A stretch of 40,689 nucleotides of DNA from a virus, in IMG/VR virus record IMGVR_UViG_3300032304_002117, positions 1 through 40,689 of that record; one strand, given 5' to 3'. How positions within the stretch are numbered: the stretch's first letter is position 1; every line of letters begins with the position of its first letter. The translations under genes were made by a program, and so were the position numbers. Under the pieces are notes generated by a model. That model was not told where the DNA came from. It was given only the letters and a program-made list of their open reading frames with translations, and did not search any database. Shown here piece by piece: positions 1-40,689 of this stretch.

Positions 1-11
1 AGGAGTAGACA

Positions 12-161
12 ATGATCGTAATATTCGTGTTAATGTGGGCAGTGGCCTTTCCGATGCTGATCGTGATGAATATTGGCATTCCCGAGATGACCTACTTGGC
101 CGAGTGGTTGAGGTTGCGGCAGACGCTGTTACCCAAAATCAAGATGGAACCTATAGTTTAA
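12..161 (+). CDS. small membrane peptide (49 aa)
   Basis: A 49-residue ORF with a good ribosome binding site (AGGAG at positions 1-5, six bases before the ATG). The first 22 residues are almost entirely hydrophobic (MIVIFVLMWAVAFPMLIVMN), so it is probably a single-pass inner-membrane peptide with a short basic tail. It heads a run of tiny genes read in the same direction. I do not recognise a family. Existence as a gene rests on the RBS and on its place in the array. Confidence 0.6.
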   Translation: MIVIFVLMWAVAFPMLIVMNIGIPEMTYLAEWLRLRQTLLPKIKMEPIV

Positions 162-213
162 GATTCCCCCGCTTTGTGCGATTCCGTGGGTTTGAATCTG
201 GAGAGAAATTATA

Positions 214-360
214 ATGTTTGATCAATATGTTAAAATGTTTGATTTGGTGTCTTGGCAAGATGCCTGGCTGATTGAGGCCGTGACCGTTATCTTTGGGGCC
301 TTGTTGGTTGGTTATATAGTGACCAAAGCAGTCTCAAGATTCAACGGAGATGAACAATGA
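214..360 (+). CDS. small membrane peptide (48 aa)
   Basis: A 48-residue ORF preceded by GGAGAG about nine bases before the ATG. One hydrophobic segment lies at about residues 19-36, followed by a polar tail. Its stop overlaps the next start in an ATGA arrangement, which suggests translational coupling. Family unknown. Confidence 0.6.
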   Translation: MFDQYVKMFDLVSWQDAWLIEAVTVIFGALLVGYIVTKAVSRFNGDEQ

Positions 361-440
361 TACACCCCAAGGAATGGATAGCCTACATCCGCTGGCGTAT
401 TGAAAAAGCCCTGAAACGTATTAGACAGTTTGTGGCATGA
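357..440 (+). CDS. very short basic peptide (27 aa), translationally coupled
   Basis: A 27-residue ORF whose ATG overlaps the stop of the upstream gene (ATGA) and whose own TGA overlaps the next ATG in the same way. Being joined at both ends is the main reason to believe it is translated. The peptide is rich in Arg, Lys and Trp and could form an amphipathic helix. No function can be assigned. Confidence 0.45.
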   Translation: MIHPKEWIAYIRWRIEKALKRIRQFVA

Positions 441-646
441 GCAACTCTGCCTACACATTCCGAAACACTCACAATCCCAACACCATAACCTGCTTGGCCG
501 GTGGAGAGGAAATGTTGCGAGTCAGCCCAGATGGATTTTGGGTGCGTGGTGTTCGGGTAGCCCAGGATGACACAGAAGCAGAAGTAGTGTATAATGCATT
601 TAAAGCCTGGATGACCTGGGCACATTTAAACCGAGATTACCAATAA
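437..646 (+). CDS. conserved-type small phage protein (69 aa)
   Basis: A 69-residue soluble protein with the segment EMLRVSPDGFWVRGVRV followed by an acidic stretch and a helix (VYNAFKAWMTWA). The pattern MLR-x-PDGFWVRG recurs, from memory, in small hypothetical proteins of large phages and phage contigs; no function is known to me. The start overlaps the preceding stop (ATGA). Confidence 0.65.
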   Translation: MSNSAYTFRNTHNPNTITCLAGGEEMLRVSPDGFWVRGVRVAQDDTEAEVVYNAFKAWMTWAHLNRDYQ

Positions 647-655
647 GGAAAGAAG

Positions 656-1834
656 ATGGCAACCAAAGAAGAACAGCAACAACTCATAGACACATTAAAG
701 TTCACACCATGCACATACAAAATCAGCATGTGGGGCTATGGTGGAGAAAAGGTCATGGGCACCGTGGATCCCAAGGTCTGGGACTACTGCATGGAGCACC
801 AGGTGGATCTCAGCGACATAGCCTGGAATTATGAAGCCTGTGAAGAGATGGGCCTAGACGAAGATATGCTACCATTTACTCCAGGATCGTGGTACGAATG
901 CGACAGCATGGCACACGTCAACGGTGTGAGCCGCGATAGTGGAACTATACAGATCGAAGATGAAAACGGCGAAACTGTGCTGGAAAAAGAACTAGGAGAT
1001 CTTGAAGAAGGTGAAGACGGCCCGGTATGGTCATGTACAGACGAAGTGTACATTGGATCACGCAAAAAAGGTGAAGTGGTGTTTATTGGTAGTTCAAACG
1101 AAAAAGGCACTTTCTTCGAAGGCGAAATAGAACTACGAGCACCGTTTGACATTACCAAACTGGAATTGCACTATGAAGAAGTAGATGGCGAAGAAATAGT
1201 TAACTCAGTAATGTATGACGGTGAAGACATCGACAACAATGGTGGCGGCACCGACGGAAAGAGTTCGGACATGATCATGGTGCGTGTCACCGACGACGAA
1301 GGCAATTTTGAACGTTATGAACCCGAAGAAAAAGACTGGGGTCATCCTGAATATGGTACCAGCCCAAGCGACTGGGAGTCAAGTCCTAAGTTTAAATTTA
1401 AGAAACAAAAACCCACAATCCCTGGATACTATAGTTGCAACTATGGCTTTGGTAGCACCTATGGTAGCCTGTACTGGGATGGTTCTAACTTTGGTGATTG
1501 GGAGTATGGCAAGTTTAATGCCAAATCCGACGACGGCATAGTGACCTGGCAGGGCTACAACTGGGACACAAGCTCATGGGCCAACCAACCGCCCGAGCCA
1601 GTGAATGTGATTTGCGACAACAAAAAGTGTGGTTGGGTAGGCATGGGCTCAGATCTCAGAGAAGATGATGACTATAATAGTCATTGCCCCGAGTGTGATG
1701 GCACAGATTTTGACTGGATTGACTACGATCCTGACACCAAGGCGGGTCGTGCCAATCGTGCAAAGTATTGCCGGCCATGGGATCCAGCGGTGTCATTGGA
1801 TAAGATTGTCGCAGCTGATTCTATTAAATGTTAA
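656..1834 (+). CDS. acidic modular protein with C-terminal zinc-ribbon-like motif (392 aa)
   Basis: A 392-residue, strongly acidic protein with an RBS (AAGGAAAG) just upstream. The N-terminal half resembles a beta-rich module with many Asp/Glu. Around residues 255-310 is a short aromatic module (IPGYYSCNYGFGS, WDG, then NQPPEP) similar in layout to a small domain in the gene at 2400. Near the C-terminus CDNKKC and CPEC are about 25 residues apart and would form a four-cysteine zinc ribbon. Gene 1847-2413 is a similarly acidic partner. Function unknown; the composition would suit DNA mimicry or metal binding, but that is speculation. Confidence 0.65.
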   Translation: MATKEEQQQLIDTLKFTPCTYKISMWGYGGEKVMGTVDPKVWDYCMEHQVDLSDIAWNYEACEEMGLDEDMLPFTPGSWYECDSMAHVNGVSRDSGTIQIEDENGETVLEKELGDLEEGEDGPVWSCTDEVYIGSRKKGEVVFIGSSNEKGTFFEGEIELRAPFDITKLELHYEEVDGEEIVNSVMYDGEDIDNNGGGTDGKSSDMIMVRVTDDEGNFERYEPEEKDWGHPEYGTSPSDWESSPKFKFKKQKPTIPGYYSCNYGFGSTYGSLYWDGSNFGDWEYGKFNAKSDDGIVTWQGYNWDTSSWANQPPEPVNVICDNKKCGWVGMGSDLREDDDYNSHCPECDGTDFDWIDYDPDTKAGRANRAKYCRPWDPAVSLDKIVAADSIKC

Positions 1835-1846
1835 AAGGAGAATAAC

Positions 1847-2413
1847 ATGGCATGGCCCTATGGACCCGATGAAGATGTAGCAGTGGCAAAACCAGCAACA
1901 GAATCTAAATCACGTTGGTGGACTGTCAAGACTCACTACAAAAAGTCTTGTGAGCAACACGAGTATTTTACACACGATGATTACAATGGGTCACTTGTGG
2001 TCAAAGACGGATTTCGCTTTTGTGAATACAGAGTAGAAACCATCGACGGAGAGTTTCCACAATTTAGCTTTACTAACTTGCCGGGAGGAAGTGATGATAA
2101 AGACAGCATCGATTTAAACAGCCCGTACGGCGATAACATTGACACTACCGAGCTTGTTGAACTGTTTGATGGCGGTTGCTGGGACGATGTTGAATTCCCA
2201 GAAGACATGCCCGAAGAAGAACAAGAACGTTTGAAAGAGTTTCTGAGTGAAAACGGGTCTTACTCCTTAGAAGATGATGAGGGTTGGTCCTTGAGTGAGA
2301 CCGAAGTTTGGGTCTGGGGACCATTGGAAGTCACAGATGATGCAGGTAATACTCGTATCATCTGTGCTGATGCCGACGGCAACATGATTGATTTTGTAGA
2401 TGAAGACAACTGA
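1847..2413 (+). CDS. acidic hypothetical protein (188 aa)
   Basis: A 188-residue acidic protein with a good RBS (AAAAGGAG) upstream. It has a beta-type middle (GFRFCEYRVETIDGEFPQF) and a C-terminal half dominated by Asp and Glu with several Trp. It lies 12 bases after the acidic 392-residue protein and overlaps the next start by 14 bases, so the three are probably one operon. No catalytic motif is visible. Confidence 0.6.
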   Translation: MAWPYGPDEDVAVAKPATESKSRWWTVKTHYKKSCEQHEYFTHDDYNGSLVVKDGFRFCEYRVETIDGEFPQFSFTNLPGGSDDKDSIDLNSPYGDNIDTTELVELFDGGCWDDVEFPEDMPEEEQERLKEFLSENGSYSLEDDEGWSLSETEVWVWGPLEVTDDAGNTRIICADADGNMIDFVDEDN

Positions 2414-2570
2414 TTGGTTTTCTAACACCATCAATCCTGTATATCCAGGACTGTATGAAGTAAATACGAACACCTGGCCTTGGCCAGCCTTGGTTGAATG
2501 GACGGAAACAGGCTGGAACACAGATATCAAAATTAACGAATGGCGCGGATTACAGGAGAAAATACTATGA
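2400..2570 (+). CDS. small Trp-rich module protein (56 aa)
   Basis: A 56-residue ORF starting inside the end of the previous gene. It contains PVYPGLYEVNT, WTETGWN and a terminal EWRGL. This layout (proline-glycine-tyrosine turn, W-x-G-x-W, then WRGL) looks like a stand-alone small beta module common in phage proteins, and a related version appears inside the 392-residue protein at 656. Its TGA overlaps the ATG of the next gene. A TAAATA element lies inside it at 2461-2466. Confidence 0.55.
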   Translation: MKTTDWFSNTINPVYPGLYEVNTNTWPWPALVEWTETGWNTDIKINEWRGLQEKIL

Positions 2571-2836
2571 TGGCCAAACCTGAAACAGCCGGGCAGTGCG
2601 GATGCGGTCGTAGCCCCACTGGTAAATGCATTGGCTGGCACGCACTCACTGACGAAGCTTACAAAGCCAAGCTGGCTGAATGGACCTCTCAGCAGGACGA
2701 AAGCGATGACATTGAGCGTGAAAAAGCCATCAATGAGGAAATGGAAGCCTATCGTGAACAGGCCATGAGTCTATGGTTTGACAACGGAGGTTCGTGTACT
2801 GGAGCCAAGGGCTCAGGCACACCCAACATCAACTAA
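2567..2836 (+). CDS. small Cys/His protein, possibly CDGSH-like (89 aa)
   Basis: The start at 2567 is preferred because CAGGAG lies at the right distance and the ATG overlaps the upstream stop; an in-frame ATG at 2540 lies before the RBS. Near the N-terminus are Cys11, Cys13, Cys21 and His25 in the string CGCGRSPTGKCIGWH. This resembles the CDGSH iron-sulfur ligand set (C-x-C-x2-S/T-x3-P-x-C-D-G-x-H), but with one residue fewer before the third cysteine and C-I-G-W-H instead of C-D-G-S-H. The rest is a charged helical tail. A 2Fe-2S cluster or simple zinc binding are both possible. Confidence 0.55.
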   Translation: MMAKPETAGQCGCGRSPTGKCIGWHALTDEAYKAKLAEWTSQQDESDDIEREKAINEEMEAYREQAMSLWFDNGGSCTGAKGSGTPNIN

Positions 2837-2847
2837 GGAGAATCATA

Positions 2848-2928
2848 ATGACTTTTACAGAAATTTTACACGAAATACATGTGTGGTCTATCATGTTCGT
2901 GGAAATGATTCGTTACTATATTTCATAA
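2848..2928 (+). CDS. micro-ORF (26 aa), probably membrane associated
   Basis: A 26-residue ORF with AAGGAG eight bases before its ATG, filling the gap between the Cys/His protein and the BI-1 family gene. The peptide has a hydrophobic, aromatic middle (VWSIMFVEMI). The next gene has its own RBS immediately after. Evidence is the RBS and spacing only. Confidence 0.45.
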   Translation: MTFTEILHEIHVWSIMFVEMIRYYIS

Positions 2929-2938
2929 AGGAGAGACA

Positions 2939-3610
2939 ATGAATACCTATGCAAGTGTGAGTGACATCAACAATCGCATGATATCAGTTTACAACAACAT
3001 GTTCTTGGCCGTGGTCACGAGCCTGATTGTTAGCCTGTTAGTGGCGTCAAGCCCCAGCTTGATGGCCCTGCTGTTTGGCACATGGATCAAGTGGGTGGTG
3101 ATTTTTGCACCACTTGTGATGATTTTTGCCATGACCTGGATCATGCAAAAAGCCACCTACGGTCAAGCCCGTGGCATGTTGCACATCTTTGCCGCACTCA
3201 TGGGACTCAGCCTCAGTGGCATATTTGTGGTCTACACCACTGCCAGCATTGTGAGTGCGTTCTTTGGTGCTGCAATCTTGTTTGGTACCATGAGTCTATG
3301 GGGATACTTTACTAAAAAGAGTTTAGAAGGTTGGGGTAGTTTCTTGTTGGTAGGACTCATTGCTGTGGTCGTCACCAGTATTGTGAACGTGTTTATTGGT
3401 AGTAGCACTCTAGCCATGGTTGTCAGTGCAGTGGCCATTATCGTGTTTTTAGGGCTCACTGCCTATGACACACAACGCATCCGTAATGAAGTCAGCATTC
3501 TTGAACCTGATTCAAAGGCCGAAATCCTGGGCGCACTGAGCTTGTACATGAACTTTATTAATATTTTTATCAGCTTGTTACAACTGTTTGGTGGCCGTAA
3601 TGATGACTAA
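2939..3610 (+). CDS. Bax inhibitor-1 / YccA family membrane protein
   Basis: A 223-residue polytopic membrane protein with about seven hydrophobic segments and the family's characteristic C-terminal part: GLTAYDTQRIR in the loop before the last helices and GALSLYMNFINIFISLLQL at the end. In bacteria BI-1 homologues such as YccA and YbhL sit in the inner membrane, and YccA is a substrate and modulator of the FtsH protease. A phage copy could therefore affect FtsH or membrane stress, but that role is inferred. The start follows AAGGAGAG by five bases. The length matches the family. Confidence 0.9.
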   Translation: MNTYASVSDINNRMISVYNNMFLAVVTSLIVSLLVASSPSLMALLFGTWIKWVVIFAPLVMIFAMTWIMQKATYGQARGMLHIFAALMGLSLSGIFVVYTTASIVSAFFGAAILFGTMSLWGYFTKKSLEGWGSFLLVGLIAVVVTSIVNVFIGSSTLAMVVSAVAIIVFLGLTAYDTQRIRNEVSILEPDSKAEILGALSLYMNFINIFISLLQLFGGRNDD

Positions 3611-3722
3611 GTTTCGCATATGGCTGGCTCGTAAAATATTAGGCAACCATTGCTCTTGCTATAAAATGGGATATCATGTATTATGTGATTATACTAAACA
3701 TCAAATAGGCAAGAAATCGTGA
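3600..3722 (+). CDS. small Cys-containing basic protein (40 aa)
   Basis: A 40-residue ORF that begins inside the end of the BI-1 gene (ATGATG; the second ATG at 3603 is equally possible). It is basic and contains CSCY and a further Cys and His residues (GNHCSCYKMGYHVLC), so it could bind a metal ion. Its TGA overlaps the GTG start of the next gene. No family recognised. Confidence 0.4.
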   Translation: MMTKFRIWLARKILGNHCSCYKMGYHVLCDYTKHQIGKKS

Positions 3723-3949
3723 ATCCCATTAACCTACTGACCACAGCCATAGACAATCTCTGGTGGTGGACCTATGGTATCATAGCTGGCTGGGGCCTGA
3801 CCTTTACTTTGGTCATAGCGGCCTTGATCATCTTGTTGATCCGAACTATCAATCTACAACGCAGAGTAGATCGCTTGGAAGCCAGGATCATAACCAACGA
3901 ACGTGAATACAATCTCATACTAAAATCGTGGCCGGGCAAGAAACAGTAG
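3719..3949 (+). CDS. small membrane protein with cytoplasmic helix (76 aa)
   Basis: Starts with GTG overlapping the previous stop. One long hydrophobic segment (about residues 18-43) is followed by a charged helix (RTINLQRRVDRLEARI) likely to form a coiled coil. The 3' end overlaps the next small gene. No function known. Confidence 0.55.
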   Translation: MNPINLLTTAIDNLWWWTYGIIAGWGLTFTLVIAALIILLIRTINLQRRVDRLEARIITNEREYNLILKSWPGKKQ

Positions 3950-4107
3950 ACCCTCATCGTTGCTCGGTGTGCAGTTGTGACTACACCGACGACGAAGGTG
4001 GCATCCAAGGTTATTTTGGCATACTGCCTGTGAGTTTTTGCCCTACCTGCTTTAGTTGCATGTGTGACATGGCCAGTCAGTATCTCGACACAGAGGATTT
4101 GCAATAA
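3928..4107 (+). CDS. small zinc-ribbon-like protein (59 aa)
   Basis: A 59-residue ORF starting with GTG inside the preceding gene. It has a dense set of cysteines: CSVCSC near residue 12 and CPTCFSCMC near residue 38, with an acidic/glycine segment between. This arrangement is typical of a small zinc ribbon or two-zinc cluster. The TAA stop forms part of a TAAATA late-promoter-like element. Confidence 0.5.
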   Translation: MAGQETVDPHRCSVCSCDYTDDEGGIQGYFGILPVSFCPTCFSCMCDMASQYLDTEDLQ

Positions 4108-4110
4108 ATA
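4103..4110 (+). promoter_or_regulatory. late-type promoter element (AATAAATA)
   Basis: This octamer ends eight bases before the ATG at 4118, and no Shine-Dalgarno sequence lies at a normal distance. By T4 geometry the transcript would start at about 4116, giving a nearly leaderless mRNA. Confidence 0.4.
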
Positions 4111-4117
4111 TTAGATT

Positions 4118-5674
4118 ATGTGGTTTGGTATATTAACACTCGCGACCGCACTGATCATATCGGTCAGTGCCGCTTATTATAGCATTCTAGGCCTCACGGC
4201 CATATTTGCCTCGGCTTTTTGGCCCATAGTCATACTTGGCTCCAGCCTGGAAGTGGGCAAGATTATATCCACGCTGTGGTTGCACAAATACTGGGATCGT
4301 GCCGAGTTACAATACAAGGTTTACCTGTGCTCGGCTGTGGCCATACTCATGTTGCTGACCAGCATGGGTGTGTTTGGATTCTTGAGCAAGGCACATTCAG
4401 ATCAAAGCATGATATCGGGTGATGTGATTGCCAAGATCAGCATCTACGATGAAAAGATCAAACAGGCCCGCGACAACATCACAGTGGCCCGCAGTGCCTT
4501 GACACAGATGGATGCGGCTGTGGATCAGACCATGAGCCGTAGCACCACGGAATCTGGTGCTGACAAGGCTGCACAACTGCGTCGTAGCCAGGCCAACGAA
4601 CGCAACAGATTACTAAAAGAAATAGACACAGAACAGAAAAAGATACAGACTCTCAATGATCAACGAGCACCCATAGCCGCTGAGGTACGCAAGGTTGAAG
4701 CCGAAGTAGGACCCATCAAATATATTGCGGCCTTGATCTATGGCGACAATCCCGAAGCCAATGTGCTGGAAAAAGCAGTTCGTTGGGTTATCATACTTAT
4801 TGTGATTGTGTTTGATCCTCTAGCATTGACCTTGTTGTTGGCCGCAACCAAAACCCTGGAATGGGAACGTGGCATCAATATCATGTCACCGGCGGCTCGT
4901 CGACCCGAAGAACCTCAGGATGACCCCAAAGATGATACCCAAGAGTTTTTTGATCGCGCCCAAAACGTAGCACGAGCCTTGGATGCTGGCACATACCAGG
5001 CTCCAGAAGAACCCAACCCTTACAAGAACATCAAGCCCGATGCTGATCATTGGTATGATTCAGTGGATGAACCCGAACCTACAAAAAAGAAAAACATATT
5101 GTCGAGTCTGGATGACATGTGGAGCAGAGCCAAAAAAATAGTGATACAAGATACAGAAGCCGAGCATGCTCCATTGGTTCGACCCATTGAAGAACCAGAA
5201 GAGTTTGAAGAACCCATGGATGACCTAGAAAAACAAGCCAAGCGTGCCTGGAAGGAAGAAAATCCCACTGGCATGCTCAAACAAGAAAGACAAAAATTTC
5301 GCAGTGGGTTGATAGATCAGTTGCCGTGGCGAGAACCAGAATTTTTAAATCGCGTATTACAACAGACCGGATTACAGCCCGACAATGCACCAATTGGACA
5401 TCAAGGACAAGTGCGTGGATTCGGAACCAGCTTTCCTGCTGATGCTGTCAAAGGTGACATGTTCCTGCGTGTGGATCAACTGCCCAGCGTGTTGTACAAG
5501 TTCAATGGTGCTCGTTGGATAGAAGTAGACAAGGCCTTGTCAGATCAGCATGCCTATGACGATGCCTATATAGATCATCTCATTGAAAAAATCAGTTCTG
5601 GTGAATATGATCCAGACCTGCTCAGCGACGCCGAGCGCGACAGAATAGAAGAACGACTCAAGCCACGGGCCTAG
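4118..5674 (+). CDS. large membrane protein with periplasmic or cytoplasmic coiled coil (518 aa)
   Basis: A 518-residue protein. Three hydrophobic segments lie in the first 90 residues, a long charged coiled-coil-like region at about 95-200 (rich in Gln, Arg, Glu, Lys), a fourth hydrophobic segment at about 220-245 (WVIILIVIVFDPLALTLLLAAT), then an acidic, Pro-rich tail of about 270 residues. The C-terminal part (PADAVKGDMFLRVDQLPSVLYKFNGARWIEV) looks like a small beta module. The gene abuts clpX with one base between. I do not know its function; similar membrane/coiled-coil proteins occur in large myoviruses. Confidence 0.7.
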   Translation: MWFGILTLATALIISVSAAYYSILGLTAIFASAFWPIVILGSSLEVGKIISTLWLHKYWDRAELQYKVYLCSAVAILMLLTSMGVFGFLSKAHSDQSMISGDVIAKISIYDEKIKQARDNITVARSALTQMDAAVDQTMSRSTTESGADKAAQLRRSQANERNRLLKEIDTEQKKIQTLNDQRAPIAAEVRKVEAEVGPIKYIAALIYGDNPEANVLEKAVRWVIILIVIVFDPLALTLLLAATKTLEWERGINIMSPAARRPEEPQDDPKDDTQEFFDRAQNVARALDAGTYQAPEEPNPYKNIKPDADHWYDSVDEPEPTKKKNILSSLDDMWSRAKKIVIQDTEAEHAPLVRPIEEPEEFEEPMDDLEKQAKRAWKEENPTGMLKQERQKFRSGLIDQLPWREPEFLNRVLQQTGLQPDNAPIGHQGQVRGFGTSFPADAVKGDMFLRVDQLPSVLYKFNGARWIEVDKALSDQHAYDDAYIDHLIEKISSGEYDPDLLSDAERDRIEERLKPRA

Positions 5675-5675
5675 A

Positions 5676-6869
5676 ATGACAGAAAAACTAGCCCACTGCT
5701 CTTTTTGCTCCAAACACAAAGATCAGGTAATCAAGTTGATCGTCAGCCAAGAAGTGGCCATATGCAGTGAATGTGTGGAACTGTGCAACAATCTGCTAAA
5801 AGACACTAGTTCCAAAGATCAACCTGCAAAAACAATTCTAGTACCAGAACCTCGTGACATTTGTAGCTACCTAGATCAGCATGTAGTAGGACAAACTCAA
5901 GCCAAAGTTGTGCTCAGTGTGGCCATTGCCAACCACTATAAACGTATCAACAATCCTGACACCATGGCCAAGGCCAACATACTCATGATTGGCCCAACTG
6001 GCACAGGAAAAACACTCATGGCAAAAACTGTGGCCAAATATCTTAACGTGCCTTTTGTGATAGGTGATGCTACTTGCCTGACTGAAGCTGGATATGTAGG
6101 CGATGATGTAGAAAGTCTTATTTCCAGACTTTATACTGCGTCCAACAACAATGTAGAAGCCTGTCAGCGTGGTATCATATTTCTAGATGAAATAGATAAA
6201 ATTGCTAGAAAAAGTGAAAATGCAACTGTGTCCAGAGATGTGTCAGGCGAAGGAGTACAGCAGTCCTTGTTAAAATTAGTAGAAGGCACAAAATGCAGAA
6301 TTTCTGCTGCCGGCGGACGCAAGAGCTCCTCCGCAGATACTGTAGAGATTGACACAACAAACATATTGTTCATTGCCGGCGGCGCCTTTGTAGGGCTTGA
6401 CAAAATCATACAGAATCGTGTTCAAGGTACTGGCATGGGATTCGGCGCACAGCTCAGCACCTCTGAGCAAATAGATCAAGAACCGGTGAGTCCCGATGAC
6501 CTAGTTAGGTATGGTATGATTCCAGAATTTGTGGGCAGATTCAGCAGTTACGTAAATTTACATGCCCTGACCAAAGCACAGTTGATCAGCGTATTGACGC
6601 AAATTAAAGGTAACTTTGTTAGCCAGTATCAATGGTTGTTTGATCAGGATGGAGTGGCCTTGGAGTTTGACTCTGAAAGCCTGGATCTCATAGCCCAACG
6701 CACACTACACACACGCACAGGAGCTCGTGGATTGCACAGTGAACTGGAACGGATTTTGTTGCCGCACATGTTTGATCTGCCCAGGTATCGCAGGCAAAAC
6801 ATACTGTGCGTTACAATCAATAAAACCCAGGTAAATACTCCTATGACACTGGCACAGGAAAATGCATGA
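5676..6869 (+). CDS. clpX: ATP-dependent protease ATPase subunit ClpX
   Basis: A 397-residue ClpX, close to the usual length. The N-terminal zinc-binding domain has Cys8, Cys11, Cys30 and Cys33. The AAA+ part shows Walker A GPTGTGKT (106-113), pore loop GYVG, Walker B IIFLDE (about 167-172), the arginine-finger region IPEFVGRF and the sensor-2 motif TGARGL. The ClpP-docking loop, IGF in E. coli, reads MGF (254-256), and the RKH pore-entrance loop reads RKS. ClpX unfolds tagged or adaptor-delivered proteins and feeds them to ClpP. A clpP gene lies about 20 kb away in the same window. The next gene, for bS21, overlaps it by ATGA. Confidence 0.96.
   Translation: MTEKLAHCSFCSKHKDQVIKLIVSQEVAICSECVELCNNLLKDTSSKDQPAKTILVPEPRDICSYLDQHVVGQTQAKVVLSVAIANHYKRINNPDTMAKANILMIGPTGTGKTLMAKTVAKYLNVPFVIGDATCLTEAGYVGDDVESLISRLYTASNNNVEACQRGIIFLDEIDKIARKSENATVSRDVSGEGVQQSLLKLVEGTKCRISAAGGRKSSSADTVEIDTTNILFIAGGAFVGLDKIIQNRVQGTGMGFGAQLSTSEQIDQEPVSPDDLVRYGMIPEFVGRFSSYVNLHALTKAQLISVLTQIKGNFVSQYQWLFDQDGVALEFDSESLDLIAQRTLHTRTGARGLHSELERILLPHMFDLPRYRRQNILCVTINKTQVNTPMTLAQENA
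6830..6837 (+). promoter_or_regulatory. late-type promoter element (GGTAAATA)
   Basis: It lies inside the 3' end of clpX, 28 bases before the bS21 start. A transcript from about 6843 would carry AGGAAA just before that ATG, so bS21 could be made late and independently of clpX. Confidence 0.4.
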
Positions 6870-7087
6870 AAGAATACAAGAGATCCGTCACTGTCAAGGA
6901 CGACAACGTGGAACGAGCTCTCCGTAAGTTCAAGAAAAAGATACAAGACCAAGGTCTCCTGATCGAACTCAAAGAACGTGAAACCTACGAAAAGCCCACC
7001 ACACGCCGCAAACGCAAAAAAGCCTCGGCGAGAAATCGCTGGCAAAAACAACTAAGAAGCCAGCAGTTGCCCAAAAAATTATATTAA
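6866..7087 (+). CDS. rpsU: ribosomal protein bS21
   Basis: A 73-residue, strongly basic protein matching bS21 over its whole length: VERALRKFKKKIQDQGLLIELKERE, then YEKPTTRRKRKKA and the terminal SQQLPKKLY. That C-terminus is typical of betaproteobacterial bS21. bS21 sits in the small subunit near the anti-Shine-Dalgarno sequence and is needed for efficient initiation. Phage copies are known and are thought to replace the host protein and bias initiation toward phage mRNA. The start overlaps the clpX stop (ATGA). Confidence 0.95.
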   Translation: MKEYKRSVTVKDDNVERALRKFKKKIQDQGLLIELKERETYEKPTTRRKRKKASARNRWQKQLRSQQLPKKLY

Positions 7088-7327
7088 GTGTACGTAGAAT
7101 TCCAATTGCCACAGGGTATCAGCACCCGTGTCATGGCCAATGCCATCAAGGCAGACATAGCTATCTGGGTCAACCGGTATCAAATACCCGATTCAGCCTA
7201 CAGTCAAAAAACAATAAAATACACGCATAGATTGGGGTTCAACGACGAAAAATATTTCAGCCTGTTTTCAATGACCTGGGACAGTTTTGATTTCCAAATT
7301 GTCAATATTGCCAACGAAAGATATTGA
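7088..7327 (+). CDS. hypothetical protein (79 aa)
   Basis: A 79-residue protein beginning with GTG immediately after the bS21 stop. It looks like a small alpha/beta protein (AIKADIAIWVNRY, then YSQKTIKYTHRLGF). No family or motif is recognised. Its stop overlaps the TTGACA of the hsp20 promoter. Confidence 0.6.
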   Translation: MYVEFQLPQGISTRVMANAIKADIAIWVNRYQIPDSAYSQKTIKYTHRLGFNDEKYFSLFSMTWDSFDFQIVNIANERY

Positions 7328-7354
7328 CAAATTCTGGAAAAAATGTTATAAATA
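7324..7354 (+). promoter_or_regulatory. sigma70-type promoter overlapping a perfect TATAAATA late box
   Basis: TTGACA (7324-7329), a 17-base spacer and TATAAA (7347-7352) form a near-consensus sigma70 promoter. The same bases extend to TATAAATA (7347-7354), the exact T4 late promoter consensus. Both would start transcription near 7359-7360, so the hsp20 gene could be served early and late from one site. Confidence 0.75.
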
Positions 7355-7359
7355 AAGTT

Positions 7360-7383
7360 ACGAGTGCCAAAGTTTGGGCTCGT
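7360..7383 (+). other. 5' leader hairpin of the hsp20 transcript
   Basis: ACGAG (7360-7364) pairs with CTCGT (7379-7383) and the inner CCAA (7367-7370) with TTGG (7374-7377). The stem begins at the predicted first base of the mRNA, which fits a 5' stabiliser. The ribosome binding site lies outside it, so a simple thermometer is not supported. Confidence 0.5.
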
Positions 7384-7419
7384 ATAAAGTCATAACTTGC
7401 TTAATGAAAGGAGAATATT

Positions 7420-7860
7420 ATGACAAGACTTACCTCTCTGGATCTCAGTCCATTCTATCGTAACAGCATTGGCGTAGATCGTTTGTTTGATCGCTTGATC
7501 AATCAGATTGACACAACCGCCAGCACCAACTATCCACCCTACAACATTGTAAAGACAGGTGAAAACAACTTTGAAGTACAAGTTGCTGTGGCCGGATTTA
7601 GCCAAGGTGAGATTGAAGTCAGCGTCAAGGATGGAAATTTAATTGTTACCGGCGAAAAGATCGACACAGAACTACCCGAAGGACACGAATACATTCATCA
7701 AGGTATCAGTGCCCGTCGTTTTGTGCGTACATTTAGCCTGGCTGACTATGTCGAGGTCGAAAGCGCCATTGCTCGAGACGGCATTCTAACTGTGAAGTTA
7801 GAACGCCATATCCCTGAGGCAATGAAGCCAAAGACCATTGCGATTACCTACGCAAACTAG
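7420..7860 (+). CDS. Hsp20 / small heat shock protein (IbpA-like)
   Basis: A 146-residue small heat shock protein with an alpha-crystallin domain at about residues 40-140: PPYNIVKTGENNFEVQVAVAG at the start of the domain, GNLIVTGEK, the YIHQGISARRFVRTFSLADYVEV strand region and the A-x-x-x-G-I-L-T-V motif (ARDGILTVKL). These proteins hold unfolding proteins without ATP. Some cyanophages carry Hsp20 genes. The RBS AAAGGAG is well placed, the promoter at 7324 is strong, and the neighbours are Clp components. Confidence 0.93.
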   Translation: MTRLTSLDLSPFYRNSIGVDRLFDRLINQIDTTASTNYPPYNIVKTGENNFEVQVAVAGFSQGEIEVSVKDGNLIVTGEKIDTELPEGHEYIHQGISARRFVRTFSLADYVEVESAIARDGILTVKLERHIPEAMKPKTIAITYAN

Positions 7861-7868
7861 TACAATGT

Positions 7869-7902
7869 AGTAAATACAGTGGAGGGCACCGTGCTCTCCA
7901 CT
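7869..7902 (+). promoter_or_regulatory. late-type promoter element plus 5' hairpin upstream of clpS
   Basis: AGTAAATA (7869-7876) is followed at once by a hairpin in which AGTGGAG (7878-7884) pairs with CTCCACT (7896-7902), and then by AAGGAAAC and the clpS start. There is no T-run, so it is unlikely to be a terminator. Confidence 0.45.
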
Positions 7903-7918
7903 ACTAACAAGGAAACAT

Positions 7919-8227
7919 ATGGGCCAGGCTGGAACAATATCAAAAATAAAAGTAGATCACAGTATCAAAGAACCACCCATGTTCAAGGTCATCTATTTGA
8001 ACGACAATCAAACTACCATAGAGTTTGTTATCGAAACCTTGGTTGAATTTTTCAATTACAATGAAACGACCGCACAACAGATCACCGTGGACATACATGA
8101 TCAAGGCTCAGCCGTGGTAGCAGTGTTGCCATATGAAGTTGCTGAACAAAAAGGCATCGAAGTCACTGTGCATGCTCGCAGCAATAACTACCCTTTACAA
8201 ATCAAACTAGAGCCCGAAACGGCTTAA
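7919..8227 (+). CDS. clpS: ClpS-like adaptor of the Clp protease
   Basis: A 102-residue protein with the ClpS fold signature: PPMFKVIYLNDNQTTIEFVIETL, then IHDQGSAVVAVLPYEVAE and a C-terminal YPLQIKLE. The N-degron pocket residues known from E. coli (Asn34, Asp35, His66) correspond to Asn28, Asp29 and His60. ClpS delivers proteins with N-terminal Leu, Phe, Tyr or Trp to ClpA, not ClpX. No ClpA is seen here, so this protein would have to work with the host ClpAP or redirect it. An RBS (AAGGAAAC) precedes the ATG. Confidence 0.9.
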   Translation: MGQAGTISKIKVDHSIKEPPMFKVIYLNDNQTTIEFVIETLVEFFNYNETTAQQITVDIHDQGSAVVAVLPYEVAEQKGIEVTVHARSNNYPLQIKLEPETA

Positions 8228-9012
8228 ATTTCAACTTCAATGCGTTTGGGATAATAGGCCGGTTGGCTCCAAGGAGTATTGCCACGACCTTTAGGATTGC
8301 TGACATATCTTATGCCGCCAAAATCTCTGTCCACAGATCTATGATAGTGACCAAAGGCCCAAACTTTAATTTTGTTTTCAGTGTCCTCGTCCAGGCACAT
8401 CTGTAAATGAGGATTACCCATGTAGTTGAATCTCGGAGAATCTGCTATGTCAAGATCGTGATTGCACAACCATGATCCAGGCAAGGTATGTGTTACCATG
8501 ACTATGCTTTTGACTTCTTGATGGGTCTGTAATTTTTTAACACTGTTGGTTATGTAGGTAGAATCGTGATAGGCAATGCCAGTTATAGTATCAACTGCAC
8601 TTTGGCTAGATTGCGTGTATTCTTTGTACCATTCTTGCGCCACGTCATAATCAATGGCTGGATCAAAATCATAACTCCACCAACCATTGGTTGCTAAAAT
8701 CGCCACACCATTGATGATTACCACATTGTCCTGTAGATAAACCACACCGTTTGTTGACTTGATTTTGTTTTTTAAACTTTTATAGCTGTCGCCAAGATTT
8801 TCCAATTGCCAGCGGTGTTCATCGTTTCCGTCAATATAAAAAACTCCGGCATAACACTGACTCAGATGTTCCAAGGTCTTGGCCACCAGATCATGATCTC
8901 GGGCAACATCGCCAGCAACCACACAATATGGGCTGGTAGGTTGCCCAGTCCAATCAAACTGATCCCAAGTTTCTACGTGTAGGTCGCTTATGAGATCAAA
9001 TACAAAAGTCAT
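8224..9012 (-). CDS. calcineurin-like metallophosphoesterase
   Basis: A 262-residue protein with the motifs of the dimetal phosphoesterase superfamily in order: DLISDLHVE near residue 10, GDVARD near 34, GNDEH (in place of GNHE/GNHD) near 61, THTLPG near 175 and GHYHRSVD near 222. Members hydrolyse phosphodiesters or phosphomonoesters on nucleotides, nucleic acids or proteins; the substrate cannot be told from sequence. It reads against its neighbours, and its stop overlaps the clpS stop. Just upstream, TTTAGGAT pairs with ATCCTAAA at the start codon, enclosing the AGGA of the RBS. Confidence 0.88.
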   Translation of the reverse strand: MTFVFDLISDLHVETWDQFDWTGQPTSPYCVVAGDVARDHDLVAKTLEHLSQCYAGVFYIDGNDEHRWQLENLGDSYKSLKNKIKSTNGVVYLQDNVVIINGVAILATNGWWSYDFDPAIDYDVAQEWYKEYTQSSQSAVDTITGIAYHDSTYITNSVKKLQTHQEVKSIVMVTHTLPGSWLCNHDLDIADSPRFNYMGNPHLQMCLDEDTENKIKVWAFGHYHRSVDRDFGGIRYVSNPKGRGNTPWSQPAYYPKRIEVEI

Positions 9013-9118
9013 TTAGGATCCTGAGAGGTGTATCCTAAATATTTTAGTCCTGTTTTACGATGTGTCTTTTTGTATAAGGTAAGCAATTCCATAGATAACT
9101 ATTTAACGGAGGACCAAG

Positions 9119-9475
9119 ATGAACATTATATTTGGAAAAGAAAACGCCGACCTAGCACGAGACAAGCATACTGTGTTAGAACTTGATACATTTCAGTTTC
9201 CTGACAACGGCCCCACAATAACGGCCTATTGTACAGTTGAAAAAATTAAATTTGATCAAATGCCAGTGGTAGAAAGCATGACCAGATTGCACCATGATCT
9301 TATAACACAATATGGTCATCGTAACTGGAGCACATGCCTGGATTTGATCTCTAGATTGTGTGGTTTTTGGAATGAAGAATTAGACAGTTTTTATGATGAT
9401 CTCAAACTGCGAATACAACAGCATATCGAATCTCCGCCCGAGTCTGACTGGTCTCCAATCATAATCAAAGATTAA
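9119..9475 (+). CDS. conserved-type hypothetical phage protein (118 aa)
   Basis: A 118-residue protein starting NIIFGKENADLARDKHTVLELDTF, a pattern I associate from memory with hypothetical proteins of T4-like cyanophages. It ends in a helical, Trp-containing part (NWSTCLDLISRLCGFWNEEL). ACGGAGG lies seven bases before the ATG. A TAAATA element on this strand at 9033-9038 could serve it. Function unknown. Confidence 0.65.
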   Translation: MNIIFGKENADLARDKHTVLELDTFQFPDNGPTITAYCTVEKIKFDQMPVVESMTRLHHDLITQYGHRNWSTCLDLISRLCGFWNEELDSFYDDLKLRIQQHIESPPESDWSPIIIKD

Positions 9476-9505
9476 TTACCCAGTTTATTAAATTTTCGCA
9501 CAAGC

Positions 9506-9513
9506 ACTAAATA
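9506..9513 (+). promoter_or_regulatory. late-type promoter element (ACTAAATA)
   Basis: It lies 35 bases before the ATG at 9549, with AAGGAG in between. No leader hairpin is evident here. Confidence 0.4.
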
Positions 9514-9548
9514 TCCACATAATAAAAAGACTCTAACAAGGAGCAGAC

Positions 9549-10103
9549 ATGAGCAACGTCAACGAAGTAAAACCTCTGTCACGTTCAGAGCGTGAAGCAC
9601 AAATCAAAGACAAAGCCGGTTGGGTGATCACTGTCCTAGCTGCCATGTTGGCCATCAACACACTCATGGGCGGCGCCAACAGCAGTAGAATACTCAACAA
9701 CACCATAGACGCCAACAACACCTGGGCATTCTATCAAGCCAAATCAATCAAACAAACTCTAGCCCAAATGGCCTATGAAGATGCAGTGCGGGCAGGCGAT
9801 CGCAAAAAAGCCGCAGACCTGCAGGCCCGGATTGATCGTTATGAAAGTGATCCCAAGACCGGTGAAGGCAAACAAGAACTCATGGCCAAAGCTCGTGGCC
9901 TAGAAGCCACTCGTGCCGAAGCCAAGCATCGTAGTCCCTGGTATACCTATGCTGGCAGCCTGTTCCAGATAGCCATTGTGTTGTTGACAGCCAGCATCTT
10001 GGCAGTGAGCAATCGAATGTACCGGGCCAGTATCACGGTCGGAGCCGTGGCCATGATCCTACTGAGCCAGGCCATATGGTTGTGGTTGCCTGTGACCATA
10101 TAA
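9549..10103 (+). CDS. DUF4337-like membrane protein (184 aa)
   Basis: One hydrophobic segment near residues 24-42, then NNTWAFYQAKSIKQTLAQMAYEDA, a charged helix, and two hydrophobic segments at the C-terminus. The N-x-x-W-x-F-Y-Q-A-K segment after the first membrane helix is what I associate with DUF4337 proteins, whose function is not known. The start follows AAGGAG by six bases. It is the first gene of a run of membrane and exported proteins reaching 13282. Confidence 0.7.
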   Translation: MSNVNEVKPLSRSEREAQIKDKAGWVITVLAAMLAINTLMGGANSSRILNNTIDANNTWAFYQAKSIKQTLAQMAYEDAVRAGDRKKAADLQARIDRYESDPKTGEGKQELMAKARGLEATRAEAKHRSPWYTYAGSLFQIAIVLLTASILAVSNRMYRASITVGAVAMILLSQAIWLWLPVTI

Positions 10104-10137
10104 GTTAATATACCAGCATTTTTTTTACTGTAGTTTT

Positions 10138-10170
10138 GTTAAATACACTTGATATTCCCAAAGAGGAATA
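10138..10170 (+). promoter_or_regulatory. late-type promoter element followed by a 5' hairpin
   Basis: GTTAAATA (10138-10145) is followed by a hairpin in which TATTCC (10153-10158) pairs with GGAATA (10165-10170). The hairpin would begin about two bases after the predicted transcription start. Confidence 0.45.
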
Positions 10171-10172
10171 CT

Positions 10173-10209
10173 AGGAGAAGATTGGCAAAACCAATCCATA
10201 ATAAAAATG
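10173..10209 (+). promoter_or_regulatory. Shine-Dalgarno separated from its start codon by a hairpin
   Basis: AGGAG at 10173-10177 is 29 bases from the only plausible start (ATG 10207). Between them GATTGG (10180-10185) pairs with CCAATC (10191-10196). Folding removes 17 bases and leaves an effective spacing of about 12. This resembles the arrangement described for T4 gene 38. Confidence 0.6.
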
Positions 10210-10695
10210 TCAAAAAAACTTGCAAGCCTTGGCGGATGGGCTGTAATATCCGCAGTGTTGTTGTCCTCACCGGTGTTGTCTCAGACCATAGTCACCGACT
10301 CAACCAGCCGAAGCACCACAGACTCTACTTCAAACAGCACCACCACAGTGAAATCGCCTCCGCCCACAGCCGTGGCTCCATCAGTCACAGTGATCAACAG
10401 TGATGTGTGTGCTGTGGCGGTATCGGGTGCTACACAAACACAGATACTTGGCATCAGTTTTGGTGCTACCATGACTGACAAAAACTGTGAACGATTAAAG
10501 TTGGCTCGAAGCACCTATGACATGGGCATGAAGGTCGCGGCCGTGGCCATCATGTGTCAAGACGAACGTGTGTTTACAGCCATGATGAATGCTGGAACTC
10601 CTTGTCCGGTAGATGGCAAGATTGGTGAACAGGCCAAGGCCATCTGGGAAGCCAATCCAGATCGTGTGCCTCAGAAGATAAAGAGCCGAGACTGA
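10207..10695 (+). CDS. exported protein with Ser/Thr-rich linker (162 aa)
   Basis: A Sec-type signal peptide is clear: KK near the N-terminus, a hydrophobic core and a likely cut after VLS or SPVLSQ (about residue 26). A Ser/Thr-rich stretch follows (about 30-60), then a domain with three or four Cys (VCAVAV, NCERL, IMCQDE, PCPVDG) that could form disulfides in the periplasm. It ends one base into the next exported protein, so the two are probably made together. Translation may rely on a hairpin-spaced RBS. Function unknown. Confidence 0.7.
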   Translation: MSKKLASLGGWAVISAVLLSSPVLSQTIVTDSTSRSTTDSTSNSTTTVKSPPPTAVAPSVTVINSDVCAVAVSGATQTQILGISFGATMTDKNCERLKLARSTYDMGMKVAAVAIMCQDERVFTAMMNAGTPCPVDGKIGEQAKAIWEANPDRVPQKIKSRD

Positions 10696-12803
10696 TGAAA
10701 CTGTGTGCGGCAGTGGTTGTGGCAACAGTACTGGCATGCTCCTTGGTGCAGGCACAAACCTTGACCACGCCCAACCTGATCAATCCTGCAGGCACGGCCT
10801 GGGGCATTCCCAGCAACCAGGTCATGGGCATCGGCGGTATTAGTGCAGTGGAGGGTGTGGGACCGACCACAGGGTCGGCCTATTATAACTCAGAAACTAA
10901 CACCATTAGATTTGGCTACAGTAACAGCACTGTGGCACAGACCATTGCAATCAATCAGGCCCTGTCAGGTACTGGCATACAGGTAAGTGGATTTAGTTGG
11001 AACTATCAATGGATGAATGGTGGCTACAGCAGTGGCACCTTGCAATCATCTATAAACATGACCAGTGGTACTGGAGCCATTTTACAAAGTCGCAACTTTG
11101 TTCATGGGGTGCAATCCACAGCTGACTGGCAAACAGAGTCGGGCACGCACACATTCAATGCTTATCCACTGAGTTCCTTGGGCAACCTGTCCATGAGTTT
11201 TACCGGACAGGATGATCGATTCTGGAATGGCCTGTATGGCCCCAGGGTAAGAAACGCAAATCTTGGCTTGGTTTATACTGTGGACCCTTGTGTGTCAAAT
11301 CCGTTGTATTCGCCATCGTGTTCGGGCTACAACAATGTCCTGACCAGCCAAAACATCTTGGCACAGAGTTATGCCATCAACACCGCACTGAATCTTTCAG
11401 GGTCGGGTGTTTATATCAATGGATTCAAGTACGGCTATGATGTGTATGTGGGTGGCCAATGGTGCTCGGTATATTCTGCCCTGGCACCGGACAACTGTGG
11501 AAGTTGGGATCCGTCGGCCATGGCAGTGGGAGTATGGGTCACAGACAAAAATGCCACGGTGTTGTATGAGAACATGCATACTCACAACACACAAAATACT
11601 TTAAGTAGTCACAGTTATAGCCATGTGTTCACTGATCGAAAACTTTTGTCCAACATGGGCAACTTTACCATGTCCACTGGTCAGTATGGAACAGGTGCTG
11701 TGTTCAATGCCTGGAGCAACTGGCAATATACTCCAGATCCTTGTGTGGCCAATCCCTTGTATAGCACCACCTGTGAAGGTTATCAACAGGCCTATTTCAA
11801 TCAACAGTGTTCGGCTAATGCATTTTATAATTCTGCATGTCCGGGATATGCCCAAGCCTACTTTGCCCAACAATGCACAATAAGTGCCTTGTATAATCCA
11901 TCCTGTCCGGGCTATGCCTCGGCCTATTTGACCTATCAGTGTTCAATCAGTCCTTTGTATAGCACTACCTGTCCGGGGTACGCTGAGGCCTATCTCAATG
12001 ATCAGTGCATCAAAGATTCTTTGTATTCTCCACAGTGTGCAGGCTATGCCACGGCCTATGCCATTAAATATTTGACCCCTATATCGTCTGGTTCTACTAC
12101 AGCCTCCGCGGTAAACAGTCCATTGTCTAGCACAGCGGCCACTGATCCGGCTGTGACCAAGACCACTCAGGGTGCCACTACAACCACAGTCAGCACCGAC
12201 GGAACAGTCAGCACAGGAGTTTCAGCCACCGGCGATACCAATGTGGACAAAGCCATTGCACCCAAAACTACCGCAACAACTGGTGCTCAACCAGCAGCTC
12301 CGGTACAGTTGACCCCAGCGTCATCTGCACCAACACAACAAATGTCTCAAAATGATGCCAGGGCAGAATCTCGACGAGACGAACCACGAGCTGAGAAGAA
12401 AGAATCTGCCACGGCTGAACGACCAGCACAACAGGCCCAACAAAATACGCCCGGAGGCGAAAAACCACAACCAACTGCTAGACAAGAACTTCAAGAAAAA
12501 AGGCAAGCACAGGCCAAAGCCGAAGCCATAGAAAAAGGTAAAAATCTTGCTGGTGAAATGGGTCGAGTTGCTGATTTAGAATCGCAAAAACAAATCCAAA
12601 ATGTTGTGATCCAGGCCATGGCTTTTACTCCAGGGTTTGATGCCTATGGCAAGGCCACGATTCCAGATGGCGCTGGCTACAGACCATTCACGGTTTACAA
12701 CAATCAACGCAACATAGAAAATCGCGTGACATCAAGAATGTTTGGTGGCACAGATCGACTCCACTCAGACATGGTGGATCAACAATATCAACAAAGGAAA
12801 TAA
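10695..12803 (+). CDS. large exported protein with cysteine repeats (702 aa)
   Basis: Signal peptide at residues 1-20 (cut near VQAQ). Residues about 21-340 hold two related beta-rich segments, each closing with a VDPC or PDPC-NPLYS motif. Residues 350-459 are five tandem 22-residue repeats with Cys at positions 1 and 11 and conserved LY, GY and AY. A long low-complexity stretch rich in Thr, Ala, Gln, Lys and Glu follows (about 460-640), then a compact C-terminal piece (AFTPGFDAYGKA). It could be a surface adhesin, a virion-associated fibre or a protein displayed on the infected cell. It overlaps its upstream and abuts its downstream gene. Confidence 0.75.
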   Translation: MKLCAAVVVATVLACSLVQAQTLTTPNLINPAGTAWGIPSNQVMGIGGISAVEGVGPTTGSAYYNSETNTIRFGYSNSTVAQTIAINQALSGTGIQVSGFSWNYQWMNGGYSSGTLQSSINMTSGTGAILQSRNFVHGVQSTADWQTESGTHTFNAYPLSSLGNLSMSFTGQDDRFWNGLYGPRVRNANLGLVYTVDPCVSNPLYSPSCSGYNNVLTSQNILAQSYAINTALNLSGSGVYINGFKYGYDVYVGGQWCSVYSALAPDNCGSWDPSAMAVGVWVTDKNATVLYENMHTHNTQNTLSSHSYSHVFTDRKLLSNMGNFTMSTGQYGTGAVFNAWSNWQYTPDPCVANPLYSTTCEGYQQAYFNQQCSANAFYNSACPGYAQAYFAQQCTISALYNPSCPGYASAYLTYQCSISPLYSTTCPGYAEAYLNDQCIKDSLYSPQCAGYATAYAIKYLTPISSGSTTASAVNSPLSSTAATDPAVTKTTQGATTTTVSTDGTVSTGVSATGDTNVDKAIAPKTTATTGAQPAAPVQLTPASSAPTQQMSQNDARAESRRDEPRAEKKESATAERPAQQAQQNTPGGEKPQPTARQELQEKRQAQAKAEAIEKGKNLAGEMGRVADLESQKQIQNVVIQAMAFTPGFDAYGKATIPDGAGYRPFTVYNNQRNIENRVTSRMFGGTDRLHSDMVDQQYQQRK
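11742..12071 (+). repeat. five tandem 66-bp repeats encoding a 22-residue Cys module
   Basis: Five consecutive 22-codon units with Cys at positions 1 and 11 and the pattern C-x4-[LF]Y-x3-C-x-GY-x2-AY. A sixth, isolated, degenerate unit lies near 11287. The units are diverged at DNA level, so the array is old rather than newly expanded. Confidence 0.8.
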
Positions 12804-12805
12804 AA

Positions 12806-13282
12806 ATGGCTGAACAAATCAAAGATGTAAACGCAAAAGTCGACGAGCTAGAAGCCGCCGCAAAACGATACATGAGCAAGGATACTGTGATCAGTATCGG
12901 TGGCTATGAATTTACGCCTGCCAAGCTCATGGTGGCCGCAACCATTGTGAGTTCTGTGCTGGGCGGTCTTTATGGTGCGTTTGAAGTCTACAAAGACTAT
13001 CAAGGCATGAAAGATAAAATTGCCAAGTATGTGGCACCGGACCTGAGCGAACTGCATAAAAAAATGGAATTGACCATGCAGAACAGTGAGAAATCGGTGC
13101 AGTACACACAGGACATCAAGAACGATCTCAAACAAGACATCCGTAGACTGGAAAAAGTTGTGGAGCAAGTGGAACGTGATGGCAAGCAGTTGAACCGTGA
13201 AGTGGATCAAGATCTGCGTCAGATGCGCCGAGAAGTAGATAGCAAGATACAAAAGGCCATGGATAATCCTCTGGCAAAATAA
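12806..13282 (+). CDS. membrane-anchored coiled-coil protein (158 aa)
   Basis: A charged N-terminus, one hydrophobic segment at about residues 38-55 (LMVAATIVSSVLGGLYGAF) and a long charged C-terminal helix with heptad-like spacing (KNDLKQDIRRLEKVVEQVERD). It starts two bases after the 702-residue exported protein, with AAAGGAAA as RBS, and may be its membrane partner. No enzymatic motif. Confidence 0.65.
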   Translation: MAEQIKDVNAKVDELEAAAKRYMSKDTVISIGGYEFTPAKLMVAATIVSSVLGGLYGAFEVYKDYQGMKDKIAKYVAPDLSELHKKMELTMQNSEKSVQYTQDIKNDLKQDIRRLEKVVEQVERDGKQLNREVDQDLRQMRREVDSKIQKAMDNPLAK

Positions 13283-13303
13283 GTATCTGTAGGAGGATAC
13301 TAT

Positions 13304-13480
13304 ATGGAAAGCACGACTATAAAAACCCTGGCTGAATACATTGCCAAACTGCATCAGACACATACCAACTTGGAACATCCAGAAGAATATGTTCATGACG
13401 AGTTAGACACCAACGGTGTGGAACAGGATCATGTGGAAACATTCTGGCCACCCGAAGTTCACTCCAGAGCTGACAAGTAA
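13304..13480 (+). CDS. small acidic hypothetical protein (58 aa)
   Basis: A 58-residue acidic protein with AGGAGG eight bases before its ATG. No membrane segment or known motif. It ends the 9549-13480 run; a terminator follows about 85 bases later. Confidence 0.55.
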   Translation: MESTTIKTLAEYIAKLHQTHTNLEHPEEYVHDELDTNGVEQDHVETFWPPEVHSRADK

Positions 13481-13510
13481 TATACACTTAAATCTTATAC
13501 AAGACTGACC

Positions 13511-13554
13511 AGTAAATACTGGGTCGATATTATAATCACAAGGAGTCGACCCAG
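13511..13554 (+). promoter_or_regulatory. late-type element, TATAAT and perfect 9-bp inverted repeat
   Basis: AGTAAATA (13511-13518) runs into an inverted repeat, CTGGGTCGA (13519-13527) against TCGACCCAG (13546-13554). The loop contains TATAAT (13531-13536) and AAGGAG (13540-13545), but no start codon lies at a usable distance. It may be a regulatory leader or the 5' part of a short untranslated RNA ending at the terminator at 13564. Confidence 0.4.
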
Positions 13555-13563
13555 GATCACATT

Positions 13564-13588
13564 AATGACCCTCCGGGGTCATTTTTTT
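13564..13588 (+). terminator. Rho-independent terminator
   Basis: AATGACCC pairs with GGGTCATT around a TCCG loop, followed by seven T residues. It is oriented for plus-strand transcripts arriving from 9549-13480, and its T-run overlaps the stop of the convergent speD gene. Confidence 0.8.
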
Positions 13589-13937
13589 AATCAGCGTGAC
13601 GAGTTAGGAAATTCACACGTATACCTGTGGGTTTGAAGTATTCGTTGACCACCTGTTTGGCAGTCGCTACATCAAACTCTTTGCAACTAAACACGTCTAT
13701 GTAGCAAGTACCGTCCAGTTCCATGAAATGTCCTGCGATGTTGCTGGTGGTGATTAGTTGCATCAAACTGTAGCCTTGTTTGGGATCCCCGGGCAACAGG
13801 TATTCAATGATGGGTTCGCCGTGTGCGGTCATGTCTATGCGTGCCACCAGATCTTTGACAAAACGGTAGATGTTGTCGCGGTTGTCTATGCCCGAGCAAC
13901 CCGAACAATCCAGCAGTAAGTGATATCCCCAATACAT
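13587..13937 (-). CDS. speD: S-adenosylmethionine decarboxylase-like protein (SpeD, class 1)
   Basis: A 116-residue SpeD-type proenzyme. The candidate pyruvoyl serine is Ser65 (TTSNIAGHF), with His70 and Cys85 (VFSC). The spacing equals that of Ser63, His68 and Cys83 in the Thermotoga maritima enzyme. The residue before the serine is Thr rather than the usual Glu, which may affect self-cleavage. The enzyme makes decarboxylated AdoMet for spermidine synthesis; no spermidine synthase is seen here. SpeD genes are known in cyanophages. No clear RBS precedes the start. Confidence 0.85.
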   Translation of the reverse strand: MYWGYHLLLDCSGCSGIDNRDNIYRFVKDLVARIDMTAHGEPIIEYLLPGDPKQGYSLMQLITTSNIAGHFMELDGTCYIDVFSCKEFDVATAKQVVNEYFKPTGIRVNFLTRHAD

Positions 13938-13976
13938 AATATGTACTTATAGAGTTCATACTGCAGGGTTATTTTT

Positions 13977-13984
13977 GCTAAATA
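13977..13984 (+). promoter_or_regulatory. late-type promoter element (GCTAAATA)
   Basis: It ends five bases before the ATG at 13989, and there is no Shine-Dalgarno. If it is used, the mRNA would start at or next to the start codon. Confidence 0.35.
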
Positions 13985-13988
13985 CTCC

Positions 13989-14147
13989 ATGAGTAGCCTT
14001 GCGCATATTTTCTTGTTGGTCTGTGTGATTTATCTCACTGTGGTGCTGGCGGTCAAAACCATGTTTGGTGATTACACACGATTGTTTGCCATCATGACTG
14101 CCATGTTGTTGACTTGCATAGTGGTGCTGACAACTGCTGTGACATGA
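13989..14147 (+). CDS. small membrane protein (52 aa)
   Basis: A 52-residue protein made of two hydrophobic segments (about 5-22 and 33-51) around a short polar loop (KTMFGDYTR), likely a helical hairpin in the inner membrane. Its TGA overlaps the next ATG. Small two-helix membrane proteins of phages include holins, but nothing here proves that role. Confidence 0.55.
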   Translation: MSSLAHIFLLVCVIYLTVVLAVKTMFGDYTRLFAIMTAMLLTCIVVLTTAVT

Positions 14148-14374
14148 TTCAAAATCTATCTTGGCAGGAAGTTTCGCAACTCGCAGGCTGGGAATTAATG
14201 CGGCAACCCATGAATGCTTATGTTAACTGGTATCTGGACTGTGCGACCTGGACCTATTTAAACTTGTGGTTCTTGCCACATCGCATGCCTGGTTTGCATT
14301 CGGATGTGGATAAATTTGTCAGTCAGTTTACCTTGAACGGTATTAAAAGTTCTAATATTTGCCGACCTAGTTGA
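14144..14374 (+). CDS. hypothetical protein (76 aa)
   Basis: The start at 14144 is chosen because it overlaps the preceding stop (ATGA); the reading frame is open a little further upstream with only a TTG. The protein is rich in Trp and aromatic residues. No family recognised. A hairpin between it and the convergent gene probably ends both transcripts. Confidence 0.5.
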   Translation: MIQNLSWQEVSQLAGWELMRQPMNAYVNWYLDCATWTYLNLWFLPHRMPGLHSDVDKFVSQFTLNGIKSSNICRPS

Positions 14375-14377
14375 CAG

Positions 14378-14400
14378 GTATTCTTAATCATTGAGAATAC
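14378..14400. terminator. hairpin between convergent genes, probable terminator
   Basis: Ten-base stem with one G-T pair: GTATTCTTAA against TTGAGAATAC around TCA. On the plus strand it is followed by TTATTGTTTGTTTTGA, a loose T-rich tail. Confidence 0.5.
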
Positions 14401-15687
14401 TTATTGTTTGTTTTGATTGAGAAGATAATATTTTTCTGCCATAGCATAAACTTCATCGGCATCATGCTGAGATCGTGATTTTAACCATTCTTTCTGAATT
14501 TCTTGATTGTCTCTATATTTTTGTCTTAGGTCCCGCCAAATTTTACTGGTATTAAGATTTTCCAAATTTTCAAATGCAGATTTCATATTTGTTTTAAGCT
14601 CATTGGTAACATGGTCTGAAAACTGCTTGGAAAAAAACAACCGTTTGTTGTACTGAGCAATATTGTATGCCTGTTGGAGATTAATTTGTCGTTGTTGTGG
14701 AGTCCAGTTTTTAATTGATGACATGAGATCTATCACTGCTTGTAAACGCTGTTGTGGATCTTGAATTTGATCATATTTTTCTGACCAGATGTTATCAAAA
14801 GTTTTGAATCCGTACTGTTTAAGATACTGTAATCCACCATGACTGCCAACCAAGATAAATGGCTGTGCCATGGCCATTGGTCTCAGTATTTTTTCTGTAA
14901 AGTGCAACCTTGGGTCGTCAAATAATGTTTCCAACACAACTTCTATATCAGTATTTTCATAATCTGTTTGATCAAAATCTGCGCTGTGATTCGAATTGAC
15001 CTGTCCAACCAAAAAATAATTTTCCAGTGTGATTTTGGGTTTCCACTCTTGATTTAAAAACTCATGTTGTTGATAGTGAACCGACAGCTCATGATCCACG
15101 GGTTTTATACTGGTTTGGCAATGTGAATGCAAGTTGGAATTCGCAAGCATTTCCAAAAACTTTAATCTATACTCTCTTGTGCCAGTCCATCCTTGAGCAT
15201 AAATTAAAAAAAGTTTTTGACTGTGTTTTTGTTGTTGCACATATTCGGCGTACCTGAACCAGTCTCTGGCTATCACCGCATGACTCCAATAATAGATTGG
15301 CAAAAAATCACAGTTTGAATATTTTTCTACTTCAACAGATCTTTGTTCGCTGTGCAACAACATGGCATGATCCCATATGGTTGCCGTTCTGATTCTAAAA
15401 TTTTTCCTTGGAGTATCACGTTTGTATTTTTGAGCCATAGGCGAGTATGATATTAGAGATTCAGAAATATGCTCATAAAAATCATAATTCAGTGGTTCCT
15501 GGTCGTTGCAATACATGTCTGGAATTGTTACCCGTTGTTTCCAGTTACAAAGAGGCTCATTGAGTGGTAACAAATGCTCAAACTTTTTTGAACCATGTGG
15601 CCAAAAACGATAAATTAATACGTCACCATACACTTCGTTGGCAATATTTTTCACGTAGTGATACAATCTATCTAATGGAATACTCAT
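14401..15687 (-). CDS. glycosyltransferase-like protein (exostosin/fucosyltransferase type)
   Basis: A 428-residue protein. The most informative part is about residues 255-320: FTEKILRPMAMAQPFILVGSHG, then YLKQYGFKTFDNIWSEKYD. That pattern (E-K-x-x-R-P-[IM]-A-x-x-x-PF-I-[LV], then G-F-x-T-F, then E-x-Y-D) is typical of phage proteins resembling exostosin-type or GT10-like glycosyltransferases. The start codon lies three bases from the start of the divergent sugar-dehydrogenase gene. It probably acts in sugar decoration of DNA, virion or cell surface; donor and acceptor are unknown. Confidence 0.6.
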   Translation of the reverse strand: MSIPLDRLYHYVKNIANEVYGDVLIYRFWPHGSKKFEHLLPLNEPLCNWKQRVTIPDMYCNDQEPLNYDFYEHISESLISYSPMAQKYKRDTPRKNFRIRTATIWDHAMLLHSEQRSVEVEKYSNCDFLPIYYWSHAVIARDWFRYAEYVQQQKHSQKLFLIYAQGWTGTREYRLKFLEMLANSNLHSHCQTSIKPVDHELSVHYQQHEFLNQEWKPKITLENYFLVGQVNSNHSADFDQTDYENTDIEVVLETLFDDPRLHFTEKILRPMAMAQPFILVGSHGGLQYLKQYGFKTFDNIWSEKYDQIQDPQQRLQAVIDLMSSIKNWTPQQRQINLQQAYNIAQYNKRLFFSKQFSDHVTNELKTNMKSAFENLENLNTSKIWRDLRQKYRDNQEIQKEWLKSRSQHDADEVYAMAEKYYLLNQNKQ

Positions 15688-15690
15688 TTT

Positions 15691-16929
15691 ATGTTAAAAA
15701 TTGGATTTGTTGGTCTGGGCAAATTAGGACTAGATGCAGCTGAAGTGTTTGCTGAGCACTATGAAGTACGCGGCTCGGATATTTACCCAAGAACCAGCGA
15801 CACTGTAAAAGTTTGTGACATCCAAGAGACCATACAGGCCAGCGATTGGATCTTTATTGCTGTACCTACTCCACACGCCGACGGCTATGACGGAAGTGTT
15901 CCCAGCAGCCACATGGAGCCACGAGACTTTGGACATGATGCGGTCATTGACGCCATTACTAAAATCAATCACTATGCTACCAGCAACAAACGTGTGGTAT
16001 TGATCAGCACAGTGTTGCCAGGGACCACCAGACATTATTTTGTTCCTAAATTGAATGATTGTCATCAATTTCTTTACAATCCTTATCTCATAGCCATGGG
16101 CAGTATAAAATGGGACATGGTCAATCCAGAAATGATCATGATTGGCACAGAAAATGGAGATTCTACAACCCTGGCACAAGAACTGGTTGAACTATATCAT
16201 CCCATGATGCAAAACAATCCCCGCTATGAAATTGGCACCTGGGACGAGTGTGAAGCTATCAAGATATTCTACAACACATTTATCAGTGCCAAGGTCGGTC
16301 TGGCCAACATGATACAAGACTTTGCCATGCGCATCGGCAACATCAATGTGGATGTTGTGACCACGGCTCTTGCACGCAGTACCGTGCGTATCATGGGACC
16401 CAAATACATGACAGCGGGCATGGGTGATGCTGGTGCTTGTCATCCCCGAGACAATATTGCCCTGCGGTGGTTGGCTGAGGAATACGACATTGGCTACGAC
16501 ATGTTTGACACCATCATGCGAGCCAGAGAAGTGCAGGCCAAAAATCTAGCAGACTTTTTGGTTCGGCAAGCACAAGGTCACAATCTGCCCATAGTCATAC
16601 ATGGCAAGGCCTACAAGCCCAATGTACCTTACTGCATTGGCAGTTACAGCACCTTGATTGGGCACTATGTCAACGTCAGCGGTCATCGGGTTTATTATGT
16701 GGATCCCCTGGCCGATGATACCACAGACGTGGTTGCTGATTTTGATCAACCTGCGGTAATCTTGATGGCTCACAATCGACAAATAACTTATGGTTACACC
16801 GGTGCTCAAGCTGCGGATCCAGATTACTTTGAATTCTGCGCTGGCAGCATTGTGGTTGACCCATGGCGCACCATACAATCAAGACCAGGCATACAAGTCA
16901 TACACTATGGCAACACACGAAATAATTAA
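15691..16929 (+). CDS. UDP-glucose / GDP-mannose dehydrogenase family protein
   Basis: A 412-residue enzyme with an N-terminal Rossmann motif (IGFVGLGKLGLDAAEVFA), a YNPYLI segment, the central EAIKIFYNTFISAKVGLANM helix and the catalytic cysteine Cys250 in GACHPRDN (GGSCFPKD in classical enzymes). The C-terminal domain has AYKPNVPY, close to the AFKPNT motif. Family members oxidise UDP- or GDP-sugars to uronic acids in two NAD-dependent steps. It is divergent enough that the substrate may differ. It opens a tightly packed run with the dioxygenase and amidinotransferase genes. Confidence 0.85.
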   Translation: MLKIGFVGLGKLGLDAAEVFAEHYEVRGSDIYPRTSDTVKVCDIQETIQASDWIFIAVPTPHADGYDGSVPSSHMEPRDFGHDAVIDAITKINHYATSNKRVVLISTVLPGTTRHYFVPKLNDCHQFLYNPYLIAMGSIKWDMVNPEMIMIGTENGDSTTLAQELVELYHPMMQNNPRYEIGTWDECEAIKIFYNTFISAKVGLANMIQDFAMRIGNINVDVVTTALARSTVRIMGPKYMTAGMGDAGACHPRDNIALRWLAEEYDIGYDMFDTIMRAREVQAKNLADFLVRQAQGHNLPIVIHGKAYKPNVPYCIGSYSTLIGHYVNVSGHRVYYVDPLADDTTDVVADFDQPAVILMAHNRQITYGYTGAQAADPDYFEFCAGSIVVDPWRTIQSRPGIQVIHYGNTRNN

Positions 16930-17425
16930 ATATTTTTTAGAAGTATTCTGGGATGATGAATATCAGCATCTCAATTATGTCAATGAACCTTTCAATGACA
17001 CAGCGTCTAGAGATCAGTGGATGGGACTGGGATATCCCAACAGATTCACCGGCGACATGTGTGACATGCGCAGTGCTCAACCCACGTGGAATCAACGATT
17101 CATTGATATCTTTGCTGACATGGGTTGGAAAGATATCGGTACCAGCTATTATCGCATGACCACAGGTACGGTATTGCCCACACACGGTGACCTATATGTA
17201 AAGTATATTGATTTACACAATCTACAAGGTCAAGAACACAGATTGCGTAGGGCCATTGTGTTCCTAGAAGATTGGAAAAGCGGGCATTATTTTGAAGGCA
17301 TGGCCGTGCCCATGATCAAGTGGACAGCAGGCACCGTGATAGAATGGCCCTACAATACTCCACACATGGCTGCCAACATTGGTCTAGAACCCAGATATAC
17401 TTTACAAATAACAGGATGGATTTAA
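16907..17425 (+). CDS. Fe(II)/2-oxoglutarate dioxygenase-like protein (172 aa)
   Basis: A double-stranded beta-helix protein with the facial triad visible: His93 and Asp95 (PTHGDLY) and His153 (NTPHMAANIG), followed by Arg163 (EPRYTLQITG), which would bind 2-oxoglutarate. The segment between, with RRAIVFLEDWKSGHYFEG and AGTVIEWP, fits the aspartyl/prolyl-hydroxylase-like fold. It overlaps the upstream gene by 23 bases and its stop overlaps the next start. Likely substrate: a product of the neighbouring sugar or amidino enzymes, or a protein; this cannot be told apart. Confidence 0.8.
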   Translation: MATHEIIKYFLEVFWDDEYQHLNYVNEPFNDTASRDQWMGLGYPNRFTGDMCDMRSAQPTWNQRFIDIFADMGWKDIGTSYYRMTTGTVLPTHGDLYVKYIDLHNLQGQEHRLRRAIVFLEDWKSGHYFEGMAVPMIKWTAGTVIEWPYNTPHMAANIGLEPRYTLQITGWI

Positions 17426-18342
17426 TGTACACCGTCAACGAATGGGATCCTTTAGAAGCCATTGTGGTAGGAAGTGCTACTCATGCCAACTGGCCCACAT
17501 CAGATCCTGTGTTTGCTGAAGAAGGACAAAAGACAACCTGGCGTGAAACTCCAGTACCGTCTGGGCCAGTGCCAGACTTCGTTGTTGATCAAGCCAACAG
17601 AGAACTAGACACACTCAGTGAAACCTTGTTGCGCCTGGGTGTCACTGTTTATCGACCTCAACCCATGGACTTTGTGGCCACAGGCGGCATGTACAATTAT
17701 TGCCCTAGAGATCGCTTGCTGATCTGGAAGGACACTGTGGTGGATGTCAACATGATGTATCCATGTCGCAATCAAGAAATCAAAAATTACACAAGATTGT
17801 TGGCCAAGGCCCGCAATATTTTGACCATGCCCAGAGATCAAGGCATGATCATGGATGCTGCCAATGTATGTAGACTGGACAAAGCCTGGTTGTTTCTGGA
17901 AAGTAATTCCGGTAACCGTGCTGCTTACGATTGGCTGTGCGAAAAATTTCCAGAAGTCACAATAGAACTGTGTAACTTTTACGCAGGTGTACACATTGAT
18001 TCAACAATAGTGCCCTTGCGCGAAGGCCTGGTCATGCTGAATGCCAGTCGAGTAACTGAAGAAAATTGTCCCAAGGCCTTTAAGGATTGGGAAAAAATTT
18101 GGGTAACCGAAGACCAAATTGTAGCACAGGACTTTTATCAATATCCCTATGCATCAAAATGGATAGCCATGAACATGCTGACCGTGGATCCGGAAACGGT
18201 TGTGGTTGATGCAGCCCAAACTGAATTGATTCGGATACTCAAAAGCAAAGGTATTGATTCGATTCCCTTGACGTTGAGTCACAGTCGAACTTTGGGTGGT
18301 GGATTCCATTGTGTGACTTTGGATACCAAACGACGTCATTGA
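17425..18342 (+). CDS. amidinotransferase (glycine/arginine amidinotransferase-like)
   Basis: A 305-residue member of the guanidino-group-modifying superfamily. It starts VNEWDPLEAIVVGSA, as amidinotransferases do. Catalytic residues in order: Asp144 (IMDAAN), His190 with Asp192 (GVHIDSTIVPLREGLVMLN) and the nucleophile Cys296 (GGGFHCVTLDTKR). Such enzymes transfer an amidino group from arginine to an amine or hydrolyse arginine. The start at 17425 overlaps the upstream TAA and has AGGA nine bases before it. With the sugar dehydrogenase and dioxygenase it may build a guanidino-modified compound. Confidence 0.87.
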   Translation: MYTVNEWDPLEAIVVGSATHANWPTSDPVFAEEGQKTTWRETPVPSGPVPDFVVDQANRELDTLSETLLRLGVTVYRPQPMDFVATGGMYNYCPRDRLLIWKDTVVDVNMMYPCRNQEIKNYTRLLAKARNILTMPRDQGMIMDAANVCRLDKAWLFLESNSGNRAAYDWLCEKFPEVTIELCNFYAGVHIDSTIVPLREGLVMLNASRVTEENCPKAFKDWEKIWVTEDQIVAQDFYQYPYASKWIAMNMLTVDPETVVVDAAQTELIRILKSKGIDSIPLTLSHSRTLGGGFHCVTLDTKRRH

Positions 18343-18367
18343 CAACAATCTCGTAGTTGTATATAAT
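18339..18367 (+). promoter_or_regulatory. perfect sigma70 consensus promoter of uvsE
   Basis: TTGACA (18339-18344), 17 bases, TATAAT (18362-18367). The predicted first base is the A of the start codon at 18374, so the mRNA is expected to be leaderless. Confidence 0.85.
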
Positions 18368-18373
18368 ACTTGT

Positions 18374-19405
18374 ATGACTACACTCAAACGCATCGGTTTC
18401 TGTTGCAAATGGCTCAATGACCCGTCAGAATGTGGCGGCATGAAAGTCAATGCCAAGGACCGCGATCTAAACGGACGTAGCACAACCATGCGTTGGTTGC
18501 GTGAGCATCCACTTGAAGCCGAACAACGCCAGTGGGACATCATGAACCACAATGCCTCGGCGGCTGTCAAGTTGATCGAGCGTGTGGCTTCATTGCCAGA
18601 GAACCGTAGAATGGTTAGATTAGGCAGTGAGATGTTGCAGGGCTACACTGAGAAAGATTGGAAAGCCTGGTGGCAAGATCCTGCCATACAGGCACACTGT
18701 GAACGGATATTTGCTCCCATTGGTGAAACAGCTCGCAGACTGGATGTGCGATTAAGTTTTCATCCAGGACAGTTCTGTGTGCTGGGTTCGGAGTCGGAAG
18801 AAATAGTAAATAGAAGCATAGAGGAGTTTGAATATCATGCTGACATGGCCAGATGGATGGGTTATGGGAAATCCTTCCAGGATTTCAAAATCAACGTACA
18901 CATATCAGGTAAAGCCGGTGCCGCAGGCGCACGCCGTGCCTGGTCGCGATTATCGCCCACAGCTCGCAGTTGTATTACATTTGAAAACGAAGAAATAACA
19001 CATGGCCTGGATCGTTGTCTTGAACTTGGTGATATTGTGCCTACTGTGCTTGATTGCCATCATCACTGGATCAAGACGGGAGAATATATTCAACCCACGG
19101 ACGATAGGGTCCAACGTGTCGTGGACAGTTGGCGTGGTGTTCGTCCTGCTATGCACTATAGCGTTAGCCGTGAAGATGTACTTGTTGACCATGCCATTCA
19201 CCATCGTCCAGATCATGCAAGTCTGTTAGAGTCAGGCCACAAGAAACAAAAACTGCGAGCACATTCGGACTTTTACTGGAATCAGGCAGTGACTGATTGG
19301 GCCTTGAGCTTTTGGGATCAATTTGACCTCCAATGCGAGTCAAAAGGTAAGAACTTGGCCAGCGAGCAGGTTTACAATCGTGCTGTAGAACTGGGGTTGG
19401 TGTAA
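18374..19405 (+). CDS. uvsE: UV damage endonuclease UvsE/UVDE
   Basis: A 343-residue TIM-barrel endonuclease. Metal-binding motifs of the family appear in order: first strand IGFCCKW, then RLSFHPGQFCVL, KINVHISGKAGA, ITFENEE, VLDCHHHW, MHYSVSRED and LRAHSDFYW. The enzyme nicks DNA 5' of UV photoproducts and other distortions without a glycosylase. It has its own consensus promoter and no Shine-Dalgarno. Moving the start downstream would delete the first barrel strand. Genes of this family are known in some phages. Confidence 0.93.
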   Translation: MTTLKRIGFCCKWLNDPSECGGMKVNAKDRDLNGRSTTMRWLREHPLEAEQRQWDIMNHNASAAVKLIERVASLPENRRMVRLGSEMLQGYTEKDWKAWWQDPAIQAHCERIFAPIGETARRLDVRLSFHPGQFCVLGSESEEIVNRSIEEFEYHADMARWMGYGKSFQDFKINVHISGKAGAAGARRAWSRLSPTARSCITFENEEITHGLDRCLELGDIVPTVLDCHHHWIKTGEYIQPTDDRVQRVVDSWRGVRPAMHYSVSREDVLVDHAIHHRPDHASLLESGHKKQKLRAHSDFYWNQAVTDWALSFWDQFDLQCESKGKNLASEQVYNRAVELGLV

Positions 19406-19707
19406 TGGAAATGGTAACCAACGCGGCCAGCAATCTGGTAAACTATATCAAACATGACTGGAAAAGCAACAGAGTAAGATTTTGTGCTGAAGTGTTTGCC
19501 TGGGCGTGCAGTGTGGTATCGGCTGTGATATTTGCGGCCACGGTGCCCACGATTCCAGTAGTGCCGCTCTACAGTATTTTTATCACAGGATGCGTGTGCA
19601 GTGCCTGGGCCTGCTACACACGCAGAAGTTTTGGCTTGATGGCCAACTCGGTATTCTTGGTCATCATCGACGGCATAGGCCTGATCCGGTACTTCTTGGT
19701 TAATTAG
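19405..19707 (+). CDS. small membrane protein (100 aa)
   Basis: Its start overlaps the uvsE stop (TAATG). It has three hydrophobic segments (about residues 28-46, 48-66 and 75-95) separated by short basic loops (CYTRRSFG). No family recognised. The tail overlaps the convergent small basic gene by four bases. Confidence 0.55.
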   Translation: MEMVTNAASNLVNYIKHDWKSNRVRFCAEVFAWACSVVSAVIFAATVPTIPVVPLYSIFITGCVCSAWACYTRRSFGLMANSVFLVIIDGIGLIRYFLVN

Positions 19708-19895
19708 GCTTTTGGAGTTTTAGGAGCACGTGGCTTCTTTGCCGCTGGCTTTTTGGTTGCAGGTTTTTTAGCGGCTGGCTTTTTCTCTTCTGCAGTTTTA
19801 GGAAATGGAAACTGGCTGGGTTCCTCTACCTTGTAAGGCGCGGCTGTGGACTCAGCTGATTTAGCACCAAAAATTTTCTTTAAGAATGATAACAT
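19704..19895 (-). CDS. histone H1-like Lys/Ala/Pro-rich protein (63 aa)
   Basis: A 63-residue protein with an amphipathic N-terminal helix (MLSFLKKIFGAKS) and a basic C-terminal tail of KKPA repeats (EEKKPAAKKPATKKPAAKK), like the tails of bacterial H1-like proteins and AlgP. It may bind nucleic acid or polyphosphate, or contact membranes through its N-terminus. AAGGAG precedes the start, and a TAAATA element (minus strand, 19914-19921) sits next to that RBS. Confidence 0.7.
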   Translation of the reverse strand: MLSFLKKIFGAKSAESTAAPYKVEEPSQFPFPKTAEEKKPAAKKPATKKPAAKKPRAPKTPKA

Positions 19896-19913
19896 AATAA
19901 ATCTCCTTTGTGA

Positions 19914-19921
19914 TATTTAGT
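19914..19921 (-). promoter_or_regulatory. late-type promoter element (ACTAAATA, minus strand)
   Basis: By T4 geometry it would start transcription at about 19908, exactly at the AAGGAG of the H1-like gene, giving a very short leader. Confidence 0.4.
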
Positions 19922-19966
19922 TTAAACTCCAATACCAGATCAAGCATTAAGTATTATTAAATTCTA

Positions 19967-19982
19967 TTGCACTGCCAGGTAA
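19967..19982 (+). repeat. 16-bp dispersed repeat, copy 1
   Basis: TTGCACTGCCAGGTAA occurs here and again at 21936-21951, both in leaders of small plus-strand genes. Confidence 0.6.
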
Positions 19983-20013
19983 ATACTTCTAAGTAGAGAC
20001 CACAAATCTCTAC
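19978..20013 (+). promoter_or_regulatory. late-type promoter element followed by a 5' hairpin
   Basis: GGTAAATA (19978-19985), then GTAGAGA (19993-19999) paired with TCTCTAC (20007-20013). The stem begins about two bases after the predicted start. AAAGGAAA follows, before the ATG at 20041. Confidence 0.5.
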
Positions 20014-20040
20014 TGTAGAATTTACTCAAAAGGAAAAATT

Positions 20041-20172
20041 ATGTCGAACTCAATCAAAGCAATCTTATCAACAGTATGGCAATTCATGTGCGATCTTGGT
20101 CATGCCAGTTATGCCGCTCATTTGGCACGAAATGGACAGATAGAACGAGCACAGTCTATCTATAAAAAATAA
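20041..20172 (+). CDS. small helical protein (43 aa)
   Basis: A 43-residue ORF with AAAGGAAA before its ATG, a late-type promoter and a leader hairpin. The sequence (SYAAHLARNGQIERAQSIY) suggests one or two helices. Its stop overlaps the GNAT start (TAATG), so it may be a leader-coupled partner of that enzyme. Confidence 0.55.
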   Translation: MSNSIKAILSTVWQFMCDLGHASYAAHLARNGQIERAQSIYKK

Positions 20173-20729
20173 TGATCAGCTCACGGTTTCTCAGCACAGA
20201 TGAATACCATAAATTTGGATGGTGGCTCCGAGGCCTCAATGCCGAAGATCGTCGCTTGTATTTTGGCATCACAGTCACAGATCAATACATCGACCAGTTG
20301 ATTGCTAGAATAACCCAAGATGTAGCCCATCACCATTTCTTGATCAGCTACAACCACACCGGATGGTTGGGGGTGCTACACATTGCCAGGGTCAACGATC
20401 ACGGCATTGAATTTGGTCTCAGCGTGTTTGAAGAATATCGCAACTTGGGCATTGGCAACGACCTAATCCGGGAAGGTATTGTCTGGGCCAGAAACCGTGG
20501 CTACACTCAACTGTATCTGCACTGTGTGAAATGGAACACAACCATGGCACACCTGGCCACAAAACACAACCTGGCCATGGCTCATCAAGATGGTGATGTG
20601 GATGTGGCGGCCAGACTGGCACCACCTTCGTGGTATAGTCTACAGCAAGAAACTGCTGATGTAAATAGGCGTATATTTCACCTGTGGCTGAACCGAACTT
20701 TTTTCTCTTTCCAAGAAAATTGCGTTTAA
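20172..20729 (+). CDS. GNAT family N-acetyltransferase (185 aa)
   Basis: The acetyl-CoA-binding motif is clear: a beta strand (IEFGLSVFEEY) followed by RNLGIGNDLIREGIVWARNRGY, matching the R/Q-x-x-G-x-G/A motif A of GNAT enzymes, then LYLHC. The preceding HHHFLISYNHTGWLGVLHIA is the usual strand pair. The substrate is unknown. It lies between a coupled 43-residue ORF and the desaturase gene. Confidence 0.82.
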   Translation: MISSRFLSTDEYHKFGWWLRGLNAEDRRLYFGITVTDQYIDQLIARITQDVAHHHFLISYNHTGWLGVLHIARVNDHGIEFGLSVFEEYRNLGIGNDLIREGIVWARNRGYTQLYLHCVKWNTTMAHLATKHNLAMAHQDGDVDVAARLAPPSWYSLQQETADVNRRIFHLWLNRTFFSFQENCV

Positions 20730-20747
20730 AATTCAGCTAAGTATAAT

Positions 20748-21449
20748 ATGACCGCAATTATCGCGACCTTGGTAATGGTCCAAATTACCATAGCCTGTGT
20801 TACCTTGTACCTACACCGAAGTCAAGCACACAGAGCTGTGCAGTTCCATCCAGTGGTAGTTCACTTCATGCGTTTTTGGCTTTTTCTAACCACTGGTATG
20901 GTGACCAAACAGTGGGTGGCTATACATCGTCGCCATCATCAGAAGAGTGATCGGGCCGGTGATCCGCACAGTCCTCAAATCTACGGTATCTGGCGTGTGC
21001 TGTTTGGCGGTGCCTTCCTGTATCATGAGGCCAGCAAAGACCGTGCCATGGTTGAGAAGTTAAGCACAGGCACACCCGACGACTGGATCGAACGCAACCT
21101 ATACGCTGCTCACAGCCGCTTGGGTATCATGCTCATGTTGCTTATTGACTTGGCGGTGTTTGGTCCTGTGGGATTCGTGGTCTGGGGAGTTCAGATGCTA
21201 TGGGTTCCGTTCTGGGCGGCCGGTGTCATAAACGGACTCAGCCATTGGTGGGGATATCGCAACACAGATACTCCAGATACTTCAAGGAATTTGATTCCTT
21301 GGGCTTTTTGGATCGGCGGGGAGGAGTTGCACAATTCGCACCATGCCGATGGAGCCAATCCTAAGTTTAGTCAAAAGTGGTGGGAGTTTGACATTGGCTG
21401 GATGTATATCTGTATATTGAGAGCCCTGGGTCTGGCGAAGCTACGATAG
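20748..21449 (+). CDS. fatty acid desaturase (acyl-CoA or acyl-lipid type)
   Basis: A 233-residue integral membrane di-iron desaturase. The three histidine boxes are HRSQAH (23-28), HRRHH (60-64) and HNSHH (195-199), separated by hydrophobic segments as in the delta-9 acyl-CoA/acyl-lipid family. It is shorter than most (about 260-300 residues) but complete in motifs. It introduces a double bond in fatty acyl chains using oxygen and an electron donor, so it would change host membrane fluidity during infection. Desaturase genes are known in cyanophages. TATAAT directly touches the ATG and no Shine-Dalgarno is visible. Confidence 0.9.
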   Translation: MTAIIATLVMVQITIACVTLYLHRSQAHRAVQFHPVVVHFMRFWLFLTTGMVTKQWVAIHRRHHQKSDRAGDPHSPQIYGIWRVLFGGAFLYHEASKDRAMVEKLSTGTPDDWIERNLYAAHSRLGIMLMLLIDLAVFGPVGFVVWGVQMLWVPFWAAGVINGLSHWWGYRNTDTPDTSRNLIPWAFWIGGEELHNSHHADGANPKFSQKWWEFDIGWMYICILRALGLAKLR

Positions 21450-21460
21450 ACGCCGCAGAA

Positions 21461-21841
21461 TTAAATCTTATTGAACGTCATCGAAATAGTACCACCCTGT
21501 TCAAATCCATTCCAAGGTAACACAGTAGCACCACCATTTTGAGTTTGTTCAAAGGGCGTTCCATTGGCATCAGCCACAAGTTCAATGGTTTGATCGTTTG
21601 GAGCCATCCAACCGCGATCCATGTAAACTCCTGCTTCGGGACCATAGGCCACACTGCCCTGCATGTACCATTGATTGGGCACCGACCAAAATCGCAGGGC
21701 ATTGGTGTTGTTGGGATCACCAGTGGTGTTTGACCAAGAACCACCAGGTGGTATAGTGGTCAAGTCGCCCACTGCGTTGTGATTCACTGTTAGGTTATAA
21801 TCAGTGTTGTTGGTTATGTTCAAGGTTGCTGTCCAGCTCAT
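21461..21841 (-). CDS. beta-rich small protein, possibly aegerolysin-like (126 aa)
   Basis: A 126-residue, Asn/Thr/Gly-rich protein with no signal peptide: LNITNNTDYNLTVNHN at the start, IPPGGSWSN, GSVAYGPEAG and a terminal ISMTFNK. The order of short strands and the PPG-S turn recall aegerolysins and related beta-sandwich proteins, but the match is weak. GGAGG lies well placed before the start. It stands alone on the minus strand among plus-strand cargo genes. Confidence 0.5.
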   Translation of the reverse strand: MSWTATLNITNNTDYNLTVNHNAVGDLTTIPPGGSWSNTTGDPNNTNALRFWSVPNQWYMQGSVAYGPEAGVYMDRGWMAPNDQTIELVADANGTPFEQTQNGGATVLPWNGFEQGGTISMTFNKI

Positions 21842-21921
21842 TGTGATCCTCCATTTGGTAAAACTACTTAGTTAGATTCTACCAAAAAGATTAGGAAAAA
21901 ATGTTGCGATCGCATATAATA

Positions 21922-21981
21922 ACTAAATAGAAATGTTGCACTGCCAGGTAATGCTGAATGGTTCGGGTTACCAAGGGCAGT
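21922..21981 (+). promoter_or_regulatory. late-type element with long leader hairpin before the phasin-like gene
   Basis: ACTAAATA (21922-21929), preceded by TATAAT (21915-21920). Downstream, ACTGCC (21940-21945) pairs with GGCAGT (21976-21981) and GGTAA (21947-21951) with TTACC (21968-21972), giving a bulged hairpin. Confidence 0.45.
21936..21951 (+). repeat. 16-bp dispersed repeat, copy 2
   Basis: Identical to 19967-19982 (TTGCACTGCCAGGTAA). Here it forms the left arm of the leader hairpin. Confidence 0.6.
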
Positions 21982-22012
21982 CAAAATCGCTTATTTAAAA
22001 AGGAAAAGCAAA

Positions 22013-22279
22013 ATGGAATTCAACAAAATCGACTTCACCAAATTATTTGACACCACTGTGGCCATCGACAGCATGCACCGAGGTGTCACAAGCATGATCA
22101 CTTACATGCCTGAGCAAGTTCGTGCCAGTGCTCACACTGTGGCAGATGCACAGTTCAGCTTGATCCGCACCACAAACCGGGCTGTAAAAGAGTTTGCCGA
22201 AACTGTAGAAGCAGTGGCCAAAGAAGCACAAAAAGAAATCACCAAAACTGTAGAAAAAGCCACCAAACTAGCAGTCTAA
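22013..22279 (+). CDS. phasin-like protein (88 aa)
   Basis: An 88-residue, all-helical amphipathic protein: FNKIDFTKLFDTTVAIDSM at the start, then FSLIRTTNRAVKEFAETVEAVAKEA and an Ala/Lys-rich tail ending TVEKATKLAV. This layout resembles short phasins, which coat polyhydroxyalkanoate granules in Proteobacteria. If so, the phage could influence carbon storage granules. A generic helical coiled-coil protein is the alternative. AAAGGAAAA precedes the start and a strong terminator follows. Confidence 0.5.
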   Translation: MEFNKIDFTKLFDTTVAIDSMHRGVTSMITYMPEQVRASAHTVADAQFSLIRTTNRAVKEFAETVEAVAKEAQKEITKTVEKATKLAV

Positions 22280-22304
22280 TTGCTTGTTGTTTTTGCGCAA
22301 CAGC

Positions 22305-22334
22305 AAAAAAGCCCTGTATTGCAGGGCTTTTTTT
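22305..22334. terminator. strong Rho-independent terminator
   Basis: A 12-base stem, AAAAAAGCCCTG against CAGGGCTTTTTT, with a five-base loop and a T-run. It closes the phasin-like transcript; the A-run on the other side means it could also work in reverse. Confidence 0.92.
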
Positions 22335-22350
22335 ACGGCCCAAACCTTGG

Positions 22351-22390
22351 TTGACTCGAAATTCACTATTTCGTACAATATAGGTATAGT
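22351..22390 (+). promoter_or_regulatory. sigma70-type promoter with downstream TATAGT
   Basis: TTGACT (22351-22356), 17 bases, TACAAT (22374-22379), then TATAGT at 22385-22390, five bases after the -10. The bases CGAAAT follow the -35, as at 29265. Confidence 0.8.
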
Positions 22391-22410
22391 AACTAATATG
22401 GAGCAAACAA

Positions 22411-22650
22411 ATGGATTACAAAAACATGTCAACGGAAGAACTTGCTCGTAAACTTGTTAGATGTACTCCGGACCAACGAACAAAAATTCTTGCCCAAATC
22501 ACGTCTGTGCAGTGCCAGCTTCTTATGAATTACATTAAAGATTCCATGCCTCAAGAAAAAGACACTTCAGGAGAAAACATTTTGGCCGTGGTCCTTGGCG
22601 TTGGGTTGTTCTTTGTGATTTGGGTAGTATTGGGTAGTCTATTCAACTAA
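22411..22650 (+). CDS. small C-terminally anchored membrane protein (79 aa)
   Basis: A polar N-terminal half (STEELARKLVRCTPDQRTKIL) with a helical pattern, then one hydrophobic segment at about residues 57-77 (ILAVVLGVGLFFVIWVVLGSLF) at the extreme C-terminus. It would be tail-anchored in the inner membrane. It has its own strong promoter and a GGAG RBS. Function unknown. Confidence 0.6.
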   Translation: MDYKNMSTEELARKLVRCTPDQRTKILAQITSVQCQLLMNYIKDSMPQEKDTSGENILAVVLGVGLFFVIWVVLGSLFN

Positions 22651-22665
22651 ACGGCAACCTAAAGG

Positions 22666-22694
22666 TTGACCAGAACTTGCATTCGTCGTATAAT
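22666..22694 (+). promoter_or_regulatory. sigma70-type promoter of the lipoprotein gene
   Basis: TTGACC (22666-22671), 17 bases, TATAAT (22689-22694). TAT again follows five bases after the -10. Confidence 0.82.
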
Positions 22695-22723
22695 CAATGT
22701 ATTACAACTGAAGAAGGTATGAT

Positions 22724-23398
22724 ATGAAACAACGTATTTTAGCGACCGCTATCACTGCTGCAATGTTGACCCTTGTAGGTTGCAGTTCAACTAACCCGGC
22801 TGGACCATCGGCTTCGGCTACCACAGCCATTGCAGATCAACGCCTGGCAGTCAGCGATTTCAAACGCCAAGGTATTAAAATTGGATACACCTTGAGCGGA
22901 GACATTGACTTTATTGAAACCACTGGTTATGCCGCTGTGTGGGGCTCTAGCCAAAATGCGGCTCGTGAAGCGTTCCGTGTGGCCGAACTAGAAGCCAAGA
23001 AAGCACTCAATGACTTTATCAACAAAGAGAGTATCACAAGTAGTGTCAGTGTGCGAATGATCAGTCAGAACTTGGAATCAGCCAAAGATCAACGGACCAA
23101 TTCATTCTCCAGCAACAAGACCGGTGAAGATCAGCTGGTGGCCTTGGATGAAGAACCAAAAACTGCTGACAACAAAGAAACCACACAAGAAGCCAATACC
23201 GCAGTTCGCAACGATGCACTTCGTATTGCTAGCCGTGTGAATACCACTATTACCACACAAAACCGTGGCATCCTGGGCGGTTTATATCTGGTACAAGGCC
23301 AGGTAATCAACGATGGCAAGAATGTGCAAGTGGTATATCGTTGGGATCGCAAGGCCAATGCTGCCCGTCAAAATCTACGCAACTTGATGAGCCAATAA
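22724..23398 (+). CDS. outer-membrane-type lipoprotein (224 aa)
   Basis: A lipoprotein signal peptide with the lipobox LVGC (cut before Cys20) followed by Ser-Ser, which does not favour inner-membrane retention. The mature part has AAREAFRVAELEAKKALNDFI, resembling the LPP20/FlgO-FlgT type of helix-strand domain, then a Thr/Asp-rich linker and a C-terminal strand region (GILGGLYLVQGQVINDG). It is followed at once by another exported protein (23400) with a similar domain. Possibly an envelope complex made during infection. Function unknown. Confidence 0.7.
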   Translation: MKQRILATAITAAMLTLVGCSSTNPAGPSASATTAIADQRLAVSDFKRQGIKIGYTLSGDIDFIETTGYAAVWGSSQNAAREAFRVAELEAKKALNDFINKESITSSVSVRMISQNLESAKDQRTNSFSSNKTGEDQLVALDEEPKTADNKETTQEANTAVRNDALRIASRVNTTITTQNRGILGGLYLVQGQVINDGKNVQVVYRWDRKANAARQNLRNLMSQ

Positions 23399-23399
23399 A

Positions 23400-24479
23400 G
23401 TGCGATTGACGGCGGCAGTTGTCATGTGTGCCGCACTAGTTGCGGCACCTGTGAGTCAAGCACAGATATCGCCAATGGTTGCTCAGGCCTTGATGCCAAG
23501 TCCGCTGGGTGTGATACTGACTGTGGGACAGTGGCTCATGTTCAGCGACAACAAAAGAGTATATTATATTGAAGTGGCCGGTCGTGGAGCCACAGCGGAA
23601 CAGGCCCGCAACAACGGTTTTAGATTGGCTGTGGAACAGGCCCTGGGTACCTTGATCAGTTCAGAAACTGAAGTACGAAACGGTCGTATTGTTCGTGACG
23701 AAATCATCAGTTATGCCGCCGGCTATGTGGATCGTTTTACCATAGTAAGCACTGGGCAAGCAGGCAACCAGGTCGAAGTGGTCATGAAGGTCTGGGTGGG
23801 TCGCAGTGCCCTGGCCGACCGCTTGTTGAATAGAACCGAACAATCCGGTCAAGTAGATGGCGCCAGGGCCAGCGTTCAATTGCAAACTCTAAATCAGGAA
23901 CGTGCCACAGGCGATGCTATCTTGCAACAGGTTTTGAATGATTTCCCACGCAGAGCCTTTGACATAGAACTCCGGCCCACAGATGTAGTACGACAAAACA
24001 GATCAGCCATAATGGAAATCAACTTTGGTATGAGCTGGAATCGAGACTATTTGCGTAGTTTACGGACGGCCCTGGAAGCCACTGGTCAGCGTACCAGCAA
24101 CCCTGTGGCCATAATCGGTGTCAACGAGGGTGGGTGGTTTGGTGCATTTGACGGAGCCGCAAAATATGACGATACGGTCAAGTTGCAGTTGTTGGCCAAT
24201 CGCATGATTTTTAGTTTGCCCACAGTTTTGGTAACCATACGTGGTCCAGGTCGCGAAGTGCTTTTTACCAGTTGCTACCTGTACCAGGAATTAGACCATC
24301 AAGAGCAGGGTTGGGTTACTCGAGAAAGATTTGTGAGTTTTTCTAATTCTGGGGCTTATGTCAACGGGCGTATGAAATTGGTTGGTAGGATACCAATTCC
24401 AATGGCTCCAGATGTTTTGAGCCGTGCCAGCACGGTGGACATGGATGTGGTTTTGCGCGGTCAGTGCCCAAATCGATAA
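23400..24479 (+). CDS. exported protein with FlgT-N-like domain (359 aa)
   Basis: GTG start directly after the lipoprotein stop. Signal peptide at residues 1-22 (cut near VSQAQ). Residues about 55-125 read as a FlgT-N-like domain: YIEVAGRGATAEQARNNGFR, AVEQALG, then ISYAAGYVDRFTIVS. In Vibrio, FlgT helps anchor the flagellar motor at the outer membrane, but the domain is also found in envelope proteins unrelated to flagella. The C-terminal 200 residues are unrecognised. It is probably the partner of the upstream lipoprotein. Confidence 0.65.
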   Translation: MRLTAAVVMCAALVAAPVSQAQISPMVAQALMPSPLGVILTVGQWLMFSDNKRVYYIEVAGRGATAEQARNNGFRLAVEQALGTLISSETEVRNGRIVRDEIISYAAGYVDRFTIVSTGQAGNQVEVVMKVWVGRSALADRLLNRTEQSGQVDGARASVQLQTLNQERATGDAILQQVLNDFPRRAFDIELRPTDVVRQNRSAIMEINFGMSWNRDYLRSLRTALEATGQRTSNPVAIIGVNEGGWFGAFDGAAKYDDTVKLQLLANRMIFSLPTVLVTIRGPGREVLFTSCYLYQELDHQEQGWVTRERFVSFSNSGAYVNGRMKLVGRIPIPMAPDVLSRASTVDMDVVLRGQCPNR

Positions 24480-24494
24480 CTATTTCTCTACAAG

Positions 24495-24526
24495 TTCTCC
24501 GCTAAATATCAAGTACACTCGGAGAA
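24495..24526 (+). promoter_or_regulatory. late-type promoter inside an RBS-sequestering inverted repeat
   Basis: TTCTCCG (24495-24501) pairs with CGGAGAA (24520-24526), which holds the ribosome binding site. GCTAAATA (24501-24508) lies between the arms. Read-through RNA would hide the RBS, while RNA started at about 24514 lacks the left arm. Confidence 0.6.
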
Positions 24527-24530
24527 TCGA

Positions 24531-25256
24531 ATGCGCGAGGATTTTAACTGGAGTCAGCTGGATCGCAACAACCTGTATGCGATGCTATACCAGGCTGGAA
24601 CTGATATTGTTGGCCGTAAAATGCCAGTGAAAACACTGCATCAGCGGTTAAGCGCACATATCAAATCTCGCTTGCCAATCACTGTGAAAAAATGGCAGTA
24701 TGATGCCAAGCAAGATCGTGGTTTCCCCTACATAGGCGGAAGCTACGACAGTGGCCTTGACCGCAAGGGCAAACGGAAGTTTATCGAAGTTGTCCTAAGC
24801 TATAACCCATTGGATACCGAAGTTCGAATAACCCGGTACCGCTGGCGTAGATTATGCTCGTTGTTTGCTGACACCGTCCTGCACGAAATGATTCACATGC
24901 GCCAGTATCGCAGTAGAAACTTCAAAGCGATTCCAGGTTACGAAAGCACAGCCTACTATCATCGACAACGACAGAACCAGGAATACTACGGTCATCGTGA
25001 TGAAATGGGTGCATTCGCTTTTAACATTGCCTGCGAAATGATCGATCGTTTTGGTTACGATCCTGTGGCTATTCGCCACTACATGGACACCTTGACCAGT
25101 CGCACCCGGAGGGGAACATTTACAAAATTCTTGGCCACGTTTGATTGGGATCATGATCACGTCAAAGTGCGTCAGATGAAACAGAAGATTCTCAAGCAGT
25201 TGGAATATGCTGCTATTGGTCGTCCATTTAAGACCACAACACACTTGACTTACTAA
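24531..25256 (+). CDS. SprT-like zinc metallopeptidase (241 aa)
   Basis: Contains the zincin motif HEMIHMRQY (HExxH, about residues 118-122), preceded by LFADTVL and followed by HRDEMGAFAFNIACEM, which may supply the third ligand. The N-terminal half has strands including KKWQYDAKQ and KFIEVVLSYN, as in the SprT/Spartan-like family. SprT-like proteases can act on DNA-bound or cross-linked proteins; here the target is unknown. Its expression is likely late, given the promoter and hairpin just upstream. Confidence 0.75.
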   Translation: MREDFNWSQLDRNNLYAMLYQAGTDIVGRKMPVKTLHQRLSAHIKSRLPITVKKWQYDAKQDRGFPYIGGSYDSGLDRKGKRKFIEVVLSYNPLDTEVRITRYRWRRLCSLFADTVLHEMIHMRQYRSRNFKAIPGYESTAYYHRQRQNQEYYGHRDEMGAFAFNIACEMIDRFGYDPVAIRHYMDTLTSRTRRGTFTKFLATFDWDHDHVKVRQMKQKILKQLEYAAIGRPFKTTTHLTY

Positions 25257-25258
25257 AA

Positions 25259-26851
25259 TTATTTTTGACGATCTCGACCCAGAGTTGCTTTGGTGCCGTA
25301 TTTTTTTGGCTCTTCGGGGGCGGCAGTGATGGCACTGCGTTGTTGACCAAATACATCTAAATCCTGTGTGCCAACGGCGGCCGGAGTAGTATCCACTTCA
25401 ACCTCGGCCTCATCGGGCTCAGTGACTTCAGTGGCACCATTGTATAGAATTATAAAAGTAAAGTTGCCTTTGCTGCCAGTGCTGTAGAATGTCTTGCCGG
25501 CACTGAGCTCCACATTGGTCACTGCCGCACTGGGATAGATCACTTCAAAAGGTTCCAGCTTGATTTCATTGCCGCTTTGTGTGGCGTAGGTTTCCATCTG
25601 TATAAACGCACCCCAGTTCAGGATCTCTGCGGCCACCTGGCCAAAGTTGCTGTTGTTGTTGACCCAGCTGGCTACTTCATTGGCCAACACAGCTCGTATG
25701 TGATAGAATGGTATTACAGCAGCAGGATCACGGGCCTGACGGCCTGCGTACTTTTTCTCAAGATTTTTGCTGAGCAGTCGTTGTCCTATAACTTCCGACC
25801 CTGGCGGAAGTTTTCTTATCTTCATGATCTGTTCAGCTTCTTCGGGTTTAATAATTTTGGCCAGCACAGCAGTATCCAACACACCAGGTGTGCTGCCACT
25901 GGTGACCATGCGTATCAGTTCGATGTCCTTGGCATACTTGTTTAAGATTTTTTGACCGTTGGGATCAACACGCATTTCCTCAATCTTGTCTGTGAGATTC
26001 TTGGCCGATGCCTTGGCACCTTTTTCAGCTTTACTGCTGAGTCCCATAACCTGTCCAGCTGAATTTATTAAAGTACTATCAGTGAGCCCACCAATTTTAC
26101 TGCCACCAAAGGATATCTTACATGCGGCATAACCACCTTGACTCAACCAGTCTTTTTCAGCTTTCCGGGCTTCGCCTGTGGTTGTCTTGCCCATGACCAA
26201 GGCCATGGGTTGTAGCATTTCGCAGAAGTAGTTGGTGAAAGCACTAAAATTCATGTTGCCCAGAGGCAAGCGCATGGGATAACTTGTGTTGCGCATGAAC
26301 GCTTCTGTGGCCTTGGCCTCATCGCTTTCTACACCAAACCGTGCCTGGATTCCTGCCAAGATATCTTGGGGTGACAAGTTTGTGAGATTACCAGTCAGCA
26401 CATCTGTGGGTTTGTATCCGGCTGCTTCTTTCTTGGCCACGGCAGTTTGTAATCTAAAGCCGCCTGGCAGTTTGTTGGCGAATTCGTTTTCAGTGGGTAT
26501 AGGAGAAATTTTCTGGAAGTGTCGTCCCAGATAAAATCTTTGTCCAGCTTCATTGTCGAACTGTGCCAGTCCAAATCCACCTTTTTGTTGAGATGGTGCT
26601 GTGGTACTTTCGCCCTTGGGAGTCATCCATTGAATCAAGTTTGGTGTTATTCCTAACTGCTGACTCAATTGTTGTAGAGCCTGCTGAAATTTTTCAGGAG
26701 TTTCGTAGGCACCACCACCTTCAGGGTAGAATTTTACTCCTTGGAACACAAGCCGATCGCCCTGTGGATTGGCAAACTCAGTTCCAGGTTTACGATTGGC
26801 TAGTCCTGTACTTTCTGCAATAGAATCAAGTAGGTTTAGAATATCACGCAT
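25259..26851 (-). CDS. hypothetical protein (530 aa)
   Basis: A 530-residue protein with no membrane segment. It begins MRDILNLLDSIAESTGLANRKPG, has a Gln-rich helical part near residues 55-75, an alpha/beta middle and an acidic, Pro-rich tail (TEPDEAEVEVDTTPAA, then AAPEEPKKYG). I recall similar N-termini in proteins from T4-like phages of aquatic bacteria, but no function. It could be a head-associated or internal protein. It reads against clpP, and the clpP promoter lies between the two starts. Confidence 0.6.
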   Translation of the reverse strand: MRDILNLLDSIAESTGLANRKPGTEFANPQGDRLVFQGVKFYPEGGGAYETPEKFQQALQQLSQQLGITPNLIQWMTPKGESTTAPSQQKGGFGLAQFDNEAGQRFYLGRHFQKISPIPTENEFANKLPGGFRLQTAVAKKEAAGYKPTDVLTGNLTNLSPQDILAGIQARFGVESDEAKATEAFMRNTSYPMRLPLGNMNFSAFTNYFCEMLQPMALVMGKTTTGEARKAEKDWLSQGGYAACKISFGGSKIGGLTDSTLINSAGQVMGLSSKAEKGAKASAKNLTDKIEEMRVDPNGQKILNKYAKDIELIRMVTSGSTPGVLDTAVLAKIIKPEEAEQIMKIRKLPPGSEVIGQRLLSKNLEKKYAGRQARDPAAVIPFYHIRAVLANEVASWVNNNSNFGQVAAEILNWGAFIQMETYATQSGNEIKLEPFEVIYPSAAVTNVELSAGKTFYSTGSKGNFTFIILYNGATEVTEPDEAEVEVDTTPAAVGTQDLDVFGQQRSAITAAPEEPKKYGTKATLGRDRQK

Positions 26852-26880
26852 TTGCTTTTTCTTTAAGAATATAGTATACT
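26852..26880 (+). promoter_or_regulatory. sigma70-type promoter of clpP
   Basis: TTGCTT (26852-26857), 17 bases, TATACT (26875-26880). Transcription would begin near 26887, which rules out the upstream ATG at 26882 as start and supports 26903. Confidence 0.72.
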
Positions 26881-26902
26881 TATGCTACAAACAGGAGAAC
26901 TC

Positions 26903-27499
26903 ATGCCAAACTTGGTACCAATAGTGGTGGAGCAAACGTCAAAAGGCGAAAGAAGTTATGATATATACAGTAGACTTCTTCGTGACCGTATCATCATGCT
27001 GGACTCGGATGTAAACAATCACACAGCCAGCTTGATCGTGGCACAGATGCTGTTTTTAGAAGCAGAAGATCCTGATCGTGACATACTCTTTTACATCAAC
27101 AGCCCTGGCGGTAGTGTCACAGCAGGCATGAGCATATATGATACCATGCAGTACATAAAATCGGATGTGAGTACCATAGTCATGGGTCAGGCCTGTAGCA
27201 TGGGCAGTTTGTTGGCCACAGCCGGAGCTGCTGGCAAACGTTATATGTTGCCCCATGCCCGTAACATGATCCATCAACCGTCGGGTGGTGCAGAAGGACA
27301 GGCCACTGACATTGAAATACAAGCCAGAGAAATCTTAAAAATGAAACGCTATCTCACAGAAATCTATGTCACACACAACACCGCAGGCAAGACCTACGAC
27401 GATTTTGCACGCGACATGGAACGAGATTTTTTCATGAGTGCAGAAGAAGCCGTGGCCTATGGCCTAGCAGACCGGGTAATAACCAAGCGTGAAAGCTGA
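26903..27499 (+). CDS. clpP: ATP-dependent Clp protease proteolytic subunit ClpP
   Basis: A 198-residue serine peptidase with the full catalytic triad: Ser99 (GQACSMGS), His124 (MIHQPSGG) and Asp171 (RDMERDFF). The start at 26903 has AGGAG six bases upstream and gives [20 protein letters not shown], matching the mature N-terminus of bacterial ClpP. The E. coli-type propeptide is therefore absent and the protein may be active without processing. It forms two stacked heptamers that work with ClpX or ClpA. The radical SAM gene overlaps its 3' end. Confidence 0.96.
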
Positions 27500-28823
27500 T
27501 AAGAACATATTTTGTAATGCCCCTTGGTACGAACTGCAGATTTATTGGGATGGTAGTTTAGGATTCTGTTGTCAAGAAGATCATAAACTCTATGCTGATG
27601 AACTAAGCACGCATTACAATGTTAGTCGCATGACCATTGCTGAATGGTTTGATAGCAAACCCATGCGAGCCGCACGTATGGGCATGTTGGGATCCAAACC
27701 CAACAGCATTTGCCAACGTTGCTACCACGAACAAGAACATAATGGCACTAGCCGCAGGCACAAGTCTAATCAAAAAAGTGTTATCTTTACCAAGACAGCA
27801 TTTGACGAAAGTTACTTACAAAGTCCTGGCCACACAAAATTTGAATCAAGTCGGGCTAATCAAGGTGCTTACAGTGGCATGCCCATAGACCTGCATATTG
27901 ATCTTGGCAACTACTGTAACCTTGCTTGTAAAATGTGTAGACCGCAGGCCAGTAGTGTGATTGCTGCACAAGAAGTCAAGTGGGGCAACAAAGATGCTGT
28001 GCAATATGTGGGCACTGATTGGACACGTGACGAAACAGTATGGTCACGTGTGTTGGACGAATTGGCCAGTATTCCAAATCTTAACAACATTCATTTCATG
28101 GGCGGCGAAACATTAATTACCAAACGATTTGAAGACTTTGTTGACTACATGATTGCACGTGGACGAACTGATTTACATTTTAGTTTTGTCACCAACGGCA
28201 CTACATTCAATGAATCCTTGCTCAACAAGTTAACGCAGTTTAAAAGAGTTGGCATTGAGGTAAGCATAGAGACTGTAACCGAACATAATGCTTATCAACG
28301 TCAAGGCACTGATACTGAGCAGGTATTAAAGAATATTGATCAGTATCTTGAATATTGCAATGGAGATAATATAACATTGACTGCAAGGCCAGCAATCAGC
28401 GCCTTGACCATTGGCTATTACGATACCTTGTTGCGATATTGCATGGAACGTAAAATAATTGTCAAAAGTCTCTGGGTCAGCAAGCCCGACTTTTTGAATC
28501 CAAACATACTTCCAGATGCAATACGACAAGAATACATCTCAAAATATCAAAAGTTAATCAAGGATTACAAATTAGACGCAACAGATCATCTTGTTGATTA
28601 TAATGAAAGTGATCCAAATGAAATTGCTCGCATAATTGCCAGCCAGGCCGATCAATGCATTGCCATGTTGACCACTGCTGGGCCAGCAGACAGTGAAGCC
28701 CAATTAAAAAACATGGTCGCCCAATGCCGTCGTTGGGATAGCATCTACGGATACGATGCTGGCAAATTATATCCAGAATTTTCTACAATATTAAATCGTT
28801 ATGGCTATTCAACACCTGGTTAA
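27489..28823 (+). CDS. radical SAM protein with N-terminal SPASM/twitch-like segment
   Basis: GTG start inside the clpP 3' end. The radical SAM motif is CNLACKMC (Cys143, Cys147, Cys150), followed by HFMGGETLI and [10 protein letters not shown], the usual SAM-binding strands. Before it the segment [21 protein letters not shown] and later ICQRCYHE give Cys residues typical of an auxiliary cluster (SPASM/twitch). Such proteins occur in large phages with unknown substrates, often peptides or nucleotides. The partner gene at 28801 overlaps by 23 bases. Confidence 0.9.
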
Positions 28824-29235
28824 ATTATCAGTAACACTACGCCCAGTTGATCACCCCAACATTAGAGTAGGAGTCAATGGCGATATTTTGACCGTTGTTT
28901 TAGATAAAACACAAACTATGGACTTTGAATTTACGTCTGACAAAGATTGTCAATTAACAGTGGAACTCGTTGATAAAAAAGATCAAGAAGCTGTGGTTGT
29001 AGAATCGATGAGCTTTTTTGGTATCAGTGATCCCAAGTTTGCCTGGGCTGGTGTGTATGAGCCTGTTTACCCAGAACCCTGGGCCAGTCAACAACAATCA
29101 CAGGGTGTTGCGTTAAACCCACAGTTGACAGCTCATACTTACTTGAGCTGGCCTGGTAAGTGGACACTAACCTTTACAGTGCCTGTGTTTACGTGGATTC
29201 ACAGGGTGCAAAATCTGGGCTGGATTTATAGTTAG
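28801..29235 (+). CDS. beta-sandwich-like partner of the radical SAM protein (144 aa)
   Basis: A 144-residue protein, beta-rich, with [39 protein letters not shown] and a Trp-rich C-terminus. It resembles a small carbohydrate-binding-like or immunoglobulin-like domain. Overlap with the radical SAM gene suggests coexpression and perhaps a substrate or scaffold role. No family is recognised with confidence. Confidence 0.6.
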   Translation: MAIQHLVKLSVTLRPVDHPNIRVGVNGDILTVVLDKTQTMDFEFTSDKDCQLTVELVDKKDQEAVVVESMSFFGISDPKFAWAGVYEPVYPEPWASQQQSQGVALNPQLTAHTYLSWPGKWTLTFTVPVFTWIHRVQNLGWIYS

Positions 29236-29264
29236 TACTCACTAACCTGCGGATTTTTGGGCGG

Positions 29265-29304
29265 TTGACTCGAAATGCCCGATTTGCTATACTAGTTCTA
29301 TAGT
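29265..29304 (+). promoter_or_regulatory. sigma70-type promoter with downstream TATAGT
   Basis: TTGACT (29265-29270), 17 bases, TATACT (29288-29293), then TATAGT (29299-29304). CGAAAT follows the -35, as at 22351. Confidence 0.82.
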
Positions 29305-29322
29305 AAACAAAAAGGAGCAAGT

Positions 29323-29763
29323 ATGAGCAAAGCAATTTATTTCGCAGGTGTTAGTCGTGTTGCAGGTGAACTAAAATTCCGCACTGCTGCAAGTCCAGCT
29401 CGTTTTCAGCAGTTGGGTAAACTTGGCGACACAGATGTTGAAATGGTCAATGTTAATTGTGAAACCAAATCGCAAGCGGCCAAAGAATTACTGAGCCGTA
29501 ATTTTGCCAACGGTCGTGCAGATATTGAAGCATTGTTGGTGACAGTTGCAAACGATGATAATCCGTTTGCTCGTCCCAAAAAGGCTCGCACTGCGAAAGT
29601 TAAAAAGAGTGAACTGGTCGAACCTGCTCGTGACCGCAAAGGTCGTGTCAAAGACATCGAGCAGTTCTACACCTGGTTCAACACCAAGATGAAACCTTCA
29701 GAAGCCGAGCGTGTGCGTGCCGAGTTCAATGAGCGTGTACGTGAAGCCTACGAAGCCAACTAA
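29323..29763 (+). CDS. hypothetical protein (146 aa)
   Basis: A 146-residue protein: IYFAGVSRVAGELKFRTAAS at the start, a Lys-rich linker in the middle (RPKKARTAKVKKSE) and a helical C-terminus (IEQFYTWFNTKMKPSEAERVRAEFN). It follows the strong promoter at 29265 and AAGGAG. It could bind nucleic acid through the basic linker, but no family is recognised. Confidence 0.6.
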   Translation: MSKAIYFAGVSRVAGELKFRTAASPARFQQLGKLGDTDVEMVNVNCETKSQAAKELLSRNFANGRADIEALLVTVANDDNPFARPKKARTAKVKKSELVEPARDRKGRVKDIEQFYTWFNTKMKPSEAERVRAEFNERVREAYEAN

Positions 29764-29772
29764 GGAGAAGAC

Positions 29773-29940
29773 ATGTTGAAATATCAAACCACAACCGAAT
29801 ACCGAGCCATGCTCCGTGATCTCAGCACCGCAGACTTGTTGACCTTGTCTGAATCTCATGTCAACAACCAGGCATATCAAGACTTGATCGATGCAGAAGT
29901 AGAACGTCGTATTGCCCGTTGGGAGATAGTGTATGCTTAA
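29773..29940 (+). CDS. small hypothetical protein (55 aa)
   Basis: A 55-residue helical ORF with AAGGAG before the ATG (29764-29768). It contains YRAMLRDLSTADLLTLSES and VERRIARWEIV. Its 3' end overlaps the next start by eight bases. Confidence 0.55.
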   Translation: MLKYQTTTEYRAMLRDLSTADLLTLSESHVNNQAYQDLIDAEVERRIARWEIVYA

Positions 29941-30106
29941 ATTCAGAGTCTTAGCCAGCGAAACTGTGTTCTACGAATTTGTGGTAGAAGCCGACAGCAT
30001 GGAACAGGCCCAGGCCCGGATAGATCGTGGCGACTACGACACTGGGCCGGCATATGATGGAGATAATTTTGAAATTGACAGCATTGAACAGGAGTCCACA
30101 GTATGA
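29933..30106 (+). CDS. small acidic protein, possibly DpnD/PcfM-like (57 aa)
   Basis: A 57-residue ORF: KFRVLASETVFYEFVVEA, then MEQAQARIDRGDYDTG and FEIDSIEQE. The pattern of a beta strand, an A-D-S-x-E-Q-A helix and a final strand resembles small DpnD/PcfM-like domains, whose function is unclear. The start lies inside the preceding gene and the stop overlaps the next ATG. Confidence 0.5.
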   Translation: MLKFRVLASETVFYEFVVEADSMEQAQARIDRGDYDTGPAYDGDNFEIDSIEQESTV

Positions 30107-30375
30107 ACTTGACGCAAATCAAAGCAGAAATCTTAACCGGCGGATTTGACAATGCTGGCTTGCAGGAACTAATGGAAACCGTGCAGTGTGCTCGGGCTCA
30201 ATTGGGCAAGACGGTCAAACGTCAACTGCAACCTGGTGTGAGTGTCAGTTTCGTTAGCAATCGCTCGGGTCAACGAGTGTTGGGTACAGTGGAACGTGTG
30301 GCCATCAAGAACATTGTGGTTCGCACCCACCTGGGCCTGTATCGTGTGCCGGCCAACATGATTGAAGTGGCATGA
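30103..30375 (+). CDS. small protein with KOW/SH3-like C-terminal half (90 aa)
   Basis: ATGA overlap with the previous stop. A helical N-terminus is followed by GVSVSFVSNRSGQRVLGTVERVAIKN and VVRTHLGLYRVPANM, which alternate like the strands of a small SH3/KOW barrel. Such domains often bind RNA or ribosomal partners; no more can be said. Confidence 0.55.
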   Translation: MNLTQIKAEILTGGFDNAGLQELMETVQCARAQLGKTVKRQLQPGVSVSFVSNRSGQRVLGTVERVAIKNIVVRTHLGLYRVPANMIEVA

Positions 30376-30611
30376 AGCACTTGCCCGTAGAATCATTTAT
30401 TTCTGGAAATGCACCGTTGTATTCAGTGGTGCGCGAATATCCGGACCTGCGCATGGTGCCCATTGACCATGTAGAAACAGTGAGAACAGGCCTGCACAGA
30501 CTGGGCTACAGGTTCCGCATACGCTATCGTGGACCACACCGGCCCCAATACGATACTCTCAAACAAGATGCTCGGGCATTCACAGTTTACATTGAAGAGG
30601 ACTTAATATGA
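30372..30611 (+). CDS. small basic protein (79 aa)
   Basis: A 79-residue ORF starting in an ATGA overlap. Basic, with RTGLHRLGYRFRIRYRGPHRPQYDT, then AFTVYIEEDL. It is likely a small alpha/beta protein and may contact nucleic acid. Not recognised. Confidence 0.55.
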   Translation: MKHLPVESFISGNAPLYSVVREYPDLRMVPIDHVETVRTGLHRLGYRFRIRYRGPHRPQYDTLKQDARAFTVYIEEDLI

Positions 30612-30772
30612 GGATCAACATCAGTGATTTTGTAACAACCAAAGACCGGACTATTTCAGGTCAAGTCATGGAAATTGTCGGCAATCGTGCTGTTGTAATT
30701 GACGATGCTTCGGAGTACGAATATCCAGAAAATTGCTTGGAATTCAAACTCAGCGAGCTAGATCCCTTGTAG
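30608..30772 (+). CDS. small beta-barrel-like protein (54 aa)
   Basis: A 54-residue ORF in ATGA overlap with the upstream gene. ISDFVTTKDRTISGQVMEIVGNRAVVIDD reads as three or four short strands of a KOW/SH3-like fold. It is the last gene of the 29323-30772 run. Confidence 0.5.
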   Translation: MRINISDFVTTKDRTISGQVMEIVGNRAVVIDDASEYEYPENCLEFKLSELDPL

Positions 30773-30793
30773 ATACAAGAAAAAAAGTCTTTA

Positions 30794-30844
30794 GAAATCA
30801 ATGACTTACAACTACTAAAAAAGCCTAGGAAATCAATGACTTAC
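30794..30844 (+). repeat. direct repeats in a non-coding stretch
   Basis: GAAATCAATGACTTAC occurs at 30794-30809 and 30829-30844, 35 bases apart, each followed by a similar CTAC-C/T-AAAAA tail. The 160-base gap (30773-30932) holds these repeats, a weak AT-rich hairpin (about 30853-30869) and a promoter; no gene is seen. Confidence 0.7.
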
Positions 30845-30873
30845 GCTACCTAAAAATACTGTATTTTTCCAGG

Positions 30874-30913
30874 TTGACCGAAAACACCATTTCGGTTATA
30901 ATGTATGTATAGT
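30874..30913 (+). promoter_or_regulatory. sigma70-type promoter with downstream TATAGT
   Basis: TTGACC (30874-30879), 17 bases, TATAAT (30897-30902), then TATAGT (30908-30913). The -35 is followed by GAAAA. Confidence 0.85.
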
Positions 30914-30932
30914 GATTAATAAGGAGCAGAAA

Positions 30933-31196
30933 ATGGTTGGACTAACAATAGTAGATGGTGACATCATCCGTAGTTATGACTTCAAACCCATGGCGGGCCG
31001 TGAAGACACCTTTGTGGAAGGCCAAGTGTTGGATAGCCATAATACCGAGCAAGGTTATCAAGCCTACAAGATCCTGGTTACCAAAGATTCATGGAGTGAT
31101 GCCGAAGATGCGGGTCGTTTGGGTCATGTGGTATTTGTGCCTTGGAGAGTTGACTTTAGCGAGTTCCAAGGCCGTGTAATGAACTTGAGCAGATAA
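30933..31196 (+). CDS. hypothetical protein (87 aa)
   Basis: The start at 30933 is chosen for AAGGAG (30921-30926); an in-frame GTG at 30912 lies in the likely transcription start region. An 87-residue small beta protein: VGLTIVDGDIIRSYDF, FVEGQVLDSHNTEQGYQAYKILV and VVFVPWRVDF. No family recognised. Confidence 0.6.
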   Translation: MVGLTIVDGDIIRSYDFKPMAGREDTFVEGQVLDSHNTEQGYQAYKILVTKDSWSDAEDAGRLGHVVFVPWRVDFSEFQGRVMNLSR

Positions 31197-31205
31197 GGAG
31201 GCCAT

Positions 31206-31418
31206 ATGATAGCAAGCAAACAACATCGACAGACCGTGATTGACTTGACTGGGCCAGATGGAAATGCTTACTATCTCTTGGCCCAGGCCGAACGCCTGGC
31301 TCGGCGCCTGGACCTGGATTCTGCGATGATCCTGGATGAAATGCGTGCCGGAGATTATGAAAATCTAGTGCAGGTATTTGATCGTTATTTTGACGATTAC
31401 GTCATATTGGAAAGATAA
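31206..31418 (+). CDS. small helical acidic protein (70 aa)
   Basis: A 70-residue ORF after AAGGAGG. VIDLTGPDGNAYYLLAQAERLARRLDLD, then MRAGDYENLVQVFDRYF: a strand followed by helices. This type of short protein recurs, from memory, in large myoviruses. Its last base overlaps the next start. Confidence 0.6.
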   Translation: MIASKQHRQTVIDLTGPDGNAYYLLAQAERLARRLDLDSAMILDEMRAGDYENLVQVFDRYFDDYVILER

Positions 31419-31765
31419 TGAAAGCATTCCTGGAGACCACAGCCTGGGACACAGATTTTGCCATGCCAAATCACGTGTACTTCTTGAACGATTCCCGAGA
31501 CAAGATGTATGGCTATGTCCAGGCCAGCACCGGTGAGGTCAAACAAATGACCACACCATATCGTTTCCATACTCGTGGTAGGAAGTTCCAGGAAGTTGCC
31601 AATACCTGGGGATTCAAATGCGACCAAGCAGTTCCAGAGGGTTTTGTCAAAATTGTGATTGGGTCAAAAGGTGAAAAATACACCGTCACTGAAGTTTCTG
31701 GTGTGCATCAATGTTCTTGCCCAGGGTTCAAGTTCAGAGGGCAGTGTCGCCATATAGAACTTTAG
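31418..31765 (+). CDS. SWIM-type zinc finger protein (115 aa)
   Basis: The C-terminus contains CSCPGFKFRGQCRH, the C-x-C-x8-C-x-H pattern of a SWIM domain, preceded by a strand YTVTEVSG. The N-terminal part (MPNHVYFLNDSRDKMYGYVQ and the YRFHTRGRKFQEV segment) looks like a small beta domain of phage proteins. SWIM fingers bind DNA or proteins; the role here is unknown. A palindromic terminator follows. Confidence 0.75.
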   Translation: MKAFLETTAWDTDFAMPNHVYFLNDSRDKMYGYVQASTGEVKQMTTPYRFHTRGRKFQEVANTWGFKCDQAVPEGFVKIVIGSKGEKYTVTEVSGVHQCSCPGFKFRGQCRHIEL

Positions 31766-31807
31766 ACACACATCTTCGGTCGGTGTGTACAACACAACGA
31801 TCCACAA

Positions 31808-31835
31808 AACAAAATCGGCCTAGGCCGATTTTGTT
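31808..31835. terminator. perfect palindromic bidirectional terminator
   Basis: A 28-base perfect palindrome: AACAAAATCGGCC, TA, then GGCCGATTTTGTT. It separates the plus-strand genes ending at 31765 from the minus-strand structural block ending at 31834 and overlaps the latter's last stop codon. Confidence 0.88.
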
Positions 31836-31998
31836 ACTTTAATGTAAGTATTCTATCCAGAGCTGCTTGGGTGTTTATAATTTCCATATCCAACTGATTG
31901 TAGGATTCTAAATTGCCATTTTGACTAGCCGCATTTTTTGAAGTCTGCAACGCTCGTATCTTGTTTTGCAATATTAAAATGATTTCATCTAGTGACAT
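31834..31998 (-). CDS. small helical protein at the end of the structural block (54 aa)
   Basis: A 54-residue ORF: MSLDEIILILQNKIRALQTS, ending DRILTLK. It is helical, with an AGGA RBS overlapping the end of the upstream structural gene. Its stop falls in the bidirectional terminator. It may be a small virion or assembly protein by position only. Confidence 0.6.
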   Translation of the reverse strand: MSLDEIILILQNKIRALQTSKNAASQNGNLESYNQLDMEIINTQAALDRILTLK

Positions 31999-32009
31999 TT
32001 TATTTTATC

Positions 32010-35000
32010 CTAGTAGAATAACAGCACACGGAAATGCTCTTGGAATTGTTGGCGATTGAGCCACAGATAAGGCACGCCTTCTGCCGTCATAAACACTTCC
32101 ATCTTGTTGCCAATACCAGCAGTACCAGCAACGTAGGGGAATAATCCTGCACCCTGAATCCAGTTGGTAGTCAGGTCGAGGTAATATACCCGTTGTGTTA
32201 CGTCTTTGGTAAAGTACAAGCGGTTCACACCGTCATACGCAAACATACTGCCCGTGCTCAATGTTTCAGTAAATGGCGTGGTTTGTATCAATGCCACTCG
32301 GTCTGTATTCAAATCCAGACGGTCAAAACCTGCTGTATTACCGCCTCTGGGCATGATAATATACTTGCCCTTGGTGCTGGACGCTGTATTGTTGTACGCC
32401 CAGGTAATCTCATGCCCAGTACCCTTGACTGGTATTGACAACAAACTGTACACACCCACGTTGGCCAGTGGAGAGGTTGCAGAAGCAAAGCCAAGAGTTC
32501 CAGTGTTTGCAGTAACAGAGGTAATAATAAGTTCTTGGTTAAGACCAGTGGCACCTGATTGAATCTTAATTCTTCTACCAACAAGTGACTGATTCCATGC
32601 TGCACAAGTAATTGTGCCCGATACGTTACCAGAATGTGGTACGCTCACAGTGAGTGTTGTAGTACCTGCGCCTGACAGTATTTGTGTGCCGTTTGCAATA
32701 TTAGCGCCTGTAACATACCAACCATTTACGCTGCCCGGAGCAGCAGCAGATAGACTAATTGTATTGCCCTGTGCTGTACCGGTGCCTGTTGCAGTTGCCC
32801 AAAATGCACTGGCATCTACCAGGGTAGTTGTGCTACCACCAGTGGCAACACCTGAGTTATACAGGGTGGTTGTGCCTTCCAATGCCGCGCCTAATAATTC
32901 TTTGTTACAGACTGCATATCTAGTGACGGCAGCAGTTGGTGCAATCGCCAAGTTAGCCAAGAAACCCATGGTACCTCCACCTACACCAGCGGTGGTAGCC
33001 TGCATCAATTGACCAGCAGCTGATCCTGTGGTTGCCGCTGGAGCACCCGTGGTCATTACAACCACCCGACCAGGTACCAAAGGTGGATAAAAGGCTATGT
33101 TGCCTGACACGTTGCCTTGACAAGCATTGGAGAAGTTAATAACTGATGTACCTGCGCCGCTGTTAACAGTGGAACCAATAGCAATATTGGCGCCCACAGC
33201 ATACCAACCAGTGATGGCATTGCTGGTGTTGGCTGACATGGTCACGTTGGCAACACCTAAACCACCACCTGATGAGAATGTGCTGGTGATCGCGGCCGCA
33301 GGTCCCCATGGCGAGAATGTCATTACACCTGATGGTGTACCGGCCTGAGTGGCTGATAGTGTCAATGTTGTACCACCTGCACCTGATGCAATAGTTGTAC
33401 CAGCAGTAATATTGGTACCAGAAACATACCAGCCATTGATGTTGGTTGGTGTAGTTCTTGTAAATGTTAAACTGGTAGTATTTGCACTGGCGATGTTGTC
33501 ACGGAAGTCCTTGCTGGCATCTGACAAGTTAGCTGCACTCAATGCTGTGAGAAAAGCGTAAGTACCGGAACCTGTGGCACTGGGCGTATAGGTAAATGTT
33601 GTTGTGCTGGGTACTGTGACAATCTGTTCCAATCCAGTTATATTGAACTGGTCGTTAGCAGCCGATGTTACACCACGAATACTTACATACTGACCAACTT
33701 TGAAGTTGTGTGCCTGCACGGTTGTGGCTGTAATGGTTGTGGTACCAGCCAAACTGGAGATAGCAAATGGCATTTGTTCGTAGATAACATGGTTGGAATC
33801 GCACAACAAAGCCGCAGCCACACAGGCAATGCCTGATTCGTACATGCGACCATGTGTCAACATGTCCAAGTTACCAGTGTTGTACTTGAACAGTTCACCA
33901 GAACCGCCCCAAGAGAAATACATGGCTTCTGTTGTGCCTTGAATACTGTACACAGAAGTGTTGTCGGGCAATATGTTCCAACCAGAATAAAGGGTCAGTG
34001 CGGTAGCTGTGTTGGATGCAATTTGACGCAGTTGTCCTGCGCCGGTGCCTGCCAAAATACGCACAGAATAGTTGACATAACGATTAACAGTCCAAGACTT
34101 GGTGGTGTCGTTTAATGTGTTATAGGTGTTGGAGCCGGTACTGATGCCACCGTCATAGCCAAGGATCTGATAACGTGAAGTGGTATCGGGTGCAGTTGTA
34201 ATTGTTGGGAATGTTAAGGTATTGGCTGTATTGCTGGTGATTGTTGTAAGTTGCCCACGACCAGTGCCTGTCCAAATGTACAACGGATAACCTGCCCATT
34301 GGTTCACGGTCCAGTTTTGTGTGTTGTCTACCAGGGTAGTTGTGGAACCACCAGTGGCCACGCTTTGTACCCAAATGCTGGCGTTTTCTGTAATACGCTC
34401 TAAGCTACTGTCTGTGGGAGCAGCAACAATCATGTTGGTGTTGGCTGGCTTGGAATACCACATATCGTGTAGCACATCATAGTACTGTAGTGTGACAAAC
34501 GGCGCCGCGGCTGCACCAGACTGCAACCAAACACCACCGGATTGAATAACAAATCTGCTGGTGTTATCAGGAATGACGTCCCATGCTGTGTCAATCGTGA
34601 CACTACACGATTCAATTTGATACACGGTACCAGCCGCTGGTGCCACCATGGTGTTGTTGGCAAATGGGTCGTTTTGTACAAAGTTTGGATCACCAGTGGT
34701 CAAGACTGTGGCACTGTTGTATAGAATCTTACGAACCTGTTGAGAACCAGTACCAAATAGGGTACGAACCACGTAGCCCACCCAATTGTTCACGTTGAGT
34801 GTTGTGCCCACATATCCTGTGGTCCAGGTTTTTGAGGTGTCGGTTAAACTGGTTGTACTACCAGCTGTGGCCGCACCATAGTCTGCCACAACAGGGTCAC
34901 TGATTGCTGTGATAAGACGCTCTTGACCAGCACCCTTGCCCGAAAGAATACGAACTTTGTAATTCAGGGCTGTTCCACCGTAAGGTAGTCCTGTGACAAA

Positions 35001-35312
35001 CGCATTGCTTGTGGCTGATATCACACGGTTGTAATAGCCCTGCGCCCCTGCAAAACGCATGGAGCTAGATGTAACAGGTGCTTGTGGCGGTGTTGCCAAC
35101 TGTTCGTAGGTGTCTGCAACAGTGTCGTAACGCCAGAAGTTGGTGGCGTTGATTAGATAATACAGGTATCTACCGCTGTTTTCCTGGAATTGACCGTTGT
35201 CAGCAACAGCGGAGCAAGATACACCCGCTGTAGGTGCCACAGGAGAGAATCTTGTCCACTCCCATACTGGTAGGTCTATCTGTTTTCTTAATTGGTTGGT
35301 TAGTATGGCCAT
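32010..35312 (-). CDS. large repetitive virion or adhesin protein (1100 aa)
   Basis: A 1100-residue, Thr/Ser/Gly/Asn-rich protein. It starts MAILTNQLRKQIDLPVWEW, and has repeated modules of two types. One is GGSTTTLVD-x5-W-x-VN-x-WAGY-x5-GTG-x-GQ-x3-I (several copies in residues about 150-430). The other is NGWYVxGANIxxGTxIxSGAGTTTLT (several copies at about 630-920). The C-terminus is more globular (VYYLDLTTNW, then EVFMTAEGVPYLWLNRQQF). It lies in a minus-strand block with the fibre gene, so a tail, neck or fibre component or receptor-binding accessory is likely. Confidence 0.75.
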   Translation of the reverse strand: MAILTNQLRKQIDLPVWEWTRFSPVAPTAGVSCSAVADNGQFQENSGRYLYYLINATNFWRYDTVADTYEQLATPPQAPVTSSSMRFAGAQGYYNRVISATSNAFVTGLPYGGTALNYKVRILSGKGAGQERLITAISDPVVADYGAATAGSTTSLTDTSKTWTTGYVGTTLNVNNWVGYVVRTLFGTGSQQVRKILYNSATVLTTGDPNFVQNDPFANNTMVAPAAGTVYQIESCSVTIDTAWDVIPDNTSRFVIQSGGVWLQSGAAAAPFVTLQYYDVLHDMWYSKPANTNMIVAAPTDSSLERITENASIWVQSVATGGSTTTLVDNTQNWTVNQWAGYPLYIWTGTGRGQLTTITSNTANTLTFPTITTAPDTTSRYQILGYDGGISTGSNTYNTLNDTTKSWTVNRYVNYSVRILAGTGAGQLRQIASNTATALTLYSGWNILPDNTSVYSIQGTTEAMYFSWGGSGELFKYNTGNLDMLTHGRMYESGIACVAAALLCDSNHVIYEQMPFAISSLAGTTTITATTVQAHNFKVGQYVSIRGVTSAANDQFNITGLEQIVTVPSTTTFTYTPSATGSGTYAFLTALSAANLSDASKDFRDNIASANTTSLTFTRTTPTNINGWYVSGTNITAGTTIASGAGGTTLTLSATQAGTPSGVMTFSPWGPAAAITSTFSSGGGLGVANVTMSANTSNAITGWYAVGANIAIGSTVNSGAGTSVINFSNACQGNVSGNIAFYPPLVPGRVVVMTTGAPAATTGSAAGQLMQATTAGVGGGTMGFLANLAIAPTAAVTRYAVCNKELLGAALEGTTTLYNSGVATGGSTTTLVDASAFWATATGTGTAQGNTISLSAAAPGSVNGWYVTGANIANGTQILSGAGTTTLTVSVPHSGNVSGTITCAAWNQSLVGRRIKIQSGATGLNQELIITSVTANTGTLGFASATSPLANVGVYSLLSIPVKGTGHEITWAYNNTASSTKGKYIIMPRGGNTAGFDRLDLNTDRVALIQTTPFTETLSTGSMFAYDGVNRLYFTKDVTQRVYYLDLTTNWIQGAGLFPYVAGTAGIGNKMEVFMTAEGVPYLWLNRQQFQEHFRVLLFY

Positions 35313-35326
35313 TTAATGTGTTTCCA

Positions 35327-35701
35327 TTAAGTAAATGTTAGTTTATTGCGAATTGCGTTTGAGTAGGTGTTTCTAGTCACATCAATATATTGAGCTTGGT
35401 TATAGCCAGCTACGTTACCCAGGTTGGTTAAAGTTCCAGCTGAAATGTTACTCACAGTGCTCACAGTGGTCACAGTGGTCACAGTGCTCACTGTGGCCAG
35501 TGTAAGACCCGCGGCAATATTATCAAGTGTGATTCTTTGGCGGTTACCAATATCACATGCAGACTGCGATTCCAGCAACTTGACCATGCGTTGCAACAAA
35601 GCAATATCATTTGCTGTTGCTGGATCAATTTCAACACCATTGGTGTCGTTGATTGCTACATTACCTGTTACAGCTACGGCTGTTTGTCCGATAAAACTCA
35701 T
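35327..35701 (-). CDS. small structural-type protein with TV-repeat stretch (124 aa)
   Basis: A 124-residue protein. A polar N-terminus is followed by helix (IALLQRMVKLLESQS), then the simple repeat TVSTVTTVTTVSTVS and a beta-type C-terminus (YIDVTRNTYSNAIRNKL). The TVS/TVT triplets resemble a short triple-stranded fibre shaft. It overlaps the previous gene by one base, in the minus-strand structural block. Confidence 0.65.
   Translation of the reverse strand: MSFIGQTAVAVTGNVAINDTNGVEIDPATANDIALLQRMVKLLESQSACDIGNRQRITLDNIAAGLTLATVSTVTTVTTVSTVSNISAGTLTNLGNVAGYNQAQYIDVTRNTYSNAIRNKLTFT
35452..35496 (-). repeat. 9-bp tandem repeat encoding Thr-Val-Ser/Thr triplets
   Basis: On the plus strand, TCACAGTG(C/G) is repeated four times in register (35452-35487) with a fifth degenerate copy. 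Copy number could vary by slippage without breaking the frame. Confidence 0.75.
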
Positions 35702-36021
35702 TAGGTCACCTCAATAGCACTAAGAATTACATCAACTGATGAAGTTGCAGTCACAGTCACGATGTTATTGGCTGCCACTATTAATCTGTTGGAATCAATA
35801 ACACTCAAACTGGTACCCACAGGAATAGAAACACCCACCACAATGTTTGCAGTGTTGGCCCCTGCATACATGGTAACGTTGGCCATGGCATTAGAAACAG
35901 TGGAGTTGTTGCAGATAATTAACCCAATAACAGTGGACTGAATACCGTTTGCAGTGGGATTATACACTACTGTATTGCTAGTGACATTGTTGGCTAAAAA
36001 GTTTTTGTAAGCAATTGGCAT
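35701..36021 (-). CDS. small beta-rich structural-type protein (106 aa)
   Basis: A 106-residue protein rich in Val, Asn, Ala and Thr, lacking Lys beyond the start: NNVTSNTVVYNPTANG, VIGLIICNN, IPVGTSLSVID and VTVTATSSVDVIL. It reads as a single beta-sandwich, like small virion or fibre-attachment domains. A CATAAATA element lies seven bases before its start and no Shine-Dalgarno is seen. Confidence 0.65.
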   Translation of the reverse strand: MPIAYKNFLANNVTSNTVVYNPTANGIQSTVIGLIICNNSTVSNAMANVTMYAGANTANIVVGVSIPVGTSLSVIDSNRLIVAANNIVTVTATSSVDVILSAIEVT

Positions 36022-36027
36022 ATGATT

Positions 36028-36035
36028 TATTTATG
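36028..36035 (-). promoter_or_regulatory. late-type promoter element (CATAAATA, minus strand)
   Basis: It matches seven of eight bases of TATAAATA. Transcription would start at about 36022, one base before the ATG at 36021. Confidence 0.5.
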
Positions 36036-39000
36036 ATATAAATGCATTGGTCAACGAGATCAATACCAAATCCGTTGGTGCCAGCGACGTTCCGTAGGGT
36101 ACAAGTACTGTATTGGACGATTGAACGTTGCCAGTGATAAACACGCCTGTGTTGGCAAATACAGCCACGTTGGCTGTGCCAGCAATGGTAACATTGGCAT
36201 TGCCACTTGGTGCTGTGGTAATATTGGTTGTGCCGTTTACAATACTTGTGCCGCCAGCAACTGTAATGTTAGAAATGAATTGTCCATCTCCAACAAAATA
36301 ACCAGCTGTGGTAATATTGCCCGTGGCCGAAATCAAGCCAGCAGTGAGCAAGTTACCAGTTTGTGTGTTGCCTGTGACACTTTGAGTACCTGTTACAAAT
36401 ACACCTGTGTTGGCAAATACTGCCACGTTGGCAGTACCGGCAACACCCACGGTGATGTTGGCATTGACAGCAGCATCGATGTTTGAAGTGCCATTGGCCA
36501 ATGGGAAGGCTGCTGCAGCACTTATTCCAGTTAATTGGCTACCATTACCAATAAAGAAACCACCAGTGATGTTGCCCGTGGTTGTGATGGTATTTGAGCC
36601 AAAGGCGGCCATGAAATTGGCCACATTGGCATTGCTGTAGTTGCCGGCTGGCAAGTTTGTGAGTTGGCTACCGTCGCCGATGAAGAAGTTGCCAGTGACG
36701 TTGCCAGTGGCTGAAATCAAGCCACCTGTGAGTAGATTTCCAGTTTGTGTGTTGCCAGTGACACTGAGGCTTGGCAACACACCTATGTTGCTGGCTGTTA
36801 TACCAGTGAGTTGGCTTCCATTACCGATGAAGTAGTTGCCAGTGATGTTGCCCGTGGCTGAAATTAAGCCACCTGTGAGCAAGTTACCGGTTTGTGTGTT
36901 TCCTGTGACACTGAGACTTGGTAATACACCTATGTTGCTGGCTGTTATACCAGTGAGTTGTGAGCCATTACCGATGAAGAAACCGCCAGTGATGTTGCCG
37001 GTGGTTGTGATGGTATTTGAGCCAAAGGCGGCCATGAATGCAGCCACATTGGCATTGCTGTAGTTGCCTGCTGGCAAGTTTGTGAGTTGACTGCCATCAC
37101 CTAGGAAGAAGTTACCAGTGACATTGCCAGTGGCACTGATCAAGCCACCTGTGAGTAGATTTCCACCTGTGATGTTGGCCGCCGATGTTATGGTACTAGT
37201 GGCCGAAATCAAGCCACCAGTTAATATGTTTCCACCTGTGACATTGCCAGTGGCTGTGACCAGGCCACCTGTGAGTAGATTTCCAGTTTGTGTGTTTCCT
37301 GTGACACTGAGACTTGGCAATACACCTATGTTGCTGGCTGTTATGCCGGTTAATTGGCTTCCGTTACCAATAAAGAACCCGCCAGTGATGTTGCCGGTGG
37401 TTGTGATGGTATTTGAGCCAAAGGCAGCCAAGAAAGTGGCCACGTTGGCATTGCCATAACTTGCGGCTATGCCAGTTAACTGGCTACCATTACCTAAGAT
37501 AAAGTTACCAGTGATGTTGCCAGTGGCACTGATCAACCCACCTGTCAAGACATTGCCGCCGGTTATGTTGGCAGCTGAGGTTATGGTACTAGTGGCTGAA
37601 ATCAAGCCAGCCGTCAACACATTGCCGCCAGTGACATTGCCAGAAGCACTTACAACACCAGTTACAAATTGACCTGTGGTGGCAAATACTGCCACGTTGC
37701 TGGTTCCGCCAACGCCCACTGTGATGTTGGCATTGACCGCAGCATTGATGTTTGAAGTGCCATTGGCCAATGGGAAGGTTGCTGCAGCACTTATTCCAGT
37801 TAACTGGCTTCCGTTGCCAATGAAGAAGTTGCCTTGAATGTTGCCAGTGGCACTGACCAGGCCACCTGTGAGCAAGTTGCCAGTTTGTGTGTTTCCTGTG
37901 ACACTGAGACTTGGTAATACACCTATGTTGCTGGCTGATATACCAGTGAGTTGGCTTCCGTTACCAATAAAGAACCCGCCAGTGATGTTGCCCGTGGTTG
38001 TGATGGTATTTGAGCCAAATGCCGCCATGAAATTGGCCACATTGGCATTGCTGTAGTTGCCAGCTGGCAAGTTTGTGAGTTGACTGCCATCACCAATGAA
38101 GAAGTTGCCTTGAATGTTGCCAGTGGCACTGACCAGGCCACCTGTGAGCAAGTTGCCAGTTTGTGTGTTGCCAGTGACACTGAGACTTGGCAATACACCT
38201 ATGTTGCTGGCTGATACACCAGTGAGTTGGCTTCCATTGCCAATGAAGAAGTTGCCTTGAACATTGCCAGTGGCACTAATCAAACCACTTGTTAATATGT
38301 TGGCACCAGTGATGTTGGCCGCTGATGTAATAGTCGATGTAGCACTAATCAGGCCACCTGTCAATACGTTGCCTGCTGTGACGTTGCCAGTTGAGCTCAT
38401 TATGCCAGCGGTCAAGACGTTGCCTGCTGTGACATTGCCTGTGGCTGTGATCAATCCTGCTGTGGTAATATTTCCGCCTGTGACATTGGCAGCTGAAGTG
38501 ATACTTGAAGTGGCTGATATTAATCCTGTGGTTAATACGTTACCACCTGTGACATTGCCTGTGGCAGTTACTAGACCTGCGGTGACCAGGTTGCCACCTG
38601 TTACGTTGGCCGCTGAGGTTATTGTGCTTGTTGCTGAAATTAAACCAGCGGTTAATAGATTGCCACCGGTGATGTTGGCTGAACTGGTAATGGTTGAAGT
38701 GGCACTGATCAGGCCAGCTGTCAAGACGTTGCCTGCTGTGACATTGCCTGTGGCTGTGATCAATCCTGCTGTGGTAATATTTCCGCCTGTGACATTGCCA
38801 GTGGCAGTTACTAGACCTGCTGTTCTTATGTTGCCGGCATCCACGTTGCCTGTGACGCTTAGGCTGGTTCCTGTGGCTGCTCCAATGTTGGGTGTGGTCA
38901 GGTTGGCCGACGCTTTGACACTAATGTTGCCACCACCATCAAAGGCCGTGGTTACACCATCTACTTTGGCATTGATCACCGTGCCTGCTAGACTGATACC

Positions 39001-40689
39001 TGCTGCGGTATTGGCTGTGTAGGTCTGGCTGGAACTGAACTGCGCAAAGGTAATGTTGCTGGTGCCGAATATTATGTTTCCGGTGGGTGCGTTGACCAAA
39101 AAGGCCGATCCTTTGTTGACGTTACCACTGTTGACAAAGAAGTAGTCGTTGATGCCCAGGGCATCAACATTGCCAACCCCGGCTGTATTTTCTGCAGAGG
39201 CACGTGTGATTACTGTGGCGTTTGACCACACATACACACCATTGAGCACAGCATTGCCTTCGTCCTTGACCAAGATTCTTGTGTTGGCTGACTGAACGTT
39301 GGCTGTGTCAATGAGATTGAAACTGCCAGTTGTGGTAATAGTAGCGCCAATACCGTTGCCAGCGCCGCCAGGCTGAGCATAGGTGACGGTACCACCAGTG
39401 GTTGTGGTCAAGTTGGTTGTAGTTGCTGCCACCACTGGTTGGTGATAGCTGATGGCAGTGCTGACCAAGTTGTCCACATACAACTTGGTGGCTGCGTCCT
39501 GATTTTGAGCAGGTTGTGCCACATTGTTGATATTTTTGCTGTTGACACTGACATTGCCAGCGGGTGCCAAGGTTATATCACCAGTTCCAGTACTAATATT
39601 GAGCGCATTGGTATCAACAATGTTGCCACTGACATTTAAATTAGCACCGGTGATGTTGCCTGTGGCTGAAATCAAGCCGGCTGTGAGCAAGTTGCCACCG
39701 GTCACGTTGCCTGTGGCAGTTACTAGACCTGCGGTGACCAGGTTGCCACCTGTTACGTTGGCCGCACTAGTAATACCGCCTGTGGCACTTACAATACCAC
39801 CTGTTAATAGGTTTCCACCAGTGATGTTGGCCGCCGATGTTATGGTCGATGTAGCACTGATCAATCCACCTGTTAATACGTTACCACCTGTGATGTTGCC
39901 TGCGGTAACAGTGCCTGTGGTTGACACAACGTTGCTGCCAAAGGCAGCCAAGAAAGTGGCCACATTGGCATTGCCATAACTTGCGGCTATGCCAGTTAAC
40001 TGGCTTCCATTACCAATAAAAAAGTTGCCAGTGACATTGCCAGTGGCCGAAACTAAACCACCTGTGAGTAGATTTCCGGTTTGTGTGTTGCCAGTGACAC
40101 TGAGACTTGGTAATACACCTATGTTGCTGGCTGATATGCCTGTGAGTTGGCTTCCGTTGCCAATGAAAAAGTTACCTTGAATGTTGCCCGTGGTTGTGAT
40201 GGTATTTGAGCCAAATGCCGCCATGAAATTGGCCACGTTGGCATTGCTGTAGTTGCCTGCTGGCAAGTTTGTGAGTTGACTGCCATCACCTAGGAAGAAG
40301 TTACCAGTGACATTGCCAGTGGCTGAGATCAAGCCGCCTGTGAGCAAGTTACCAGTTTGTGTGTTTCCTGTGACACTGAGACTTGGCAGCACACCTATGT
40401 TGCTGGCTGTTATGCCGGTTAATTGGCTACCGTTACCGATGAAGAAACCACCAGTGATGTTGCCCGTGGTTGTGATGGTATTTGAGCCAAATGCCGCCAT
40501 GAAATTGGCCACGTTGGCATTGCTGTAGTTGCCGGCTGGCAAGTTTGTGATCAGGCTGCCATCACCAATAAAGTAGTTACCAGTGACATTGCCAGTGGCT
40601 GAAATCAGGCCACCTGTGAGCAAGTTACCAGTTTGTGTGTTGCCAGTGACACTGAGACTTGGTAATACACCTATGTTGCTGGCTGTTAT
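36031..40689 (-). CDS. giant repetitive tail-fibre-like protein, 5' end beyond the window
   Basis: The frame stays open to the right edge, giving at least 1552 residues, so the true start lies outside. Almost all of it is built from short beta repeats: TGNVTGGNLLTAGLISA-type units, GNGSQLTGI/GDGSQLTNLP units, NANVANFMAAFGS units and eight copies of NIGVLPSLSVTGNTQTGN. Near 39000-39450 lies one different domain (ILVKDEGNAVLNGVYVW and the following ASAENTAGVGNVDA), which resembles a module common in phage fibre and baseplate proteins. It is likely a long trimeric fibre, probably receptor binding. No intramolecular chaperone is visible at the C-terminus. Confidence 0.85.
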   Translation of the reverse strand: MTASNIGVLPSLSVTGNTQTGNLLTGGLISATGNVTGNYFIGDGSLITNLPAGNYSNANVANFMAAFGSNTITTTGNITGGFFIGNGSQLTGITASNIGVLPSLSVTGNTQTGNLLTGGLISATGNVTGNFFLGDGSQLTNLPAGNYSNANVANFMAAFGSNTITTTGNIQGNFFIGNGSQLTGISASNIGVLPSLSVTGNTQTGNLLTGGLVSATGNVTGNFFIGNGSQLTGIAASYGNANVATFLAAFGSNVVSTTGTVTAGNITGGNVLTGGLISATSTITSAANITGGNLLTGGIVSATGGITSAANVTGGNLVTAGLVTATGNVTGGNLLTAGLISATGNITGANLNVSGNIVDTNALNISTGTGDITLAPAGNVSVNSKNINNVAQPAQNQDAATKLYVDNLVSTAISYHQPVVAATTTNLTTTTGGTVTYAQPGGAGNGIGATITTTGSFNLIDTANVQSANTRILVKDEGNAVLNGVYVWSNATVITRASAENTAGVGNVDALGINDYFFVNSGNVNKGSAFLVNAPTGNIIFGTSNITFAQFSSSQTYTANTAAGISLAGTVINAKVDGVTTAFDGGGNISVKASANLTTPNIGAATGTSLSVTGNVDAGNIRTAGLVTATGNVTGGNITTAGLITATGNVTAGNVLTAGLISATSTITSSANITGGNLLTAGLISATSTITSAANVTGGNLVTAGLVTATGNVTGGNVLTTGLISATSSITSAANVTGGNITTAGLITATGNVTAGNVLTAGIMSSTGNVTAGNVLTGGLISATSTITSAANITGANILTSGLISATGNVQGNFFIGNGSQLTGVSASNIGVLPSLSVTGNTQTGNLLTGGLVSATGNIQGNFFIGDGSQLTNLPAGNYSNANVANFMAAFGSNTITTTGNITGGFFIGNGSQLTGISASNIGVLPSLSVTGNTQTGNLLTGGLVSATGNIQGNFFIGNGSQLTGISAAATFPLANGTSNINAAVNANITVGVGGTSNVAVFATTGQFVTGVVSASGNVTGGNVLTAGLISATSTITSAANITGGNVLTGGLISATGNITGNFILGNGSQLTGIAASYGNANVATFLAAFGSNTITTTGNITGGFFIGNGSQLTGITASNIGVLPSLSVTGNTQTGNLLTGGLVTATGNVTGGNILTGGLISATSTITSAANITGGNLLTGGLISATGNVTGNFFLGDGSQLTNLPAGNYSNANVAAFMAAFGSNTITTTGNITGGFFIGNGSQLTGITASNIGVLPSLSVTGNTQTGNLLTGGLISATGNITGNYFIGNGSQLTGITASNIGVLPSLSVTGNTQTGNLLTGGLISATGNVTGNFFIGDGSQLTNLPAGNYSNANVANFMAAFGSNTITTTGNITGGFFIGNGSQLTGISAAAAFPLANGTSNIDAAVNANITVGVAGTANVAVFANTGVFVTGTQSVTGNTQTGNLLTAGLISATGNITTAGYFVGDGQFISNITVAGGTSIVNGTTNITTAPSGNANVTIAGTANVAVFANTGVFITGNVQSSNTVLVPYGTSLAPTDLVLISLTNAFIS
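36480..40689 (-). repeat. mosaic of near-identical fibre repeats
   Basis: The fibre gene contains several families of DNA repeats 60 to 250 bases long with very high identity, for example around 36590-36790, 37000-37110, 37990-38200 and 40190-40400. Order and spacing vary, as expected from recombination between copies. Confidence 0.85.

Follow-up and report, generated by a model that had tools for sequence, protein, structure and literature searches.

A conserved 2OG oxygenase-amidinotransferase-glycosyltransferase cassette of giant phages: a candidate module for guanidinylation of a glycan-destined aminosugar

A cassette of four enzyme-type genes, encoding a glycosyltransferase-like protein (GT), a sugar dehydrogenase homolog (UGD), a 2-oxoglutarate (2OG)-dependent oxygenase (OG), and an amidinotransferase (ADT), was analyzed in a 40.7-kb viral DNA fragment (IMG/VR record IMGVR_UViG_3300032304_002117, positions 1 to 40,689; here termed the window). 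It is proposed, with a probability of about 0.58, that this cassette represents a giant-phage sugar-tailoring module which guanidinylates an aminosugar for a glycan. This reading is favored because of the company kept by homologous genes, namely, the DegT aminotransferase and glycosyltransferase context in a second phage group and, in the giant phages, a minimal DegT with its epimerase, multiple GT copies, and further ADTs.

Organization and conservation of the cassette

All four open reading frames (ORFs) that a preliminary description had placed together between positions 14401 and 18342 are present (Table 1), two of them with corrected starts. The longest ORF of OG spans positions 16790 to 17425, and its homologs support the start at 16907, while the start of ADT (longest ORF, 17320 to 18342) was moved to 17425, with 17416 (308 amino acids) as an alternative. 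The view of the last three genes as a single overlapping operon was borne out, as UGD and OG overlap by 23 nt and OG and ADT share one base within the stop-start TAATG. GT lies on the strand opposite UGD, from which it is separated by 3 nt, and is thus divergent and outside the UGD-OG-ADT operon.

Table 1. Features of the cassette and its flanks in the window
Feature	Position	Strand	Description	Basis
AdoMet decarboxylase	13587-13937			
GT	14401..15687	-	Glycosyltransferase-like, predicted GT-B fold, 428 aa	Predicted fold and synteny
Tentative operon promoter	15638..15667	+	TTGGCA-N18-TACAAT, TG before -10	Consensus scan only, 10 of 12 positions
UGD	15691..16929	+	UDP-glucose/GDP-mannose dehydrogenase homolog, divergent phage subfamily, 412 aa	PF00984, PF03721, phrog_9148
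OG	16907..17425	+	Small 2OG-Fe(II) oxygenase, 172 aa	HxD...H...R motif, AlphaFold2, Foldseek
ADT	17425..18342	+	StrB1-like amidinotransferase, 305 aa	phmmer versus PDB, catalytic triad
UVDE promoter	18339..18367	+	Perfect sigma-70 promoter, TTGACA-N17-TATAAT	0.04 expected in window
UVDE	18374-19405		UV endonuclease gene downstream of ADT	

The tentative promoter of the UGD-OG-ADT operon falls inside the 5′ end of GT, and its conservation is no proof of promoter function, since these bases also code for conserved residues of GT. On its right, the cassette is bounded by the promoter of UVDE, a gene which was ruled out as an operon member because this sigma-70 promoter is its own and is conserved: a site of this type was located upstream of UVDE in 49 of 65 relatives, compared to 0 of 89 for ADT, 1 of 76 for OG, and 1 of 52 for UGD.

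Among 80 viral loci anchored on ADT, many of which sit on contigs of 150 to 364 kb, OG was present in 79, GT in 74, and UGD in 54, in the same order, and an OG-anchored search retrieved ADT in 71 of 72 loci, directly adjacent in 64 of these. Some loci are near-duplicates, with 53 ADT-family proteins being left after those more than 90% identical were dropped. Linkage of the cassette genes is far above chance, and the constant core of the cassette is formed by the OG-ADT pair together with GT; roughly one relative in three lacks UGD next to the cassette. The set is, therefore, linked rather than scattered in other phages, and the combination is widespread among related viral loci rather than peculiar to a single phage. 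No near DNA relative of the window was found among deposited phages. The best match in genome contigs was a 4.4-kb contig of a Bacteroidetes metagenome-assembled genome (MAG), which has the same GT-OG-ADT order and is probably a mis-binned phage piece.

Predicted functions of the encoded enzymes

Catalytic residues had been noted in three of the products; they are visible and conserved in UGD, OG, and ADT. In a phmmer search of PDB, ADT matched StrB1 at 217 bits, followed by HsvA (97 bits), AGAT (92 bits), and SxtG (83 bits), so that, as judged by sequence, StrB1 is by far its closest solved relative. The acceptor of StrB1 is scyllo-inosamine-4-phosphate. The idea that the product carries a guanidino modification holds up as a prediction, and the predicted Cys-His-Asp triad of the arginine:X amidinotransferase family, D147/H193/C299 (numbered from the start at 17416), is invariant in 15 aligned sequences. 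In the ADT tree, the giant-phage and cyanophage clades are separate, with no supported sister relation; only these phage clades were used, since several actinobacterial rows represent mis-framed or over-long ORFs. The neighborhoods of bacterial ADT relatives are mixed and offer no clear functional clue.

OG yielded no Pfam or PHROG match at a threshold of 0.01 and no PDB sequence match, whether as a single sequence or as a profile. A double-stranded beta-helix fold is supported by its AlphaFold2 model (pLDDT 92.8) and by Foldseek matches, the best of which was a Pseudomonas putida prolyl-4-hydroxylase (6.8e-6), with AsqJ, AspH, and PolD also being retrieved. The residues H93-x-D95...H153...R163, corresponding to the iron triad and the C-terminal arginine for 2-oxoglutarate, are invariant in 22 homologs, and the predicted catalytic residues are thus intact in OG as they are in ADT.

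UGD harbors the Pfam domains PF00984 and PF03721 and matches phrog_9148 at 1.2e-86, with C250, K191, N195, and D254 being invariant. Y132 and M136 occupy positions at which canonical enzymes possess Glu, the window and its close phage relatives displaying NPYLIAMG versus NPEFLxEG; the Glu residues of the latter motif are active-site glutamates in UDP-glucose 6-dehydrogenase. The UDP-binding C-terminal domain PF03720 was not matched in the UGD of the window at 0.01, and a weak match (E value, 0.0025) was apparent in one relative. UGD belongs, on its residues, to a divergent subfamily with altered predicted active-site positions. This divergence and the absence of UGD beside the cassette in a third or so of the relatives leave the uronic acid product previously suggested insecure.

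GT lacked a sequence match in Pfam, PHROG, or PDB, the last of which was searched with the single sequence and with a profile. Its AlphaFold2 model (pLDDT 89.4) retrieved mainly GT-B enzymes as best Foldseek matches, including SdgB and WaaG (E value, 2e-4; TM score, about 0.33 to 0.38; probability, about 1.0), and GT is accordingly predicted, on modest structural scores, to be a glycosyltransferase of the GT-B fold. The family carries a conserved block, TEK...GxLxYLxxYGFxTF, and is represented by up to 14 matches per giant-phage genome. Its sequence diverges faster than that of ADT, as would be expected if the acceptors vary.

Glycan-related context in relatives

In a second phage group, of the Synechococcus phage S-SCSM2R type, ADT is situated beside OG, a minimal DegT sugar aminotransferase, and several glycosyltransferases. 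DegT was present in 74 of 80 such loci, OG in 68, and a glycosyltransferase within 5 kb of ADT in 71; the commonest order is DegT, OG, ADT, with the same UGD directly following ADT in 10. A second ADT of S-SCSM2R itself adjoins a 2OG oxygenase and KdsA/KdsB.

The giant phages encode the same minimal DegT (36 to 44% identity, with the pyridoxal phosphate [PLP] lysine and an aspartate retained) with an adjoining epimerase, as well as further sugar clusters comprising an epimerase, DegT, a GT paralog, and a second ADT. An epimerase, an aminotransferase, and several glycosyltransferases occur together in single phage genomes among relatives. The DegT genes of giant phages are not adjacent to ADT, and the pathway would thus be pieced together from scattered loci; no DegT was detected among the scanned ORFs of the window or by tblastn with the cyanophage minimal DegT. 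Of the attachment sites initially put forward (DNA, virion, or host surface), a surface-type glycan is better supported than DNA, since cassettes homologous to this one are embedded in glycan clusters along with DegT aminotransferases and multiple glycosyltransferases.

Proposed pathway and its implications

ADT is proposed to act in a StrB1-like manner, in which case it would transfer the amidino group of arginine to the amine of an aminosugar-like acceptor, yielding ornithine along with a guanidino sugar. DegT-type aminotransferases, whose genes lie at other sites of these phage genomes, would provide the amine. OG may hydroxylate the sugar unit guanidinylated by ADT, or its partner, while UGD, where present, may make or oxidize the nucleotide-sugar precursor. 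GT would then transfer the product to a growing glycan, which, during infection, may decorate either the virion or the envelope of the host.

A broader proposal, to which we assign somewhat less than even odds, is that the giant phages and the marine cyanophage group share an unrecognized pathway (epimerase, minimal DegT, 2OG oxygenase, StrB1-like amidinotransferase, and glycosyltransferase) which places a hydroxylated guanidino sugar on virion or host-surface glycans. Such a modification is not known to us from any phage. Phage sugar clusters are known, but our literature search returned no description of guanidino-sugar chemistry in phages. If this is correct, the sugar which phages make would derive from arginine and carry a positive charge, and it would alter the way in which virions or infected cells encounter receptors, depolymerases, and phage competitors. 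A further consequence would be the relabeling of at least 597 viral amidinotransferase stretches in IMG/VR, to which an annotation of glycine amidinotransferase or creatine metabolism may be given. The OG-ADT pair is a compact enzyme system amenable to testing, and a cultured cyanophage, S-SCSM2R on Synechococcus WH7803, carries a homologous cluster.

Alternative functions

Two alternatives are each considered improbable, to a similar degree. ADT may be a metabolic gene for the synthesis of guanidinoacetate, of a creatine precursor, or of some other small guanidino metabolite, or simply for the release of ornithine for polyamines, its neighbors being incidental. Viral ADTs have appeared under the name glycine amidinotransferase (PMC8226683), a gene of the creatine pathway was described as virus enriched in the ocean (PMC11360552), and an AdoMet decarboxylase gene is located in the window; however, the latter occurs in just 5 of 80 loci, the score of StrB1 exceeds that of AGAT by more than 120 bits, and neither the steady OG and GT partners nor the DegT/glycosyltransferase context of the second phage group would be expected. 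Alternatively, the module may produce a small molecule in free form, either a guanidino sugar or a compound derived from amino acids, such as an antibiotic or toxin aiding the infected cell in competition. The solved ADT relatives StrB1, HsvA, and SxtG function in small-molecule biosynthesis, and, for a cyanophage cluster with a carbamoyltransferase, a halogenase, and 2OG oxygenases, Iyer and colleagues proposed secondary-metabolite synthesis among the options (PMC7824862); genes in giant-phage sugar clusters are similar to those of that cluster. Polymer decoration is nevertheless a better fit to the numerous glycosyltransferases and to KdsA/KdsB found in the same phage, and no export or resistance gene was recognized among the cassette genes.

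Modification of a virion protein by OG and ADT is judged less probable again. The best fold match of OG, a bacterial prolyl-4-hydroxylase, was solved with EF-Tu, AspH was also matched, and a candidate substrate, c5, is encoded in 50 of 80 loci, often straight after ADT. This reading conflicts with the small-molecule substrates of known ADT relatives, the absence of c5 from 30 of 80 loci and of a c5 homolog from the window, and the DegT and glycosyltransferase context, which it leaves unexplained. The fiber-like label of c5 reflects its coiled-coil appearance and C-terminal pattern only, and searches of Pfam, PHROGs, and phage records, together with a profile search of PDB, did not confirm a fiber identity.

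Least probable is modification of phage DNA bases, with GT as a DNA glucosyltransferase analog: T4 beta-glucosyltransferase is among its weaker fold matches (1nzd; E value, 3e-3) and a gene of the thymidylate synthase family, the usual source of modifiable bases, lies near DegT and a GT paralog in 3 of 17 large relatives, but such genes were not found in the other 14, several of which are fragments, WaaG and the protein glycosyltransferase SdgB are better GT matches, and OG-ADT resides within glycan clusters in the second phage group.

Comparison with known systems

Guanidinylation of a glycan-destined aminosugar, the favored reading, may be set against several described systems. In Campylobacter phages CP220 and CPt10, a gene that may encode glycine amidinotransferase belongs to a variable cluster of radical SAM genes (PMC2853527); its product is only 22 to 24% identical to the ADT of the window, and no match to OG was found in these phages. 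StrB1 (PDB 1bwd), the inosamine-phosphate amidinotransferase of streptomycin synthesis, aligns with ADT across two domains over most of the protein, with NEWDPL, DAANV, H-[IV]-D-S-T, and LGGGFHC-TLD as common motifs. The sequence kinship is distant, and ADT sits with OG and a glycosyltransferase; no streptidine or aminoglycoside cluster surrounds it, its neighbors being GT, UGD, OG, and UVDE in giant phages or DegT/glycosyltransferase clusters in the cyanophage type.

Large freshwater phages encoding bS21 harbor Clp protease, DegT aminotransferase, and polysaccharide biosynthesis genes, read as host-surface remodeling, and, unlike the present cassette, no amidinotransferase module is described in the passages covered (PMC9723584). 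Iyer et al. 2021 (PMC7824862) proposed that the clusters of jumbo phages and cyanophages, with NDP-sugar epimerases, glycosyltransferases, 2OG oxygenases, carbamoyltransferases, and halogenase-like enzymes, serve to change the capsule or the O antigen. In that account, the stem "amidino" is absent, and neither an OG-ADT core nor its link to a minimal DegT is described; the phage-borne enzyme types just listed are shared with the setting of the cassette. Such capsule- or O-antigen-like modification clusters (PMC7824862 and PMC9723584) provide precedent for the glycan reading, and the cassette is regarded as a variant of the known phage polysaccharide-modification clusters.

Gene content and enzyme identities

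The four enzyme genes that the preliminary description had grouped into a biosynthetic cassette are present in the 40,689-base IMG/VR record, and the last three, which encode a UDP-glucose/GDP-mannose dehydrogenase homologue (UGD), a 2OG-Fe(II) oxygenase (OG) and an amidinotransferase (ADT), do overlap in the same direction. The starts of OG (MATHEI...) and ADT were placed by homologues, the stop codon of OG and the start codon of ADT having one base in common (TAATG), and a second in-frame ATG for ADT is located at 17416. The glycosyltransferase gene (GT) is divergent from UGD, the two start codons being 3 nt apart.

ADT reached no model in the Pfam search and matched phrog_25854, of unknown function, in the PHROG search. 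Among solved structures, the inosamine-phosphate amidinotransferase StrB1 was by far its best match (217 bits), followed by HsvA (97 bits), AGAT (about 92 bits) and SxtG (83 bits), and Asp147, His193 and Cys299 were invariant in an alignment which included a cyanophage relative. The OG residues H93-x-D95, H153 and R163 were invariant across 22 homologues, and the fold matches of its AlphaFold2 model (pLDDT 92.8) were headed by 2OG oxygenases, the first being the Pseudomonas putida prolyl-4-hydroxylase (6.8e-6), with AsqJ, AspH and PolD among the others. GT yielded no sequence family; the top fold matches of its model (pLDDT 89.4) were mostly GT-B enzymes, with modest scores.

UGD harbors PF00984 and PF03721, matches phrog_9148, shares 53% identity with the UGD of cyanophage Bellamy and retains invariant Cys250, Lys191, Asn195 and Asp254. 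The glutamates of the NPEFLxEG motif matter in canonical UGD enzymes; both are replaced, by Tyr132 and Met136, in the phage subfamily of the window, and the substrate and reaction end-point should therefore not be copied from UGD. In two contigs, what looks like a split intein interrupts UGD exactly at the catalytic Cys (GDAGA|C... and ...VHN|CHPRDN); an endonuclease-like gene stands free between the halves, a "fractured gene" arrangement.

Positions of cassette genes and other features (locus coordinates are local)
Feature	Position	Remark
GT	window 14401-15687 (-)	GT-B-like
UGD	window 15691-16929 (+)	
OG	window 16907-17425 (+)	
ADT	window 17425-18342 (+)	
UVDE promoter	window 18339-18367	
UVDE	window 18374-19405	UV-damage endonuclease (UvdE)
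AdoMet decarboxylase	window 13587-13937	host-like gene
Fatty-acid desaturase	window 20748-21449	host-like gene
Radical SAM-SPASM protein	window 27489-28823	host-like gene
Bax1-I family protein	window 2939-3610	host-like gene
c5	L005:8917-10194, L047:9661-10926, and 48 others	
Minimal DegT, ~195 aa	L082:3293-3880; L301-L308 (e.g. L301:3815-4411)	half usual length; common to cyanophages and giant phages
Deeply diverged ADT paralogues, 340-410 aa	L144:15239-16300, L145:11867-12886, L074:11974-14247, L060:3350-4561	giant phages
Broken UGD	L027:1241-3782, L025:339-1813	
UGD with NadE-like gene	L083, L084, L309:5146-7149	
Thymidylate-synthase-family gene near DegT (region)	L146:5262-8926	

Linkage in giant-phage relatives

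A scan of IMG/VR with ADT returned at least 597 confirmed stretches, and in the best 80 of these (contigs up to 364 kb) OG accompanied ADT in 79, GT in 74, UVDE in 66 and UGD in 54, for the most part arranged as in the window; where UGD was missing, GT and OG were usually directly head to head. An independent scan, anchored on OG, covered 72 further loci and recovered ADT in 71, with the two genes directly adjacent in 64. These numbers are raised by near-duplicate contigs; at 90% identity, 53 ADT-family proteins are left. The cassette is thus linked in other phages rather than scattered, and is real, widespread and conserved. GT is 23 to 50% identical to that of the window, compared with 63 to 79% for the giant-phage ADTs, a much faster divergence than that of its neighbors, as would be anticipated if the enzyme were adapting to acceptors that vary.

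Immediately 3′ of ADT or the cassette-associated gene c21, 50 of the same best 80 (of at least 597) encode c5, a coiled-coil, fibre-like protein of 350 to 430 aa for which no family match, and no homologue in the window, was found.

Expression and cassette borders

UVDE is preceded in the window by a perfect sigma-70 promoter (TTGACA-N17-TATAAT), whose -10 element stops 6 nt short of the ATG; the UVDE mRNA may therefore be leaderless. Of 65 relatives, 49 have a similar site 5′ of UVDE, and such sites hardly ever occur 5′ of ADT, OG or UGD; the cassette thus ends with ADT. A T4-late-like TAAATA occurs about 12 nt 5′ of GT in 23 of 71 loci and 5′ of c21 in 14 of 18 (random 35-mers, 1.6%), and was found neither 5′ of UGD and OG in the loci nor 5′ of GT in the window. 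These sites hint that part of the module may be expressed late.

Related clusters in cyanophages and giant phages

Synechococcus phage S-SCSM2R encodes adjacent homologues of OG (27%) and ADT (33%) in a cluster that also contains glycosyltransferases, a short aminotransferase of the DegT family and a radical SAM protein; its second ADT adjoins a 2OG oxygenase near KdsA/KdsB. Of 80 such IMG/VR loci, 74 carry DegT, 68 carry OG and 71 have a glycosyltransferase of this cluster no more than 5 kb from ADT; DegT-OG-ADT was the commonest order, and UGD lay directly 3′ of ADT in 10. Since giant-phage and cyanophage ADTs form separate clades in a tree, their pairing with OG either dates from an old cassette or has repeated origins; in both cases, it points to OG and ADT as a functional pair. 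UGD also lies beside or near a NadE-like (NAD synthetase-like) gene in several cyanophages and pelagiphages, which could suggest uronic-acid amidation.

PF01041 was matched in 15 of 17 large giant-phage records, which include a minimal DegT (about 195 to 240 aa) that is 36 to 44% identical to the cyanophage protein in all eight fetched regions and keeps the Lys and Asp predicted to bind PLP. An NAD-dependent epimerase precedes it in the regions read, and an OG-like oxygenase follows it in two of the eight. Other clusters of these records combine an epimerase, full-length DegT, a GT paralogue and a second ADT, some adding radical SAM, carbamoyltransferase or tryptophan-halogenase-like genes, and the GT profile gave up to 14 matches per record. 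Some of the diverged ADT paralogues sit in epimerase/DegT/GT clusters. Three large relatives have a thymidylate-synthase-family gene about 3 kb or less from DegT and near a GT paralogue.

Proposed function and comparison with known systems

Beyond the observed enzyme classes, conserved residues and linkage, we infer substrates, step order and acceptor as follows. On the best reading, an aminosugar would gain a guanidino group, probably with accompanying hydroxylation, and would then be transferred onto a glycan, a plausible mechanism. The open-access literature yielded no description of a guanidino sugar or an OG-ADT pair in phages. An amidinotransferase amid radical SAM genes is known from CP220-type phages (PMC2853527), and one viral ADT has been catalogued as a glycine amidinotransferase (PMC8226683). 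Capsule- or O-antigen-like modification clusters occur in jumbo phages and cyanophages (PMC7824862), and large phages from freshwater that encode Clp protease and DegT have been interpreted as host-surface remodellers (PMC9723584); both reports support the general kind of function proposed here.
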